NCBI RefSeq assembly: GCF_918731615.1
Contig: NZ_OU957226.1
Location: forward strand, 1,674,001-1,738,000
DNA length: 64,000 nt
Reading direction: 5' to 3'
DNA from: Flavobacterium sp. CECT 9288
Lineage (GTDB): Bacteria > Bacteroidota > Bacteroidia > Flavobacteriales > Flavobacteriaceae
Below the pieces are notes generated by a model that saw only the letters and a program-made list of their open reading frames with translations, searched no databases and was not told where the DNA came from. Positions 1 to 64,000 of this stretch are shown one piece after another. The translations under genes were made by a program, and so were the position numbers. The number at the start of each line of letters is the position of its first letter. The stretch's first letter is position 1.

Positions 1-368
1 CCGTATTCCTTTAAAAACAAATTAAGTTCATCCCGAATCACTCCTGGCTGCACCGTTACAGTTTTATTTGTAGCATCAAAGGAAATTATTTTTGTAAAAT
101 ATTTAGATACATCAACAATGATTCCGTTTCCTACCGTTTGCCCAGCTAGTGATGTACCAGCTGTTCTGGGCGTTATTGAAATTTTATTTTGAGCCGCAAA
201 ATGTAATATTTTGATGATGTCATTCTCAGTTTTGGGTATAGCTACAAGAAGCGGTTTAATACGATAAGCAGATGCATCTGTGGCATACAAGGTTTTATGT
301 AATTCATCTTGTAAAAGAGTTCCCTCAAATGATTGGGATAATTGTTCCAATTGAAGCGATATTGACAT
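1..368 (-). CDS. FAD-linked oxidase, N-terminal part (cut by window start)
   Basis: Reading leftwards from ATG at 368, an open frame runs off the window edge. The translation starts MSISLQLEQLSQSFEG and contains TPRTAGTSLAGQTVG, the glycine-rich pyrophosphate-binding signature of the PCMH-type FAD-binding fold (FAD_binding_4). The short N-terminal lead followed by this motif is typical of FAD-linked oxidases of the D-lactate/glycolate dehydrogenase type, which in Bacteroidota are often fused to C-terminal iron-sulfur domains. The C-terminal part is outside the window, so neither the substrate nor an Fe-S fusion can be confirmed. It is transcribed away from the next gene. Confidence 0.8.
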   Translation of the reverse strand, partial: MSISLQLEQLSQSFEGTLLQDELHKTLYATDASAYRIKPLLVAIPKTENDIIKILHFAAQNKISITPRTAGTSLAGQTVGNGIIVDVSKYFTKIISFDATNKTVTVQPGVIRDELNLFLKEY

Positions 369-594
369 CTATAAGTCCTAAATTTGTTAATTTACAAATA
401 TAAAAATATCACTTGGTTTTAAACCAAAAAATAAAGAAGATAAAAGAACAATTTAGAATCTTAATTTGAAAGATGAAGAATGAAACTCTAGTTTTGGTCT
501 ACAAATTGCACTGATGTTTTAGTGAATATTTCAAAATTTGGCGTTCTATTTCACTAAAAAAACTATTTTTGGAAATTAAAACGATTTGACTTTA

Positions 595-2130
595 ATGAAG
601 ACTCATAAAAACTCCATATTTCTCACAATTCTTTTACTCCTTTTTTTTACAAACGGTATAGCACAGTCACCAAATCTTCATCCTAAAAATGAGTTTAGAG
701 CTGTATGGATAGCAACTGTTGTAAATATTGACTGGCCTAAAAAAGGTACCGATAGTGTAAGCAAACAAAAAGCAGATTATTTAGAACTACTTGATACATA
801 TAAAAAACTAAATTACAATGCTGTCATTGTGCAAATAAGAAGTGTGGGCGATGCATTTTATCCAACACAACTTGCGCCATGGTCACGTTTTTTAACAGGA
901 AAAGAGGGAAAAGCTCCAGATCCTTACTACGATGCACTTCAATGGATGATTACAGAAGCTCACACTAGAGGTTTTGAATTTCATGCGTGGTTAAATCCGT
1001 ACAGAGCAACTATGGATTACAACACCCAAATTTTAAGTTCTGAGCACGATTATTTCAAACACCCTGAATGGATGATAAAATATGGTGGTAAAATCTATTA
1101 TAATCCTGCTTTGCCAGAAGTACAAGCACATTTATTGAATGTGGTAAATGAAGTAGTAACAAATTACGATATTGATGCCATTCATTTTGATGATTATTTT
1201 TACCCGTATCGCATTCCGGGAGAAGAATTTAATGATAGTGCATCTTTTAAGTTATACGGAGACGGAATGAAACTTGAAGATTGGAGACGCTCTAACGTGA
1301 ACACTTTTGTAAAAGATGCAGCTGTTGCTATCAAGAAAAATAAGCCTTGGGTTCAATTTGGCATAAGTCCCTTTGGAGTATGGCGAAACAAATCAGTTGA
1401 TCCAAAAGGTTCTGATACCGAAGCAGGTCAAACCAATTATGATGATTTATTTGCCGATCCACTGGCTTGGATGGATCAAAAATGGATTGATTATATTATT
1501 CCGCAGTTGTATTGGAGTATTGATCATCCTAAAGCATCGTATGCAAAACTCCTACGCTGGTGGTCTGAAAATTCTAATAACACAGCCATTTACATAGGAA
1601 ATAGCAGTTATAAAGTTAACGCAGATTCTGATAAAAAATGGAATAACCCCAATGAATTACCCAATCAAATTGACCTAACCAGAACCTATAAAAACGTGCA
1701 AGGAAATGCTTTTTTTAGTGCCAAGTCATTTGTAAATAAAAATCAAAGTGTTACAAATCTTCTAGTACAAAACCAATATAAATACCCAGCCTTACCTACC
1801 GTGGTTCCAGCAGCTATTAAAAAAAATGAAGTTGTACCAGTAGTTCAAGCGGCTTTTAGCAATGAAATAGCATCGGGATTTCAAATTGTATATCCCACGG
1901 GCTCAAAAATGCGCTATGCAGTAATTTACGGCTCTTCAGCCAATGCTAAAATCGATGTTAATGACGCAAGTCATATCATTGATAAAGTAGCTTTAATTGA
2001 AAATTTAGAAACGCTTCAAATATTTGTTCCAACTTATAAATTACATAAAAACAAGACCTGCGCAGTCACTTTTATTGACTACTATGGAAATGAAAGCGAT
2101 CCAACATTTATAAACGTAGCAGAACACTAA
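595..2130 (+). CDS. Family 10-like glycosyl hydrolase (GHL10/DigH-type)
   Basis: A secreted protein of about 511 aa. I start it at ATG 595 because this gives a clean signal peptide (basic MKTHKN, hydrophobic core, cleavage near IAQS); an in-frame TTG nine bases upstream is less likely. The N-terminal block NEFRAVWIATVVNIDWP and the later FDDYFYPY and GISPFGVWRN segments are hallmarks of the GHL10 (DUF187) TIM-barrel family. The E. coli member DigH cleaves denuded peptidoglycan glycan strands. A C-terminal domain follows from about residue 400. It lies 13 bp before an AmpG-like permease and upstream of a GH3 enzyme, which supports a role in cell-wall turnover. The exact substrate is inferred. 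Confidence 0.85.
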   Translation: MKTHKNSIFLTILLLLFFTNGIAQSPNLHPKNEFRAVWIATVVNIDWPKKGTDSVSKQKADYLELLDTYKKLNYNAVIVQIRSVGDAFYPTQLAPWSRFLTGKEGKAPDPYYDALQWMITEAHTRGFEFHAWLNPYRATMDYNTQILSSEHDYFKHPEWMIKYGGKIYYNPALPEVQAHLLNVVNEVVTNYDIDAIHFDDYFYPYRIPGEEFNDSASFKLYGDGMKLEDWRRSNVNTFVKDAAVAIKKNKPWVQFGISPFGVWRNKSVDPKGSDTEAGQTNYDDLFADPLAWMDQKWIDYIIPQLYWSIDHPKASYAKLLRWWSENSNNTAIYIGNSSYKVNADSDKKWNNPNELPNQIDLTRTYKNVQGNAFFSAKSFVNKNQSVTNLLVQNQYKYPALPTVVPAAIKKNEVVPVVQAAFSNEIASGFQIVYPTGSKMRYAVIYGSSANAKIDVNDASHIIDKVALIENLETLQIFVPTYKLHKNKTCAVTFIDYYGNESDPTFINVAEH

Positions 2131-2143
2131 TTTTCTAAGATTT

Positions 2144-3469
2144 ATGGCAACAGATAATAGACCTTGGTACTGGATACCGCTTTTAAACTTTGCATCGGGA
2201 TTTCCTTATGTAATTATTATTTCCGTTTCTGTATTGATGTACAAAAACCTAGGTATCAGTAATGAGGATATTGGCCTCTACACAAGCTTACTGTATCTCC
2301 CATGGGTAATTAAACCATTGTGGAGCCCTTTTATAGACTTGCATGGAACCAAAAGAAAATGGTTTTTAAGCATGCAATTGTTTATCTCCATTGCTTTCTT
2401 GCTTATTGGTTTTATTATACCAACTAGTCAGTTTTTCTTGTTGAGTTTATCCATTTTTTGGGTAGCAGCATTTGCATCAGCTTCTAATGATGTGGCAAGT
2501 GATGGATTTTACATGCTAGCATTGAGCAAAGATCAGCAGTCTTTTTTCCTAGGAATTAGAAGTACATTTTACAGAGCTTCTATGCTTACAGGAAATGGAT
2601 TGATTATTTTGCTTGCAGGTTATCTTGAACATCATTATGCTAATACGCAAAAAGCATGGTCCTATACAATGATTTTCGTTGGTTTAGTAATGATTTTCTT
2701 AACGATTTATAATTATTTTGCTACACCAAAAAAGGAGTTACCAAAAGAAATTGGTGTCACAGAGCAAAAGAATTTCAGCACCGTTTTTGCTAGTTTTTTC
2801 AAAAAGAAACAAATCGGTTTAATTCTGGCTTTTATTTTGCTTTTTAGGCTGGGAGAATCTCAACTTCTTAAAATGCTGACTCCTTTTTTAGTAGATAAAA
2901 AAACAGTAGGTGGACTTGAATTATCTACCGAAGATGTGGGACTTATTTACGGAACTTTTGGGTTAATTGCGCTAACTATTGGCGGTATTTTAGGCGGTAT
3001 TGCTATTTCAAAAAAAGGATTGGGCTATTGTATGCTACCTATGATTTTGATCATGCATTTGCCTATTATTGGATTTGTATTGTTAGCTCATTTTCAACCT
3101 ACTACACTAATTAACCTTTATTTAGACTTGAATCTTTTTACTATCGATTGGTCCTTTAATCCTTATATCACTGCCGTGGTTATTATTGAACAATTAGGGT
3201 ATGGAATAGGTTTTGCAGCGTTTATGATGTATTTAATTTATGTTGCTGAGGGAGAATCAAAAACTTCACATTATTCTATAGCAACCGGATTTATGGCTTT
3301 AGGAATGATGCTTCCAGGGATGTTAAGTGGTTATATCCAAGAATATCTCGGGTATGGCAATTTCTTTATTTGGGTGTTTTTGGCAACCATTCCAGGAATC
3401 ATTTTGTCTAGATATTTAATTTTCCCAAAGGATTTTGGAAAAAAATTAGAACAAGAGAAAACAAACTAG
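2144..3469 (+). CDS. AmpG-like MFS permease
   Basis: An integral membrane protein of 441 aa with about 12 hydrophobic segments. The start MATDNRPWYWIPLLNFASG is followed by short acidic loops (SNEDIG) and LPWVIKPLWSPFID, typical of the AmpG branch of the major facilitator superfamily, which imports anhydro-muropeptides or related sugars. It begins 13 bp after the GHL10 gene, with which it is probably co-transcribed. The GH3 enzyme downstream could act on the imported product. Assignment to the AmpG branch is good; the substrate is inferred from context. Confidence 0.85.
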   Translation: MATDNRPWYWIPLLNFASGFPYVIIISVSVLMYKNLGISNEDIGLYTSLLYLPWVIKPLWSPFIDLHGTKRKWFLSMQLFISIAFLLIGFIIPTSQFFLLSLSIFWVAAFASASNDVASDGFYMLALSKDQQSFFLGIRSTFYRASMLTGNGLIILLAGYLEHHYANTQKAWSYTMIFVGLVMIFLTIYNYFATPKKELPKEIGVTEQKNFSTVFASFFKKKQIGLILAFILLFRLGESQLLKMLTPFLVDKKTVGGLELSTEDVGLIYGTFGLIALTIGGILGGIAISKKGLGYCMLPMILIMHLPIIGFVLLAHFQPTTLINLYLDLNLFTIDWSFNPYITAVVIIEQLGYGIGFAAFMMYLIYVAEGESKTSHYSIATGFMALGMMLPGMLSGYIQEYLGYGNFFIWVFLATIPGIILSRYLIFPKDFGKKLEQEKTN

Positions 3470-3478
3470 CTTTCATTT

Positions 3479-3598
3479 AACATATAAGTCATATAAGTTC
3501 CTTTAAGTATCTAAGACGCTCTTAAAATGACTGTTTGCATACAATCCGTTTTATGTAATTATTCATTCTGTTTAATTTACTTACATGACTTATATGTT
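3479..3598. repeat. Intergenic palindromic element with 20-bp arms
   Basis: The arms at 3479-3498 and 3579-3598 are inverted repeats of each other (AACATATAAGTCATATAAGT against the complement of ACTTACATGACTTATATGTT), matching at 19 of 20 positions, with an 80-base centre. It fills the gap between the AmpG-like and GH3 genes. It resembles the dispersed REP/MITE-like intergenic palindromes of flavobacterial genomes, but a second copy is not visible in this window. It may also fold as an mRNA structure within the trio. Confidence 0.6.
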
Positions 3599-3625
3599 TA
3601 GAATTAGCGACATATTCCTTTCACA

Positions 3626-5233
3626 ATGACATTAGAACAAAAAGTAGGTCAATTTTTCTTTCCAGCTGTTTTTATCAATGACAGCGAAGAGCACATTCAA
3701 GAAATGGAGTCTCTTATTAAAAAATACAACATTGGCGGACTGACTTTTTTTCACAGTCGTGCTAGTGCTGCAACAAATTACGAATCGAATAAAAAAATAG
3801 AGTTCAATGATGATAGCGCCATTCGATTACAAGAATTGATTGTGCGCTATCAAAAATGCGCCTCTACTCCCCTTTTAATGAGCATTGATGCCGAATGGGG
3901 ATTGGCCATGCGTGTAGAAAAAACGCCTCAATATCCTTATGCCATTACGCTTGGCGCTTTGCCAGATAGCGAAATTGATTTGGTTTATCAAGTTGGAAAA
4001 CAAATAGGATTAGATTTAAAATCAGTTGGTATACATTACAATTTAGCACCTCTGGCTGATATTAATAACAATCCCAACAATCCTGTGATTGGATATAGAT
4101 CTTTTGGCGAAGACAAAAAAAAAGTAGCTGATTTTGCTGTTGCTTATTTACAAGGCCTTACTGACGCGGGTGTATTAGGTTGTCTTAAACATTTTCCTGG
4201 ACACGGAAATACTAGCGTAGATTCTCATTTAGGATTACCGGTGCTTCAAGAATCACGAGAAGAATTGATGGAAAATGAATTAGTACCTTTTATAGAAGGA
4301 ATTAAAAATAACGTCGATTCTATAATGATTGGCCATTTAGCAGTGCCGTCTTGGAACGAAAACCAAAATACTTCTGCTACTTTATCAAAAAACATAATCG
4401 AAACACTTTTACGGAAGCAATTAGGATATAAAGGTCTCGTAATATCTGATGCCTTAAACATGCACAGTGTTTCTAAATTATATGAGAAAAAAGGACAACT
4501 AGAATGGGAAGCTTTTCACGCTGGAAATGATGTATTGTGTTTTGCTGAAAACGTAGCCGAAGGTATAGATGAAATTGTAAAAAATGCATCTCTTGAAAGA
4601 ATCAATGCAAGTTTTGAGCGCATCATGCAGTGTAAAGAAAAAGTTGGGATTCTTGATATTGATAATCAAATAGATGTCTATAAAAAAGTCGATTTTGATT
4701 TTAAAAAAACATCCGACTTAAATTCTAAAATTGCTCAATTGAGCGTTACAACAATTTTAGATTCAAACAATTCAACTTCAATTTTTGAAGCACAAAAAAA
4801 GAATAGTTTAGCCAAAGTAAGTTTTTACAAAGAGGCTAATAATTATTTTTTTGATGCGCTTGCATCTGAACTGCCATCTTCGAGTTTTAATTTTACTTTA
4901 GATAATGGTAATTTAGAAGTTTTAAAAAGTCAACTGGATACATTTGAAACGGTTTTGGTCGCTATTTTTGTACCGAAAGTAAAACCTTTAAATAATTTTG
5001 AAATCGAAGATTCAGTTTTGGATTTTTTAAGTGTATTACTTCAAAACAAAAACTGTTTTGTGTACACTTTTGGAAATCCTTATGCTTTACAAATTATACC
5101 TAACTTAAAAAAAGCAAAAGGTTTAGTACACACATATCAAGATTTTCAAGAATTTCAGAAAGTTACCGCCGAGCTGCTTACTAAAAATCATACCACTAAA
5201 GGCGCACTTCCTGTAAAAATTAACTTGTTATAA
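3626..5233 (+). CDS. Glycoside hydrolase family 3, NagZ-like beta-N-acetylhexosaminidase
   Basis: A 535-aa protein starting MTLEQKVGQFFFPAVF, the usual beginning of the GH3 catalytic barrel. KHFPGHGNTSVDSH (residues about 188-201) is the family signature, with the conserved His/Asp loop found in NagZ-type N-acetylglucosaminidases. VISDALNM (Asp near 275) holds the nucleophile. There is no obvious signal peptide, so it is probably cytoplasmic. A C-terminal extension beyond about residue 340 goes past the minimal NagZ barrel. Together with the upstream AmpG-like permease and GHL10 enzyme this suggests recovery of GlcNAc-anhydroMurNAc fragments. NagZ-like activity is inferred from motif and neighbours. 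Confidence 0.87.
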   Translation: MTLEQKVGQFFFPAVFINDSEEHIQEMESLIKKYNIGGLTFFHSRASAATNYESNKKIEFNDDSAIRLQELIVRYQKCASTPLLMSIDAEWGLAMRVEKTPQYPYAITLGALPDSEIDLVYQVGKQIGLDLKSVGIHYNLAPLADINNNPNNPVIGYRSFGEDKKKVADFAVAYLQGLTDAGVLGCLKHFPGHGNTSVDSHLGLPVLQESREELMENELVPFIEGIKNNVDSIMIGHLAVPSWNENQNTSATLSKNIIETLLRKQLGYKGLVISDALNMHSVSKLYEKKGQLEWEAFHAGNDVLCFAENVAEGIDEIVKNASLERINASFERIMQCKEKVGILDIDNQIDVYKKVDFDFKKTSDLNSKIAQLSVTTILDSNNSTSIFEAQKKNSLAKVSFYKEANNYFFDALASELPSSSFNFTLDNGNLEVLKSQLDTFETVLVAIFVPKVKPLNNFEIEDSVLDFLSVLLQNKNCFVYTFGNPYALQIIPNLKKAKGLVHTYQDFQEFQKVTAELLTKNHTTKGALPVKINLL

Positions 5234-5317
5234 TTTTAAATTTAATGTCATAAGAAATCCTTATCAATCAATAAACATTTATAATCATTGAGCGTTTTAT
5301 TTATAATAAAGTATAAC

Positions 5318-5325
5318 TACTTTTG
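5318..5325 (+). promoter_or_regulatory. Bacteroidota -7 element upstream of peroxiredoxin
   Basis: TACTTTTG matches the TAnnTTTG consensus 35 bases before the peroxiredoxin start. A perfect TTG is not present 19 bases further upstream (TTT there), so the -33 part is weak. Confidence 0.5.
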
Positions 5326-5359
5326 CACCATCAAATAAAACAACTTAAAAGTAAATAAA

Positions 5360-5998
5360 ATGTCATTAGTAGGTAAAAAATTTCCAAGTATTGCAGTAGA
5401 CGCCATCTCTGAAATGGGTGATAATTTAAAAATAAATATTTTTGAAGAGGCTACAAACAACAACAAAAAAGTATTGTTGTTTTGGTATCCAAAAGATTTT
5501 ACTTTTGTTTGTCCAACTGAATTACACGCTTTTCAAGCAGCATTACCTGAATTTGAAAAAAGAAATACAATTGTAATTGGTGCATCTTGCGATACTAACG
5601 AAGTGCATTTTGCATGGTTGAACACACCAAAAAACAACGGTGGAATTGAAGGTGTTACTTACCCAATTCTTGCTGATACAAACAGAAACCTTTCTAACAT
5701 TTTAGGTATTTTAGATATTGAGTCAACAGAATATAGCGAAGAAACAGATTCAATCATCATTGAAGGATCTAATGTTACTTACAGAGCTACCTATTTAATT
5801 GACGAGACTGGTAAAATTTTCCACGAAAGTGTTAACGATATGCCACTTGGTCGTAACGTAAACGAATACTTACGTATGGTAGATGCTTACACTCACATAC
5901 AAGAAAAAGGTGAAGTATGTCCTGCAAACTGGGAAGCTGGTAAAGAAGCAATGAGTGCTGATAGAATTAGTACTGCTGAATACTTGAGTTTAAACTAA
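5360..5998 (+). CDS. Typical 2-Cys peroxiredoxin (AhpC/Prx1 family)
   Basis: A 212-aa cytoplasmic thiol peroxidase that reduces hydrogen peroxide and organic hydroperoxides. The peroxidatic cysteine is C51 in DFTFVCPTE; the resolving cysteine is near 187 in GEVCPANW. A thioredoxin-like gene follows about 120 bp downstream and is a plausible reductant. The start codon lies 35 bases after a TACTTTTG promoter element. No flavoprotein reductase AhpF is present nearby. Confidence 0.95.
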   Translation: MSLVGKKFPSIAVDAISEMGDNLKINIFEEATNNNKKVLLFWYPKDFTFVCPTELHAFQAALPEFEKRNTIVIGASCDTNEVHFAWLNTPKNNGGIEGVTYPILADTNRNLSNILGILDIESTEYSEETDSIIIEGSNVTYRATYLIDETGKIFHESVNDMPLGRNVNEYLRMVDAYTHIQEKGEVCPANWEAGKEAMSADRISTAEYLSLN

Positions 5999-6012
5999 TT
6001 TAAATAAAGATA

Positions 6013-6095
6013 CAAAGGTTCAGGGTTCTAAGCATCAAAGGTTTTTTGTTGCTCAAATTCATGGAGTTCTAAAAACTTTAACCTTTGAACCTTTG
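6013..6095. repeat. Intergenic inverted repeat (CAAAGGTTCA / TGAACCTTTG)
   Basis: Perfect 10-base inverted arms lie at 6013-6022 and 6086-6095, with further AAAGGTT/AACCTTT copies inside (about 6036 and 6080). This kind of AACCTTTGAACCTTTG-rich element recurs between genes in Flavobacterium genomes. It occupies the whole gap between the peroxiredoxin and thioredoxin genes and could attenuate or process their transcript. Confidence 0.55.
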
Positions 6096-6122
6096 CCTCT
6101 TTAAACCTAAAAAAAAAAACTT

Positions 6123-6431
6123 ATGTTAATCGAATTAACCGATGATACCCTTAAAGATTTAATTGCAAAAGACGAAAAAGTAGTAGTTCAATTTTCTGCT
6201 TCTTGGTGTGGAAATTGTCGTATCATGAAGCCTAAGTTCAAAAAATTAGCTTCAGAAAATGAAACTATAACTTTCGCTCTTGTTGATGCTGAAAATTTTC
6301 CAGAATCAAGAAAACTAGCTAACGTGAGTAATTTACCAACATTTGCAACATTTGTAAATGGACAATTGGTAAACGAAACTCAGACCAATAAAGCCGAAGT
6401 TTTAAACGAATTGGTAAACGAAATAGTGTAA
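6123..6431 (+). CDS. Thioredoxin family protein
   Basis: A single-domain 102-aa thioredoxin fold without signal peptide. The active site is WCGNCRIMKP (Cys 29 and Cys 32), a CGNC variant of the classical CGPC. The cis-proline is in NLPTFATF. It lies downstream of the peroxiredoxin and upstream of a small conserved protein and tpx, so it likely serves as electron donor for these peroxidases (inference). Length and motifs fit the family well. Confidence 0.93.
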   Translation: MLIELTDDTLKDLIAKDEKVVVQFSASWCGNCRIMKPKFKKLASENETITFALVDAENFPESRKLANVSNLPTFATFVNGQLVNETQTNKAEVLNELVNEIV

Positions 6432-6539
6432 TGATATTTTTGTTTAAATTTTAAAATTTCCGTGCATTATCTATAAGTCTAATGCCAATGTAATTTAGAA
6501 TATTATACTTTAAAATCAGACACTTAAAATTTATAAAAA

Positions 6540-6797
6540 ATGAAACTACCCGTTATAAAACATTTAACTCAATTTATTGAAGAAAATGACGAAGACTTTT
6601 TAATTGAAACCATTGATGTTCTTGAATCTATGACTGAGATTTCGTCCTTAAAAGATGAAGAGCTAGATGTTATCGGAGAGTTAATTTCAAATATGTATGG
6701 TGCCTTAGAAGTCCACAAACTTGTTAAAAATGGCACTGATAAAAAAGAAGCTTTAAACTCCTTCATGAAACGAGTTTTAGGCTCTATTGATAAATAA
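6540..6797 (+). CDS. Small conserved flavobacterial protein (DUF6952-like)
   Basis: An 85-aa acidic, mostly helical protein beginning MKLPVIKHLTQFIEEND. No catalytic motif, cysteine or membrane segment is visible. It appears to belong to a small protein family of Flavobacteriia (I believe DUF6952), regularly found next to peroxiredoxin/thioredoxin genes. Its position between the thioredoxin and tpx genes suggests a link to redox defence, but no function can be given. A terminator follows directly. Confidence 0.75.
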   Translation: MKLPVIKHLTQFIEENDEDFLIETIDVLESMTEISSLKDEELDVIGELISNMYGALEVHKLVKNGTDKKEALNSFMKRVLGSIDK

Positions 6798-6818
6798 TCA
6801 GTACTACAATAAGAATAT

Positions 6819-6848
6819 AACGCACACTTTTTAGGGTGCGTTTTTTTT
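6819..6848 (+). terminator. Rho-independent terminator after the thioredoxin cluster
   Basis: The stem AACGCAC (6819-6825) pairs with GTGCGTT (6836-6842), and the T-run continues to 6848. It separates the upstream redox genes from tpx. Confidence 0.85.
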
Positions 6849-6936
6849 GGTTAAACCAAAAAAAATACAAGATTAAATATAAAAAAAACATCAATTTTAG
6901 AACTGTCGATGCATCATTATTCTTAAATAAATTTCA

Positions 6937-6944
6937 TACTTTTG
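6937..6944 (+). promoter_or_regulatory. Bacteroidota -7 element upstream of tpx
   Basis: TACTTTTG matches TAnnTTTG and sits 24 bases before the tpx ATG at 6968. It supports this ATG over any upstream in-frame start; the -33 part is not recognisable. Confidence 0.5.
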
Positions 6945-6967
6945 AACTTCATAAAAAAACACAAAAC

Positions 6968-7465
6968 ATGGCTACAATAACATTAGGAGGAAATCCAATA
7001 CACACTTCGGGCGAATTACCAACTATAGGAAGTAAAATTGCTGATTTTAAATTAGTTAAAACTGATTTATCAGTTGCATCATTACAAGATTTTGCAGGTA
7101 AAAAATTAGTTTTAAACATTTTTCCAAGTATCGATACTGGTACTTGCGCAGCATCTGTTAGAAAATTTAACGAAAGCGCTAGTGCCCTTGAAAACACAAC
7201 TGTATTATGTATTTCAAGAGATTTACCATTTGCACAAAAACGTTTTTGTGGTGCTGAAGGATTAGAGAACGTAGTAAATTTATCTGATTTTACCGAAGGT
7301 AGTTTTGGTAAAACAAACGGTTTAGAAATTACAGATGGTCCACTTGCTGGATTACATTCTAGAGTAATCATTGTTGTTGATGAAAATGGTGTTATCACGC
7401 ACACGGAACAAGTTGCTGAAATAGCTGACGAACCTAATTACGAAGCCGCTTTAAACGTGCTTTAA
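6968..7465 (+). CDS. tpx: Thiol peroxidase Tpx
   Basis: An atypical 2-Cys peroxiredoxin of 165 aa. The start at ATG 6968 (MATITLGGNP) matches the usual N-terminus; the open frame extends further upstream but crosses a terminator and promoter. The peroxidatic Cys60 in SIDTGTC and resolving Cys94 in QKRFCGAEG correspond to C61/C95 of E. coli Tpx. It is the first gene of a likely operon with dgkA, ftsK, lolA-like, lptF/G-like and ribB, with short gaps throughout. Confidence 0.96.
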   Translation: MATITLGGNPIHTSGELPTIGSKIADFKLVKTDLSVASLQDFAGKKLVLNIFPSIDTGTCAASVRKFNESASALENTTVLCISRDLPFAQKRFCGAEGLENVVNLSDFTEGSFGKTNGLEITDGPLAGLHSRVIIVVDENGVITHTEQVAEIADEPNYEAALNVL

Positions 7466-7475
7466 TACCTTATAA

Positions 7476-7850
7476 ATGGAGTTCAAAAAAGACAATACTT
7501 TTTTTAGAGGACGATTAAAAAGTTTTCGTTTTGCTTTTAACGGCGCAACCAAATTAATACGAACAGAACACAGCATTATGGTACAATGTTTCCTTGGAAT
7601 CATTGTTACCATTGCTGGTTTTTATTTTGGTATTTCAAAAACGGAATGGTTAATACAAACCCTAGCTATAGGTATGGTAATAAGCATAGAAGGGTTAAAT
7701 ACTGCGGTAGAAAAGATTGCTGATTTTATACATCCTAATTTTCATGAAAAAATTGGGTTTATCAAAGATATTGCTGCTGGTGCTGTTTTCTTTGCCGCAA
7801 TCACAGCATTTGTTATTGGGCTAATTATTTACATCCCGTTTCTTTTCTAG
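7476..7850 (+). CDS. dgkA: Diacylglycerol/undecaprenol kinase family protein
   Basis: A 124-aa membrane protein with three hydrophobic helices. The motif EGLNTAVEKIADF is the signature of the DgkA family, carrying the catalytic and metal-binding glutamates. In many non-proteobacterial lineages these enzymes phosphorylate undecaprenol rather than diacylglycerol, so either substrate is possible. It lies 10 bp after tpx and about 20 bp before ftsK. Confidence 0.93.
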   Translation: MEFKKDNTFFRGRLKSFRFAFNGATKLIRTEHSIMVQCFLGIIVTIAGFYFGISKTEWLIQTLAIGMVISIEGLNTAVEKIADFIHPNFHEKIGFIKDIAAGAVFFAAITAFVIGLIIYIPFLF

Positions 7851-7869
7851 GTAATTTATAAATACATCA

Positions 7870-10314
7870 ATGGCAAAAACAGTAAAAGCACCTATCAATA
7901 AAAAGAAGGAAACTACTTCTACGAGCACCCAAAAAATCCAAATCTCAAAACAACAGAAAATAGTTTTTGGCACCATGCTAGTACTATTCTCTGTGGCTTT
8001 GTTATTGGCCTTTATTTCATTTTTCATTTACGGACAGCAAGATCAAAGTGCAGTTCAAGAATTAACTAATAGAGAAGAACTTGTTCAAAACTGGCTCGGT
8101 AAATTTGGAGCATTATTAGCAGACACTTTTGTTTATAAAGGCTTTGGTGTTGCTTCTTTTATATTTGTTCGCTTATTTTTCTTATCAGGTATGTATCTTA
8201 TTGTGGGAATTCCCGTTAAGAGATTGAAAAACATTTGGTTTTGGGACTTATTTGCAATTATTGTTCTTTCAATTCTATTTGGTTTTTTTGCCACTTCACT
8301 ACCAGAATTAGGAGGTATTATTGGGTATGAACTCAATTTATTCCTACAAGATTATTTGGGTAAAACAGGAACCTTGCTTACCTTAATTTTCGGATTAGTG
8401 ATTTATATCATTTTCAAAATGAAACTTTCGCCAGAAACCATTCAATCCTTTTTTGATAGATCCAAAGAGAATACAATAGAATCTGTAAATGCTTCAACAA
8501 AAAATGAATCCAATAGTAATTACAACTTAGAAGAATTTGCTGTTGACGAAGAAGAAAAAGATGATATTCATTTAAAAACGAATGGGAATCAGTTTGAAAT
8601 TAACAAAGATGCTTTAAAACCTACAATTAGTCATGCTTCAGACATCGTTCGGGATCCTGTAACAAAACCACTCTCAATGGTTGTTGCGCCTCTAAGGGAA
8701 CCTGAAATCATTAAAAATACCGAAGATACTTTTGTGATTGAAAAAGCTGCTGAAGAAGATATCATTGAAGAGAATTTGGCTTCAAGACTAGTGGCTGATT
8801 TTGGTTTATTTGACCCTACTCTTGATCTATCAAATTATAAATTTCCTGTAATTGATTTACTAAAAGAATATTCAACAGGAGGAATTACAATCAACCAGGC
8901 AGAACTGGAAGAAAATAAAAATAAAATTGTAGATACTTTACGCAATTATAAAATAGAAATTGCACAAATAAAAGCTACCGTAGGTCCATCGGTTACATTA
9001 TATGAAATTGTACCTGAGGCTGGAATTAGAATTTCAAAAATTAAAAGTCTTGAAGACGATATCGCCTTGTCTTTATCCGCTTTAGGAATACGTATTATTG
9101 CTCCTATCCCAGGAAAAGGAACTATTGGTATTGAAGTACCAAATAAGAATCCTACTATGGTTTCTATGAAAAGTGTCATTGGCTCAGCCAAATTTCAAGA
9201 GGCCGAAATGGAATTGCCTATCGCACTAGGAAAAACTATTTCTAATGAAACTTTTGTTGTGGATTTAGCCAAAATGCCGCACTTATTGATGGCAGGTGCA
9301 ACTGGACAAGGAAAATCAGTTGGGTTAAATGCGGTTTTAACATCATTATTGTACAAAAAACATCCAGCTGAAGTAAAATTTGTATTGGTTGATCCAAAAA
9401 AAGTAGAACTTACTCTTTTTAATAAAATAGAAAGACATTATTTAGCTAAACTCCCTGATATGGATGATGCTATTATTACAGATAATGCTAAAGTTGTAAA
9501 CACATTAAACTCTCTTTGTGTAGAAATGGACAATCGTTATTCCTTATTGAAGGATGCGATGGTACGAAATATCAAAGAATATAACGATAAGTTCAAGGCT
9601 AGAAAATTGAATCCAGAAAATGGACACCGTTTTTTACCCTATATTGTTCTTGTAGTAGATGAATTTGCTGATTTGATCATGACTGCAGGAAAAGAAGTTG
9701 AAGTACCTATTGCACGACTGGCTCAATTAGCCCGAGCTATTGGAATACATTTAATTATTGCAACTCAGCGTCCATCTGTAAATGTAATTACGGGTTTGAT
9801 AAAAGCCAATTTCCCTGCGAGAATTGCATTTAGAGTAACTTCAAAAATTGATTCAAGAACAATTTTGGATACGCAAGGAGCTGATCAGTTGATTGGACGT
9901 GGAGACATGTTATACACAAATGGTAACGATGTAGTTCGTGTACAATGTGCATTTATTGACACGCCAGAAGTTGAAAAAATAACAGAATTTATTGGAGCTC
10001 AAAAAGCCTATGCTACTGCTTATTTGCTACCAGAGTTTATTGGAGAAGAAAGTGGCATTAATCTTGATGTAGATATTTCTGAAAGAGACACGCTTTTCAG
10101 GGAAGCTGCAGAGATTATTGTTAATGCACAACAAGGTTCGGCTTCGCTACTCCAACGAAAATTAAAATTAGGATACAACAGAGCCGGTAGACTTATTGAT
10201 CAATTAGAAGCTGCTGGTATAGTTGGACCATTTGAAGGAAGTAAAGCAAGAAGCGTAAACATACTTGATATGAGTTCTCTAGATCAATTTTTCAACAATG
10301 AACAAAATAATTAA
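7870..10314 (+). CDS. ftsK: DNA translocase FtsK
   Basis: An 814-aa protein that pumps chromosome ends through the closing septum. The N-terminus (residues about 30-185) has four membrane segments. A charged linker (about 195-300) is followed by the translocase motor with Walker A GATGQGKS (about 476-483), Walker B VLVVDEFADL (about 592-601) and the ATQRPSVNVITG segment. The winged-helix gamma domain is at the C-terminus (from about 745; LLQRKLKLGYNRAGRLID), which recognises polar DNA signals. The linker is much shorter than in E. coli, as is usual in Bacteroidota. Confidence 0.97.
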   Translation: MAKTVKAPINKKKETTSTSTQKIQISKQQKIVFGTMLVLFSVALLLAFISFFIYGQQDQSAVQELTNREELVQNWLGKFGALLADTFVYKGFGVASFIFVRLFFLSGMYLIVGIPVKRLKNIWFWDLFAIIVLSILFGFFATSLPELGGIIGYELNLFLQDYLGKTGTLLTLIFGLVIYIIFKMKLSPETIQSFFDRSKENTIESVNASTKNESNSNYNLEEFAVDEEEKDDIHLKTNGNQFEINKDALKPTISHASDIVRDPVTKPLSMVVAPLREPEIIKNTEDTFVIEKAAEEDIIEENLASRLVADFGLFDPTLDLSNYKFPVIDLLKEYSTGGITINQAELEENKNKIVDTLRNYKIEIAQIKATVGPSVTLYEIVPEAGIRISKIKSLEDDIALSLSALGIRIIAPIPGKGTIGIEVPNKNPTMVSMKSVIGSAKFQEAEMELPIALGKTISNETFVVDLAKMPHLLMAGATGQGKSVGLNAVLTSLLYKKHPAEVKFVLVDPKKVELTLFNKIERHYLAKLPDMDDAIITDNAKVVNTLNSLCVEMDNRYSLLKDAMVRNIKEYNDKFKARKLNPENGHRFLPYIVLVVDEFADLIMTAGKEVEVPIARLAQLARAIGIHLIIATQRPSVNVITGLIKANFPARIAFRVTSKIDSRTILDTQGADQLIGRGDMLYTNGNDVVRVQCAFIDTPEVEKITEFIGAQKAYATAYLLPEFIGEESGINLDVDISERDTLFREAAEIIVNAQQGSASLLQRKLKLGYNRAGRLIDQLEAAGIVGPFEGSKARSVNILDMSSLDQFFNNEQNN

Positions 10315-10353
10315 AACATGAAATTAAACGCTTTGAAAACAAAAAAGATTGAG

Positions 10354-11007
10354 ATGAAAACTTTTAGTTCAAAAATTATTACATTTAGTATGCTTTTTTT
10401 GCTTGCTTTTTCAGTGAATGCTCAGGATAAAAAAGCCAAAGATTTACTGGATCAAGTTACTGCCAAAGTTAAAAGCTACAATAATATTGCTATTGATTTT
10501 AAATATTCATTAAATAATGCAAAAGAAAACATCAACCAAGATAGTAAAGGAAATGTAACAATGAAAGGGAATCAATACGTTCTAAATTTCATGGGAGTAA
10601 CTAAAATATTTGACGGAAAAAAAACATACACTATTGTCCCAGAGGACGAAGAAATTACTATTTCAACTGTTAATGAAAAAGATGATAATGCCATCACTCC
10701 GTCAAAAATGTTGACTTTTTTTAATTCAGGTTACAAATACACAATGGATATTGTTCAAAATGTTAAGGGTAGAAAAATTCAATATATAAAATTGGTGCCA
10801 GTAAGTACAAAAGATCAAAGAAAAGAGGTTTTATTGGGTATTGATATTCAAACAAAACACATCTATAATCTTATTGAAATAGGTAAAAAAGGAACAAAAA
10901 CCACATTAACCGTTAATTCTTTTAAAACCAATCAACCTTTGTCAAAAAATCAATTTACATTTGCGGCAAGTAAATATCCAAATTACTACATCAACAAATT
11001 AGATTAA
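10354..11007 (+). CDS. LolA-like outer-membrane lipoprotein carrier
   Basis: A periplasmic protein of about 217 aa. The ATG at 10354 (MKTFSSKIITF) gives a canonical signal peptide cleaved after VNAQ. An in-frame ATG at 10318, 4 bp after ftsK, would add 12 residues and cannot be excluded. The mature part (KAKDLLDQVTAKVKSYNNIAIDF, then DGKKTYTIVPEDEE) shows the LolA/LolB-like half-barrel pattern that ferries lipoproteins across the periplasm. The neighbouring gene is an LptF/G-like permease, consistent with an envelope-assembly operon. Confidence 0.88.
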   Translation: MKTFSSKIITFSMLFLLAFSVNAQDKKAKDLLDQVTAKVKSYNNIAIDFKYSLNNAKENINQDSKGNVTMKGNQYVLNFMGVTKIFDGKKTYTIVPEDEEITISTVNEKDDNAITPSKMLTFFNSGYKYTMDIVQNVKGRKIQYIKLVPVSTKDQRKEVLLGIDIQTKHIYNLIEIGKKGTKTTLTVNSFKTNQPLSKNQFTFAASKYPNYYINKLD

Positions 11008-11015
11008 TGAACTAG

Positions 11016-12452
11016 GTGAAAATTCTTGACAAATACTTATTAAAAACGTTCCTGACTACATTTACTACGGTATTTGTAATCTTATTTTTTATTTTCATTT
11101 TACAAACCGTTTGGTTATTTATATCAGAATTAGCGGGTAAAGATTTAGACCTAGTAATGGTTATTAAATTTTTAGCCTTTGCAATGCCGCGTATAGTTCC
11201 GCTAGTATTACCATTATCTATTTTACTAGCTTCCATAATGACTTTTGGGAATCTTGCTGAAAATTATGAATTTGCAGCCATGAAATCCTCTGGAATATCA
11301 CTACAAAGAGCCATGAGAATGCTAACAATTTTTATCATATTGTTGAGCATCATGGCTTTCTTTTTTGCCAACAATGTTATTCCATATGCTGAATATAAGT
11401 TTATTAATTTCCGTAAAAATATTGCTCAAGTAAAACCAGCACTTGCTATTGCTGAAGGACAATTTAATGACGTAGGGTTTTACAACATTAAAGTCAACAA
11501 AAAGTCAGGAAAAGAAGGTAATGATCTTACTGGCATCACCATTCACAAAAAATCTAATATTGGTGATGGAAGTAAAACTGTAATAAAAGCCAAAAACGGT
11601 TCGTTGATTAGTAGCGAAGAATCTAGTATTTTGCAGTTAGTTTTAAACGATGGGTATTATTATGAAGATATTGTACCAAAGAAATACGAAGACAGAAGCA
11701 AGATGCCTTTTGCTAAAAGCTCATTCAAAAAACAAATAATCAACATTGATTTATCTGAATTAAATAAAACTGACGTCAACGATGCATCGGTAACCAATAC
11801 CAATACGATGTTGACCATCAATGAATTATCATACACCCTTGATTCTTTGAATAAAAATATCAAAATGGAAGTTAAAAATTTTACAGATAATCCAACTGCA
11901 AGAATAAATTATCCTGCTCCAAAAATTTTCCCAAAAACAAAAGTCAAAAAAGAGTTACCTACTGATATTTTGAGTTTGTATACCAATCAGCAAAAATCAG
12001 AAATTTTAAAAATAGCAAGCAGTAATATTACTAACACCTCCTACTCTATTGAAACAATTAGAAGTGAAATTTTAAACAAACAAAAAAACATCAATAAACA
12101 CCTTCTAGCATTTTACGATAAATTTGTAATTGTATTTGCCTGTTTTTTAATGTTTTTTATTGGTGCACCCCTTGGAGCAATAATTAGAAAAGGTGGTTTA
12201 GGATTGCCAATTGTTTTTGCTGTTCTTATTTTTATAACCTACCACTTCATCAATACTTTTGGAAAAAGACTTGCACAAGAAGATGGAATGACTCCTTTTT
12301 TAGGAGCTTGGCTATCCTCTATTATACTAACACCTTTTGCTATATTACTAACCTATCGAGCCACAAACGATATTGGACTTATTAATATGGATGTCATTCT
12401 TTTGCCTATCCAAAAGTTATTAAAAAAATTATTCCCAACAACACAAAACTAA
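11016..12452 (+). CDS. LptF/LptG family permease (YjgP/YjgQ)
   Basis: A 478-aa inner-membrane protein. The start is GTG at 11016, giving the standard beginning [16 protein letters not shown]. Three N-terminal and three C-terminal membrane segments flank a large periplasmic domain (about residues 110-360), the layout of LptF/LptG, which with LptB form the ABC transporter that extracts lipopolysaccharide. [16 protein letters not shown] near residue 385 is a family landmark. It could be either F or G; the partner is not in the window. Confidence 0.9.
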
Positions 12453-12460
12453 CACACACA

Positions 12461-13594
12461 ATGAGCTCAAATACAATACAACTTAACACTATTGAAGAAG
12501 CAATAGAAGACATCAGACAAGGTAAAGTAATCATAGTTGTTGATGATGAAGATCGTGAAAACGAAGGTGATTTTTTGGCAGCAGCCGAAATGGTAACACC
12601 CGAAATGATTAATTTCATGGCTACACACGGACGTGGATTAATTTGTGCACCATTGACAGAAAACCGTTGTAAAGAATTAGGACTTCATGTAATGGTAAGT
12701 AATAATACAGATCCTATGGAAACTGCATTTACTGTTTCGGTGGATTTAAGAGGAAATGGAGTTACAACTGGAATATCAGCGTCTGATAGAGCTAAAACAA
12801 TTCTTTCATTAGTAGATCAAAATACAAAACCACATGACTTAGCTAGACCAGGACATATTTTCCCGCTTATAGCAAAACAAGGTGGTGTATTAAGAAGAAC
12901 AGGTCATACCGAGGCTGCAATTGATTTTGCAAGACTTGCTGGGTTTAAACCTGCTGGTGTCATTGTAGAAATAATGAATGAAGATGGAACCATGGCTCGC
13001 CTTCCACAATTAGTAGAAGTTGCTAAGAAATTCAATTTAAAATTAGTCTCAATTGAAGCCCTAGTTGCGTATAGAATGCAACATGATAGTTTGATTGTAA
13101 AAAAAGAAGATTTCAATATAGAAACTCGTTTTGGTACTTTTAGACTAAGAGCTTACCAACAAACAACAAACAAGCAAATTCATATTGCCTTAACAAAAGG
13201 AACTTGGAACTTAGGGGATTCCATACTCACTCGAATTAACTCATCACTTGTGAATAATGATTTATTGGGAACATTAACTAATAATGCCGACCAACAATTA
13301 GACGACATGTTTAAGGTGATTAATGAAGAAGGAAAAGGGGCATTAATTTTCATAAATCAAGACATACAATCATTAAACTTCTTAAATAGATTGAGTGAAT
13401 TAAAAGTTTTACAACAAAATGGAACTCTAAAAGCACCAAAAATTATTATAGATAGCAAAGATTTTGGTATCGGTGCTCAAATACTACATGACATTGACAT
13501 TTCAAAAATAAGATTAGTAACTAATACCGAAGGCACAAAACGCGTTGGAATGATTGGTTATGGATTAGAAATAACAGAATACGTAAGGTATTAG
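12461..13594 (+). CDS. ribB: 3,4-dihydroxy-2-butanone-4-phosphate synthase with degenerate GTP cyclohydrolase II domain
   Basis: A 377-aa RibBA-shaped protein. The N-terminal DHBP synthase domain (residues 1-205) is intact: [11 protein letters not shown] holds the acidic metal/substrate loop, and [14 protein letters not shown] the second signature. The C-terminal half aligns with GTP cyclohydrolase II but has lost its catalytic features. Where active enzymes have the zinc-binding C-x(n)-CDC cysteines, this protein reads [20 protein letters not shown] (about 258-277), and the GRGIGL-type loop is absent. It therefore most likely makes only the four-carbon riboflavin precursor; GTP cyclohydrolase II activity would need a gene elsewhere. 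Confidence 0.92.
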
Positions 13595-13699
13595 TTTGTT
13601 TTGAAAAAAAAGTAAAAAATAAATTTATTTGTAACCATAAGATTATGAATAATTTATAAAATAATTCGAAATTATCTTTATTTTTTTTCAAAAATACTC

Positions 13700-13729
13700 T
13701 TGCATAACCCAAAAAGAGCCTTACATTTG
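13700..13729 (+). promoter_or_regulatory. Bacteroidota promoter of tRNA-Ser copy 1
   Basis: TTG at 13700-13702 and TACATTTG at 13722-13729 are separated by exactly 19 bases, the consensus TTG-N19-TAnnTTTG. The tRNA starts 33 bases after the -7 element. Confidence 0.85.
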
Positions 13730-13761
13730 CAGTCGAAATCAGCTAATGAGATCGGCATACT

Positions 13762-13846
13762 GGAGAAATGGCAGAGCGGTCGAATGCGGCAGTCTTGAAA
13801 ACTGTTGACTGTAACAGGTCCGGGGGTTCGAATCCCTCTTTCTCCG
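13762..13846 (+). tRNA. tRNA-Ser(UGA), copy 1
   Basis: An 85-nt class II tRNA. The acceptor stem GGAGAAA pairs with TTTCTCC; the anticodon loop CTTGAAA carries TGA at 13796-13798. A long variable arm follows, and the T-arm contains GGTTCGAATCC. The discriminator base is G; CCA is not encoded. The sequence is identical to the second copy 388 bp downstream. Confidence 0.97.
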
Positions 13847-13850
13847 CAAA

Positions 13851-13880
13851 AAAAGCCCAAAACGCAAGTTTTGGGCTTTT
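13851..13880 (+). terminator. Terminator of tRNA-Ser copy 1
   Basis: A long hairpin: AAAAGCCCAAAAC (13851-13863) pairs with GTTTTGGGCTTTT (13868-13880) around a four-base loop, five bases after the tRNA. Confidence 0.9.
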
Positions 13881-14087
13881 CTATTTCATAAAAGCCTTAA
13901 AAATCTTCTGTTTCAAATGTTTTCGTTTTCATTAAAGGACTCCCCTTCTACGATCTCATTAGAAATCCAATTTTCTTAGCTAAATATAAAGACGTAAAAT
14001 TCGTGCTGTTTTTTGTTTTTAAAAATTGATCCGTATACCATACTTGTTTTTTTAACATTCTTTTTTTAGTAAAATCATAAAAGAATG

Positions 14088-14117
14088 TTGCAGATTCGAA
14101 AAAACTTATTATATTTG
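14088..14117 (+). promoter_or_regulatory. Bacteroidota promoter of tRNA-Ser copy 2
   Basis: TTG at 14088-14090, a 19-base spacer, and TATATTTG at 14110-14117. The layout matches copy 1, but the spacer sequence differs. Confidence 0.85.
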
Positions 14118-14149
14118 CACTCGCAATCAAAAAATGATAGCGACTTACT

Positions 14150-14234
14150 GGAGAAATGGCAGAGCGGTCGAATGCGGCAGTCTTGAAAACTGTTGACTGT
14201 AACAGGTCCGGGGGTTCGAATCCCTCTTTCTCCG
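14150..14234 (+). tRNA. tRNA-Ser(UGA), copy 2
   Basis: An 85-nt tRNA identical to the copy at 13762, with the TGA anticodon in the CTTGAAA loop and the long class II variable arm. Upstream and downstream flanks are largely different, so only the tRNA and a few bases each side (ACTGGAG, CTCCGC) are duplicated. Confidence 0.97.
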
Positions 14235-14248
14235 CGGAATTAAAAGCT

Positions 14249-14284
14249 AAACGCTGTAAAACTAAAATTTTACAGCGTTTTTTT
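14249..14284. terminator. Terminator of tRNA-Ser copy 2 (possibly bidirectional)
   Basis: AAACGCTGTAAAA (14249-14261) pairs with TTTTACAGCGTTT (14268-14280), then a T-run. The complementary strand also ends in T-rich sequence, so it may stop the convergent oxidoreductase gene as well. Confidence 0.85.
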
Positions 14285-14304
14285 ATTGGCAACTACCCTA
14301 TCCA

Positions 14305-15309
14305 TTATTCATTAATCGCATCCATTACCGATTTAGAAATCTGTAAACTTTTTAATTTATCTTGATGGTCAAAAATGGGACTGGTAATCATCAATTCATT
14401 TATGCGAGTATATTGAATAAATTCTTTTAAATCTTTAGTCAGTTTCTCTTTACTGCCTGTAAAGGTGCAAGCAGTCATTTGATTCACATGAAAGCGCTCT
14501 TCCTCATTCATCATTTCATCAAGAGATGCTACGGGAGCTTGCAAAGCTTTTCTATCGTTTCGTATTAAATTCAAAAACATTTGATACAAACTAGTCGATA
14601 GAAATTGAGCTTCTTCATCAGAGTCGGCTGCTATGATATTCACGCAAGCCATTGTTTTGGGTTGGCTCAAAAAAGTTGAAGGTTGAAAATTTTCTCTGTA
14701 AAATTCAAATGCCTGTAGCATTTGTCTGGGTGCAAAATGCCCTGCAAAAGCATACGGCAAGCCATATTCAGCTGCCAATTTTGCACTATCCATACTAGAA
14801 CCTAAAATCCAAATGGGTACATTCATCCCTTCGGCCGGAAAAGCCCTCACTTTTTCTGTAGCATTGGCTTCAGAGAAATATCTTTGTAATTTGGATACAT
14901 TCTTGGGGAATTGTTGGGCTTCTTCAAAAAAATCTTTTCGAATGGCTTGTGCTGTCAACGCATCAGTTCCTGGCGCTCTTCCAAGACCTAAATCAATTCG
15001 GTTAGGGTACAAAGTAGCCAAGGTACCAAACTGTTCCGCAATGATCAATGGCGAATGATTGGGCAACATGATCCCGCCTGATCCTACCCGAATATTTCGA
15101 GTTTGACTGGCAATATAACCAATTAAAACCACCGTTGCCGTACTGGCTACGTGAGCCATATTATGATGCTCTGCCAACCAAAACCGATTGTATCCCAAAT
15201 GATCTGCCAGTTGCGCCAACTCTTTGGTTTTTTGCATGGTATCACTGGCATTGCTGTTCTCTGTAATTAAAGCCAATTCTAATAAAGATATAGGAATAGC
15301 GTTTTTCAT
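14305..15309 (-). CDS. Luciferase-like (LLM class) flavin-dependent oxidoreductase
   Basis: A 334-aa protein of the bacterial luciferase-like monooxygenase fold. The N-terminus ISLLELALI is followed by LGYNRFWLAEHHNM, the classic motif of this family. VGSGGIMLPNHSPL (about residues 76-90) and RIDLGLGRAPGTD are the phosphate/flavin-binding segments of the single-component subgroup represented by E. coli YhbW. No dedicated reductase or pathway genes lie nearby, so the substrate is unknown. It is monocistronic, converging on the tRNA-Ser terminator. Confidence 0.92.
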   Translation of the reverse strand: MKNAIPISLLELALITENSNASDTMQKTKELAQLADHLGYNRFWLAEHHNMAHVASTATVVLIGYIASQTRNIRVGSGGIMLPNHSPLIIAEQFGTLATLYPNRIDLGLGRAPGTDALTAQAIRKDFFEEAQQFPKNVSKLQRYFSEANATEKVRAFPAEGMNVPIWILGSSMDSAKLAAEYGLPYAFAGHFAPRQMLQAFEFYRENFQPSTFLSQPKTMACVNIIAADSDEEAQFLSTSLYQMFLNLIRNDRKALQAPVASLDEMMNEEERFHVNQMTACTFTGSKEKLTKDLKEFIQYTRINELMITSPIFDHQDKLKSLQISKSVMDAINE

Positions 15310-15887
15310 AAAAATTTTATTTGTAATACAAAATTAGGCATTAAGAGGATGAGGCTATGTTTTGAGGTGTTAATTGAATTATAATGTTTGCATGGTAGTC
15401 TAACAAAAACTAGTAAGCTGAGTTTGATTACTAAAATTTATAAAAACACTAATTGGAATGTGTTTTCGGTGATAATTAGAGTGTTTTTTTTTTTGTTAAC
15501 ATAATGAAATTCAGATTGTAAAGTAATTAGTCAAAACTGTCAATTAAATTAAAAAGTAAACTTAAGTTTCATATGTTCACATTTCCATAAACAATATAAT
15601 ATTTCTTGCTCATTTAATTTTACATGAGCTTACTAAAAACCAAAAATCAATCTACCTGAGTTCAAAAGAATTATAAAATGAGCTTTACAGCTACAAAATT
15701 AAGCCACTGATTTCATGTAAAGTTGGTATTATATCTATTCGATTTGCTGCAGCTGTTCACTATCGCTGAAATGGCAAATCTAAAAACGGGTTTAATATAA
15801 TTTAAAACCCGCTGTAGTAGTATAAATTTGGTTTTATTTTTAACACATACACCAATCTAAAACAATTTACCACAAATCAAAAAAATT
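15310..15887. other. Gene-free 578-bp interval
   Basis: No coding frame with plausible start and length is visible. The left end holds a TAATTTTG-type -7 element (15326-15333, minus strand) for the oxidoreductase. Near the right end, CGGGTTT (15787-15793) pairs with AAACCCG (15805-15811), a possible terminator or operator hairpin for the leftward sigma-factor unit. The remainder is featureless AT-rich DNA, perhaps a decayed gene. Confidence 0.4.
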
Positions 15888-16292
15888 CTATTTATCAAAC
15901 TGATCGTCAAAATGTTTTTTCAAAAAAGAAATTTGAATAAATAACATTAAAGTTGCTAAAACAACTGCGTAAATTGTGATTTTAGGGAAAATATATATTG
16001 AGGTTATATTAAAATTGGGAATGAAATCGAAATTTGGATAATTAACCAAAGTATCTGTTTGGGTTTCTTTATTAATAAAAATATAAATAAATGATATAAT
16101 AAAACATCCCAAAATAATTATGAAAACTGGCTTTGAAATCAATGGTTTATAAACATAAACTTCACTGGTTTTTGCGTCCAATACTTGCGACATTACTTTT
16201 GAAGTAAAATCAAACGAAGGGGTTTCTAATACAGAATCCTTCATCATATTATCTACAAATTTCTCTAACAGTTCATCTTCGTTCACTTTCAT
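15888..16292 (-). CDS. Predicted membrane-bound partner of the ECF sigma factor
   Basis: A 134-aa protein with a soluble N-terminal part (about 1-50, MKVNEDELLEKFVDNMM) and two hydrophobic segments (about 51-70 and 97-118). No zinc-binding anti-sigma (ZAS) HxxxCxxC motif is visible. Its start overlaps the end of the ECF sigma gene by 20 bp, implying translational coupling, and the cytoplasmic-tail-plus-membrane layout is that of anti-sigma factors. The anti-sigma role is inferred from position only. Confidence 0.7.
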   Translation of the reverse strand: MKVNEDELLEKFVDNMMKDSVLETPSFDFTSKVMSQVLDAKTSEVYVYKPLISKPVFIIILGCFIISFIYIFINKETQTDTLVNYPNFDFIPNFNITSIYIFPKITIYAVVLATLMLFIQISFLKKHFDDQFDK

Positions 16293-16863
16293 AATATGCT
16301 AGTATTTCGGGTTCTAATCGCTCTCTTAAAATTGAAGCTAATTTTTTTCGACTTCTAAATAATTTTACTTTAGCATTATTTGAATTGCAATCTATTACTT
16401 TTGCTATTTCTTCTATAGATTGGTCATCAAAATAATACAAAGTTAGCAAAAACGCTTCTTCGCTGGGTAATAATAACAAACATTCTTGAATTTTTTGATT
16501 CCTCTCATTTTCATCAACTGTGCTCAAAACCTTTTCAATTGCTTTTACTTGATGTTCGCTAAAATCTTCTATATAAAGAACACTTCTCTCTTTTTTAACT
16601 TTTTTTAATCTATCTAAACAGGTATTGTAGGTGATTGTATAAATCCAAGTCGAAAATTTAGATTCTCCTTTAAATTTAGGCAATGAATTAAAAACTTTTA
16701 CAAACGTATCTTGGGAAACTTCCTCTGCTTCTTCTTTGTTTTTCAGCATTTTATAAGACAAAGTAAACACCAAATCTTTATATTGGTTTACCAATATAGA
16801 AAATGCGTTTGTGTTCCCTTTGATTACTTGGTTAATATGATATTGATCGTTTATAAAAGCCAT
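16273..16863 (-). CDS. ECF-type RNA polymerase sigma factor
   Basis: A 196-aa sigma-70 family protein with region 2 (LVNQYKDLVFTLSYKML, then EEVSQDTFVKVF and STWIYTITYNTCLDRLKK, residues about 23-95). Region 4 runs from about 128-185 (EEAFLLTLYYFDDQSIEEIA, a helix-turn-helix recognising -35 DNA). It is followed by an overlapping membrane-protein gene and divergent from a small membrane protein and a serine hydrolase. Upstream of it lies GTAACC-N16-CGTCTTA, mirrored on the other strand, suggesting self-activation and co-activation of the divergent genes. Confidence 0.93.
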   Translation of the reverse strand: MAFINDQYHINQVIKGNTNAFSILVNQYKDLVFTLSYKMLKNKEEAEEVSQDTFVKVFNSLPKFKGESKFSTWIYTITYNTCLDRLKKVKKERSVLYIEDFSEHQVKAIEKVLSTVDENERNQKIQECLLLLPSEEAFLLTLYYFDDQSIEEIAKVIDCNSNNAKVKLFRSRKKLASILRERLEPEILAYYESERR

Positions 16864-16871
16864 ATTGATGA

Positions 16872-16900
16872 TAAGACGACAATAAACCGAATTGGGTTAC
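16872..16900 (-). promoter_or_regulatory. ECF-type promoter, leftward (sigma operon)
   Basis: On the minus strand, GTAACC (complement of 16895-16900), a 16-base spacer and CGTCTTA (complement of 16872-16878). An AAC-containing -35 with a CGTC -10 at 16 bp spacing is a common ECF promoter architecture. It lies 8 bases before the sigma start codon. Confidence 0.65.
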
Positions 16901-16932
16901 AAGTTCAAACAAAAAATATTTTTAATAATTGT

Positions 16933-16961
16933 GTAACCAAAATAAAACTATGGCCGTCATA
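16933..16961 (+). promoter_or_regulatory. ECF-type promoter, rightward (membrane protein and serine hydrolase)
   Basis: GTAACC at 16933-16938, a 16-base spacer, then CGTCATA at 16955-16961. It has the same -35, spacer length and -10 core as the leftward promoter 32 bp away. The expected transcription start near 16967 makes the in-frame ATG at 16966 unlikely and favours ATG 17005 for the downstream gene. Confidence 0.65.
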
Positions 16962-17004
16962 GTTTATGAACCTATTAATTAATAATCAATTTAAATCAAA
17001 AATT

Positions 17005-17340
17005 ATGTACGAAGCAATTTTAATTCCAACAAGTCTTTTTTTAACAATCTTCGGTATTGTTTATATTTTTTTATCAACGAGAAACAAAGAACGTTTAGCA
17101 CTTATAGAAAAAGGCGCAAATGCTAGTATTTTTCGTTCTAATAGAAACTCATTTCAAAAAATAATTATTTTAAATCTAGCACTTTTATTTATGGGTATTG
17201 GCGCAGGCGTTTTTATTGCCTTACTGTTAGCAACTTACACATCATTAGATAAAGATGCACTCTATCCTGCAATGATATTTTTAATGGCAGGAGTGTCTTT
17301 ATTTATAGGTTTCAAAATGACAAATAGTCTGGATAAATAA
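17005..17340 (+). CDS. Small membrane protein (DUF6249-like)
   Basis: A 111-aa protein from ATG 17005 (MYEAILIPTSLFLTIFGIVY). An upstream ATG at 16966 falls on the predicted transcription start and is rejected. It has an N-terminal membrane helix, then a short basic segment with RNKERLALIEKG, followed by two more hydrophobic helices. The ERLALIEKG block is characteristic of a widespread Bacteroidota family I recognise as DUF6249, often found beside ECF sigma operons. The function is unknown; regulation by the adjacent sigma factor is inferred. Confidence 0.8.
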   Translation: MYEAILIPTSLFLTIFGIVYIFLSTRNKERLALIEKGANASIFRSNRNSFQKIIILNLALLFMGIGAGVFIALLLATYTSLDKDALYPAMIFLMAGVSLFIGFKMTNSLDK

Positions 17341-17362
17341 AGTATGAATCAAAAAACATCAA

Positions 17363-18460
17363 GTGAAAATCATCAATATCAAATCAACTTATTTACTTTT
17401 AATTGCTTTTATCATTATCGGCAATCCATTAAACTCCGTTTATTCTCAAAATCTCGAAGCTAAAATTGATAGTTTACTTCTAAAAGTGTTTACAGATAAA
17501 AATGGCCCAGGTGGAGAATTTTTGGTAGCAAAAGCAGGAAAACCAATCTATCAAAAATCATTCGGTAAAGCCAACCTTGAACTTGATGTTAATTTAACTT
17601 CTGATAATGTATTTCAAATTGGTTCAATGACAAAACAATTTACAGCAATTTCTATTCTAATATTAGAAGAAAAAGGTAAGTTGAGTGTTAATGATCTAGT
17701 TTCTAAACACATTCCAGATTATCCTTTGGGAGACAAAATTACCTTACATCATTTATTGACACATACCTCAGGCATCAAAGATTTTACAAAAATGAAGTCG
17801 TTACGTGATATTTCTCAAAAGGAAATGACACCAAAAATGATGGTTGATTTCTTTAAAAATGAACCTGCTGATTTTGCTCCTGGCGAAAAATTTGATTATA
17901 ACAATTCAGGATATGTGCTTTTAGGATATATTATAGAATTAGTTTCGGGAGAAAAATACGAAGAATTTATTAACAAAAATATATTTGATAAGGTTGGCAT
18001 GAATAACTCACAATATGCAAGTGACAGAAAAATTATACTTAAAAGAGCATATGGTTATCAGAAAAAAGAATATGGATATGTTAATAAAACACAAATTAGT
18101 TTCAGCATTCCATTTTCGTCAGGTTCTTTAATGTCGACAACTGGCGATATGTTCAAATGGCAAAATGCTTTAAATCTTAATCTATTACTGAATACCGAAA
18201 CACTAAAAAAGGCATTCACAAAATACAAATTGAACAATGGTGAAGAATTCACTTATGGTTATGGTTGGCATTTAATCAATGTAAATGGAAATCAATTAAG
18301 AAGACACGGTGGTAGCGTTTTTGGCTTTAAATCAATGGGAGTTTATATTCCGAGTGAAGATATTTATGTCATAGGTCTGACTAATTGTGATTGTAATTCT
18401 CCAACTCAAGTAACCGAAGAAATTGCATTGTTAACTTTGAAAGCATTAAAAAAAGGATAA
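17363..18460 (+). CDS. Serine hydrolase, class C beta-lactamase/DD-peptidase fold
   Basis: A 365-aa exported enzyme starting at GTG 17363, with a signal peptide ending near VYSQ (residue about 28). Catalytic motifs of the beta-lactamase/penicillin-binding fold are present: SMTK (Ser88, Lys91), a YNN triad in FDYNNSGYVLLGY (about residue 174), and HGG in RRHGGSVFGF. HLLTHTSGIKDF is a family landmark. Substrate and specificity (peptidase, esterase or lactamase) cannot be told from sequence. It starts 22 bp after the membrane protein and probably shares the ECF-type promoter. Confidence 0.9.
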   Translation: MKIINIKSTYLLLIAFIIIGNPLNSVYSQNLEAKIDSLLLKVFTDKNGPGGEFLVAKAGKPIYQKSFGKANLELDVNLTSDNVFQIGSMTKQFTAISILILEEKGKLSVNDLVSKHIPDYPLGDKITLHHLLTHTSGIKDFTKMKSLRDISQKEMTPKMMVDFFKNEPADFAPGEKFDYNNSGYVLLGYIIELVSGEKYEEFINKNIFDKVGMNNSQYASDRKIILKRAYGYQKKEYGYVNKTQISFSIPFSSGSLMSTTGDMFKWQNALNLNLLLNTETLKKAFTKYKLNNGEEFTYGYGWHLINVNGNQLRRHGGSVFGFKSMGVYIPSEDIYVIGLTNCDCNSPTQVTEEIALLTLKALKKG

Positions 18461-18616
18461 AACCAAAAAATACGTCAGCGATCGGCGTTTTGTAAAAATG
18501 ATTGGCTATTGTACCAAAAATAATTAGTACAATAAATCAACCAGTACTGTCGTGAATTGTGTTTTTGAATTCTAAGGTAAACAACTATTTAAAATAATTT
18601 CAACTGATATCAGAAG

Positions 18617-19636
18617 TTATTTTTTTTCAAAATAAAGATAATTGGTATTACTACTTACAGCACGTAGCCGTATTTGGGAATTATTAAACTCAAATAATTC
18701 CCAATAAGTATTCAGTTTACTCAGTAATTGTGAATTGAAATTTATTTTTAGTTTTCTTACTCCATTCAGTAGTACATATTCCCATTGCCCAGTTTCAATA
18801 CTACCTCCTCTTGTAGCGACAACCGTATAATCATTTTTAAAGACAAATGAATAATCGCTATACAAGGAAGTTTTATCTAAAGTAACAAAAAAATAAGGGA
18901 TTGCCCATGAACCCTTTGTTATTGTTTCTGTAAAATCTAGGGACACAATATTATTTTCTGGGGAGTAATCAATAGCATATTTGATTGCATTTTCGAAATC
19001 TTGATTACTTGAAATCGTCCTTGGTTGATTATTATGATCCACTATTGAAATAGGATATTGTAAAGAAATATATTGACTAGCAGTCAAATTTTTTATAAAA
19101 TAAAAAAAGGCTTGATCGCTAATGATTGACATGGAACTAGCGAACTGATTAGAACTGTTATAAATATTTATTGTAATTGGATAATTAATATTTAAACCAT
19201 TAATCTTACTCAAAAGATCAGGATATAGATTCCAATAATCAATTAAGGATTTAAAATCAGCCTCATTTGGAATCAATTTTTCGAAGTAATTATAGTACAC
19301 CATAGTTACTGGAAAATCTATTTTTACGATATCATCATCAGTAGCATTTGCAGTAATATTATCTACTACTTTTTGATAATCGGAAATAGTATTTACGGCT
19401 ATGTTTGTATTGTTAACCGTAAGTGTATAAGGAAGTTTTATGGTACAATAACTGGACTTGTCTATTATATTATCTTGTACCGTTTTGACCATTGCAACTC
19501 TTTGCAGATAAGTCGTAAGAGGAGAAACATTTGTAACTGTTCCCTGTATATTATTATCCTCTTCTACTATTTCGCTTTGGCAAGATAATAAAACTAGGAA
19601 AACTGCTATTGATATATATTTTTTTAAAGGGAACAT
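18617..19636 (-). CDS. Secreted lipoprotein with internal repeats
   Basis: A 339-aa lipoprotein from ATG 19636 (MFPLKKYISIAVF) with lipobox LVLLSC; an in-frame ATG at 19699 would place 21 residues before the signal peptide. The mature part has repeated units of about 75-85 aa, each with a beta pattern such as KLPYTLTVNNTNI, NYPITINIYNSS or QYPISIVDHNNQ. Each is followed by a helical stretch (ISDYQKVVDNI, SNQDFENAIKYAI) and a closing VKIDFPVTM/VSLDFTETI strand. The last 90 aa resemble a small lipocalin-like barrel. No function is known. It is divergent from the FecI-type sigma gene and has a copy of the three-fold motif upstream. Confidence 0.8.
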   Translation of the reverse strand: MFPLKKYISIAVFLVLLSCQSEIVEEDNNIQGTVTNVSPLTTYLQRVAMVKTVQDNIIDKSSYCTIKLPYTLTVNNTNIAVNTISDYQKVVDNITANATDDDIVKIDFPVTMVYYNYFEKLIPNEADFKSLIDYWNLYPDLLSKINGLNINYPITINIYNSSNQFASSMSIISDQAFFYFIKNLTASQYISLQYPISIVDHNNQPRTISSNQDFENAIKYAIDYSPENNIVSLDFTETITKGSWAIPYFFVTLDKTSLYSDYSFVFKNDYTVVATRGGSIETGQWEYVLLNGVRKLKINFNSQLLSKLNTYWELFEFNNSQIRLRAVSSNTNYLYFEKK

Positions 19637-19649
19637 ATTTCTGTTTTTA

Positions 19650-19657
19650 CAAAGGTA
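19650..19657 (-). promoter_or_regulatory. Possible housekeeping -7 element of the repeat lipoprotein
   Basis: The complement reads TACCTTTG (TAnnTTTG) 13 bases before ATG 19636. This could be a second promoter in addition to the distal sigma-type motif; no TTG is found at 19 bp. Confidence 0.35.
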
Positions 19658-19767
19658 ATAAAATTTAAAGAAACAGTTTTTCAATAAATTCAGCATCAAG
19701 GTTTTCGGTTTATTGTTATTTTTAAACCAAATTACCTCATGAATATAAAAAACATTTCAGACCTGTA

Positions 19768-19796
19768 TAAAACAATCAGTCTTGTTTTTACCCTAC
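19768..19796 (-). promoter_or_regulatory. Three-fold sigma motif, copy A (leftward)
   Basis: On the minus strand GTAGGGTAA (complement of 19788-19796), 13 bases, then TGTTTTA (complement of 19768-19774). The same words and spacing occur at 20362 and 23916. It points toward the repeat lipoprotein, about 130 bases before its start. Confidence 0.6.
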
Positions 19797-19812
19797 TTAA
19801 ATTAAAAACAAA

Positions 19813-19820
19813 TACTTTTG
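19813..19820 (+). promoter_or_regulatory. Housekeeping -7 element of the FecI-type sigma gene
   Basis: TACTTTTG matches TAnnTTTG 23 bases before the sigma ATG at 19844. No clear -33 TTG is present at 19 bp. Confidence 0.5.
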
Positions 19821-19843
19821 CATGGTATAAATTGAAAATATAA

Positions 19844-20359
19844 ATGCCAAATACGAACCAATCTAACACTTGCGACGAAATAATCTTTTCCTCATTTTTC
19901 AAAAGTCATATAAAAGCACTTCGGAATTTTCTTATTTACAAATTTGGCAATCAAGAACAAGCAGAAGATGTAGCACAAGAAGCTTTTGTCAAACTCTGGC
20001 AAAACTGTGATGCAGTGCCGATTGAAAAGGCAAAGTCCTATATTTATACGATAGCAAACAATAGCAGTTTAAATGAAATTGCACATCAAAAAGTGGTGTT
20101 GCGATATGAAAAAAACTTTACAGGTTTAGATAAAACAAATGAAAGCCCAGAATATCTTTTGGAGGAAAAACAATTTCAAGCAAAACTGTTGAAAGCCATT
20201 GAAAATTTAAACGAAAAACAACGCGTGGCCTTTTTGATGCATCGTATTGATGGAAAAAAATATAGCGAAATTGCATTGGATTTAAATATTAGCGTAAAGG
20301 GAGTAGAAAAGCGCATTCATTTGGCTTTAGTAAGCTTACGCAAAGAAATTGATTTGTAA
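19844..20359 (+). CDS. FecI-type ECF RNA polymerase sigma factor
   Basis: A 171-aa sigma factor: region 2 (NFLIYKFGNQEQAEDVAQEAF, then AKSYIYTIANNSSLNEI) spans residues about 20-85. Region 4 is at about 118-165 (LNEKQRVAFLMHRIDGKKYS, SVKGVEKRIHLAL). The FecR gene follows 49 bp downstream, then a TonB-dependent receptor, the standard cell-surface signalling arrangement of Bacteroidota. It has its own housekeeping -7 element. The motif GTAGGGTAA-N13-TGTTTTA follows its stop codon and is a candidate target site. Confidence 0.93.
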   Translation: MPNTNQSNTCDEIIFSSFFKSHIKALRNFLIYKFGNQEQAEDVAQEAFVKLWQNCDAVPIEKAKSYIYTIANNSSLNEIAHQKVVLRYEKNFTGLDKTNESPEYLLEEKQFQAKLLKAIENLNEKQRVAFLMHRIDGKKYSEIALDLNISVKGVEKRIHLALVSLRKEIDL

Positions 20360-20361
20360 AA

Positions 20362-20390
20362 GTAGGGTAAACAGAGTCCCAGTTGTTTTA
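20362..20390 (+). promoter_or_regulatory. Three-fold sigma motif, copy B (before FecR)
   Basis: GTAGGGTAA at 20362-20370, 13 bases, TGTTTTA at 20384-20390. It lies in the gap between the sigma and FecR genes, 18 bases before the FecR start. Confidence 0.65.
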
Positions 20391-20408
20391 ATATATAATA
20401 AAAGTACA

Positions 20409-21308
20409 ATGAAAGAAAATCACATACTAGCGAAATGGCTCAACAATGATTTGTCAGAGGATGAATTAATGGCATTTGAAGCAAGTCCCGATTTTGAAAA
20501 ATACCAAAAAATTAAGGACTATACCGCACATTTAGAAGTAGAGGATTGGGATGAAAATGCGATGCTAGCGAATATTCTAAAGCAGAAAAAAACAGTTACA
20601 AAAGTAGTTCCTTTATACAAAAAATGGTTCTTTCAAGCAGCGGCAATCCTTGTTTTGGCGCTTGGAATTACTTTCGCAATCCAAAATTTTGTACCACAAA
20701 CACAAACAGCAAACTTTGGTGAAAAAACTACCTTTCTATTACCGGATAATTCCGAAGTGGTGCTGAATGCGGGTTCTGAAATACACTTTAAAAAATGGAA
20801 TTGGGACAGCAACAGATATCTTGAACTAAACGGAGAAGCTTATTTCAAAGTAGCCAAAGGAAAACGTTTTGAAGTGCAGACTAATCTGGGGAAAGTTTCC
20901 GTTTTAGGGACGCAATTCAACGTAAAAGCTAGAAAAAATAGGTTTGATGTTGTCTGCTACGAAGGATGTGTAAAAGTAAATTATGGAAACACTCAAGTGC
21001 TGTTAACGCATGGACAAAGCGTTATTTTTGAAAATGGTAAACAAATAAATAGAGGAACAACTTCATCGAAGCCAGAATGGATGGACAATCAAATCGCTTT
21101 TTATAAGGAAAATATCAAATCCTTGCTAGACGAAGTTCGTAGACAATACAATATTACAATTGAAGTAAACGCAAAAGATACTACGTCCTTATTTACTGGA
21201 AAATTGCCCACGAAAAATCTAGATGTTGCTTTGCAAATAATTAGTACAACCTATAGTTTAGAGATAAAAAAAGTCTCAAAGAATAAAATAATATTTGACG
21301 AAAAATAA
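20409..21308 (+). CDS. FecR family anti-sigma/sigma regulator
   Basis: A 299-aa inner-membrane regulator from ATG 20409 (MKENHILAKWLNNDLSE); the frame extends upstream across the promoter motif and that part is not coding. It has an N-terminal cytoplasmic domain (1-80), one membrane helix (about 83-100, WFFQAAAILVLALGITFAI) and a periplasmic FecR domain. That domain shows TTFLLPDNSEVVLNAGSEI and GEAYFKVAKGKRFEVQT, followed by a C-terminal DUF4974-like segment that resembles the receptor STN fold. It transmits receptor status to the upstream sigma factor. The receptor gene starts at the base after its stop codon. Confidence 0.93.
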   Translation: MKENHILAKWLNNDLSEDELMAFEASPDFEKYQKIKDYTAHLEVEDWDENAMLANILKQKKTVTKVVPLYKKWFFQAAAILVLALGITFAIQNFVPQTQTANFGEKTTFLLPDNSEVVLNAGSEIHFKKWNWDSNRYLELNGEAYFKVAKGKRFEVQTNLGKVSVLGTQFNVKARKNRFDVVCYEGCVKVNYGNTQVLLTHGQSVIFENGKQINRGTTSSKPEWMDNQIAFYKENIKSLLDEVRRQYNITIEVNAKDTTSLFTGKLPTKNLDVALQIISTTYSLEIKKVSKNKIIFDEK

Positions 21309-23840
21309 ATGTTGTACCCCAAACAATTTTATTTTTTGTTTTTTACATTTTTTCTTGTCCTGAGTCTATCTGCTCAGGACAAAGAAAAGAGTATGCCCTT
21401 TAAAAAAATTATAATTGAGATCGAACAACAGCATAAGGTTAGCTTTAATTACACCGAAGACAATATCACGGGACTGCAACTACACCCTCCTAAAAGGTCA
21501 CTTTCACTAAATCAAAAACTACAATATCTTGAAAGAAAGACCAATTTGTCTTTTGAAAATATAGGAAATCAATTCATTAATATTTACAAAAAAGACAAGG
21601 AAGCTAATATAATTTGTGGCTACGTTTTTTCGGCAGACAAAAAACCTATCGAGAACGCAAATATCAATTTAAACGATAAAATCCAGCTTACAACGGATGC
21701 AAATGGTTATTTTGAAAGTGAAAAATCTGAGAAAAACATACTCTGGATTAGTCATATCGGATACATAACCAAAAGAATTGTTGCTACTAATTCAGGTCAT
21801 AAAAAGTGTTTGGAAATTCTATTAGACCCTGATATCACAGAACTAGAAGAGATTAAAACCAATGCTATTTTGGCTTCGGGAATCTCAAAAAGTAAGGACG
21901 GTTCATTTGAAATTAAACCCAAGAAATTTGGTATTTTGCCAGGACTTATCGAGCCAGATGCTTTGCAAACAATGCAGCAAATTTCAGGTGTAAATAGTAT
22001 TGACGAAAGTGTGTCTAGCATCAATGTACGCGGTGGGACTCACGACCAAAATTTATTTTTGTGGAATGGAATACGAATGTTTCAAACGGGACATTTTTTT
22101 GGTTTAATATCGGTTTTTAATCCTAATTTGGCTCATACTATTGCTATCTATAAAAACGGAAGTTCTGCTTTTTATGGGGAAAGTGTGTCTAGTGTAGTAA
22201 ATATTTCTTCTACTCCAGAAACTGCAGAAAAAAATACTTTTAGCGCAGGAATCAACATGATTAATGCTGATATGTATGCAAAGTACAACCTTTCGAAAAA
22301 GAGTTATATCGAAATTGCTGCACGTAAATCGATTACTGATTTTATAGAAACTCCCACCTTTAAAGAATACTTCAATAAAATATTTCAAAATACAACAATC
22401 TCTGATTTCTCCAAAAATCAAAATATCAAGTATCAAAGCGATAAAGAATTTGATTTCTATGATGCAACGCTTAAATATGCTCAAAAAATAGGAGCCAAAG
22501 ACCAAATAGTACTGGATGTAATAACCATAAAAGACAATTTGAAAGTGTTACAAAGTGCGGCTACAAACGACCTAAACAAATCAGAAAAAAATGTGTTGCA
22601 GCAGCAAAATTATGGCGGAAATTTATCTTGGAAAAGAAAGTGGAATAGCAAGAATACTTCTAAAATTAATACTTATAACTCTTCCTATAAACTTTTGGCC
22701 AACCAAAAAGCTACTACTGGGAATCAAATCGTTATTCAGGAAAATACAGTGCAAAATAATGGAATAAATTTGGAAAATAACCATACCATTAGTGCTGAAT
22801 TTAGTTTTAATAATGGTTATCAGTTTAACGAAATAGGAGTTACGAATTTGGAGCAGGTAACTAATCCTGATTTTTATCGTAAAACCAAAGAGGTGTTGAG
22901 ATCGCATACTTTGATTTTGGAAGGAATATATAATGACACCATTTCTAGAATATATGGTAAGCTAGGAACACGAATGAATTATATCGAAAAATTTAATAAA
23001 TATATTGTAGAACCAAGATTTCAGTTGAATTACGGCATTAGTAAAAGTCTGAATATAGGACTATTAGGTGAGTTAAAAAGCCAGAATTCGCAACAGATTA
23101 TTTATTTGCAAAAAGATTATTTCGGCATCGAAAAAAGACGTTGGGTTTTATCAGACAACACCACAGTTCCTATTCAAAGGAGCAAACAAGTATCGTTGAA
23201 TTTATTTTATAAAAAGGACGATTGGATCTTGGATATAGAAAATTTTTATAAAAAAGTTACTGGAATTACAACCTCAAGTCAAGGTTTTCAAAATCAATTA
23301 GAGTTTATTCGAACAACAGGAGATTATGAAATATTTGGAACAGAAATTCTGATTCAAAAAAAGATGAATCACTTTCTTACTTGGGTAAGTTATACTTATA
23401 ATGATAATAATTATGATTTTTCTAATTACGAACACCCTATTTTTCCTAACAACTTTGAGTTGATGCATACTTTTTCGTGGGCAGGAGTTTATGAGAGAAA
23501 CAATTTCAAAATGGCACTCGGTACAAAATGGACTTCAGGTAGACCAAAAACCTCTCCAGCTAGTTCGCAAATCGACCCTTCTAACCCCGTGATCAATTAT
23601 AATAAACCCAACAATACCAATGTAAACGTTTTTTCACAAGTTAATCTTTCCGCTACTTACAAGTGGGTAACTGCAAATGGAGTCCAATATAAATTAGGAA
23701 TATCCATCTTAAACATCTTGAACAGAAAAAATGAGATTAACGAGTACTATAGAATTAGCTCTTTATCAAACGCTATAGAGGAAGTGGAAACTTTTTCACT
23801 TCAAAGAACGCCAAACATAAGCTTCAGAATTTCATTATAA
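21309..23840 (+). CDS. TonB-dependent outer-membrane receptor with STN signalling domain
   Basis: An 843-aa receptor with a signal peptide ending near LSLSAQ (residue 22). A short secretin/TonB N-terminal domain follows (about 27-95, KKIIIEIEQQHKVSFNYTED). Then come a carboxypeptidase-like regulatory domain (about 97-170, GYVFSADKKPIENANI), a plug (about 210-300; ALQTMQQISGVNSID, SINVRGGTHDQNLFLWNG) and a large beta-barrel to the end. The substrate is unknown. The protein has no SusD partner, which argues against a polysaccharide-utilisation type and for a metal, haem or small-ligand receptor, but this is inference. A terminator follows. Confidence 0.92.
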   Translation: MLYPKQFYFLFFTFFLVLSLSAQDKEKSMPFKKIIIEIEQQHKVSFNYTEDNITGLQLHPPKRSLSLNQKLQYLERKTNLSFENIGNQFINIYKKDKEANIICGYVFSADKKPIENANINLNDKIQLTTDANGYFESEKSEKNILWISHIGYITKRIVATNSGHKKCLEILLDPDITELEEIKTNAILASGISKSKDGSFEIKPKKFGILPGLIEPDALQTMQQISGVNSIDESVSSINVRGGTHDQNLFLWNGIRMFQTGHFFGLISVFNPNLAHTIAIYKNGSSAFYGESVSSVVNISSTPETAEKNTFSAGINMINADMYAKYNLSKKSYIEIAARKSITDFIETPTFKEYFNKIFQNTTISDFSKNQNIKYQSDKEFDFYDATLKYAQKIGAKDQIVLDVITIKDNLKVLQSAATNDLNKSEKNVLQQQNYGGNLSWKRKWNSKNTSKINTYNSSYKLLANQKATTGNQIVIQENTVQNNGINLENNHTISAEFSFNNGYQFNEIGVTNLEQVTNPDFYRKTKEVLRSHTLILEGIYNDTISRIYGKLGTRMNYIEKFNKYIVEPRFQLNYGISKSLNIGLLGELKSQNSQQIIYLQKDYFGIEKRRWVLSDNTTVPIQRSKQVSLNLFYKKDDWILDIENFYKKVTGITTSSQGFQNQLEFIRTTGDYEIFGTEILIQKKMNHFLTWVSYTYNDNNYDFSNYEHPIFPNNFELMHTFSWAGVYERNNFKMALGTKWTSGRPKTSPASSQIDPSNPVINYNKPNNTNVNVFSQVNLSATYKWVTANGVQYKLGISILNILNRKNEINEYYRISSLSNAIEEVETFSLQRTPNISFRISL

Positions 23841-23850
23841 AGCACTCTTT

Positions 23851-23896
23851 ACAAGGTTCTTACAAATAACCTTGTCCTTCTTTTTATTTTTTTTCT
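23851..23896 (+). terminator. Terminator after the TonB-dependent receptor
   Basis: ACAAGGTT (23851-23858) pairs with AACCTTGT (23868-23875) and is followed by a T-rich tract. It separates the receptor unit from the OB-fold/beta-barrel unit, which carries its own motif. Confidence 0.8.
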
Positions 23897-23915
23897 AAAA
23901 ATAGCAATTATTTAG

Positions 23916-23944
23916 GTAGGGTAACCTGGACCCTAGCTGTTTTA
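23916..23944 (+). promoter_or_regulatory. Three-fold sigma motif, copy C (before the OB-fold gene)
   Basis: GTAGGGTAA at 23916-23924, 13 bases, TGTTTTA at 23938-23944, 26 bases before the ATG at 23971 and just downstream of a terminator. This placement makes a promoter role likely. Confidence 0.65.
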
Positions 23945-23970
23945 CTATTGAATCATATCCAATTAAAAAT

Positions 23971-24375
23971 ATGAAAAGAAAAAAAACAGCAACAATATTT
24001 GTAACGCTACTCCTACTAGCATCAGCAGGTATCTATTTTTATTATGGTTTTCTATTTAAAGAAGCACGCAATATAGAATCCGAAAAACCAACAGTAAGTA
24101 CATCTGCGACAAATCTGATGAATGAGTATAATTCAAATCAAGAAAAGTCAGATTCACTGTATTTAAATAAAACTATTGAGGTAACTGGAAAAGTAACTAA
24201 AGAAACGGATTCTGTAGTGGTTCTCGATAGCATTGTTTTTTGCCTTTTCATTAAAAAGAAAAGAAACAAACTATTAAATAGTCGACTATCCGTTAAAGGC
24301 AAATGCATTGGTTACGACGAGCTATTTCAAGAAGTTAAACTAGACCAATGTATCATTAATAAACAAAGCAACTAA
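23971..24375 (+). CDS. Membrane-anchored OB-fold (tRNA_anti-like) protein
   Basis: A 134-aa protein with an N-terminal membrane anchor (about residues 6-25, ATIFVTLLLLASAGIYF). A periplasmic OB-fold-like domain follows, with NKTIEVTGKVTKETDSVVVL and SRLSVKGKCIGYDELFQEVK. The pattern of a strand opening with an I-x-V-x-G-x-V block, an isolated cysteine pair and a closing V-K-L-D-Q-C strand fits the tRNA_anti-like family of Bacteroidota envelope proteins. It is the first gene of a four-gene run led by motif copy C. The function is unknown. Confidence 0.75.
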   Translation: MKRKKTATIFVTLLLLASAGIYFYYGFLFKEARNIESEKPTVSTSATNLMNEYNSNQEKSDSLYLNKTIEVTGKVTKETDSVVVLDSIVFCLFIKKKRNKLLNSRLSVKGKCIGYDELFQEVKLDQCIINKQSN

Positions 24376-24383
24376 TCCATTTT

Positions 24384-25226
24384 ATGAAGAATTTTTTAAT
24401 CTCTACCTGTCTTTTTTTGACTACTCTAGCCTATTCACAGGATGATTTACTTAATAGTCTTGATACGAATCAAACAGCTGAGAACTACAGTACCGCTACT
24501 TTTAAAGCACTGCAACTGGTAACCTTACAAACTACAAAAATGCCTGCCAAAAAAGAATTTTATTTTGTGGTATCTCATCGTTTTGGCTCTGTTGAAGATG
24601 GTTTGGATAGTTTTTTTGGTCTAGATAATGCCACAACAAAACTTGGTGGTATTTATGGAATTACAGAATGGCTATCCGTTAATGTTTCTCGACATACTTT
24701 AAACAAAATGTATGAAACAGGAATAAAGTACCGAATGGCAAGACAAGGCGATAGTTTTCCTCTAGACATTGTGGGGTATTCCGTGGCAGATATTAATACG
24801 TTTTTAGAGAAGAAACAATTTCCTGGCTTAGAATTTAAGCACCGTATAGCTTATGTTCAACAGGTATTGATATCAAGAAAGGTGAATGAAAAACTGTCAT
24901 TAGAATTGATTCCTTCATTTGTACACAAAAATCTTTACAATCCTGATATAGAAAGAGACAATCAGTTTTCTTTTGGAGGAGGTGGACGCTTTAAAATCAC
25001 CAAAAGATTATCAGTCAATCTAGAATACATGCACAATTTTGACAAGCCTAAATTTTATACAAACCCATTATCAGTGGGACTTGATGTAGAAACAGGAGGA
25101 CATGTTTTTCAACTCATATTTACCAATTCACAAGCCATGAGCGAGAGTGCGTATCTTACCAATGCATCTGGCGAATGGGGTAAAGGAAATTTCTTTTTCG
25201 GATTTAACTTATACAGAGTATTCTAA
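24384..25226 (+). CDS. DUF5777-like outer-membrane beta-barrel protein
   Basis: A 280-aa exported protein with signal peptide MKNFLISTCLFLTTLAYSQ. The mature sequence has alternating amphipathic strands and the segments KEFYFVVSHRFGSVEDGLDSF and FGLDNATTKLGGIYGITEW, which I recognise from DUF5777 barrel proteins. It ends in a strand NFFFGFNLYRVF with terminal phenylalanine, the usual outer-membrane insertion signal. Members often sit beside cytochrome c and YceI genes, as here. The function is not established. Confidence 0.8.
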   Translation: MKNFLISTCLFLTTLAYSQDDLLNSLDTNQTAENYSTATFKALQLVTLQTTKMPAKKEFYFVVSHRFGSVEDGLDSFFGLDNATTKLGGIYGITEWLSVNVSRHTLNKMYETGIKYRMARQGDSFPLDIVGYSVADINTFLEKKQFPGLEFKHRIAYVQQVLISRKVNEKLSLELIPSFVHKNLYNPDIERDNQFSFGGGGRFKITKRLSVNLEYMHNFDKPKFYTNPLSVGLDVETGGHVFQLIFTNSQAMSESAYLTNASGEWGKGNFFFGFNLYRVF

Positions 25227-25249
25227 TTAACCATAAAACAATAAATGCT

Positions 25250-25642
25250 ATGAAAAAAACAATTGCACTAACAATTTTACTTGCTGGATTATGGAGCTGT
25301 AGTTCTGACACTACCGACACTATTGAACCAATAGCTAATCCTGCACCAAATCCTACGCCAAATCCTACACCTCCAACAGCATCAACATTTACTTATAATG
25401 GAAATGCAAAGACTATTGTAGACAACAATTGTGTACGCTGCCATTCAAGTGGAGGTTCTGCTTCATTTAGACCTTTAACAACATTTGCACAAGTAAAAGC
25501 AGCTGTTGAAAACGCAAATTTATTAGGCCGTATACAATTACAAAACGGACAATCAGGAATTATGCCACAAGCAGGAAGAATGTCTCAAGCGAATATTGAC
25601 ATAATTCTTAAGTGGAATACAGATGGACTTAGAGAGAATTAA
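25250..25642 (+). CDS. Cytochrome c-like lipoprotein
   Basis: A 130-aa lipoprotein with lipobox LAGLWSC (Cys 17) and a proline-rich spacer of NPxP repeats (about residues 29-42). A single c-type haem motif CVRCH lies near residue 61, and a candidate distal methionine is in GIMPQAGRM (about 104-112). It should be anchored to the periplasmic face or cell surface and carry one haem. The small size fits a mobile or tethered electron carrier. The neighbouring barrel and YceI protein suggest a joint envelope function, which is unproven. Confidence 0.87.
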   Translation: MKKTIALTILLAGLWSCSSDTTDTIEPIANPAPNPTPNPTPPTASTFTYNGNAKTIVDNNCVRCHSSGGSASFRPLTTFAQVKAAVENANLLGRIQLQNGQSGIMPQAGRMSQANIDIILKWNTDGLREN

Positions 25643-25777
25643 TGATGAAATAAACGTAACCGTAGATTAATTAGAGTTGGAAATCATCAAAACCAAGATA
25701 AAATGAAAAACGATGAACCAAACACGTACAAAACTAAGCGGATTGCATAAATTAAATAAAACCAATACAGCTAACAG

Positions 25778-26332
25778 ATGAAAAAATCCTTTATCAACTC
25801 CTTTTTACTCTTATTGATTATTCTAGTAAATACCAATGGATTTGCTCAAAAACTGATAACAAAAACAGGAAATATAAAATTTCAGGCTTCTATGCCTTCC
25901 TATGAAGAAGTTGCGGCTGAGAATAAAAGTGTATCTGCAGTTTTAGAACAATCAACGGGTGATTTCGCAGCTTTAGTTCTCATAAAAGGCTTTCGTTTTA
26001 AAGTGGCTTTAATGGAAGAACATTTCAATGAAAACTACATGGAATCAGAAAAGTTTTCGAAATCAACTTTAAAGGGAAAAATTGAAGATTTTGATTTTTC
26101 AAAAATAACAAATACCACAAAAAATTTTACTTTAAAAGGAGATTTAACCATTCACGGTAAAACTAAACCAGTATCAGTGATCATAAAAGTTGTAAAAGTT
26201 GCAAACGGTGTTAATGCTACTGGCTCATTTGAAGTGAAACCAGAGGATTTTAATATTGACATTCCTAGTATAGTGAGTAAAAAAATTGCCGATAAAGTAA
26301 AAATTGCATACAATTTCACATTAACTAAATAA
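25778..26332 (+). CDS. YceI family periplasmic protein
   Basis: A 184-aa exported protein with signal peptide ending near NGFAQ. The mature part is a lipocalin-like barrel of the YceI family: KTGNIKFQASMP at the beginning, then KNFTLKGDLTIHGKTKPVSV and ATGSFEVKPEDFNIDIPS. YceI proteins bind isoprenoid lipids such as quinone-like molecules. It lies 135 bp after the cytochrome c gene and is the last gene before a strong terminator. Confidence 0.92.
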   Translation: MKKSFINSFLLLLIILVNTNGFAQKLITKTGNIKFQASMPSYEEVAAENKSVSAVLEQSTGDFAALVLIKGFRFKVALMEEHFNENYMESEKFSKSTLKGKIEDFDFSKITNTTKNFTLKGDLTIHGKTKPVSVIIKVVKVANGVNATGSFEVKPEDFNIDIPSIVSKKIADKVKIAYNFTLTK

Positions 26333-26401
26333 TTCATATTGCATTCATACTCTATAAGTAGCTAAACAAAATGCTTATTTTTTTGTGAAATAGCAGTCTT
26401 C

Positions 26402-26437
26402 AGGAGGTCAGTTTACAATTAGACTGACCTCCTTTTT
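26402..26437 (+). terminator. Strong terminator after YceI
   Basis: An 11-bp stem AGGAGGTCAGT (26402-26412) with ACTGACCTCCT (26423-26433), followed by TTTT. It closes the cytochrome c/YceI unit. Confidence 0.92.
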
Positions 26438-26459
26438 AATAATCCCTAACTGAATTTAA

Positions 26460-26849
26460 ATGATTTGTATAAATTATGTTGTTACTGGACAGGATGTAAA
26501 TGATGATATGGAAATGGAAAGCACCGCATACATTTCATATACGTTACGTTTATTGTATCGTTTTTTGTTTGATAATGGATTTTCAAAAGAGAAGCTCAAC
26601 GCTAAGCATCTGGGTCTTCAAGTAGAGAATCATGAATTAGTTTGTTATAAAAATTTGATGTTTACTGAGTCTTTTTTTATCAAAATAGAAAATTATTATA
26701 TTGGTGATAAAATCAAAATTAAAAGCTGTTTTTTTAACTCAAAAAACGAATGCTGCGCAGAAGTTACTAAAGAAGTAGAATGGTTTGATTGTGTTCGCAA
26801 AAAAGTTATTCCAACCCCTAAAAAATATTTTCATAATAATCCAGTTTAA
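26460..26849 (+). CDS. Putative hotdog-fold thioesterase-like protein
   Basis: A 129-aa cytoplasmic protein with no signal peptide. The central and C-terminal part (LVCYKNLMFTESFFIKIENY, YIGDKIKIKSCFFN, AEVTKEVEWFDCVRKKVI) resembles the strand pattern of 4HBT/YbgC-type hotdog acyl-CoA thioesterases. The catalytic Asp-containing N-terminal loop is not clear. Several cysteines and a short length make it a diverged member at best. It lies convergent to the response-regulator gene, separated by 145 bp. Confidence 0.5.
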   Translation: MICINYVVTGQDVNDDMEMESTAYISYTLRLLYRFLFDNGFSKEKLNAKHLGLQVENHELVCYKNLMFTESFFIKIENYYIGDKIKIKSCFFNSKNECCAEVTKEVEWFDCVRKKVIPTPKKYFHNNPV

Positions 26850-26993
26850 AAGAAGTACAATAGTTTTTGCAGAAATCATGTTACCCCTAACCTATTTCTT
26901 TCAATGGTCTTCAAACCTCATCTTTAGAATCTTGAAAATAAACAAATGTAAATTTCAATTTAATAAGTAAAAGCTACATCTTTTAATAAGAAA

Positions 26994-28031
26994 CTAATTC
27001 CGCATTTTACAAATTTTATCAAAATTAAGAATTGTTAATACACTTCCTTTTTTTTTAATCAGACCTTCATTTTTGAATTCTGTCAATGTCCGACTTACGG
27101 TTTCTGAGGCGGTTCCAGTTAGTGCGGCAAGTTCATCCCTACTAATTCTAATACTAGTTTCATTTTTAAACAATCTCAAAATTGCCTCAGCAAGTCGTTT
27201 TCTAACTGATTGATAAGCAAGTTGCAATAAATATGCGTCTTTGTTCCGAATTTCACTGGAAAGGATTTCAATAAATTTTCCTGCTACATCAGGATATTGC
27301 TGTAACATTTGATCAAATTGAATTTTAGGAAAAAAGCATAAATAACTATCTTCCATGGCAGTTGCTGTATCATCGTAGGGTTTGCTGGAAAGAATAATGT
27401 TGATTCCTAAAAAATCTTCTTTTTGGTATATTCCTGTCATCAGTTCATGACCATCTTCGGTCATTTTAATAGTCTTAATTTTACCTGAAATTACAAGGTA
27501 AATACCAGTAGCATTGTCACCTTCATAGTGTATGACTTGATTCTTTTTGAACAATCTAGTTTTTCGTTCGGCTATGATTTTTTTTAACTCGTTTAATCCA
27601 TTATTTTTTGAAACAATTTTATCCAGACTCTCTAGAGATTTACTGTAAAAATGATGTTGACATTCTTTTTTCTTTAATCTACTTTCAATAGCATTGAGAA
27701 GTTCTAATCTACCAAATGGCTTTGTAAGATAATCATCGGCTCCCATTTCCATTCCCTTACGCAAATCAAGTCGTTCTGATTTTGAAGTAATAAAAATAAA
27801 GGGAATGTTAGTAGTTTCGGTATTTTTATTAAGGAGATACAGTACTCCATAACCGTCCAATTCAGGCATCATGATATCGCACAGAATGACGTTTGGTAAA
27901 TATATTGTAGCCATATCAACCCCTTCCTTTCCATTTTTAGCAACAATGACTTCATAGTCTGCCAATTCTAGGATTTCAACTATATTTTCCCTTATTTCAT
28001 TATTGTCTTCAATTACTAATACCTTGCTCAT
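26994..28031 (-). CDS. Response regulator fused to a Crp/Fnr-type regulator
   Basis: A 345-aa protein with three parts. A receiver domain (1-125) has IEDNNE acidic pocket, Asp52 in ILCDIMMPE and the conserved Lys in LTKPFG. A cyclic-nucleotide-binding-like domain (about 150-270) has HYEGDNATGIYLVISGKIK. A Crp-type winged helix (about 285-345) shows ISRDELAALTGTASETVSRTL, the recognition helix signature. No cysteine cluster for an FNR iron-sulfur centre is seen. Its start codon overlaps the end of the upstream PAS kinase gene, its probable partner. It likely controls the surrounding stress genes (inference). Confidence 0.92.
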   Translation of the reverse strand: MSKVLVIEDNNEIRENIVEILELADYEVIVAKNGKEGVDMATIYLPNVILCDIMMPELDGYGVLYLLNKNTETTNIPFIFITSKSERLDLRKGMEMGADDYLTKPFGRLELLNAIESRLKKKECQHHFYSKSLESLDKIVSKNNGLNELKKIIAERKTRLFKKNQVIHYEGDNATGIYLVISGKIKTIKMTEDGHELMTGIYQKEDFLGINIILSSKPYDDTATAMEDSYLCFFPKIQFDQMLQQYPDVAGKFIEILSSEIRNKDAYLLQLAYQSVRKRLAEAILRLFKNETSIRISRDELAALTGTASETVSRTLTEFKNEGLIKKKGSVLTILNFDKICKMRN

Positions 28032-29215
28032 ATTGTTGAAAATGTTAGTGTAAATAAAGTCCCTTTGTGTATTTTACTTACACACGAAACAGTACCCTTC
28101 ATTAAGGCGATATAACGTGCCACGATATTTAAACCAAGTCCAGTACCTGGAATATTACCCGTATTATGTGCTCTGAAAAAAGGTTCAAATAAATGCAATT
28201 GATCTTCATCAGGAATCCCTATTCCTTCATCTTTCACGCAAATGATACAATGTGTATCATTTATTTCGGTAGTAAATTCAATAGTACAACCATCGTCTGA
28301 ATATTTTATAGCATTGGTAATTAGATTGATAATGCTATTTTTAATTAGATTTTGATCTAAGTTTATAGCTTTCTGAAATCCATAATGAGTATGTTGTATT
28401 TGCTGATTGTCTTTTGCTAATAATTGCATTTCCTCAGTAATCTCTTCGGCTAATTGCACTAGATCAAAACATGTGGGTTTTGCATTTACTTTACCTACTT
28501 CTAATTGTTCTATGTATAAAAAGTCATTTAGTATGGTGGTCAAATTTGTAACAGCATTAATTATTTTACCAGCATGTTTGATGATATTAGCATTCTCTAA
28601 CGGTTCAGCATATTTTTCGATAAGAGAAGCTGATAAATGTGCTGTGCTTAAGGGAGTACGAAACTCATGCGAAGCCATTGATAAAAAACGATTTTTTAAT
28701 TTACCAATAATCTTTTCCTTTTCTAAAGTAGCACTTACTTTTGCTTTTGCTTTTTCAAGTGCTTTAATCGTATCGTTTAAGGTTTTTGTTCGCTCTTCTA
28801 CAAGTTCTTCTAGATGGGAAGCATAATTTTTAAGCCTTTCTTCATCCTTTTTTTGCTGGGTAAGATCATGAATAAATCCCGCATAAATTTTTCTTCCTGC
28901 ATAATTCACCTCGCTTACACCAATTTTAAATGGAAATTGATTTCCCTTTTTAGTTTTACCTATTAGTTCTCTTCCAATTCCAATTATATGGGATTGACCA
29001 GACATTTTATAGTCTTTTAAATAGGAATCGTGAGCCTCTTTATTACCAAAAGGCATGAGCATTGATATATTTTTTCCTAAAACCTCTTGTTCTGAATAAG
29101 CAAATAATTTACAAGCTGATGGATTAATACTTTCTACAATGCCTAGTTCATCAATAGTTACGATTCCGTCAATAGCGTTATGCACTAGGGCATCTAGTAA
29201 AGCAGATTTCTCCAT
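28028..29215 (-). CDS. PAS-domain sensor histidine kinase
   Basis: A 395-aa soluble kinase. The PAS domain (about 1-125) includes NAIDGIVTIDELGIVESINP and is followed by a coiled coil. The dimerisation/phosphoacceptor domain has SMASHEFRTPLSTAH (His near residue 180), and the HATPase part has NLITNAIKYS (N box), VKDEGIGIPDED (G1) and GTGLGLNIV (G2). No membrane helices are seen, so the signal is cytoplasmic or membrane-diffusible. PAS sequence resembles FixL-type domains (SMLMPFG, GIGRELIGKTKKG), which can bind haem and sense oxygen, but a haem-ligand His cannot be asserted. It overlaps the next gene by 4 bp. Confidence 0.93.
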   Translation of the reverse strand: MEKSALLDALVHNAIDGIVTIDELGIVESINPSACKLFAYSEQEVLGKNISMLMPFGNKEAHDSYLKDYKMSGQSHIIGIGRELIGKTKKGNQFPFKIGVSEVNYAGRKIYAGFIHDLTQQKKDEERLKNYASHLEELVEERTKTLNDTIKALEKAKAKVSATLEKEKIIGKLKNRFLSMASHEFRTPLSTAHLSASLIEKYAEPLENANIIKHAGKIINAVTNLTTILNDFLYIEQLEVGKVNAKPTCFDLVQLAEEITEEMQLLAKDNQQIQHTHYGFQKAINLDQNLIKNSIINLITNAIKYSDDGCTIEFTTEINDTHCIICVKDEGIGIPDEDQLHLFEPFFRAHNTGNIPGTGLGLNIVARYIALMKGTVSCVSKIHKGTLFTLTFSTI

Positions 29216-29449
29216 AACTTATTTTGTCAAAGTGTATTGACTTATGTAAAGATAAGTCTACCTGAGTAGTTATCGCCTTATATTATTATATCTATATCTT
29301 TTGAAATTTACTCTTTTTTAATCTTAGTAGAATATTAAGTGTTGTAAATCACATATAACTCAGACTATGCTCATTTTAATACACTACTGTATTAACCAAC
29401 TTTGTAAAGTACTTTAAAACACTTTGAAATTGATATAAAAAACGGAAAA

Positions 29450-30106
29450 ATGATAACAGATGATATTTTACGGCAACATGTAATTCAGGTATTAAAACAG
29501 GAACTTTTTAGTATTGATTGCAATATAATAGTCATTTCAAATAATGGAATAATCACATTGAAAGGTCATGTAGATACCTATCACAAGAAAACACAAGCCG
29601 AAAGATTATCAAGTAAAATGACCGGAGTAAAATCAGTTATCAATGAAATCGATTTAATCATTAATAGTTGGGAAGAAAAAAAAGATATTGATATCACAAC
29701 CGAAATTCTTAATACTTTCAGGTGGAACTGGAATACACTTAACGATACCATTACAGTTAAAGCAATAAATGGATGGGTGACTCTTTCAGGTGAATTAGAA
29801 TGGAATTATCAGAAAGAAGCAGCAAAAGAAGCAATTATTAGTCTAATAGGTGTTAAGGGAGTTAGCAATGAAATTAGGATAAAATCAAAAGATGATATTA
29901 AAATAGATGCAGCATCCCTTAGGCTTGCATTACAAAACCACATTGCTTTAGACTCAAATGATATTGAAATAGAAATTTCAGAGTCAAAAATAACTTTAAA
30001 AGGTACTGTAGAATCAGGGAGTCAAAAAGAAATTGCAGGACATATTGCTTGGAAAACTAAAGGTGTTATAAGTGTTGAAAATGAATTACTGATTGAAGAA
30101 GATTAG
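29450..30106 (+). CDS. Triple BON-domain protein, copy 1
   Basis: A 218-aa protein built of three BON repeats at about residues 4-70, 78-143 and 150-216. Each has the pattern glycine-containing strand, VTLSGEL or ITLKGHV turn, helix, and closing GVKxVxNEI strand. No signal peptide is evident at the ATG 29450 start. BON domains bind phospholipid or peptide surfaces and occur in osmotic-shock proteins such as OsmY. A paralogue of the same length lies at 37222, and both carry the block LEWNYQKEA. Confidence 0.9.
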   Translation: MITDDILRQHVIQVLKQELFSIDCNIIVISNNGIITLKGHVDTYHKKTQAERLSSKMTGVKSVINEIDLIINSWEEKKDIDITTEILNTFRWNWNTLNDTITVKAINGWVTLSGELEWNYQKEAAKEAIISLIGVKGVSNEIRIKSKDDIKIDAASLRLALQNHIALDSNDIEIEISESKITLKGTVESGSQKEIAGHIAWKTKGVISVENELLIEED

Positions 30107-30421
30107 ATTAAATCATAAAAAATATAACTAATACAAACTAATAAAGACTAGTCATCACCGATTTTAATTGGTACAGAATATTTTAAAAACAAATGTCAAA
30201 ACTTAAAAAAAAATCCTTTTTTTTTTTCAAAACTAAAGTTTAAAAGTGTTTGGAGCACTTTTAGGAGTGCGTATGGTCATTTCTACTTCAACCAAATAGA
30301 CTCAATTTTGAACTTATAATTAATTTAAAAGTTTCTAGCAATATAATACGAGCAATATACTGTAAATACATAACCACAAGAAGATTAGAAAAAGAATAAT
30401 GTTTTAAAAAATAATAGCAAC
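30107..30421. other. Gene-free 315-bp interval
   Basis: No plausible coding frame. A hairpin AAAAGTG (30242-30248) with CACTTTT (30256-30262) is followed by GGAGTGCGTATGGTCATTTC, possibly regulatory. The rest is AT-rich leader before the DJ-1-type gene. Confidence 0.4.
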
Positions 30422-31114
30422 ATGAAAATACTTATTGTACTTACATCACATGATACTTTAGGAAGCAGTAGCCTAAAAACTGGGTTTTGGATAGCGGAAT
30501 TCGCAGCTCCATATTTTATTTTTAAAGATGCAGGAGCTATAATCACAATTGCTTCTCCTAAGGGTGGTCAGCCACCTGTTGATCCCAAAAGTGAGGATGA
30601 AGAGGCACAAACCCAATATACTCAAAGATTCTACAAAGACAATACTGCTATTGACCTAGTAGCGCATTCTATAAAATTAAGCGAAATAAACCATGCGGAT
30701 TATGATGCTGTATTTTATCCTGGTGGTCACGGGCCATTATGGGATTTGGCAAACGATACCGATTCTATAAAACTCATCGCAGACTTTTACACTAATAAAA
30801 AACCAATTGCCTTTGTATGTCACGCACCAGCTGCTTTAGTACATGTGAAAATTCAAAATGGTAATTATTTAGTAAAAGGAAAACAACTAACAGGCTTTTC
30901 TAATACCGAAGAAGAAGCAGTCTACCTAAACAAAATAGTGCCTTTTTTACTGGAAGATGAACTTACAAAAATAGGTGCGCTTTATAGTAAGGGAAAAGAT
31001 TCTGAATCCTATGTAAAACAAGATGGTTTACTGGTTACCGGACAAAACGCAGCCTCATCAGTAGCAGTGGCAAAATTACTTCTAGAAACGCTTGAAAGCG
31101 AAAAACAAAATTAA
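30422..31114 (+). CDS. DJ-1/PfpI family class I glutamine amidotransferase-like protein
   Basis: A 230-aa protein of the Hsp31-like branch of the DJ-1 superfamily. GGHGPLWDLAND and AFVCHAPAALVHVK supply the conserved nucleophile-elbow cysteine and histidine; KTGFWIAEFAAPY near residue 20 holds the conserved glutamate. Members act as glyoxalases, deglycases or holding chaperones during stress. It lies 19 bp before the OmpA-family gene. The exact activity is not determinable. Confidence 0.92.
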   Translation: MKILIVLTSHDTLGSSSLKTGFWIAEFAAPYFIFKDAGAIITIASPKGGQPPVDPKSEDEEAQTQYTQRFYKDNTAIDLVAHSIKLSEINHADYDAVFYPGGHGPLWDLANDTDSIKLIADFYTNKKPIAFVCHAPAALVHVKIQNGNYLVKGKQLTGFSNTEEEAVYLNKIVPFLLEDELTKIGALYSKGKDSESYVKQDGLLVTGQNAASSVAVAKLLLETLESEKQN

Positions 31115-31133
31115 TCTTTAATACAAAACAAAA

Positions 31134-32588
31134 ATGAAAAAATTAGTACTACTCGCTATAAGCATTGCATGTACATTGACAGCCAATGCACAAACAGCCG
31201 AAAAAAAATGGAACATAGGTAATCATGGAGGTGTAACTCAATATCATGGAGATCTCGGGCGTAGTTTTTACAAGACAGATAAAGCTTTTTATGGCTTTGG
31301 AGGTCTGTCGGTTTCCCGCTATTTAGGTAAACTTTTTGATGTCAATTTATTATTAACCAAAGGTACTATTGGGTACAATGGAGATACCGGAAGCTTTAAG
31401 AGTGATTTTAATGCGGCTTCATTCAACTTGCGTTTTAACTTGGCGGCTCCAGAATATGTCATCAGACCTTATGTAGTGGCTGGAGCTGGTTTTATTCTTT
31501 TTGACAATCAGGTTAATTTTGATCAAGATCGAATTGATTATGTTTTGCCAACTGCTGGAGCAGGTATCAATTTTAGATTATCCCCAGAAATTATGCTGAA
31601 TCTTCAAGAAACTTTTTCTTTCTCCAATAAAGATCAAAGAGATGGAGTAACAGCAGGCGAAAAAGACAGCTACCTCTCTCACATGATTGGGCTAACCTTT
31701 AATCTTGGAAGTGTGAAAGATGCCGATCAGGATGGAGTTTCAGACAAAAATGATAGCTGTCCTGATACTCTAACAGGAATTACTGTAGATAAAAAGGGTT
31801 GCCCGTTAGATCGTGATATGGATGGTGTAGCCGATTACTTGGACAATTGTCCCGACGTTTCAGGAACTGCTTCATTGAATGGTTGTCCAGATAAAGACAA
31901 CGATGGTGTTACTGATTCAGAGGATAGATGTCCAGAACTAGCTGGCTCCAAAGCATTAAAAGGTTGCCCAGATAGTGATAACGACGGCGTGGCCGATTTA
32001 GATGATAAATGCCCTAATACCAAAGCAGGAAGCAAAGTAGATTTAGTAGGTTGTATCATGGATAGCGATAATGATGGTGTCATGGATGATGTAGATCGTT
32101 GCCCTGATGTTGCAGGTCTGTTAGCTTTAAAAGGATGTCCTGATAGCGATGGAGACGGAGTCGCTAATTTAGATGACAGATGTCCCGAAATAAAAGGAAC
32201 AATGGCTAACAAAGGTTGTCCCGAAATTACAAAACAAGATGCAGTGCGTATTACTTATTTAGGAAGCAAAATATTCTTTGAGAACAATAGCGATAAATTA
32301 ATAGTTGCCTCATTATCTCAACTGGATGAACTCACAAAAATATTATACAAATATGCTGCGGCAAGTTTAGTTATTGAAGGATATACTGATAGCAACGGAT
32401 CTGATCAATTTAATATTGAACTATCACAAAAACGAACCGAGTCGGTACGAAATTATTTGATCGGGAAAGGCATTGAAGCAACCAGAATAACTGGGATAGG
32501 AAAAGGCGAAAGCAATCCCGTAGCAACAAAAGCAACTGCACTAGGTCGAGCTAAAAACCGTAGAGTAGAATTGAAAACAAACTATTAA
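31134..32588 (+). CDS. OmpA-family protein with thrombospondin type 3 repeats
   Basis: A 484-aa outer-membrane protein with signal peptide ending at TANAQ (residue 20). An N-terminal beta-barrel of about 180 aa is followed by calcium-binding type 3 repeats (about 197-363, DADQDGVSDKNDSCPDT, DSDNDGVADLDDKCP and similar units). An OmpA-like peptidoglycan-binding domain ends the protein (about 370-484, LVIEGYTDSNGSDQFN, GRAKNRRVEL). It presumably ties the outer membrane to the cell wall. A terminator-like hairpin follows. Confidence 0.95.
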   Translation: MKKLVLLAISIACTLTANAQTAEKKWNIGNHGGVTQYHGDLGRSFYKTDKAFYGFGGLSVSRYLGKLFDVNLLLTKGTIGYNGDTGSFKSDFNAASFNLRFNLAAPEYVIRPYVVAGAGFILFDNQVNFDQDRIDYVLPTAGAGINFRLSPEIMLNLQETFSFSNKDQRDGVTAGEKDSYLSHMIGLTFNLGSVKDADQDGVSDKNDSCPDTLTGITVDKKGCPLDRDMDGVADYLDNCPDVSGTASLNGCPDKDNDGVTDSEDRCPELAGSKALKGCPDSDNDGVADLDDKCPNTKAGSKVDLVGCIMDSDNDGVMDDVDRCPDVAGLLALKGCPDSDGDGVANLDDRCPEIKGTMANKGCPEITKQDAVRITYLGSKIFFENNSDKLIVASLSQLDELTKILYKYAAASLVIEGYTDSNGSDQFNIELSQKRTESVRNYLIGKGIEATRITGIGKGESNPVATKATALGRAKNRRVELKTNY

Positions 32589-32596
32589 ATTAATTT

Positions 32597-32634
32597 AGTG
32601 AAGATTGGCTCTTGTCAATCTTCACTTTAATTTT
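32597..32634 (+). terminator. Terminator-like hairpin after the OmpA-family gene
   Basis: AGTGAAGATTG (32597-32607) pairs with CAATCTTCACT (32616-32626), followed by a T-rich stretch. It lies 16 bases before the next start, so it may attenuate rather than stop transcription. Confidence 0.75.
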
Positions 32635-32641
32635 ATAAACA

Positions 32642-33688
32642 ATGATACAAGTCAAAAAAGAAGGGGTACTGTTAACCAAAACGTTATTTTCATTTGAAGA
32701 TGAGGGTGTATTAAATCCCGCAGCCATAAGAGAAGGCAATTTTGTACATCTCTTTTATCGTGCAGTAAGCCAAGGCAATCATTCTAGCATTGGGTATTGT
32801 AAACTTGAAGGACCTTTATTAGTAGTGAATAGACACAAAAAACCACTGCTTTCACCTGAATTTGACTACGAATGTCAAGGCATGGAGGATCCCAGAATTG
32901 TAAGAATAGAAGACATATACTACTTAACTTATACTGCCTATGATGGTATAAACGCGTTAGGATGTCTTGCCATTTCAAAAGATTTAATTCATTTTGAAAA
33001 AAAAGGAATTATTGTACCGCAAATTAGTTACGCTGCATTTGATCAACTGGCAGAGCAAAGTAGTCCTATTAATCAAAAATATTTTCGTTATAACGAACAC
33101 ATCAGTGCTTTAGAATCTGACAAGGAAAAATCACTAGTTTGGGACAAAAATGTTATTTTTTTTCCGAGAAAAATAAACGGAAAATTCTATTTCATGCACC
33201 GCATAAAACCTGACATTCAAATAGTTGTAGGTGTTGAAGATTTAAAAAATTTAACCGAAGCATTCTATCAGGATTATTTCGGCCATTTTAATGATTATGT
33301 AGTACTTACCTCAAAATATGATCATGAAATTAGTTATGTAGGTGGAGGCTGTCCTCCTATAGAAACAGATCAAGGTTGGCTAATAATTTACCATGGTGTA
33401 AAAGATGGACTCAATGGATATGTTTATTCGGCATGTGCTGCTTTACTGGATTTAGAAAATCCAAAAGAAGAAATTGCTCGCTTACCGTATCCCCTATTCA
33501 AACCCGAATTAGATTGGGAATTAAAGGGCGAAGTAAATAATGTGTGTTTCCCATCAGGTGCAGTAGTATTTGAAGACACTTTATACATTTATTATGGTGC
33601 TGCAGACGAGAGAATTGCTACTGCTTCTGTTTCGCTATCAGGATTGATCAAAGAATTATTACTTTATAACAAACAAGATGATAAATAA
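32642..33688 (+). CDS. Glycoside hydrolase family 130-like protein
   Basis: A 348-aa five-bladed propeller enzyme. NPAAIREGNFVHLFYRAV near the N-terminus and QGMEDPRIVRIEDIYYLTYT (about residues 79-98) are typical of GH130 mannoside phosphorylases and the related glycosidase group; GGCPPIETDQGWLIIYHG is another conserved block. The protein has no signal peptide. It overlaps the next gene, a glycosyltransferase, by 11 bp, indicating coupled synthesis. Substrate is likely a mannose- or glucose-containing glycoside, by inference. Confidence 0.87.
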   Translation: MIQVKKEGVLLTKTLFSFEDEGVLNPAAIREGNFVHLFYRAVSQGNHSSIGYCKLEGPLLVVNRHKKPLLSPEFDYECQGMEDPRIVRIEDIYYLTYTAYDGINALGCLAISKDLIHFEKKGIIVPQISYAAFDQLAEQSSPINQKYFRYNEHISALESDKEKSLVWDKNVIFFPRKINGKFYFMHRIKPDIQIVVGVEDLKNLTEAFYQDYFGHFNDYVVLTSKYDHEISYVGGGCPPIETDQGWLIIYHGVKDGLNGYVYSACAALLDLENPKEEIARLPYPLFKPELDWELKGEVNNVCFPSGAVVFEDTLYIYYGAADERIATASVSLSGLIKELLLYNKQDDK

Positions 33689-36044
33689 ATTAAGATTAAA
33701 TTGCAACAATACGTATCCAGCTAAAAATAGTAAATCGTATAGTTTGAATAAAACTCAAATCAAAGAAAAAGAAAGCCTGCCCGAAATTTTATTCATTACC
33801 ACTTATCCGCCTCGTGAATGTGGTATAGCTACCTACTCACAGGACTTAATTTTAGCATTAAACAACAAATTCCAAAATACCTTTAATATTAAAATTGCAG
33901 CCTTGGAATTGCAAAATAATAAGTATGCTTATGATGATGAGGTAACTTACGTATTAGAAACAGACAATACATATTCTTATGATGCTCTTGCACAAAATAT
34001 CAATAGTAATAAGGATATAGCTCTTGCATTAATCCAACATGAGTTTGGTTTATTCAAAACGAATGAAGCAGATTTTATCCTTTTTTTAAAAGCGATAAAT
34101 AAACCCATAATTATTGTTTTTCATACCGTACTGCCCAATCCAAGTGAAATATTAAAAGAAAACATAGCCGAAATGAATGCGCTTGTAGATTCATTTATAG
34201 TTATGACAAATGCTTCGGCAAAATTATTGGAAAACGATTACGGTATTTTAAAAAATAAGATTACCGTCATTCCACACGGAACTCATTTAGTAAAACATAC
34301 GGATAAGGAAGCTTTAAAAGAAAAATACAACCTATCAAAAAGAAGAGTGATTTCAACTTTTGGTTTATTGAGTTCTGGAAAATCAATAGAAACTACTTTA
34401 GATGCCATGCCCTTAATTGTTGTTGAAAATCCAGATATTCTTTTTCTTATAATTGGAAAAACACATCCTTCGGTGGTTAAGGAAGAAGGTGAAATATACC
34501 GCAATAGTTTAGAGCAAAAAATCGAAATATTAGGGCTAAAAGAGCATGTAAAATTTATCAATGCTTACTTACCACTTGAGCAATTACTGGATTATTTGCA
34601 ACTTACGGATATTTATCTTTTTACCTCAAAAGATCCAAATCAAGCGGTGAGCGGAACATTTTCTTATGCTATAAGTTGTGGTTGTCCCGTAATTTCTACC
34701 CCTATTCCCCATGCTTCTGAATTATTAAAAAATGGAGGCGGAATAATTATTGACTTCGAAAATTCAGAGCAATTGCAAAAACAAGTTTTAAATTTATTAA
34801 ACAATCCACAGTTATGTAAGGAAATCTCCAATAAAGGCATTCATAAAATGGCGCCAACAGCTTGGGAAAACGCTGCAATTGCACATGCCTTGTTGTTAAA
34901 TAGTGTAATGGATCGAAAATCTAAATTAAAGTACAAAACTCCCGCAATCAATTTAGAACACTTTAAAAGTTTGACCACGCCTTTTGCAATGATACAGTTC
35001 TCCATTATCAACAAGCCCGATTTAAATAGCGGCTACACTCTAGATGATAATGCAAGAGCATTAGTAGCCATGTGTCAGCATTTTGAATTGACAAATGATG
35101 AGAAAGATTTGGCCTATATCACTCAATATTATCAGTTTATCCAGTTTTGTCAACAAAAAGACGGTTCCTTTTTGAATTATGTAAACGAAAATAAAAAGTT
35201 TACAGATCAGAATAGTGAAAATCTAGAAGACTCTAACGGAAGAGCAATTTGGGCGCTAGGATTTCTAGTTTCTATGCATGATTTATTACCAGAATCATTA
35301 ATCACCCAAGCCAAAAAAACAATGCAAGCTGCCTTGGAATCAGCTACCAGCATGCATTCAACAAGGGCAATGGCATTTACTATAAAAGGAATTTATTACA
35401 GCAATAAAAAAGAAATGAATTTTGAAAATAAGGCGCTCATAAAACTATTAGCGAACCGATTAGTTCAAATGTACAGACATGAATCTAAAGCAAATTGGCA
35501 TTGGTTTGAGAGCTATATGACCTATGGAAACAGCATTCTTCCCGAAGCCATACTTTGTGCTTACCTTGCTACCGGCGACATGATTTACAAAGAAATAGCC
35601 AAGACTTCCTTTGATTTTTTATTATCAAAAACAATAACTGAAAATTCTATCAAAGTCATTTCGAATAAAGGATGGTTACACTATAACAAAGCCGTTACAA
35701 AAGAAGTAATTGGCGGAGAACAACCTATTGATGTTGCCTATACCATCTTGGCTCTAGCTAAATTTTACGATACTTTTAAAAATACTGCCTATCTACAAAA
35801 AATGGAAACAGCTTTTAGTTGGTTTCTGGGTAACAATCATCTCCAAAAAATAATTTACAATCCGTGCACAGGTGGTTGTTATGATGGTTTAGAAGAAGAC
35901 TACATGAACCTCAATCAAGGAGCCGAATCTACGGTTAGTTATCTTATGGCAAGACTAACAATACAAAAATGCAGAGCAGAAATAGAATACAATAAGACTA
36001 AAACAGTTTTTACTGACAATAGAAACTTACAGCTTGTAAATTAA
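33678..36044 (+). CDS. Two-domain glycosyltransferase (GT4 with C-terminal helical domain)
   Basis: A 788-aa cytoplasmic protein. The N-terminal half (about 35-400) is a GT-B fold of family 4, with FITTYPPRECGIATYSQ opening, VIPHGTHLV in the middle, STFGLLSSGK and SGTFSYAISCGCPVIST as donor-site segments. The C-terminal half (about 430-780) is all-helical and resembles an alpha/alpha-toroid as in glycan-processing enzymes (DDNARALVAMCQHF, NGRAIWALGFL, ANWHWFESYMTYGNSILPEA). Start at ATG 33678 overlaps the GH130-like gene. The domain pairing suggests a dedicated mannan-type or storage glycan pathway; the product is unknown. Confidence 0.87.
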   Translation: MINKLRLNCNNTYPAKNSKSYSLNKTQIKEKESLPEILFITTYPPRECGIATYSQDLILALNNKFQNTFNIKIAALELQNNKYAYDDEVTYVLETDNTYSYDALAQNINSNKDIALALIQHEFGLFKTNEADFILFLKAINKPIIIVFHTVLPNPSEILKENIAEMNALVDSFIVMTNASAKLLENDYGILKNKITVIPHGTHLVKHTDKEALKEKYNLSKRRVISTFGLLSSGKSIETTLDAMPLIVVENPDILFLIIGKTHPSVVKEEGEIYRNSLEQKIEILGLKEHVKFINAYLPLEQLLDYLQLTDIYLFTSKDPNQAVSGTFSYAISCGCPVISTPIPHASELLKNGGGIIIDFENSEQLQKQVLNLLNNPQLCKEISNKGIHKMAPTAWENAAIAHALLLNSVMDRKSKLKYKTPAINLEHFKSLTTPFAMIQFSIINKPDLNSGYTLDDNARALVAMCQHFELTNDEKDLAYITQYYQFIQFCQQKDGSFLNYVNENKKFTDQNSENLEDSNGRAIWALGFLVSMHDLLPESLITQAKKTMQAALESATSMHSTRAMAFTIKGIYYSNKKEMNFENKALIKLLANRLVQMYRHESKANWHWFESYMTYGNSILPEAILCAYLATGDMIYKEIAKTSFDFLLSKTITENSIKVISNKGWLHYNKAVTKEVIGGEQPIDVAYTILALAKFYDTFKNTAYLQKMETAFSWFLGNNHLQKIIYNPCTGGCYDGLEEDYMNLNQGAESTVSYLMARLTIQKCRAEIEYNKTKTVFTDNRNLQLVN

Positions 36045-36103
36045 AAATTTAATTATAAATAACTAATAATCAATTAAATAAAATTAAAAATAGTCCTCAA
36101 AAA

Positions 36104-37105
36104 ATGAAAATAGCCATCTTCAGTACAAAATATTACGAACGTGAATATCTTGATAAATTTAATGTTGATGGTAAACACCAACTCACCTATTTTGAAACTC
36201 CGCTAAATGCAGAAACAGTTTCCGTTGTAAAAGGTTTTGATGCAGTAAGCATTCAATTGACTGATAAACTAGATGCTAATGTAATTGACCAACTTGCAAA
36301 AGCAAACATAAAACTGATTGACTTGCGAACGGCTGGCTATGATAATGTAGATTTAGAGGCTGCTGCAAAGCATAACATAAAAGTGATGCGCGTACCCGCT
36401 TATTCGCCTCAAGCCATTGCAGAACACGCAACCGCATTAATCTTAACACTCGACAGAAAAACACATAAAGCTTACAATAGAGTTCGGGAAAATAATTTTT
36501 CGCTTCAAAATTTGATGGGTTTTAATCTGTTTGAAAAAACGGTTGGTGTTGTTGGAACCGGAAAAATTGGAACTGCTTTTTGTCAAATAATGCTTGGATT
36601 TGGTTGCAATGTTATCGCAAATGATATTTTACCATCTAAATCACTGATTGAAAAAGGAGTCAAATATGTTTCTTTTGAAAAATTATTAGAACAATCTGAT
36701 ATTATCTCAATTCATTGTCCCTTAACTCCAAAAACTAGACATCTTTTTAATAATGTGACTTTTTCAAAAATAAAAAAAGGAACTATGATCATTAATACAA
36801 GTCGAGGAGCCATTATCAATACCAAGGATGCAATCAAAGCGCTTAAAAATGCTCAAATTGGATATTTAGGAATCGATGTGTATGAAGGCGAAGAAAACCT
36901 TTTCTTTAAAGACTTATCAGATAAAATTATAAAAGACGACCAAATCGAAAGACTAATGTCTTTTAATAATGTTTTAATTACGCCACACCAATCTTTCTTT
37001 ACTAAAGAAGCTTTATACGAAATTGCTAGGGTAACAATCAGTAATTTCAATTCATTTGAAGATAAGGTAAAGACAGAAAATGAAGTAGTTTTCGCCATTC
37101 CATAA
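36104..37105 (+). CDS. D-lactate dehydrogenase-like 2-hydroxyacid dehydrogenase
   Basis: A 333-aa NAD-dependent dehydrogenase. LIDLRTAGYDNVD, VGVVGTGKIGTAF (Rossmann P-loop, about residues 146-158), TMIINTSRGAIINT (catalytic Arg region) and LITPHQSFFTKEAL (catalytic His) match the LdhA group rather than glycerate or phosphoglycerate dehydrogenases. It reduces pyruvate to D-lactate, a fermentation step fitting oxygen limitation. The gene lies 60 bp after the glycosyltransferase and 117 bp before the second BON gene. Confidence 0.93.
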   Translation: MKIAIFSTKYYEREYLDKFNVDGKHQLTYFETPLNAETVSVVKGFDAVSIQLTDKLDANVIDQLAKANIKLIDLRTAGYDNVDLEAAAKHNIKVMRVPAYSPQAIAEHATALILTLDRKTHKAYNRVRENNFSLQNLMGFNLFEKTVGVVGTGKIGTAFCQIMLGFGCNVIANDILPSKSLIEKGVKYVSFEKLLEQSDIISIHCPLTPKTRHLFNNVTFSKIKKGTMIINTSRGAIINTKDAIKALKNAQIGYLGIDVYEGEENLFFKDLSDKIIKDDQIERLMSFNNVLITPHQSFFTKEALYEIARVTISNFNSFEDKVKTENEVVFAIP

Positions 37106-37221
37106 CTACTGACCAACTCCAATTAAAGTAACAAAAATCATTTTTTTTGATGCTCTGGGTCATTTTAAGATCTATATGAAAACTAAAGCTTTACATACAT
37201 TATAAACTAAATAATTTCAAA

Positions 37222-37881
37222 ATGAAAAGCAACGAAGAACTGCAAAAAAATGTTGTGGATGCAATCAATTGGGAACCCCTATTGCAAGCCGCAGAAATTG
37301 GGGTAATGACTAATAGAGGCGTGGTTACTCTAACCGGATCAGTAAATACTTATGCTAAAAAAAACGGAGCTGAACAAGCTGCTAAAAACGTAGCTGGAGT
37401 AGCAACAGTACTCGAAGATATCAAAGTTGTTTGTGGTACTAATAACAGTAGACCTGATCCTGAAATTAAGAATGTAATTGAGGATATTTTTATGTGGCAT
37501 TGGGATATTCCAACCGAAAAAATTAAAGTCATTGTTGAAAATGGATGGGTGTTTTTAAGTGGTCAACTGGAATGGAACTATCAAAAAGAAGCAACTAAAA
37601 ATGCACTTAATAACCTCATCGGAATTACAGGAATTACAAATAACATCAAGATAATTTCATTATCAAAAGACACCATTAAAAAAAAAGATATTGAAATTGC
37701 CATTGAGCGCAACTGCGCAATAAAAAACAAAGATATCCGTGTTTATGTAGTTGATAATGTGGTCACTTTAATAGGACACGTAGATTCTTGCTATCAAAAA
37801 AATGAGGCTAGCAGAATTGCGTGGAATGCTCCAGGTGTTACGCAGGTACAAAATGATTTATATATTGAATTTGACGACTAA
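37222..37881 (+). CDS. Triple BON-domain protein, copy 2
   Basis: A 219-aa paralogue of the protein at 29450, again with three BON units (about 3-69, 78-143, 150-217). It retains the block LEWNYQKEA and the closing GVTQVQNDL strand. Divergence is considerable outside these blocks, so the duplication is old. No signal peptide or membrane helix is visible. It may have a cytoplasmic or lipid-surface role in stress, as inferred from neighbours. Confidence 0.9.
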   Translation: MKSNEELQKNVVDAINWEPLLQAAEIGVMTNRGVVTLTGSVNTYAKKNGAEQAAKNVAGVATVLEDIKVVCGTNNSRPDPEIKNVIEDIFMWHWDIPTEKIKVIVENGWVFLSGQLEWNYQKEATKNALNNLIGITGITNNIKIISLSKDTIKKKDIEIAIERNCAIKNKDIRVYVVDNVVTLIGHVDSCYQKNEASRIAWNAPGVTQVQNDLYIEFDD

Positions 37882-37908
37882 TTTTTAGATTTAAAAAATG
37901 CTCAAAAA

Positions 37909-38073
37909 ATGGAAAAAACTATTGCATTACTAGAGCAAACTTTTGAGGAAATACTAAATGAATTGTTAATAATACTAGTTGATATTCCTGTTATAAACAC
38001 CAAGACCCAAAACCACCAAAGCCGATTAAAAAAAAGTATATTGAAAACTTACCTAAAACTGCAGCTAGTTTAA
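37909..38073 (+). CDS. Doubtful small ORF, 54 aa
   Basis: The frame starts MEKTIALLEQTFEEILNELL, an amphipathic helix-like beginning, then becomes basic (QSRLKKSILKTYLKLQLV). It is not recognised as any family and could be the remnant of a decayed gene or a chance frame. It begins 28 bp after the BON gene. No independent promoter is visible. Confidence 0.2.
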   Translation: MEKTIALLEQTFEEILNELLIILVDIPVINTKTQNHQSRLKKSILKTYLKLQLV

Positions 38074-38162
38074 ACAGCTATTCCCTACTACTTAAAATTT
38101 AAAAAATATGCTACAACTATAAATACTAGTTTATCAATCCCAAAATCAGTAAATTAGTATTA

Positions 38163-38176
38163 TTTATTGCAATAAA
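38163..38176. promoter_or_regulatory. 14-bp palindrome upstream of metal-binding lipoprotein
   Basis: TTTATTGCAATAAA is perfectly palindromic. It lies 98 bp before the lipoprotein ATG. The sequence TTTATTGAAATAAA at 38622-38635, directly before the copper ATPase, matches at 13 of 14 positions. A shared operator is possible, but the DNA is AT-rich. Confidence 0.35.
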
Positions 38177-38273
38177 ATAAATCAATTATGCACGACCTTA
38201 ATTTAATTCTAAACAAAAGGTATTTGTATCGCTTAACATGGTCTAACTATTTATGAATTAAAATCTAAAAAAA

Positions 38274-38563
38274 ATGAAAAAAATACTCTTTTCAGCCATA
38301 GTAATGGCAACCGTATTGGTATCTTGTAATAAAAAAAATACTGAAACTACAACAGATCATTCCCTCATGATGAACAATGATAGTACCATGATGGACAATG
38401 ACAGTACAATAATGAACGATAAAACTAAAATGATGGGGAATCAAGAAAATAGGTATGCCTGCTCAATGCATCCCGAAGTACAGGGAAAAATGAATGACAA
38501 ATGCTAAAATGTGGTATGAAATTAACAGAGCCTGTTCCTGAAAAAAAAGAGGAAAGTAATTAA
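38274..38563 (+). pseudogene. Frameshifted heavy-metal-binding-domain lipoprotein
   Basis: A lipoprotein (lipobox VLVSC, Cys18) with a methionine-rich segment (MMNNDSTMMDNDSTIM) and the start of a heavy-metal-binding domain, YACSMHPEVQGKMNDKC. It stops at TAA 38505-38507. In the +1 frame immediately afterwards the domain continues as KCGMKLTEPVPEKKEESN and ends at 38563. The normal domain reads C-P-x-C-G-M-x-L, so two bases (a missing CC of the proline codon after TGC 38502-38504) account for the break. The reading is therefore 77 codons, then a lost half-domain. It is either a real mutation or a sequencing error. It lies 74 bp before the copper ATPase, which carries two intact copies of the same domain. 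Confidence 0.85.
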
Positions 38564-38621
38564 TTCAACATTACAAAACTGAATTAAACTTAGTAAGTTA
38601 TGACAAGTTTAATTTATAGTA

Positions 38622-38635
38622 TTTATTGAAATAAA
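38622..38635. promoter_or_regulatory. Near-copy of the palindrome before the copper ATPase
   Basis: TTTATTGAAATAAA differs at one base from the palindrome at 38163. It ends two bases before ATG 38638. Confidence 0.3.
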
Positions 38636-38637
38636 AA

Positions 38638-41172
38638 ATGATACACACTTACAACATTACCGGAATGACTTGTGATGGTTGTCGCACCAAAGTCGAAAAA
38701 AAATTGAATGCTATGGATGGCGTTGAAGCAAAGGTTTCATTACATCCACCAATAGCTACTCTTACTATGGTAAAGCACATTCCTACAACACAGTTTCAAG
38801 AAGCATTAGCTGCAGTTGGAAAATATAATATAGAAATGTCTACTAGCAAAATACCGCTTCAAGCAACAAATGATATTACAAATAAACCATGTTGTACTTC
38901 ACCTTCACATAGTCACAAAAAAGAATTAAATACACCAAATAACGCTATTGGCAAATATTATTGTCCCATGCATTGTGAGGGCGAAAAAGTATATGATAAA
39001 GCTGGCGATTGTCCTATATGTGGAATGGATTTAGTCAAAGCACCAGACTTGACTGTTAGTAAAGCCTCATATACTTGTCCAATGCATCCCGAAGTTATTA
39101 GCGAAACGCCAGGTGCTTGCCCTATTTGCGGAATGGATTTAGTACCAATGAATCCAACTGATACCGAAGACCAAAAGACCTATAAAGATTTGGTTAAAAA
39201 AATGAAAATAGCGGTTGTATTTACTGTTCCTATTTTCGCCATTGCAATGATAGAAATGGTGCAAAACAATCCATTATTAAAATTAATGGAGGCCTCAAAA
39301 TGGAATTGGGTACAACTACTTTTATCGCTTCCTGTTGTTTTTTACGCCTGTTGGATGTTTTTTGAGCGTGCCTGGAAATCTATAATTACTTGGAACTTGA
39401 ATATGTTTACCTTAGTCGGAATTGGGTCTGGTGTTGCTTTTCTGTTTAGTTTGGTTGGATTGTTTTTTCCAAATATTTTTCCGGCTGAATTTAAAACACA
39501 CAACGGATCTGTTTCACTCTATTTTGAAGCGACAACGGTCATATTAACGTTAGTTTTATTAGGGCAATTACTCGAAGCCAGAGCGCACAGTCAAACAACC
39601 GGAGCAATCAAAGAATTATTAAAGCTCTCGCCAACCGAAGCTACTTTGGTAATCGATGGAAACGATAAAGTAATCTCAATCCACGATATCAAAAAAGGCG
39701 ATTTATTGCGTGTAAAACCAGGAGAAAAAATTCCTGTTGATGGAAAAATCACCGATGGTGAAAGCAGCATTGATGAAGCCATGATTACGGGCGAGCCCAT
39801 TCCTGTTGACAAAAAGAAAGACGATAATGTAATTGCAGGGACAATAAACAGCAACAAATCCTTTGTTATGGTGGCTGAAAAAGTAGGTTTAGAAACCTTG
39901 CTTTCTCAAATTGTTCAAATGGTAAATGATGCTTCTCGATCAAGAGCGCCTATTCAAAAAATAACCGATAAGATTGCTAAATATTTCGTACCTACTGTAG
40001 TTATTATTTCTGCAATAACCTTTTTCATTTGGGCAAAATTTGGTCCTGAACCATCATTAGTTTATGGTTTTATAAATGCCATAGCGGTATTAATTATTGC
40101 CTGTCCTTGCGCTTTAGGCTTGGCAACACCTATGTCAATTATGGTTGGCGTGGGTAAAGGGGCACAATCAGGAGTTTTAATAAAGAACGCTGAGGCCTTA
40201 GAGAATATGAATAAAGTTAATGTCTTAATAACCGATAAAACTGGAACAATAACAGAAGGTAAACCATCGGTAGAAAAGGTTTATTCGTCAAATAATGACG
40301 ATAATGATCTTTTACAAAACATCGCTTCGTTGAACCAATACAGTGAACACCCTTTGGCGCAAGCCGTTGTAAATTATGCTAAAACAAAATCCATTTCTTT
40401 AATTGAAGTTAAAGATTTTGAAGCCGTTGCAGGAAAAGGAGTTATAGGAACAGTAACCAACAAAAAGATTGCATTAGGCAATAAAAAACTAATGGAACAA
40501 GTAAAAGCTACAGTTTCAGATGATTTAGAAAACAAAATTATAGCCGAACAAAAATTAGGAAAAACAGTTTCTTATATTGCTATTGATGGCGTTGCTGTTG
40601 GTTTTGTTTCCATTACCGATGCTATAAAAACATCTAGCGCAGCAGCCATAAAAGAATTAATGCGTCAAGGTATAGAAGTAATTATGCTTACTGGCGACAA
40701 TGTGAATACTGCCAAAGCAGTTGCGGATGACCTAAATTTAACTTCTTATAAAGCAGGTTGCTTACCCGAAGATAAACTCAAAGAAATAAAACGATTACAA
40801 GCAGAAGGCAAAATTGTAGCTATGGCAGGAGATGGTATCAATGATGCACCTGCATTGGCGCAAGCTGACATTGGAATCGCAATGGGGACAGGAACCGATG
40901 TAGCCATAGAAAGTGCCAAGATAACTTTAGTAAAAGGCGATTTACAAGGCATTGTAAAAGCCAAAAATTTAAGCCATGCCGTAATGAGAAATAGTAAGCA
41001 AAACCTATTTTTTGCCTTTTTCTACAACGTACTAGGTGTACCAATCGCAGCTGGGGTTTTATATCCATTTTTTGGAATTTTGCTTTCGCCAATGATAGCT
41101 GCCCTAGCAATGAGTTTTAGCTCAGTTTCAGTAATAGGAAATGCACTGCGATTGCGGAATTTGAAACTTTAA
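38638..41172 (+). CDS. Copper-type heavy-metal P1B ATPase
   Basis: An 844-aa transporter that exports copper(I). An N-terminal HMA domain (GMTCDGC, Cys12 and Cys15) is followed by two heavy-metal-binding domains (YYCPMHCEGEK to CPICGMDL, about 107-132; YTCPMHPEV to CPICGMDL, about 145-168). The membrane part has the CPC copper site IACPCALG (489-491). DKTGT (Asp533) is the phosphorylation site. TGES appears as TGEP, and GDGINDAP is in the nucleotide domain. The two histidine/cysteine/methionine-rich domains are typical for Bacteroidota. It follows the frameshifted lipoprotein. Confidence 0.96.
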   Translation: MIHTYNITGMTCDGCRTKVEKKLNAMDGVEAKVSLHPPIATLTMVKHIPTTQFQEALAAVGKYNIEMSTSKIPLQATNDITNKPCCTSPSHSHKKELNTPNNAIGKYYCPMHCEGEKVYDKAGDCPICGMDLVKAPDLTVSKASYTCPMHPEVISETPGACPICGMDLVPMNPTDTEDQKTYKDLVKKMKIAVVFTVPIFAIAMIEMVQNNPLLKLMEASKWNWVQLLLSLPVVFYACWMFFERAWKSIITWNLNMFTLVGIGSGVAFLFSLVGLFFPNIFPAEFKTHNGSVSLYFEATTVILTLVLLGQLLEARAHSQTTGAIKELLKLSPTEATLVIDGNDKVISIHDIKKGDLLRVKPGEKIPVDGKITDGESSIDEAMITGEPIPVDKKKDDNVIAGTINSNKSFVMVAEKVGLETLLSQIVQMVNDASRSRAPIQKITDKIAKYFVPTVVIISAITFFIWAKFGPEPSLVYGFINAIAVLIIACPCALGLATPMSIMVGVGKGAQSGVLIKNAEALENMNKVNVLITDKTGTITEGKPSVEKVYSSNNDDNDLLQNIASLNQYSEHPLAQAVVNYAKTKSISLIEVKDFEAVAGKGVIGTVTNKKIALGNKKLMEQVKATVSDDLENKIIAEQKLGKTVSYIAIDGVAVGFVSITDAIKTSSAAAIKELMRQGIEVIMLTGDNVNTAKAVADDLNLTSYKAGCLPEDKLKEIKRLQAEGKIVAMAGDGINDAPALAQADIGIAMGTGTDVAIESAKITLVKGDLQGIVKAKNLSHAVMRNSKQNLFFAFFYNVLGVPIAAGVLYPFFGILLSPMIAALAMSFSSVSVIGNALRLRNLKL

Positions 41173-41216
41173 ACCTAGATATTAAACTAAAATCCTCAAT
41201 TTTATCAAACATTCCT

Positions 41217-43715
41217 ATGAACTCTAATACCTTTAATATTAATGGTTTAACAGATGTACAAGTAGTTGAAGCAAGAGAAAAATACGGTCAGAATAAAACG
41301 GTCTATAAAAAACCCAATATGTTTTTAAATGGCTTAATTCAGATTGTTAAAGATCCTATGACCATTTTATTATTGGTCGCATCAACCATTTATTTCATTA
41401 GCGGAAAAACTTCGGATGGTATTTTTTTAGCTTCAGCAATTATTTTGATAGCTACAATTTCATCTTATCAAAAAGCAAGAAGTCACAACGCTTTAGAAAA
41501 ATTAAAAGATTTTACAAAACCCAAATGCAAAGTCATTAGAAATAGTGAAGTAATTGAAATAAAGACCGAAGAATTAGTAATAGGTGACAGTTTATTAATT
41601 GAAGAAGGAAATGCAATTGCAGCTGATGGAATTATTGAATCCTCTAATGATTTTTCTGTAAATGAATCAATCCTCACAGGAGAATCTATGTCGGTTACCA
41701 AAGACAAATCGACCAAAGATAACAATGTTTATCACGGGACAACCGTAGCAAGCGGACTTGCCATTGCAACCATTACTGCTATTGGCGGCGAAACTAAATT
41801 AGGGAAAATAGGAAAAAGCCTAGAAGAAATTCAAGAAGAGAAAACGCCCTTAGAAGTTCAAATTGGCAATTTTGTAAAAAAAATGGCTATTGCAGGAGCC
41901 GTAATTTTTGTGATTGTTTGGATAATAAACTTTTTAAATTCTCGTAATATATTAGACAGCTTGCTCAAAGCATTAACACTTGCTATGAGTGTTTTACCCG
42001 AAGAAATTCCAATTGCATTTACCACCTTTATGGCTCTTGGTGCTTGGCGAATGATGGAAAATGGAATTATAGTTAAACAAATGAAGACTGTAGAAACTTT
42101 AGGAAGCGCTACTGTAATTTGCATTGACAAAACAGGAACGATTACCGAAAATAAAATGAGTCTCGCTAAAATATTTACACTCAAATCTCAGAAAATTACA
42201 ACTATAGAAAATGAATTATCCAATGAAGAAAAAGAATTAATTACCACCTCCATGTGGGCAAGTGAACCCGTTCCTTTTGATCCCATGGAAGTAGCATTGC
42301 ACGAAATCTATTCTAAGGTTATTGAAAATGACCAAAGGCCCGATTTTAAAATGATTCATGAATATCCATTATCTGGAAAACCTCCTATGATGACCCATAT
42401 TTTTGAAAATAAAACCGGAGAAATGATTATTGCTGCCAAAGGTGCTTCAGAAGCTATAATGGCCATTTCAAAACTTTCGAATGAAGAAAAAGCCGCAATC
42501 TTAGGAGCAATAAAGGAATTATCAGCTGAAGGATATCGAATTTTAGGAGTTGGAAAAGCTATTTTTGAAGGTAAAAATTATCCCAAAACCCAACAAGAAT
42601 TTCAATTTGAATTCTATGGACTTGTAGCTTTTTATGATCCGCCAAAGAAGAACATTAAGCTAGTGTTGCAACATTTTTATAAAGCAGGAATTAAAGTAAA
42701 AATCATAACTGGAGACAATGCCGAAACCACTTCATCAATAGCCAAACAAATAGGATTTATAGGCTATGAGAAAAGTATTTCGGGTGACGAATTAATGCAA
42801 TTATCAGATAAAGAATTCAAAAAACAAGTTTCAGAAATCAATTTATTTACCAGAATGTTTCCTGAGGCAAAATTAAAAATCATAAATGCACTAAAATCGA
42901 ATTCAGAAATTGTGGCCATGACTGGAGATGGTGTCAACGATGGCCCTGCACTAAAAGCTGCTCATATAGGCATTGCAATGGGAAAAAAAGGTACCGAAAT
43001 AGCTAAACAAGCCGCTTCCCTTATTTTAATCAATGATGATTTATCAAAAATGGTAGATGCTATCGCAATGGGTAGAAAAATCTTTTCAAATTTAAAAAAA
43101 GCAATACAATTTATCATATCCATACATATTCCTATTATACTTACCGTATTTATCCCTTTGGCATTAGGATGGATTTATCCCAATATTTTTTCACCCATTC
43201 ACATTATATTTTTAGAATTAGTTATGGGACCAACTTGCTCCATAGTATATGAAAATGAGCCTATGGAAAAGAATACAATGACACAAAAACCAAGACCATT
43301 TACCACTACTTTTTTTAGCTGGAAAGAACTTTCTACAAGTATACTTCAGGGTTTGATTATTACTATTGGAACTTTATCTGTTTATCAATTTTCAGTATAC
43401 AATGGGTTTAATGAAAACATCACACGAACAATGGTTTTCGTGGTATTAGTGACTTCAAATGTATTTTTAACTCTAATAAACCGTTCTTTTTATTATTCTA
43501 TTTTGACTACTTTAAAATATAAAAACAATTTGGTTTTCATAATTACAGGAATTACCATAGCTATTACGGGATTGTTGCTTTATCTAAAACCACTCACCAA
43601 TTTTTTTCAATTTGAACATCTTACCGTGAAACAAGTATTGATAGCCACTGGAGTTGGTGCAGTTTCTGTATTATGGTATGAGTTGGTTAAACTGTGGAAG
43701 CGTAATACTAAATAG
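41217..43715 (+). CDS. P-type cation ATPase (P2-like)
   Basis: An 832-aa ATPase with cation-ATPase N-terminal domain (GLTDVQVVEAREKYG). TGES (in SILTGESMS), CIDKTGTITE (Asp304) and GDGVNDGPALKAA are the catalytic motifs. In the fourth membrane helix the usual calcium-pump PEGLP reads LPEEIP, so ion specificity differs or is unknown. The C-terminal half has about six hydrophobic helices. It begins 44 bp after the copper ATPase and probably shares its transcript. Calcium, or another divalent ion, is a guess. Confidence 0.88.
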   Translation: MNSNTFNINGLTDVQVVEAREKYGQNKTVYKKPNMFLNGLIQIVKDPMTILLLVASTIYFISGKTSDGIFLASAIILIATISSYQKARSHNALEKLKDFTKPKCKVIRNSEVIEIKTEELVIGDSLLIEEGNAIAADGIIESSNDFSVNESILTGESMSVTKDKSTKDNNVYHGTTVASGLAIATITAIGGETKLGKIGKSLEEIQEEKTPLEVQIGNFVKKMAIAGAVIFVIVWIINFLNSRNILDSLLKALTLAMSVLPEEIPIAFTTFMALGAWRMMENGIIVKQMKTVETLGSATVICIDKTGTITENKMSLAKIFTLKSQKITTIENELSNEEKELITTSMWASEPVPFDPMEVALHEIYSKVIENDQRPDFKMIHEYPLSGKPPMMTHIFENKTGEMIIAAKGASEAIMAISKLSNEEKAAILGAIKELSAEGYRILGVGKAIFEGKNYPKTQQEFQFEFYGLVAFYDPPKKNIKLVLQHFYKAGIKVKIITGDNAETTSSIAKQIGFIGYEKSISGDELMQLSDKEFKKQVSEINLFTRMFPEAKLKIINALKSNSEIVAMTGDGVNDGPALKAAHIGIAMGKKGTEIAKQAASLILINDDLSKMVDAIAMGRKIFSNLKKAIQFIISIHIPIILTVFIPLALGWIYPNIFSPIHIIFLELVMGPTCSIVYENEPMEKNTMTQKPRPFTTTFFSWKELSTSILQGLIITIGTLSVYQFSVYNGFNENITRTMVFVVLVTSNVFLTLINRSFYYSILTTLKYKNNLVFIITGITIAITGLLLYLKPLTNFFQFEHLTVKQVLIATGVGAVSVLWYELVKLWKRNTK

Positions 43716-43909
43716 ATTCAATATTAAGCTGAACTAATCTAATTTAAAAAAAAGAAAACCATTTTTCACTTTTGTTTTGATATAACCTATTCGATTTATA
43801 TCTATTAGGAAATATGTAATAGTTCAAGACCACTATGCATTTTATAGAAAAAAAAGCTCTAAAACTTAGTCTTACAATTCCCTTTTGATTGAAACTATTT
43901 TATTTAGAT

Positions 43910-44929
43910 TCAATTAATTCCATAATCCATAGGAAGCATATCTCCTACTTTTTGTTCACTCATAGAACCAGAAAAATAAATTTTGTCTGAGTGGGAATTG
44001 TTTCCTAGTTTGTCTACAAAAAAAGTATCCGTTTCAAAAATTATTTTAGATTGATCCCCTTTTCGTAATAAATCAAATTCAGCTAAAATTTTCACAATAG
44101 CAGGTTGATATTTATTGGTAGTAACCGTAATCTTCTTAAAATCAAGAGTATCTTTAACAGCAAAAAAAGCCGCGGGATTTACTTCCCAACTCTTTCTAAA
44201 CAATCTAAAGCCATCATTTTTCCAGTTATTAGCTGCTACACTTCTAAAAAAATGCAAACGAGAACCATCGTAAACAGCATTTCTTTTTTTCTTAATTTTA
44301 GCAAGATTGGATATACTTTCAAATCGAGTAAGACCGGCATAGTAACAATTTCTGACCGCTTTAGGCATAGTTGTCCATGGATATAATTTGCAATCAAATT
44401 TGACAAGTTGGTAGTTTATCTTATATCCTAGAGAATTATTAATAATTCGCAAAGGATTATCAGCAAAAGCTTCTAGAACTTTTGTCTTGGCATCATATGC
44501 AAAATAAATATCTTCTTCGTTTTCAATAACGGTACTTTTTCCATGTTTTGTAGTTCCTAAAAATTGCTTTTTAAAAACCTCCATCATTTGTGCTCTTGGA
44601 AAACCATCACGCTGTACCACCACTTCACGGAGTACATTAACAGACATATTAAGTTTTATGTTTAAGAACTCATTTGGTTTAAAATTAGTGATATACTCTG
44701 GATTATATCCTAAACAGTTTACAACTAAAATACTATTTAATTTAGCACCAAAATTAAGGGTGAAATTTCCGTTTTTATCTGTAAGAGTACCTATTGTTGT
44801 TCCATCAAAATAGACATTTACAGCTTCAATAGGTTTTGATTTTTCATCTACAACTTTACCAGAAATAGATTGTGCAACAGTATTTTGCACTAAAAACAAA
44901 ACTAAAATTACCCTTAAAAATGTCATCAT
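43910..44929 (-). CDS. CarboxypepD_reg-like domain exported protein
   Basis: A 339-aa protein with signal peptide ending near TVAQ (residue 19). A carboxypeptidase-like regulatory domain follows (about 20-105, SISGKVVDEKSKPIEAVNVY, TDKNGNFTLNFGA). The remaining 230 aa are of unknown function (family seen widely in flavobacteria). There is no plug or barrel, so it is not a truncated TonB receptor. It starts 7 bp after the tsaC-like gene on the same strand and is probably co-transcribed. Confidence 0.8.
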   Translation of the reverse strand: MMTFLRVILVLFLVQNTVAQSISGKVVDEKSKPIEAVNVYFDGTTIGTLTDKNGNFTLNFGAKLNSILVVNCLGYNPEYITNFKPNEFLNIKLNMSVNVLREVVVQRDGFPRAQMMEVFKKQFLGTTKHGKSTVIENEEDIYFAYDAKTKVLEAFADNPLRIINNSLGYKINYQLVKFDCKLYPWTTMPKAVRNCYYAGLTRFESISNLAKIKKKRNAVYDGSRLHFFRSVAANNWKNDGFRLFRKSWEVNPAAFFAVKDTLDFKKITVTTNKYQPAIVKILAEFDLLRKGDQSKIIFETDTFFVDKLGNNSHSDKIYFSGSMSEQKVGDMLPMDYGIN

Positions 44930-44936
44930 AAACTCT

Positions 44937-45557
44937 TTATAAAATATTTAAATCACCTTTCCCTTCTCTAATCACAACTGGTTCATCTCCAGACAAATCT
45001 ATTATACTAGATCCTACATTATCTCCGTACCCCCCATCAATAACAAGGTCTACAAGGTTTTGCCATTTCTCAAATATTAATTCAGGATCAGTTGTATATT
45101 CAATTACATCATCCTCATCCCTTATTGAGGTAGAGACTATTGGATTCCCTAGTTGTTTTACTATTTCAAGAACTATACTGTTGTTTGGAACCCTGATCCC
45201 TACTGTAGTTTTCTTTTTAAACTCTTTTGGTAAATTATTATTACCGGGCAAAATAAAAGTATACGGTCCAGGAAGTGCTCTCTTTAAAATCTTGAATGTG
45301 GGTGTATCTATCTGCTTTACATAATCTGATAGGTTACTTAAATCATGACAAATAAAAGAGAAGTTTGCTTTATCAAGCTTAATTCCTTTGATTTTTGCAA
45401 TGCGTTCAAGAGCCTTGGTGTTAGTAATATCACAACCCAAACCATACACAGTATCTGTAGGATAAATAACTAGCCCTCCATCACGAAGTGTTTTTACCAC
45501 TTTTGCTATTGCAGCTTCGTTGGGATTATTTTCGTAAATTTTAATAAATTGAGCCAT
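44937..45557 (-). CDS. L-threonylcarbamoyladenylate synthase (TsaC/Sua5/YciO family)
   Basis: A 206-aa cytoplasmic enzyme, making threonylcarbamoyl-AMP for the t6A37 modification of ANN-decoding tRNAs. GGLVIYPTDTVYGLGCD (about 28-44) and RALPGPYTFIL are diagnostic; RVPNN and STSIRDEDD complete the active-site region. Length matches TsaC/YciO rather than the longer Sua5 with an extra domain. The partner genes tsaB/D/E are not in the window. Confidence 0.9.
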   Translation of the reverse strand: MAQFIKIYENNPNEAAIAKVVKTLRDGGLVIYPTDTVYGLGCDITNTKALERIAKIKGIKLDKANFSFICHDLSNLSDYVKQIDTPTFKILKRALPGPYTFILPGNNNLPKEFKKKTTVGIRVPNNSIVLEIVKQLGNPIVSTSIRDEDDVIEYTTDPELIFEKWQNLVDLVIDGGYGDNVGSSIIDLSGDEPVVIREGKGDLNIL

Positions 45558-45622
45558 TTTTTATATGTTAAGTTGCTTTAATTTAGACTTTCTAATACCC
45601 TTTGCAGGTTTAATTTTAAATC

Positions 45623-47959
45623 TTATTCGATAATATTAAGTTTAGCAAAGCGTAATAGTAATTTTTTTATACCTCCAACTTCAAATTTGATTTCGGCTTT
45701 TTTATCAGCTCCTACTCCTTCTAAATTTAAAACTTCGCCTTTGCCAAAACGTTCATGCATGACAATTTTACCAGCCATTAGACCAGAATCTAGCATTCCT
45801 GTATTAGTTGAGGGCGCATTACTATTTAAAGGTTTTAATTTTCGAATTGTAATTTCATTATTACGTTCTGGTTCAGTGTTATTTTTAACGGGTGGAACTC
45901 CATTTGAGGGTTTTGCAAGACGTAATTTAGATTTATCAATATCCCCAAAGATATCACTATCAATCATGGGTTTGTATCTATAATTATTCTCTGGAGGTGT
46001 CATGTATTCCAGATATTGACTGTCAATTTCTTCAATAAATCGAGACGGTTCACTATCTGTTAATTTACCCCAGCGGTATCTAGATTGAGAATAAGTTAAA
46101 TACGCTTGATGCTCAGCCCTAGTAAGAGCTACATAAAACAAGCGACGTTCTTCCTCAAGTTCGCTTCGGGTACTCATACTCATGGCACTTGGAAACAAAT
46201 CTTCTTCCATTCCTACCACAAAAACATGAGGAAATTCCAATCCTTTTGCCAAGTGAATTGTCATAAGCGCGACACGGTCTTCGTCACTAGTATCTTTGTC
46301 TAAATCTGTTGCCAAGGCTACATCTTCCATGAACTCCGCTAGAGATCCTCTGGCGCCATCAACCTCAACTTGGCCTTCGGTAAAGTCCTTGATACCGTTT
46401 AACAATTCTTCAATATTTTGAATCTTAGCCATTCCCTCAGGAGTAGCATCTTTCTTAAGTTCTTGAATTAATCCTGTTTTCTTGGCTACATGTTCGGCAA
46501 GATAAAAGGCATCCTGATTTTCATTAATGGCCTGAAAACTCTGAACCATGGTTACAAAATCCAATAGTTTTTGTTTGGTTCCCGAATTTAATTTTAAATC
46601 AATTCGTTCAATATTTTGCATTACCTCAAAAATAGAACGCTTGTAATGATTTGCAGCAATGGTTAGCTTTTCAATAGTTGTATTTCCTATTCCTCTTGCA
46701 GGATAATTAATCACACGCATCAAGGCTTCTTCGTCCTTAGGATTAATAACTAGTCTAAGATAGCACAAAACATCTTTTACCTCTTTCCTTTGGTAAAAAG
46801 ATAAGCCTCCATAAATACGATAAGGAATATCTCTTTTTCTCAAAGCATCTTCCATAGCACGGGATTGAGCATTGGTTCTGTATAAAATGGCAAAAGCACC
46901 GTTTGGTAATTGTTGCTGCATTTTTTGTTCCCAAATGGTACTGGCCACAAAGCGCCCTTCTTCATTATCTGTTAAGCTTCTATGGACTTTAATTTTGGGT
47001 CCAAAATCATTTGCGGTCCAAACAATCTTATCTAGCTTAACCTTATTTTTATCGATTATGGTATTCGCAGCTTCAACAATATTTTTTGTGGAACGGTAAT
47101 TTTGCTCTAGTCTAAAGGTTTTTACACCTTCATAATCCTTTTGGAAATTAAGAATGTTATTGATGTTTGCACCTCGAAAAGCATAAATACTTTGAGCATC
47201 ATCTCCCACAACGCAAATATTTTGAAATTTATCTGATAAGGCTCTTACTATTAAATATTGAGAGTGATTGGTATCTTGGTACTCATCAACAAGTATGTAT
47301 CTAAAACGGTTTTGATATTTGGCTAAAATCTCTGGGAACCGTGTAAGTAATTCATTTGTTTTTAATAACAAATCATCAAAATCCATAGCACCAGCTTTAA
47401 AACAGCGGTCTACATAATTTTGATAAATTTCGCCCATTCTAGGTTTTTTAGACATAGCATCGGCTTCCTGTAATTCGGGATTGTTAAAGTAGGCTTTAAC
47501 CGTTATTAAACTATTTTTGAAATTAGAAATACGACCTAAAACCTGTTTGGGTTTGTACACATCTCTATCGAGTTGCATTTCTTTAATAATTCCCGAAATT
47601 GCTCTTAGAGAATCCTGCGAATCGTAAATAGTAAAGTTAGATGGATATCCTAAATGCTCAGCCTCTGACCGTAAAATTCGGGCAAAAACCGAGTGAAAAG
47701 TACCCATCCATAAGTTTTTGGCCTCACCAGCTCCTACAATATCTGAGATTCTTTTTTTCATCTCACGAGCTGCTTTATTGGTAAACGTAAGGGAAAGGAT
47801 GCTAAATGCATCAACCCCTTGATGCATTAAATAGGCAATTCTTATGGTCAACACCCTGGTTTTTCCTGAGCCTGCACCAGCAATAATGATCATAGGACCA
47901 TCTTTTTGTAAAACAGGTTCGCGTTGGGCTTCATTAAGTTGATCTATGTATTTATGCAT
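45623..47959 (-). CDS. UvrD/PcrA-type superfamily I DNA helicase
   Basis: A 778-aa ATP-dependent 3'-5' helicase for nucleotide-excision and mismatch repair or replication restart. IIAGAGSGKTRVLT (Walker A, about 25-38), LTFTNKAAREMK, VDEYQDTN (Walker B), GDDAQSIYAFRGA (motif III), LEQNYRST, MTIHLAKGLEFPHVFV and YVALTRAEHQ are the canonical motifs in order. The final 120 aa contain the Tudor-like tail of PcrA (ERFGKGEVLNLEGVG). The protein is complete. Confidence 0.95.
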   Translation of the reverse strand: MHKYIDQLNEAQREPVLQKDGPMIIIAGAGSGKTRVLTIRIAYLMHQGVDAFSILSLTFTNKAAREMKKRISDIVGAGEAKNLWMGTFHSVFARILRSEAEHLGYPSNFTIYDSQDSLRAISGIIKEMQLDRDVYKPKQVLGRISNFKNSLITVKAYFNNPELQEADAMSKKPRMGEIYQNYVDRCFKAGAMDFDDLLLKTNELLTRFPEILAKYQNRFRYILVDEYQDTNHSQYLIVRALSDKFQNICVVGDDAQSIYAFRGANINNILNFQKDYEGVKTFRLEQNYRSTKNIVEAANTIIDKNKVKLDKIVWTANDFGPKIKVHRSLTDNEEGRFVASTIWEQKMQQQLPNGAFAILYRTNAQSRAMEDALRKRDIPYRIYGGLSFYQRKEVKDVLCYLRLVINPKDEEALMRVINYPARGIGNTTIEKLTIAANHYKRSIFEVMQNIERIDLKLNSGTKQKLLDFVTMVQSFQAINENQDAFYLAEHVAKKTGLIQELKKDATPEGMAKIQNIEELLNGIKDFTEGQVEVDGARGSLAEFMEDVALATDLDKDTSDEDRVALMTIHLAKGLEFPHVFVVGMEEDLFPSAMSMSTRSELEEERRLFYVALTRAEHQAYLTYSQSRYRWGKLTDSEPSRFIEEIDSQYLEYMTPPENNYRYKPMIDSDIFGDIDKSKLRLAKPSNGVPPVKNNTEPERNNEITIRKLKPLNSNAPSTNTGMLDSGLMAGKIVMHERFGKGEVLNLEGVGADKKAEIKFEVGGIKKLLLRFAKLNIIE

Positions 47960-48075
47960 GGATAGTTGTATATTTTATAAAGCAAAAATAACGAATTTGG
48001 ACGAAGTTTTAGACGTAAATAAGACAACATTTACATTTGTAAATTTGTATCTAAATGCTTTGAATTACTTTCTTT

Positions 48076-48843
48076 TTATTTCCAAAAAACATCGTAAGCA
48101 AAACGGATCAATGTACCCACTATGACAATCAAAAAGAAGATTCTAATAAAGGAATTCCCCTTGTTTATAGCAACTTTTGCACCAAGCCAGCCTCCTAAAG
48201 CATTGCATGCAGCCATAGGCAAAGCTATAGACCAAATAATTTTTCCTTTAGAAATAAACAAACAAATAGATCCAAAATTTGTTGCTAAATTGACCATTTT
48301 AGCATTGGCGGAAGCTTGCAAAAAATCAAAACCCATGATAACTATAAAGGCTACAACCAAAAAACTTCCCGTTCCAGGCCCAATAAAACCATCATACATC
48401 CCTATCACAAAACTTATTCCTATTGCATTCGCAATTTGGGTTCTCGTGGATTGATTTTTCTCAATATGTTGGCCAAAGTTCTTTTTTGCAAAAGTATACA
48501 CCACTAACAGTGACAAAACAACTAAAAGCACTGGTTTCATAAAATCATTGCTTACATACGTGAGCAAGGTAGACCCTAAATATGCCGAGGGAAACGCTAA
48601 TACCATCATTATAGCGAGTAATTTCCAGTTTAATGTTACTTTTTTTAAATATTGATAGGCCGCAAAAGATGTTCCACTAAAAGCTGGAACTTTTAGAGTA
48701 CCAATAACCGTTGAAACGGGCAAGCTTGGTAATAAAACAAGCCCCATAGGAGTTTGAATAAGACCACCTCCTCCTACTACTGCATCAATAAAACCGGCCG
48801 CAAATGCTGCTAAGCATAATAATGGTAAAACATATGAATCCAT
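48076..48843 (-). CDS. TauE/SafE family sulfite exporter-type permease
   Basis: A 255-aa membrane protein with about eight hydrophobic segments. The repeated glycine-rich motif FAAGFIDAVVGGGGLIQTP and the second-half counterpart GMYDGFIGPGTGSFLVVAF are diagnostic of the TSUP (TauE/SafE) family, which moves organic or inorganic sulfur compounds. The direction and substrate are not determinable. It lies 116 bp upstream of uvrD on the same strand. Confidence 0.93.
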   Translation of the reverse strand: MDSYVLPLLCLAAFAAGFIDAVVGGGGLIQTPMGLVLLPSLPVSTVIGTLKVPAFSGTSFAAYQYLKKVTLNWKLLAIMMVLAFPSAYLGSTLLTYVSNDFMKPVLLVVLSLLVVYTFAKKNFGQHIEKNQSTRTQIANAIGISFVIGMYDGFIGPGTGSFLVVAFIVIMGFDFLQASANAKMVNLATNFGSICLFISKGKIIWSIALPMAACNALGGWLGAKVAINKGNSFIRIFFLIVIVGTLIRFAYDVFWK

Positions 48844-48919
48844 TGAGTTGTCTTATTATTTTCTAAAAAAATGTATGCAAAAATAAGATTCCATTTGCAG
48901 TTATTCATTTAAACAGGAG

Positions 48920-48949
48920 TTGATTTATGATTAAAAAAGTATATTTTTG
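48920..48949 (+). promoter_or_regulatory. Bacteroidota promoter of the gene at 48975
   Basis: TTG (48920-48922), a 19-base spacer and TATTTTTG (48942-48949) match TTG-N19-TAnnTTTG exactly. An apparent ATG at 48927 lies inside this promoter, so translation must start later, at 48975. Confidence 0.8.
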
Positions 48950-48974
48950 TTGCAAAAAATTAGAAAATAGAAAC

Positions 48975-49490
48975 ATGACAAAAATTCTTGAAATACTGGC
49001 CTATACATTACCCTCATTAATTACTGGAGGTGTTGCTTATTCTATTTTTATATCTTATTTCAAAGATCAACAAAATACCCGAAGATGGTTGATTCAAAAA
49101 GAAAATCAAAAACTAGCTTTTCCGCAAAGAATTCAAGCATACGAGCGTATGGTGCTATTCTTGGAGCGTATCAATCCCACTAAAATGTTGTTGAGAGTTG
49201 CTCCTATTTCTCAAGAAAAAAGTGATTATGAAAACTTGATTATATCGCAAATTGAACAAGAATTTGAACATAATTTAACACAACAGTTGTATTTATCAGA
49301 TGCTTCTTGGACTATTATTTTGACTGCAAAAAACAGTACGATTCAAATGATTCGCAAAGTAAGTAGAACAGAAGATATTGTAAATGCTGACGCCATGCGA
49401 GAAAAAATCTTAAATGATTTACTAGACAAACAATCTCCAAGTAATGCTGCGCTGGCTTACCTAAAAAACGAAGTAAGTGAGTTGTGGTAA
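48975..49490 (+). CDS. Membrane-anchored protein of unknown function
   Basis: A 171-aa protein from ATG 48975 (MTKILEILAYTLPSLITGGV). One N-terminal membrane helix (about 5-25) is followed by a cytoplasmic helical domain: RIQAYERMVLFLERINPTKM and LIISQIEQEFEHNLTQQLYL. It shows no catalytic motif. It appears to be a conserved Flavobacteriia family. It converges on the M1 peptidase gene with a gap of 23 bp. Confidence 0.8.
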   Translation: MTKILEILAYTLPSLITGGVAYSIFISYFKDQQNTRRWLIQKENQKLAFPQRIQAYERMVLFLERINPTKMLLRVAPISQEKSDYENLIISQIEQEFEHNLTQQLYLSDASWTIILTAKNSTIQMIRKVSRTEDIVNADAMREKILNDLLDKQSPSNAALAYLKNEVSELW

Positions 49491-49513
49491 CCAACTAATT
49501 TTAACTTCATAAA

Positions 49514-51580
49514 CTATTCATTTAATAACCGTTGCAATTGTAACCTTTCTTGTTCCAGCAGCGTAGGTTGCAAGGTTTGAAAAACAATTCTTATTTCTGA
49601 ATTTTTTATCAATTTTCGGATTGTATCTCGACCAAATTTAGAAAACTGCCAAGCATGATGTGTGGTTGCATTTACTAGACTCCGTAAAACTTCATCACTC
49701 AAAATTTGATTGAGTAAAAGCTGTTCTAATGCATTCTGCCTCACGCTTGCTTCGTAAATTGGAGATGTGTAGGATATCAATTCCTTTTGCAAAATATCTT
49801 GATCCGAAACATAGTTTGGTGTTGCCAGCGCCAGTGAAAGCCAAACAATCCTTAAGTTTAAATCTTTAAAACCAATCCAGTTTTTGGATACATCCAAATA
49901 GCGTGTTCGATGATCTGGGAAATTATTCCATAAAGTGGTCAATGCAATTTCTTGGGTTTCATAAGAGGCATCTAAAAGCAAGGTTTCATACTGCAATCTA
50001 AAATTTTCTGGAATGGTAGAGACCACAACAGCCAGCAATTGTCGTAAAGATGTATTATTAGACCTTAAAGCCATTTCATAGAGTTTAATTTTATCGCTCC
50101 AGCTTTCATTTTGAATTTGACTTAAAACTGCTTCTTTGACTTTAAAATAAACATCCGATTGCATTACTTTTTCTAAGTACTGTCTCTTTTCTTGAAACGG
50201 TGTGTTTTTTAGTTTGTTAACTTCAAAAAGCTCCTGAATTGATTTATTTTTCAGCAATAATTCATTAGCTTCTAATGTATTAAATGCTGTGGTTTCTAGC
50301 CATACTTTACTAAAATTTTCAGCATCAAATTTTGAAACCTTTGTAATCTCATCAAAAAAATCTTGTGTATTTACGTTTTGAAATGCGTTCTTTTGGAGAT
50401 AGTTTTTAATCACTTTCTTAAAATCTTTATCTCCTAAAGTTTCATGCATTACAAAGAGCGCCCAAGCTCCTTTTTGGTAAAAAGTGAGAGAACTTGCCTT
50501 TGGATTTAAAACCGGAATTGTATCAGTTCTAGATGCAAATTTTAATTGCTGCGCTGTTTCATACAAGGCATGATAAAAATGATCCTCTCCATAAATGTTA
50601 CGTTCCGCTAGTAATGCAAAATAGGTTGCAAAGCCCTCTTGCAACCAATGATGTTTACCCGTTTCTGCTGTAATCAAGTTGCCAAACCATTGGTGCGCTA
50701 ACTCATGTGCATTTACATTTAGGTAACTGCGGTCTTTAAACCCTATAGCATCCACAACATAGCGCGTATTGAAAAGAGTTGCACTTGTATTCTCCATACC
50801 CGCATAAAGAAAATCTTTAACTGGCGCTTGCCTATACACATGCCACGGATAAGGAAAACCAATTTCTTTTTCTAAAAAATCAAATATCTCCTTAGTATGC
50901 TTATAAGTTGTTGTATGCAAGGAACTGTCTTTTTCTTCCAGATACAGTTCTAGAGGAACACCTGATTTTGATCGCTGCGTTTGTTTTTTAAATTTCCCAA
51001 TGGCTAACATCAACAAATAGGAACTCATGGGTTTTTCCATTCTATATTCCCATTTCATAGTTTCGCCTTGATTGGATTGTTTTTTTAATACCCCATTCGA
51101 CAAAACTTCATATCTATTATCAAAAATAATATCCAAATTAAACACTACTTTTTCATTTACATCATCAAAACTTGGAAACCAATTACTAGTATACTTTCCT
51201 TGCCCTTGAGTCCATATCTGTAAATCATCTGTAGATTTTGAACCTATAAAATACATTGCTTGTATGGGTTTTGCCTGATAATCAAAAGTCAAGTTGTTAT
51301 TTCCTTTAACAAATGGAAAAACAATTTGAATTTCTTTACGAGTATTTATAAATGGAACCGGTTTATCATTTAGTTTCACATTAGAAAACTCCATATTTTG
51401 AGCGTCAATTTTTATGGTGTCAATTGAATTTAACACTTTAAATTCAAATTCAACCGTACCTTTTACAATTTTGGAAGTATCATTTATTGTAACTTTGCCT
51501 AAAGCAGTTATAAAATCAACGTGATTTGATTGCTGCGCCATAGCAACTGTTGAAAATAATAAAAATAGAACTTTTTTCAT
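49514..51580 (-). CDS. M1 family metallo-aminopeptidase
   Basis: A 688-aa exported zinc peptidase with signal peptide MKKVLFLLFSTVAMAQ. It contains GMENTS (substrate-binding, like GAMEN), and HELAHQWFGN (zinc His292 and His296, Glu293) with the third ligand Glu in LQEGFATY 18 residues later. An N-terminal beta domain precedes the catalytic core, and a C-terminal helical repeat region ends the chain. It trims amino acids from peptide N-termini in the periplasm or outside. Confidence 0.95.
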   Translation of the reverse strand: MKKVLFLLFSTVAMAQQSNHVDFITALGKVTINDTSKIVKGTVEFEFKVLNSIDTIKIDAQNMEFSNVKLNDKPVPFINTRKEIQIVFPFVKGNNNLTFDYQAKPIQAMYFIGSKSTDDLQIWTQGQGKYTSNWFPSFDDVNEKVVFNLDIIFDNRYEVLSNGVLKKQSNQGETMKWEYRMEKPMSSYLLMLAIGKFKKQTQRSKSGVPLELYLEEKDSSLHTTTYKHTKEIFDFLEKEIGFPYPWHVYRQAPVKDFLYAGMENTSATLFNTRYVVDAIGFKDRSYLNVNAHELAHQWFGNLITAETGKHHWLQEGFATYFALLAERNIYGEDHFYHALYETAQQLKFASRTDTIPVLNPKASSLTFYQKGAWALFVMHETLGDKDFKKVIKNYLQKNAFQNVNTQDFFDEITKVSKFDAENFSKVWLETTAFNTLEANELLLKNKSIQELFEVNKLKNTPFQEKRQYLEKVMQSDVYFKVKEAVLSQIQNESWSDKIKLYEMALRSNNTSLRQLLAVVVSTIPENFRLQYETLLLDASYETQEIALTTLWNNFPDHRTRYLDVSKNWIGFKDLNLRIVWLSLALATPNYVSDQDILQKELISYTSPIYEASVRQNALEQLLLNQILSDEVLRSLVNATTHHAWQFSKFGRDTIRKLIKNSEIRIVFQTLQPTLLEQERLQLQRLLNE

Positions 51581-51671
51581 TGCTTAATAATCCTTTAAAA
51601 TCCAAAGTTACAAAGGTTTTCTATATGAAAATCGTTTATATTTCGTCAAAACTTTTGTATAACTAAATCAT

Positions 51672-52415
51672 ATGAAAAACAAAGCCCTTTTTAACTGGAG
51701 CAGTGGCAAAGACTCTGCACTAGCCTTATACAAATCACTTCAAAATCCTATGCTTGAAATCACAACCTTGCTCACGAGCGTAAACCAGCAATACCAGCGT
51801 GTGTCTATGCACGGTATACGTGTGACACTGCTTGAACAACAGGCAAAAAGTATAGGATTGCCTCTTGAAATCATGCAAATTCCCGAAATGCCCACTATGG
51901 AAGCGTATGAAGAAGCTATGAAAATCACATTACAAAAGTGCATAGAACAAGGCATCACACATTCTATTTTTGGCGATATTTTCCTAGAAGATTTACGCAA
52001 ATATCGCGAAGACAAACTGGCTGAAATGGAATTAAAAGGCGTTTTCCCGCTCTGGAAAATACCAACTCATGACTTAATTCAAGAATTTCTTGCACTAGGT
52101 TTTAAAACCATTGTTGTTTGTGTAAGCGAACGGTTTTTAGACAAAAGTTTTGTAGGAAGAACTATAGATCAAGATTTTTTGAATGATTTGCCTAACGATG
52201 TTGATGTATGTGGAGAAAACGGAGAATTTCATACTTTTACGTATGATGGACCAATATTCTCTACACCTATACTATTCGAAAAAGGGGAAATTGTCTACAG
52301 AAAATATGAAAAACCAGCAACAAACGAGTCCTCTAATACAGCTTGTGATACTTCTGATGAAAGTGTGTATGAATTTGGATTTTGGTATTGTGATTTAATT
52401 CCAGTAAATCTTTAA
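51672..52415 (+). CDS. Dph6-like ATP pyrophosphatase (diphthine-ammonia ligase family)
   Basis: A 247-aa protein with N-terminal PP-loop FNWSSGKDSALALY (about residues 7-20), the ATP-pyrophosphatase fold of the adenine nucleotide alpha hydrolase family. GDIFLEDLRKYREDKL and CGENGEFHTF are family blocks of Dph6/MJ0570-like proteins. Diphthamide does not occur in bacteria, so the physiological substrate in this organism is unknown. No helper gene is adjacent. Confidence 0.88.
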   Translation: MKNKALFNWSSGKDSALALYKSLQNPMLEITTLLTSVNQQYQRVSMHGIRVTLLEQQAKSIGLPLEIMQIPEMPTMEAYEEAMKITLQKCIEQGITHSIFGDIFLEDLRKYREDKLAEMELKGVFPLWKIPTHDLIQEFLALGFKTIVVCVSERFLDKSFVGRTIDQDFLNDLPNDVDVCGENGEFHTFTYDGPIFSTPILFEKGEIVYRKYEKPATNESSNTACDTSDESVYEFGFWYCDLIPVNL

Positions 52416-52433
52416 AACTGTAGCCATAAAATA

Positions 52434-53651
52434 TTACTTTTTTTCGGCTTTCGCCAAAGTAAAATCAAAGGTAGAACCAAATCCTATTATTGAATTAACC
52501 ATAATACTCCCTCCCATATTATCGATTATTTTTTTAACCGTAGCCAATCCTATTCCGTGACCTTTTTCTCCAAAACGATCTTTATCTATAGCTACTTCAA
52601 AGATTTCAAAAATTACTTTTTGATGTTCTTTTTCAATACCAGCACCATTATCTGATACGGTAATTTTATAATAATCAACATCTTCAGAAATGAGTATCTC
52701 TATTTTGGTTCGTTCTTTGTCACTGTATTTTATAGCATTAGAAACTAAATTAATTAAAATTTGCTCTAATGCTGTTTTATTAGTTTCTATAAATTGTAAT
52801 TCAGATTGTAATACAAAATCACAATTTTTATTAAAAGAAAAGAGATCAATAAGTTCCTTTTCTAGTTTAGAAATGGATACTTTGGTGTAGTTTTCGTGGG
52901 ACAATTTGTTTGATTTACTATACTGCAACAAACTCTCTATCATTTCTCTTAATTTTAAAGAGGAACTTTTAATCAATTGAATGATTTCGATGCCTTCTTC
53001 ATCAATATTGTCAATGTAATTTTCGATTAAAAAATCTGTAAGACCAGAGATATTAGCCAATGGAGATTTTAAATCATGAGCTGCAGTATATGCAAATTGT
53101 TCTAACTCAATATTCTTGTTTTCTAGTGAGTGAAGCGCTCTTTCTAATTTAATTTTATTAACTCGTAATTCAAGTAGTTTCATTGTCTGTTGAGACAAGG
53201 CCTCTAACGATTTAATCTGGTTTGCCGACAAAGAATTAGGTTTATGATCAATTACACAAATAGTCCCTAATGGAAAACCTTCATCATTTACCAAAGAAAC
53301 ACCAGCATAAAAAACAACTTTCATATCTCCCGTAACCAAGGGATTATTAAGAAAGCGGTTGTCCAAGCGAGCATCTGGAATAATGAAAACAGTATTAGGC
53401 TCTTGAATTGCATGTGTGCAAAAAGAATATTCTCTAGGATTTTGAGTTAGATTATTAATTCCTACAGCTGATTTAAACCAATGTCTTGTTTCATCAACAA
53501 AACCAAGTAAAGCTACAGGTGTACCACAAATTTGCGAAGCCAAAAACGTTAAATTATCATATTCCTCTTCCTGCAAAGTATCTAAAATTGAATACGATTC
53601 AAGTGCTTGTAAACGCTCGTATTCATGTTTGTATGCATCTGTCTTTATCAT
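52434..53651 (-). CDS. GAF-domain sensor histidine kinase
   Basis: A 405-aa soluble kinase. A GAF domain (about 20-165) has CGTPVALLGFVDETRHWFKS and GTICVIDHKP. A coiled coil then leads into the phosphoacceptor block AYTAAHDLKSPLANISG (His near residue 192). HATPase features follow: INLVSNAIKYSDKER (N box), VSDNGAGIE (G1) and GHGIGLATVKKI (G2). There is no partner response regulator nearby and no membrane segment. It belongs to the GAF-HisKA bacteriophytochrome-like group common in Bacteroidota. Confidence 0.92.
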   Translation of the reverse strand: MIKTDAYKHEYERLQALESYSILDTLQEEEYDNLTFLASQICGTPVALLGFVDETRHWFKSAVGINNLTQNPREYSFCTHAIQEPNTVFIIPDARLDNRFLNNPLVTGDMKVVFYAGVSLVNDEGFPLGTICVIDHKPNSLSANQIKSLEALSQQTMKLLELRVNKIKLERALHSLENKNIELEQFAYTAAHDLKSPLANISGLTDFLIENYIDNIDEEGIEIIQLIKSSSLKLREMIESLLQYSKSNKLSHENYTKVSISKLEKELIDLFSFNKNCDFVLQSELQFIETNKTALEQILINLVSNAIKYSDKERTKIEILISEDVDYYKITVSDNGAGIEKEHQKVIFEIFEVAIDKDRFGEKGHGIGLATVKKIIDNMGGSIMVNSIIGFGSTFDFTLAKAEKK

Positions 53652-53859
53652 GGTTCGTTTTTGAGGTTAAACCAAAACATTTAAGTATTCTTAGCAAATA
53701 GTAAGTAAATTATTTCAAGAATATTTACCTGTTTTAGTATACTTCAAAGGTAAACTATTCCATTTTTAAAGGATTTACAATGAAAAAAATTTATAGAAAA
53801 TTTAGTAGTTTAGAAACTTCATTGAACACTTAAAACACAAAAAATAACATTTAGTAAAA

Positions 53860-54285
53860 TTACTTCTTGTATTCTAAACCAGGTCCATCACAGTTTTTCC
53901 AAGTACTTGAAAGGGTATTTTTATCTAAAAAATAGAAAATCTCTTGCAAATTTCCCATGCAACTGCCTATGAGTTCCGTTTTCTTTGCATGAGTAAGAAT
54001 TAAGTATTCACCATCAGTTTCTTTTTTAAAAGAAAATGTTCCTGATACTGATGTACTTTTTTCGTTTTCAACCCGAGTTTTAGTAAAAGTACTGTCTTTG
54101 TTAAACGTGTACGATTCTTGCCATAACATTGCTTCGCCAGTTGTTTCAGTATTAGGTCTTGAACTAGACATGCGGCTTAGCGTCCATTTCCCATTAAAAT
54201 CCTCTTTGGAGCCATTTACTTCTTGTTCTTTTATACAAGAATGCAACGAAATACTAAGAATAACTATTGCTATGATTTTTTTCAT
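53860..54285 (-). CDS. Lipocalin-like lipoprotein
   Basis: A 141-aa lipoprotein with lipobox SLHSC (Cys16). The mature part has the lipocalin-like pattern FNGKWTLSRMSS at the start, then SYTFNKDSTFTKTRVENEKS, SGTFSFKKETDGEYLIL and a closing LSSTWKNCDG. Two cysteines could form a disulfide. It belongs to the DUF4923/lipocalin-like group of small Bacteroidota lipoproteins; ligand and function are unknown. Confidence 0.8.
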   Translation of the reverse strand: MKKIIAIVILSISLHSCIKEQEVNGSKEDFNGKWTLSRMSSSRPNTETTGEAMLWQESYTFNKDSTFTKTRVENEKSTSVSGTFSFKKETDGEYLILTHAKKTELIGSCMGNLQEIFYFLDKNTLSSTWKNCDGPGLEYKK

Positions 54286-54382
54286 GAGTTTCTTTTTAAT
54301 GTGTATTAATAAATTTACGTAATTTTATAACGAGTTGGTTCTTTTATTAGTAAATTTTTAATACCAACAACCTCATTTTGAT

Positions 54383-54937
54383 CTATACAATCTTTCTATC
54401 CTCAAAAATTTGAAGTAATTGCGTTACGGTATTCCAATTTCTAATGGTTGCAATAACATTTAATTTCTTTTCTATGTATTTTTGATCTAATCTCGTTTTC
54501 CCTGCTCCTACTGCGTATTTTATAAATATTTTATTTCCATCAATACTAGCTTCGTCAGGTTTAAACTGGCTGGTTTTAAGATCATTCATACTGTTTCCTT
54601 GTAAAGTAGACGACAAAAACGCGACATACAATTTCTTAGTATCCACTTCTTTTTCTTTTAAAAATGGATTGTTCTTAAAACAGTTTTTTAAATCATCTTC
54701 TGTGATGACTACAACGGGAACTTCATGCCCAAAAACTTTAAAAATTTCTTGCTTAATTTTGAATCCCACAGCTGCACCGCTCTCCTCATGAGTATCTACA
54801 AAAACATTACCAGATTGAATGTATGTTTGTACATTATGAAAACCTATTGCTTCTAAAGCTGATTTTAGTGCTTCCATTTTAATCATGCTGTGACCAGATA
54901 CATTTATACCACGAAGCAATGCGAGATGAGTTGTCAT
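54383..54937 (-). CDS. DUF1697 domain protein
   Basis: A 184-aa cytoplasmic protein. HLALLRGINVSGHSMIKM at the N-terminus and VQTYIQSGNVFVDT (about 36-49) are unmistakable for DUF1697, a small ferredoxin-like double-domain family of unknown biochemical role. The second half has IFIKYAVGAGKTRLDQ and ATIRNWNTV, the conserved end. Divergent from recG. Confidence 0.93.
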   Translation of the reverse strand: MTTHLALLRGINVSGHSMIKMEALKSALEAIGFHNVQTYIQSGNVFVDTHEESGAAVGFKIKQEIFKVFGHEVPVVVITEDDLKNCFKNNPFLKEKEVDTKKLYVAFLSSTLQGNSMNDLKTSQFKPDEASIDGNKIFIKYAVGAGKTRLDQKYIEKKLNVIATIRNWNTVTQLLQIFEDRKIV

Positions 54938-55183
54938 TTTATATTTTTTTAAAAGAGTTTTGAGTAGTTTTTTTTTAGATAATAAGCTTTTAGAAGATCA
55001 TTAAAAAACAACCCCTTAATTTTAGAACCAAATATATATGATTGCTACTCCATTTCCAAAAGAACTCATTTCCAAATTTACATTCAATAAACTATCTTCG
55101 CATTTTACAAATTATCAAAACAGTATTTTTTTTTACAGTTCGTATAATTGTCCACTAAAATAGATTCATTTAATAAAGTTTCA

Positions 55184-57331
55184 ATGTCAAACAACCTCTT
55201 ACTTACACCTATTGAATTTTTGAAAGGCGTTGGTCCCAACAGGGCTGAACTACTTAGGAAAGAATTAGGAATCTATAAGTATCAGGATTTAGTGAATTTT
55301 TTTCCAAACCGATATATTGACCGAACACGCTACTATAAAATCAATGAACTACATTCTAGAAGTGCCGGTTCTGTTGCTGAAATTCAAATTATTGGTAAAA
55401 TTATAAACATCAAAACGGTTGAATTTGGTAAAAACCAAAAAAGATTAGTAGCTACTTTTGTTGATGATACTGGCCAAATGGAACTTGTGTGGTTTCAGGG
55501 TCACAAGTGGATTAGAGAAAGTCTAAAGCTGAATGAAATGTGCGTTATTTTCGGAAAATGTACTGCTTTTGGTAGTAACTTCAACATGGCGCATCCAGAA
55601 ATTGAATTGTTGAGCGAGCATGAAAAAAGCTTAAGATCGGCCATGCAACCCGTTTATCCATCAACTGAAACCTTGACAAACAGAGGTATCACAAACAGAG
55701 TGATTAATAAACTCATGCAACAATTGTTTCATGAAACGCACACTTTGTTTACTGAAACTTTGCCTGCAAAAATCATTGATGAATTAAAATTAATTCCAAA
55801 AAATGCTGCTTTATTCAACATTCACTTTCCAAAAAATACGGAGGTATTGGCTAAAGCCAAATTTAGACTCATCTTTGAAGAGCTATTCTTCATTCAGCTG
55901 CAATTAATAACTAAAAACTTAGTTCGAAAGCACAAAATCAAAGGGCATCCTTTTACTACTGTTGGTCAGTATTTTAATGATTTCTACCAAAATCATTTGC
56001 CTTTTCAATTGACAAATGCTCAAAAAAGAGTCGTTAAAGAAATTAGATCGGATATGGGTAGCCAAGCTCAAATGAATCGCTTGTTACAAGGTGATGTAGG
56101 CTCTGGGAAAACCATTGTAGCCTTTATGAGCATGCTTTTGGCACTTGATAATGGATACCAGGCTTGCTTGATGGCCCCTACCGAAATTCTAGCCAATCAA
56201 CATTTTATAGGATTATCAGAACTAGCGCAATCATTAAACATCAATATAAAATTACTAACAGGATCTACAAAAATTGCTCAACGCCGCATTATTCATGAAG
56301 AATTAGAAAACGGATCTTTGCACCTACTCATTGGTACACATGCCTTACTAGAGGATAAAGTAAAATTTAAAAATCTAGGTCTTGCAGTTATTGATGAACA
56401 ACATCGTTTTGGGGTTGAACAACGCTCTAAATTGTGGAAAAAATCAAATCCTGATCCAATAAAAGGTGGTGAAATAGTTCCTCCACACGTTCTAGTAATG
56501 ACTGCAACTCCCATACCTAGAACACTAGCCATGAGCCTTTATGGCGATCTTGATATTTCGGTTATTGATGAACTTCCCCCGGGACGTAAACCCATACAAA
56601 CGGTTCATAGATACGATAGTAACCGATTAAAAGTCTGGAAGTTCATTCGGGATGAAATTGCTTTGGGCCGCCAAATATATATTGTGTACCCATTAATTCA
56701 AGAATCGGAAAAAATGGATTTCAAAGATTTAATGGACGGTTACGAGAGTATTTCAAGAGATTTTCCCTTACCGCAATATGCCATTTCTATTCTTCACGGA
56801 AAAATGAAACCCGCAGATAAAGATGCCGAAATGAAGCGTTTTGCTGAAGGTAAAACCAACATTATGGTTGCAACTACAGTCATTGAAGTTGGAGTAAATG
56901 TTCCAAATGCCAGCGTTATGATTATTGAAAGTGCAGAACGTTTTGGATTATCACAGCTACACCAATTACGCGGTCGTGTTGGTCGAGGTGCTGAACAAAG
57001 TTATTGCATATTGATGACAAGCCATAAATTAAGCAACGATAGTAAAACCAGAATGGAAACCATGGTACAAACTAACGATGGTTTTGAAATTGCCGAAGTA
57101 GACCTTAAACTCCGAGGACCAGGCGACATTATGGGAACACAACAAAGTGGCGTTTTAAATCTTCAAATAGCTGATTTAGTTCGAGACAGAGACACACTTG
57201 CACTTGCCCGAAGCTATGCCGTAAAACTATTAAAAGACGATGCGCCCATGGAAAAACCAGAGCATGCAGCGCTGAGAGCCGTTTTTATAGAAATGACAAA
57301 AAAGAAAAATATCTGGAACTATATCAGTTAA
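55184..57331 (+). CDS. recG: ATP-dependent DNA helicase RecG
   Basis: A 715-aa helicase that remodels stalled replication forks and Holliday junctions. I start it at ATG 55184 (MSNNLLLTPIEFLKGVG); an upstream in-frame TTG is less likely. The wedge/OB domain (about 60-160) precedes the motor with GDVGSGKT (about 303-310), IDEQHRFG (DEQH box, about 404), MTATPIPRTLAMSLYG, and the helicase C block ERFGLSQLHQLRGRVGRG. Family length is typical. A strong terminator follows. Confidence 0.96.
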   Translation: MSNNLLLTPIEFLKGVGPNRAELLRKELGIYKYQDLVNFFPNRYIDRTRYYKINELHSRSAGSVAEIQIIGKIINIKTVEFGKNQKRLVATFVDDTGQMELVWFQGHKWIRESLKLNEMCVIFGKCTAFGSNFNMAHPEIELLSEHEKSLRSAMQPVYPSTETLTNRGITNRVINKLMQQLFHETHTLFTETLPAKIIDELKLIPKNAALFNIHFPKNTEVLAKAKFRLIFEELFFIQLQLITKNLVRKHKIKGHPFTTVGQYFNDFYQNHLPFQLTNAQKRVVKEIRSDMGSQAQMNRLLQGDVGSGKTIVAFMSMLLALDNGYQACLMAPTEILANQHFIGLSELAQSLNINIKLLTGSTKIAQRRIIHEELENGSLHLLIGTHALLEDKVKFKNLGLAVIDEQHRFGVEQRSKLWKKSNPDPIKGGEIVPPHVLVMTATPIPRTLAMSLYGDLDISVIDELPPGRKPIQTVHRYDSNRLKVWKFIRDEIALGRQIYIVYPLIQESEKMDFKDLMDGYESISRDFPLPQYAISILHGKMKPADKDAEMKRFAEGKTNIMVATTVIEVGVNVPNASVMIIESAERFGLSQLHQLRGRVGRGAEQSYCILMTSHKLSNDSKTRMETMVQTNDGFEIAEVDLKLRGPGDIMGTQQSGVLNLQIADLVRDRDTLALARSYAVKLLKDDAPMEKPEHAALRAVFIEMTKKKNIWNYIS

Positions 57332-57712
57332 ATTATACTAGGTTTTAATATACCTAGGATTCGAAATAGTTTAAAATGAACTATTTCCTTTTTGATCTAT
57401 TTTACACAATGCATAATTATAATCTTCTTTTAAGGATTCTTTTTAAGAATAAGCGTCATTTTCTAAATCCATTATTAAAATTTATCAAAAAATAATATTT
57501 TTTTACAACTCGAGATTAAACCTTTAGGCTTTTCTAATGTCATAGTTTTTTTAGCATTTTTGTTTTGAAGGGGCATTTTTTGTTTTTATTGTTAATACTT
57601 GTAGATACAAACGTTAAATAATAATTAACATGAAGTCAATATTCAATCATAAAGGCTAATTTTGAATTTAACTTATTTTATTGCAACTAAATCTTACTTT
57701 ATAACTCAAATT
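57332..57712. other. 381-bp intergenic region before the RND operon
   Basis: Contains the recG terminator at its left end and otherwise no coding frame. A small inverted repeat CTAGGT/ACCTAG lies near 57338-57359. The right side, with TTTATTGCAACTAAA at 57677-57691, is the presumed promoter region of the efflux operon; no regulator gene such as TetR is adjacent. Confidence 0.45.
57363..57394 (+). terminator. Terminator after recG
   Basis: GAAATAGTT (57363-57371) pairs with AACTATTTC (57379-57387), followed by CTTTTT. Confidence 0.88.
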
Positions 57713-58771
57713 ATGAAAATAAAATACCTCGTTTACGCCTTGTTACTCATCGGATTTATTGGTTTTATAGGATACCGTATTAGCGAAAACAAAAGCGAAG
57801 GCGGCGACTCAAAAGACCCAAAAGGAAAAGGCAAAACCATGAATGTAACTGGAATTGTTGCCACTCCAGAAACTTTTGATAACAATTTATCATTATCTGG
57901 ATCCATAGAAGCCAACGAGCAAGTTGAAATAAGAAGCGAAGTATCTGGCATTGTTGAAGGAATTTATTTTCAAGAAGGAAGCAATGTTAGTAAAGGTCAA
58001 ATCTTATTCAAGGTAAATGATATTGAACTGCGTGCACAACTAAGACAAACTACTACTCGCGAAGGTTTAACATCAGAAAATGAGCGTAGAGCAAAATTAT
58101 TATTGCAAAAAGAAGCCATCAGTCAAGAAGAATATGATTTGGCTCGAGCCGATTTAAAATCAGCGCAAGCACAAAGTCAATTAATACGAGCTCAAATAGC
58201 AAAAACAGTAGTAAGAGCACCTTTTTCTGGTAAAATAGGATTGCGATCCATATCACCAGGAACGTATATCACTCCTGCTATTCTTGTTGCAAAACTGGTT
58301 AATACAGGCAAATTAAAAATTACTTTTTCTATTCCTGAAAAATATGCTACTCAAGTTAAAAACAACACTTCGCTGAGTTTTAAGGTTGCAGGATCTACTG
58401 AAATATTTAGTGCTAAAGTATACGCTATAGAACCAGAGGTTGAAGTAGCTACACGTACACTTCAAGTTCGTGCTATTGCTGATAATAAAAACGGAATTTT
58501 ATTACCAGGTACTTTTGCTGACGTAGAATTGCCATTAGACATTATAAAAGATGCTATTGTTGTTCCTACCGAAGCTGTAATTCCTGTGCAAAAAGGTAAG
58601 AAAGTATTTATTACAAGTAACGGTCAAGCCAAAGAAGTTATGATTGAAACTGCTACTAGAACTGCTTCTTCATTACTTGTTTTATCTGGATTAAAACCAG
58701 GAGATACTGTTATTACAAGCGGAGTAATGTCCTTAAAAGATGAAACACCAGTAAAAGTAAAAATCAAATAA
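57713..58771 (+). CDS. RND efflux periplasmic adaptor (membrane fusion protein)
   Basis: A 352-aa protein from ATG 57713 (MKIKYLVYALLLIGFIG); an in-frame TTG at 57662 is less likely. An N-terminal membrane anchor is followed by the biotinyl-lipoyl-like hairpin (VEIRSEVSGIVEGIYFQEGSNVSKGQ and similar, first half near residues 75-100; IAKTVVRAPFSGKIG second half). A coiled-coil hairpin lies between and a beta-barrel plus MP domain closes it. It links the inner-membrane pump to the outer-membrane channel encoded downstream. Confidence 0.94.
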   Translation: MKIKYLVYALLLIGFIGFIGYRISENKSEGGDSKDPKGKGKTMNVTGIVATPETFDNNLSLSGSIEANEQVEIRSEVSGIVEGIYFQEGSNVSKGQILFKVNDIELRAQLRQTTTREGLTSENERRAKLLLQKEAISQEEYDLARADLKSAQAQSQLIRAQIAKTVVRAPFSGKIGLRSISPGTYITPAILVAKLVNTGKLKITFSIPEKYATQVKNNTSLSFKVAGSTEIFSAKVYAIEPEVEVATRTLQVRAIADNKNGILLPGTFADVELPLDIIKDAIVVPTEAVIPVQKGKKVFITSNGQAKEVMIETATRTASSLLVLSGLKPGDTVITSGVMSLKDETPVKVKIK

Positions 58772-58833
58772 ACAAAGCTTTTAGAAACTTGCAAACCGAA
58801 ATCTAAATTAGCAACTTTAATTATAATCCTTAA

Positions 58834-61800
58834 ATGAGTTTATCAACCACTAGTATTAGAAGACCTGTATTTACCATCGTAATCAATGTAGCCATTGTTT
58901 TGTTTGGATTGATTGGTTATACCTTTCTTGGAGTACGAGAATTTCCCTCTATAGATCCCGCACAAGTATCCATCAGTACCCGGTATGCTGGTGCTAATGC
59001 TGATATTATTGAATCACAAATTACTGAACCTCTAGAAAAAGCAATAAATTCAATTGATGGTATTAGAAACGTAACCTCTTCTAGCGCTCAAGGGAGTAGT
59101 AACATCACCATTGAATTTAATTTAGATAAAAATCTTGAAGATGCGGCTAATGATGTACGTGATAAAGTATCACAAGCGGTACGTAACTTACCACAAGATA
59201 TTGATTCACCTCCAGTAGTTTCAAAAGCAGATGCCAACGGAGATGCTATTATTTCGATGACGGTACAAAGCGATACTCGTAATGCTTTAGAATTAAGTGA
59301 TTATGCTGAAAACGTTATCTCACAACGACTTGAAACCATTCCTGGCGTAAGTGGCGTTCAAATTTGGGGTCAAAAACGTTACGCCATGCGTTTGTGGATT
59401 GATCCCGTGAAGCTGGCCGCATACGGATGTACAGTTGCCGAAGTAAGAGATGCATTGAACAAGCAAAATGTAGAATTACCATCGGGAAAATTAACCGGAA
59501 ACAATACAGAACTTACTGTAAAAACTGTTGGTAACCTTTCTACTGCCGAGGAGTTTAACAATATAATTATTCGTTCAGAGGGTGAAAAAGTAGTGCGTTT
59601 TAGTGATGTAGGTACAGCAAGCATAGGTCCTGAAAATACCGAAACCAAAATGACTCAATCAGGTACTCCTCTTGTAGGAATTGCGATTGTACCGCTTCCC
59701 GGTGCTAATTATTTGGATATTTCGGCAGCATTTTATAAAGAATTCGAAAAATTAAAAAAAGATTTACCAAAAGACATTCAACTAAACATTGCTATTGACA
59801 ATACTATATTTGTAAAAAAATCAGTTATTGAAGTTGCTGAAACATTAGGAATCTCAATAATATTGGTAATTTTAATCATCTATTTATTCTTTAGAGACTG
59901 GGCAATTGCTTTTAGACCTTTAATTGATATTCCAGTATCTTTAATCGCTACGTTCTTTATTATGTGGCTTTTTGGTTTCTCCATAAATGTATTGACATTA
60001 TTAGCCATTGTTCTCGCTACTGGTCTTGTAGTTGATGATGGAATTGTGGTGACCGAAAATATCTTCAAGAAAGTAGAAGAAGGTATGACACCTATTGAAG
60101 CTGCGATTAAGGGATCGAATGAGATATTCTTTGCTGTAATTTCAATCTCAATCACATTAGCAGCAGTTTTTCTTCCTGTAATCTTTTTAGAAGGATTTGT
60201 TGGTCGACTCTTTCGGGAATTTGGTGTAGTAATAGGAGCTGCCGTATTGATATCCGCTTTTGTATCCTTGACGCTTACGCCAATGTTGAATGCATATTTA
60301 ATGAAAGGTGGTGAACAAAAAAAATCAAAATTCTACATTCGTACAGAACCTTATTTTGAAAGACTTAACAATGGTTATGCAAGTGCGTTATCAAGTTTCA
60401 TGAAGAAAAAATGGTTGAGTTTCCCAATCTTGATTGCTTGTTTCGGATTGATATACATGTTCTTTACACTTTTACAAAAAGAAACCGCACCTTATGACGA
60501 CCGTTCTGGTTTTGTATTGCGTATGTCAACTCCCGAAGGTTCCTCATATGAATACACGGACCGATTCATGCAAGAAATTTCAAAATTAGTTGATGATTCT
60601 ATTCCTGCCAAAAAAGTGGCTTTGGTAATTACTTCTCCTGGTTTTGGGTCTTCATCTGTAAACAGTGGGTTTGTTAGAGTTTCTTTGGTTCAACCAAATG
60701 AAAGAAAAAATTCTCAAAAAGAAATAGCCGAAAAATTAACCAAGTGGACCAAACAATATCCTGATGCAAAGACATCAGTGATAGAACAGCCAACCATCGC
60801 TGTAAACAGACGTGGAGGTTTGCCTATTCAGTACATTATTCAAGCACCCAACTTTAACAAACTTGAAGAGAAGATTCCGCTTTTTATGGATGAAGTAGCT
60901 AAGAATCCAACGTTTGCAGTAAATGATGTGAACTTAAAATTTAATAAACCCGAAGTTAATGTTACCATTGATAGAGAAAAAGCAGAAAGCTTGGGCATAT
61001 CTGTAATTGATATTGCACAAACGCTGCAACTTTCTTTGAGCGGTCAACGTTTTGGATATTTTATGAGGAATGGAAAACAGTATCAAGTAATTGGACAATT
61101 TGATCAAGAAGACAGATCAAAACCTTTAGACTTAACCTCAATGTTTGTAAAAAATAATATGGGACAATTAATCCAAATGGATAATGTTGTGACCATTGAG
61201 GAAAAAAGCAATCCGCCGCAATTGTACCACAACAACCGTTATATGGCTGCAACAGTTTCTGCAGGTCTTGCTCCAGGCAAAAGTATTAGCGACGGTATTG
61301 ATGCCATGAACGAAATAAAAGCAAAAGTGCTTGACGATACTTTTACAACCGACTTGGGCGGTGAATCTCGGGATTTTGTTGAAAGTAGTTCGAATACTGC
61401 ATTCGCTTTTGGACTTGCCTTATTGTTGATATTCTTAATATTAGCAGCGCAATTTGAGAGTTTTATTGATCCATTCATTATTATTTTGACTGTGCCAATG
61501 GCTGTTGCCGGAGCTTTATTTTCATTATGGTTATTTGATCAAACTTGGAATATTTTTAGTCAAATTGGAACCGTAATGCTTATTGGTTTGGTAACCAAAA
61601 ATGGAATACTTATTGTTGAATTTGCCAATCAGTTACGCGAACAAGGAAAACCAAAACTAGAGGCAATTCTTGAAGCATCAGAAGCGAGATTGCGTCCTAT
61701 ATTAATGACTAGTTTAGCCATTTCTCTAGGTGCTTTACCTATTGCATTATCTCTAGGAGCGGCATCTACCAGTAGAATAGGAATGGGAGTAGTTATTGTA

Positions 61801-61929
61801 GGAGGAACTATTTTTTCATTAGTACTTACACTATTTGTAATTCCAGCACTTTACTTAATGTGGTCAAAAGCTCGTAAACATTATCCAGAATTTGATCATA
61901 TTGAGGAGTATGAGAAAAATTTCAATTAA
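58834..61929 (+). CDS. RND efflux inner-membrane permease (AcrB/HAE1-type)
   Basis: A 1031-aa proton-driven pump with twelve membrane helices and two large periplasmic loops. The N-terminus SLSTTSIRRPVFTIVINV, SISTRYAGANADIIESQIT and ALNKQNVELPSGKL are typical of the AcrB class. The fourth helix has VLATGLVVDDGIVVTENIF with the paired aspartates that carry protons. Later GTVMLIGLVTKNGILIVEFAN and the matching Lys are present. The hydrophobic/amphiphilic (drug) branch fits, not the metal-exporting CusA branch. Confidence 0.96.
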   Translation: MSLSTTSIRRPVFTIVINVAIVLFGLIGYTFLGVREFPSIDPAQVSISTRYAGANADIIESQITEPLEKAINSIDGIRNVTSSSAQGSSNITIEFNLDKNLEDAANDVRDKVSQAVRNLPQDIDSPPVVSKADANGDAIISMTVQSDTRNALELSDYAENVISQRLETIPGVSGVQIWGQKRYAMRLWIDPVKLAAYGCTVAEVRDALNKQNVELPSGKLTGNNTELTVKTVGNLSTAEEFNNIIIRSEGEKVVRFSDVGTASIGPENTETKMTQSGTPLVGIAIVPLPGANYLDISAAFYKEFEKLKKDLPKDIQLNIAIDNTIFVKKSVIEVAETLGISIILVILIIYLFFRDWAIAFRPLIDIPVSLIATFFIMWLFGFSINVLTLLAIVLATGLVVDDGIVVTENIFKKVEEGMTPIEAAIKGSNEIFFAVISISITLAAVFLPVIFLEGFVGRLFREFGVVIGAAVLISAFVSLTLTPMLNAYLMKGGEQKKSKFYIRTEPYFERLNNGYASALSSFMKKKWLSFPILIACFGLIYMFFTLLQKETAPYDDRSGFVLRMSTPEGSSYEYTDRFMQEISKLVDDSIPAKKVALVITSPGFGSSSVNSGFVRVSLVQPNERKNSQKEIAEKLTKWTKQYPDAKTSVIEQPTIAVNRRGGLPIQYIIQAPNFNKLEEKIPLFMDEVAKNPTFAVNDVNLKFNKPEVNVTIDREKAESLGISVIDIAQTLQLSLSGQRFGYFMRNGKQYQVIGQFDQEDRSKPLDLTSMFVKNNMGQLIQMDNVVTIEEKSNPPQLYHNNRYMAATVSAGLAPGKSISDGIDAMNEIKAKVLDDTFTTDLGGESRDFVESSSNTAFAFGLALLLIFLILAAQFESFIDPFIIILTVPMAVAGALFSLWLFDQTWNIFSQIGTVMLIGLVTKNGILIVEFANQLREQGKPKLEAILEASEARLRPILMTSLAISLGALPIALSLGAASTSRIGMGVVIVGGTIFSLVLTLFVIPALYLMWSKARKHYPEFDHIEEYEKNFN

Positions 61930-62001
61930 AATTATAAAATAGAGCTGTTTAGATTATTATAAAGGATTTTAAAATAAAAATCTAAACAAAATAAGAAACC
62001 T

Positions 62002-63315
62002 ATGAAACATACTAAAATACTGTTGTACAGTTTTATTTTACTGTTATTTTTTATACCAAAAGTTGAGGCTCAAGAAGTTCTCACGCTTGAAAATGCATTA
62101 AAAATTGCATTAGAAAACAATTATGAAATTAAAATTGCATCCAATAATTCCTTAATTCAAAAAACAAATGTAAGTTTAGGAAATGCAGGTATGCTTCCAA
62201 CTCTTACTGCAAATGTTGTTGATAATAATAGCATACAAAATAGTTCTCAGACAAGGCAGGACGGAACCAAAAACGAACTTGATAATGCGAAAAACAACAG
62301 TTTAACCTATGGCGTAGGATTAGATTGGACCATTTTTGACGGGATGCGCATGTTTGCTAGAAGAGATCAGTTAAAAGAGTTACAAAAACTGGGAGAAGCG
62401 CAACTTAAACTTGCCATCATTACTAGAATTAGCGATGTAAATGCGGCTTACTATGATTTGGTACAACAACAAAAGCAACTTGCTGCACTTGACACTACAA
62501 TTGTAATCTCAAACCAACGATTGCAACTCGCTCAAAACAGATTCACAATTGGAAAAGCATCAAAGCTTGAGGTTTTGAATGCCCAAGTAGATTTAAACAC
62601 GGATCAAGTAGCTTTGTTACGTCAGAAAGAATTGTATGCCAATGGTAAAATTGCTTTGAACCAACTTCTTGCAAGAGATGTTACCACAAACTTTACAGTT
62701 ATTGATAAATTAGATGTTGATAAATTGTTACAACTAGCTGAACTAAAGGCACTGGCAGAAAAGCAAAATCCGCAATTAGAAGCTCAAATAATCAATAAGA
62801 GAGTTGCTGAATTAGAATTAAAACAAGTAAAAGCAGGACGATACCCTACTATACGAGTGAATAGTGCCTATAATTTTTCTGAAAGTCAATCTAGTTTAGG
62901 ATTTGTGGCTCAAGCACAGTCTCGAGGTTTTAATTATGGTTTTACAGCATCAGTAAATATTTTTGATGGATTCAATCAAAGAAGAAACGAAAAAGTAGCT
63001 TCATTACTGGTTGAAAATGCCAAATTGAATATTGATCAACAAAATCTGATTCTCAACTCCCAATTAGCAACAACATATCAAACGTATTTAACTAACTTAG
63101 AGTTGATCACACTAGAGGAGAACAACGAGGCTATAGCCAAGCAAAATTTAAACATTACCCTTGACAAATTTAGAATAGGAACCATAACAACCCTAGAGTT
63201 TAGAACCGCACAGCTCAATTATGTTAATGCAAAAGTACGTTATAACAATGCTCAATTTCAAGGAAAACTCTCAGAAATAGCGCTTAGAGAATTGGCTGGG
63301 AATTTAGTGTTCTAA
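62002..63315 (+). CDS. TolC-family outer-membrane efflux protein
   Basis: A 437-aa exported protein with signal peptide ending near KVEAQ (residue 24). TLENALKIALENNYEIKIASNN is the family N-terminus. Two repeated helical halves (SVNIFDGFNQRRNEK and GLDWTIFDGMRMFAR each open a barrel strand; NRFTIGKASKLEVLNAQ and DKFRIGTITTLEFRTAQ each open a long coiled coil) are the TolC duplication. It completes the tripartite pump, 72 bp after the permease gene. Confidence 0.95.
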   Translation: MKHTKILLYSFILLLFFIPKVEAQEVLTLENALKIALENNYEIKIASNNSLIQKTNVSLGNAGMLPTLTANVVDNNSIQNSSQTRQDGTKNELDNAKNNSLTYGVGLDWTIFDGMRMFARRDQLKELQKLGEAQLKLAIITRISDVNAAYYDLVQQQKQLAALDTTIVISNQRLQLAQNRFTIGKASKLEVLNAQVDLNTDQVALLRQKELYANGKIALNQLLARDVTTNFTVIDKLDVDKLLQLAELKALAEKQNPQLEAQIINKRVAELELKQVKAGRYPTIRVNSAYNFSESQSSLGFVAQAQSRGFNYGFTASVNIFDGFNQRRNEKVASLLVENAKLNIDQQNLILNSQLATTYQTYLTNLELITLEENNEAIAKQNLNITLDKFRIGTITTLEFRTAQLNYVNAKVRYNNAQFQGKLSEIALRELAGNLVF

Positions 63316-63332
63316 AAAATTTAAGTAGTATT

Positions 63333-64000
63333 ATGATTTCATACAATACCAAAGATTGGTTTACATTTATTTTTAAATTCCACAAAGCAGATACGTTTAG
63401 GACACTGTTTCCTGTTATGATTGCTATTGGTATCTATTCTGGCTTTATTGGATATCTAGAAGTTGAATATTTTAAACTTAGTGACAACAGTTATGTAAAG
63501 AACATCACCATTATGCACGGTATGCTTGGTTTTGTAATTTCACTTTTACTTGTTTTTAGAACTAATACAGCTTATGATAGATGGTGGGAAGGAAGAAAAT
63601 TATGGGGCTCACTCGTGAATAATAGCCGTAATTTTGCCATTAAACTTTCGGTAATGCTTAATGATAAAGAGGATCTAGAATACTTTAAAAAATGGATTCC
63701 CATGTACGCAACTGTTCTTGATGAGCATCTAAAGGATATAGAAACTAGTAAAGAATTGTTTGATGATGCAATATTTGAAATAGACCATGAAAAACACAAA
63801 CCGAATCAAGTTGCTAAATTATTATTTCAAAAAATAAATGAGCTCTATAAAACAAATGTAATTTCTGGAGATCAATTGATTGTTTTAAACGATGAAGTAA
63901 AATCATTTACAGAAATATGTGGCGCTTGTGAGAGAATAAAAAATACGCCTATTCCTTATTCTTACAGTGCTTTTTTGAAAAAATTCATATTCTTTTATGT
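63333..64000 (+). CDS. Bestrophin family anion channel-like protein (cut by window end)
   Basis: An open frame from ATG 63333 to the window edge (at least 222 aa). MISYNTKDWFTFIFKFHKAD, then hydrophobic GIYSGFIGYLEVEYF and the block LLLVFRTNTAYDRWWEGRKLWG are the signature of bacterial bestrophin homologues (UPF0187), with the RTNTAYDRWWEGR box diagnostic. It follows the TolC gene by 17 bp and may share its transcript; a functional link to efflux is not evident. Confidence 0.9.
   Translation, partial: MISYNTKDWFTFIFKFHKADTFRTLFPVMIAIGIYSGFIGYLEVEYFKLSDNSYVKNITIMHGMLGFVISLLLVFRTNTAYDRWWEGRKLWGSLVNNSRNFAIKLSVMLNDKEDLEYFKKWIPMYATVLDEHLKDIETSKELFDDAIFEIDHEKHKPNQVAKLLFQKINELYKTNVISGDQLIVLNDEVKSFTEICGACERIKNTPIPYSYSAFLKKFIFFY

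Follow-up and report, generated by a model that had tools for sequence, protein, structure and literature searches.

Organisation of the FecI/FecR locus

The stretch of DNA analysed (the window) comprises 64,000 nucleotides of Flavobacterium sp. CECT 9288 and carries a FecI/FecR locus. Genes encoding a FecI-type ECF sigma factor, a FecR-type regulator and a TonB-dependent receptor stand in a row, with a divergent lipoprotein gene on one side and, on the other, a unit encoding OB-fold, DUF5777, cytochrome c-like and YceI-like proteins (unit C). Three sites, A, B and C, share the two-word motif GTAGGGTAA-N13-TGTTTTA. The features are, in window coordinates:

18617..19636, minus strand: lipoprotein gene, divergent partner of the sigma gene; N-terminal repeats and a lipocalin-like C-terminal domain (residues 232-339)
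19768..19796, minus strand: site A, GTAGGGTAA-N13-TGTTTTA, putative FecI-type promoter directed leftward into the lipoprotein gene
19813..19820, plus strand: TACTTTTG, fits the primary-sigma box TAnnTTTG, 31 bases before the sigma ATG
19844..20359, plus strand: FecI-type ECF sigma factor, 171 aa
20018..20026, plus strand: codons of sigma residues 59-61 (Pro-Ile-Glu), within the presumed specificity (L3) loop
20362..20390, plus strand: site B, GTAGGGTAA-N13-TGTTTTA; sigma stop codon 2 bases upstream, FecR ATG 18 bases downstream
20409..21308, plus strand: FecR-type sigma regulator, 299 aa (PF04773, E 2.8e-17; FecR_C, E 7.6e-9)
21309..23840, plus strand: TonB-dependent receptor, 843 aa (plug domain, E 3.7e-8)
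23851..23875, plus strand: hairpin between receptor gene and site C, possibly a weak terminator
23916..23944, plus strand: site C, GTAGGGTAA-N13-TGTTTTA; ATG of the OB-fold gene 26 bases downstream
23971..24375, plus strand: OB-fold (tRNA_anti-like) protein, 134 aa (Pfam)
24384..25226, plus strand: DUF5777 beta-barrel protein, 280 aa (Pfam)
25250..25642, plus strand: c-type cytochrome-like lipoprotein, 130 aa; one CVRCH motif in the translation, Pfam match below cut-off
25778..26332, plus strand: YceI-like protein, 184 aa (Pfam)
26402..26433, plus strand: strong terminator ending unit C (14 bp stem, -22.1 kcal/mol)

The sigma factor consists of sigma-70 regions 2 and 4 only (Pfam region 2, E 1.1e-12; region 4_2, E 3.3e-16). 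With 70.1 bits it remains below the cut-off of 260 of NF041727, the NCBIfam model of ferric citrate FecI proper, and with 125.9 bits slightly below the curated cut-off of 126.4 of TIGR02985 (Sig70_bacteroi1). In the 2021 ECF classification, groups ECF240 and ECF239 are reportedly linked to Bacteroidetes. FecR of this locus is the single PF04773 match in the whole genome. The receptor shows a weak N-terminal FecR_C match (residues 28-90, E 0.044) and no STN match in Pfam; a sequence search at E 0.001 gave no relative among solved structures. Cys19 of the lipoprotein is invariant in 30 aligned sequences. The lipoprotein has no Pfam or NCBIfam match, and the lipocalin-like fold was assigned to its C-terminal domain by Foldseek and VIA-align, whose best Foldseek rows and VIA-align rows mainly span this domain and hardly cover the repeat part. 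A literature search for DUF5777 gave no paper. Unit C may have a redox or lipid-carrier role.

The sigma gene itself probably has a housekeeping promoter, TACTTTTG. Its consensus, TAnnTTTG, is described as the primary sigma factor's box in the available part of PMC9723704. Such a box lies 29-39 bases before the sigma start in 50 of the 72 near-relative loci (of 78) with a full-length stretch, further up in 2 and nowhere in 20; at such a distance it occurs in 2.5% of shuffles. No copy of the motif precedes the sigma gene in the source genome, so the sigma factor is probably not its own target. A terminator had been claimed before site C in the preliminary description. A plausible hairpin is present there, but it is modest (8 bp, -7.3 kcal/mol, z -2.8) and was missed by a pattern scan for terminators with loops of 3-8 bases.

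Distribution and conservation of the motif

Scanning of the 3.70 Mb genome yielded exactly three exact matches to GTAGGGTAA-N13-TGTTTTA, with 0 mismatches and all at the FecI/FecR locus, which shows the motif to be confined there. The preliminary description proved correct in the position and strand of the three copies, in the 13 bases between the words with unlike spacers in each copy, and in the genes that follow: lipoprotein; FecR and TonB receptor; OB-fold, DUF5777, cytochrome c and YceI. A reversed control motif had 0 matches at exact stringency. At 2 mismatches the motif had 8 matches and the control 12, i.e. the motif did not exceed the control, whereas the looser core GTAGGGTWW-N13-TGTYNNA again returned just sites A, B and C (control 0).

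Summed over 398 genomes of the genus, the exact motif has at least 241 matches; for the control, 1 match was found (in G181) among the matches listed. With a sigma ortholog defined as a best E <= 1.1e-55, the exact motif is present in 116 of the 171 genomes with an ortholog and in 4 of the 227 that have none (Fisher p 1e-51). The remaining 55 of the 171 sigma-bearing genomes lack an exact site; among those inspected, many retain degenerate sites and some have none at A or B. Most close relatives keep sites at all three places, with N13 fixed and with diverging spacers and neighbouring proteins, and conservation is highest at the two words and lower in spacer and flanks. F. johnsoniae strain CI04 (L049), for example, carries an exact site at each of A, B and C. 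Among near relatives, a strict-core site is found at A in 65/78 and at B in 74/78, and at least one between receptor and DUF5777 in all 77 that show both. Many sigma orthologs retain the sites down to 57% identity, where the lipoproteins are at about 30%. Site B precedes FecR and receptor in 96 of 119 loci scanned. On the level of the family, sites of the form GTAGG...GT occur at A or B in 83 of 88 loci (raw count); of the 88, 85 have a left ORF. The site catalogue excludes L139 and a 10-base filler, and the loci of the wider search together with 60 further fetched places make up part of the matches listed.

Outside the core locus, 15 exact sites taken from the matches listed were inspected; 4 of them lie within ORFs and 3 have no likely target downstream. 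In one genome (G361) the motif stands before a sigma paralogue itself; no such site was seen beside the FecI-like paralogues of G291, G145 and G120 (L235, L236, L232). Unit C keeps the motif where it is separated from the sigma gene, on another contig in G227 and at a distance of 0.79 Mb in G312. This supports the earlier suggestion that one sigma factor would govern both the receptor and a putative electron-carrier unit.

The -10 letter and the specificity loop of the sigma factor

In a sister FecI subfamily, TGTC takes the place of TGTT, and this T/C promoter switch tied to FecI subfamilies is new in this analysis. Within the genus set, sigma matches of at least 80% identity have TGTT at A and at B in 81/81 cases. 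Below 55% identity, site B carries TGTC in 21/28 and is missing in 7; site A carries TGTC in 21/28, is missing in 6 and carries TGTT in 1. The comparison of T and C comprised 140 of 147 distinct sigma factors, the 7 without a clear site being dropped. Residues 59-61 are among those separating TGTT-type from TGTC-type sigma factors, and C-type sigma factors occur at three separate places of the tree; the bootstrap of the larger sigma tree is not yet settled.

Mutual information was calculated for 78 sigma factors, 67 with T and 11 with C; they were taken from the 94 that remained after dereplication of 235 distinct ones. Position 59 predicts the -10 letter best of all 171 columns (0.519 bits). 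Position 151 in region 4, which is not expected to touch the -10, is nearly equal (0.498 bits); the covariation is therefore partly clade structure. An acidic residue 59 as sole rule for C was rejected, as it is broken by L291 (Glu59, yet T promoter), L331 (Ser59, C), L233 (Arg59, C) and L234 (gap, C). The whole specificity loop states the preference better than residue 59 alone, and L288 and L292 are loci mixed for T and C. Across relatives, the -10 letter tends to change with the part of the sigma factor expected to read it. We do not claim a corresponding covariation of the -35 G/A with residue 159, since residues 43 and 38 score equally and the 14 GTAGGA-type sigma factors fall within one tree group.

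Interpretation of the sites and comparison with known systems

With high confidence we read GTAGGGTAA-N13-TGTTTTA as a -35/-10 promoter used by RNA polymerase with the FecI-type sigma factor encoded at 19844. That the motif is the recognition sequence of this sigma factor had been proposed before, and its uniqueness to the locus, its conservation, its co-occurrence with the sigma gene and the covariation with the loop all argue for it. Two words at a fixed gap would also fit a dimeric DNA-binding regulator, and HxlR-type regulator genes do lie behind the motif in 8 of 119 loci (1 of the 8 identified by Pfam). An operator for such an activator or repressor encoded elsewhere is nevertheless very unlikely, since the words form no inverted or direct repeat, both the gap and the spacing to the start codon (median 18 nt before FecR in the 119 loci scanned) fit -35 and -10 elements, and the -10 base in which the subfamilies differ is the base recognised by the ECF specificity loop and covaries with it.

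If the promoter is real, it might still be read by another ECF sigma factor of the genome, e.g. that at 16273-16863, with the FecI-type sigma factor serving other targets. ECF promoters can be cross-read, and the genome holds nine matches to the sigma factor at 19844, itself included (E <= 1e-3). We consider this highly improbable: presence of the motif follows orthologs of the sigma factor at 19844, the -10 letter follows sigma subfamily and loop, and in G145, G291 and G227, which hold both a T-type and a C-type sigma factor, each adjoins its own letter. The long flanks common to the sites that precede the OB gene and the PF03640 lipoprotein, together with two sites between receptor and DUF5777 in 9/77 loci, indicate that site C was copied in some relatives; that all copies are recent duplicates of one regulatory stretch without present function can be practically dismissed, as A, B and C differ in spacers and flanks and the words persist in orthologs with as little as 57% identity and, apart from a single base, also in the sister subfamily.

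Read as sigma-dependent promoters, sites A, B and C most probably belong to the following circuit, in which transcription from the three sites and its dependence on the sigma factor are inferred and the roles of FecR and receptor are taken by analogy. The sigma factor would be made from its housekeeping promoter and be restrained by FecR. A ligand at the TonB receptor would signal via FecR and free the sigma factor, whose holoenzyme would then transcribe the three units together: a lipocalin-like surface lipoprotein (unit A), FecR and receptor, i.e. more receptor plus a built-in brake (unit B), and the OB-fold/DUF5777/cytochrome c/YceI proteins (unit C).

As far as described in the available text of PMC9249621, the E. 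coli FecI-FecR-FecA system resembles the present locus in that the genes for ECF sigma factor, FecR regulator and TonB receptor adjoin, the receptor unit follows a sigma-dependent promoter (here predicted) and the sigma gene is not self-activated (here probable). There, fecIR is transcribed as one unit that is under Fur control and not autoregulated, and FecI reportedly serves a single promoter. Unlike in E. coli, the sigma and FecR genes have a site between them, so that FecR would be made along with the receptor, and the predicted targets comprise at least three units, among them a divergent lipoprotein and a unit of redox type. Polysaccharide loci of Bacteroides (BT1877/BT1876) likewise pair sigma and anti-sigma factors with a SusC-like receptor, and loss of the anti-sigma factor raised receptor transcripts 50-fold on glucose; a promoter consensus for these systems was not found in the accessible portion of PMC11501099. 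In contrast to these loci, there is no SusD or glycan enzyme among the genes here, and the receptor stands with a lipocalin-like lipoprotein.

In M. tuberculosis sigma-H, the -10 base that follows G-T flips out and is recognised by the loop that precedes a conserved aromatic residue (PMC6411747, available part). The T/C base and residues 59-61 would be the positional counterparts of this base and loop, a match that is indirect since the sigma factor at 19844 was aligned to SigW and not to M. tuberculosis sigma-H. Unlike there, T and C alternate with the loop inside one FecI family. The SM6 promoters of Flavobacterium psychrophilum, derived from mapped transcription starts, are from the same genus, of ECF type and have a CGT box in the -10, but according to the available part of PMC9723704 serve T9SS and other genes, unlike the targets predicted here; the words FecI and FecR are absent from its main text. 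No promoter of a FecI-type system in Flavobacterium was found in the literature searched, which was seen in part and covers few subscription journals.

On balance, we slightly favour a wider picture, in which an old, shared Flavobacteriaceae module (lipocalin-like lipoprotein <- FecI -> FecR -> receptor) would run a promoter code of two settings. One is the 'master' base of the -10, where T or C would be recognised by residues 59-61 of the loop; the other is the -35, which is either GTAGGGT or GTAGGA and might be recognised by residue 159 in the recognition helix. Paralogous modules sharing a cell would have become insulated from each other as these settings flipped repeatedly, and one Flavobacterium clade would have recruited a periplasmic electron-carrier/YceI unit into the regulon. 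Matched promoter-sigma pairs would be on offer for Flavobacterium genetics. A promoter unique in its genome would make FecI-type regulons legible from sequence, and the motif links the receptor with the unexplained unit of cytochrome c, YceI and DUF5777. The T/C switch, in which a single promoter base and roughly three residues of the sigma factor tend to co-vary, may offer a natural test case for how orthogonality arises between duplicated ECF systems.

The proposed promoter copies and their probable sigma factor

Three copies of GTAGGGTAA-N13-TGTTTTA are found in the window exactly where the preliminary description had placed them, one before each unit of the FecI/FecR locus:

19768-19796, minus strand: site A, before a lipoprotein gene (leftward)
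19844-20359, plus strand: FecI-type ECF sigma factor, 171 aa
20362-20390, plus strand: site B, before FecR and the TonB receptor
23916-23944, plus strand: site C, before unit C (OB-fold, DUF5777, cytochrome c and YceI genes)

The 3.70 Mb genome, whose genus was assigned as Flavobacterium from named relatives, holds no other exact match. The observation in the preliminary description is right. Loosening the motif core gave no further site in this genome (reversed control, 0 matches). Two mismatches gave 8 matches versus 12 for the control, which is not above control; the motif is therefore informative only in its complete form. The single FecR match (PF04773) of the genome is located at the same locus. 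The meaning originally proposed, that the motif is the recognition sequence of the sigma factor encoded at 19844, is very probably right. The locus would work like a FecI/FecR/receptor system, whose sequence hallmarks it shows apart from a clear STN domain. By the NCBIfam cut-off the sigma factor does not count as ferric-citrate FecI.

Translations of the neighbouring window genes reveal, at 15888-16863, a second ECF-type sigma factor (196 aa), about 3 kb from the FecI-type one, followed by a small membrane protein resembling its anti-sigma factor. After the locus, the opposite strand (26994-29215) encodes a PAS histidine kinase and a response regulator that carries a fused CRP/FNR-like domain. 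A small thioesterase-like protein (26460-26849; weak 4HBT_2 match, E 0.04) lies beyond the terminator, yet is kept beside unit C in many relatives.

Conservation and distribution in the genus

Among 80 named relatives the motif is present at A, B and C in most loci, nearly always with N13 spacing; L087 and L088 lack the C site, and L073 and L074 lack a clear A site. Strict-core sites occur at A in 65 and at B in 74 of 78 loci, and the stretch from receptor to DUF5777 contains at least one in all 77 loci showing both genes (two sites in 9). Information content, calculated on dereplicated sets, is highest at the two words of the motif.

The exact motif was detected in 120 of 398 Flavobacterium genomes (241 matches; reversed control, at least one match). 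Of the 171 genomes that have a sigma ortholog, 116 contain it, versus 4 of the 227 that lack one. Fifteen exact sites at 14 places outside the locus were taken from the matches listed; eight of them stand at most 131 bases from a gene for a secreted protein or lipoprotein, four are inside ORFs and three elsewhere. Unit C retains its site in genome G312, 0.79 Mb away from the sigma gene, and in G227, on a different contig, where a divergent di-haem lipoprotein is likewise behind a site.

In many relatives (loci L009-L086) a lipoprotein gene (PF03640 in the tested member) is inserted between receptor and OB gene, behind a motif copy of its own. Unit C comes in about three versions in these loci, with DUF5777 roughly 85%, 64% or 52% identical to that of the window; they share place and predicted promoter, as if cassettes had been swapped.

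Covariation of sigma residues and the -10 base

Fifteen genomes whose nearest sigma is just 46-51% identical have an unchanged gene order; their recognised A and B sites read TGTC, and their exact sites are all TGTCTTA. Genomes with the sigma type of the window have exclusively TGTTTTA as exact sites, except for one G227 site. This site lies upstream of a second FecR, and the sigma belonging to that FecR carries the C-type loop IDFNK. G145 and G291 each encode one T-type and one C-type sigma (adjoining TGTT and TGTC, respectively), each beside its own letter, in G145 the T-type at A only; their third FecI-like genes (L236 and L235) have no such site. In seven genomes with the TGTC-type system (L224-L230) an unlinked TGTCTTA lies 7-53 bases upstream of a conserved, secreted protein; it is about 155 aa long (170 in one genome) and has a stretch rich in His and Cys.

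In a comparison of 119 T-type with 21 C-type sigmas, the two types are separated, at an overlap of 0.03 or less, by residues 59, 60, 61, 141, 151 and 168 (numbering of the window's sigma); residue 2 also separates them, but occurs in just two C sequences. According to PMC6411747, loop residues 72-79 of Mtb sigma-H take up the flipped -10 base adjoining G-T. Residues 59-61 are judged to lie in this flipped-base loop by alignment with SigW, so the match to Mtb sigma-H is indirect.

The covariation set was enlarged by 88 loci, all except one from other Flavobacteriaceae genera. Among 171 columns, residue 59 predicted the T/C base best, with 0.519 bits (67 T-type and 11 C-type sigmas). Residue 151 predicts it nearly as well, which points to clade structure in the covariation. 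Exceptions to a strict rule are L288 and L292, with mixed T/C, and L291, with Glu59 and T. C-type sigmas appear at three places in the sigma tree:

D/E59 clade: 8 rows plus the mixed L292
L233/L234 pair: two-residue deletion in the presumed specificity loop that holds 59-61
L331: Ser59-Phe60-Asp61

With mixed rows as a separate group there are 4 label changes, at least three forced by well-supported branches, a count that pools gains and losses, on a tree whose bootstrap is not settled.

Predicted targets and the family-wide module

Genes downstream of 319 core sites from 119 loci (number of sites)
Lipoprotein family: 103
FecR: 96
Family with a PF03640 lipoprotein as its tested member: 41
OB-fold gene: 38
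HxlR regulator: 8
Acidic lipoprotein without Pfam match: 7
Long secreted protein: 3
Cytochrome c; di-haem lipoprotein; PepSY-like lipoprotein; small secreted protein: 2 each
Rieske protein: 1
Sigma: 1
Remaining sites: single cases, an SRP GTPase among them, or no ORF in reach (8)

Of the 319 core sites, 4 lie inside ORFs. The HxlR-type gene is directly behind the motif copy upstream of the OB gene (L016, L019, L052, L059 and four others). A sigma paralogue with 59% identity (L133, genome G361) has the motif directly upstream of its own gene, where self-activation would be possible.

Left of the sigma, 77 of 85 family-level and all 15 sister loci have a gene that fits the lipoprotein profile (E below 1e-3). 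The lipoprotein therefore belongs to the core of the module, where it would plausibly be a surface partner of the receptor. Taking the best-scoring site within a short stretch, without shuffled control, 83 of 88 family loci have a GTAGG...GT site at A or B (63 at both), the -35 of the B site being GTAGGGT in 38, GTAGGA in 27, another in 2 and none in 21. Unit C is not a core part, its genes being nearby in 5 of 28 further, mostly distant T-type loci, one of the five a near relative and one partial. Most of the genes that recur behind the motif encode envelope proteins, and several of these are redox carriers. What is new, as read from the sequences, is the predicted promoter itself, the placement of FecR under it, the apparent recruitment of a redox unit and the covariation of promoter and sigma factor.
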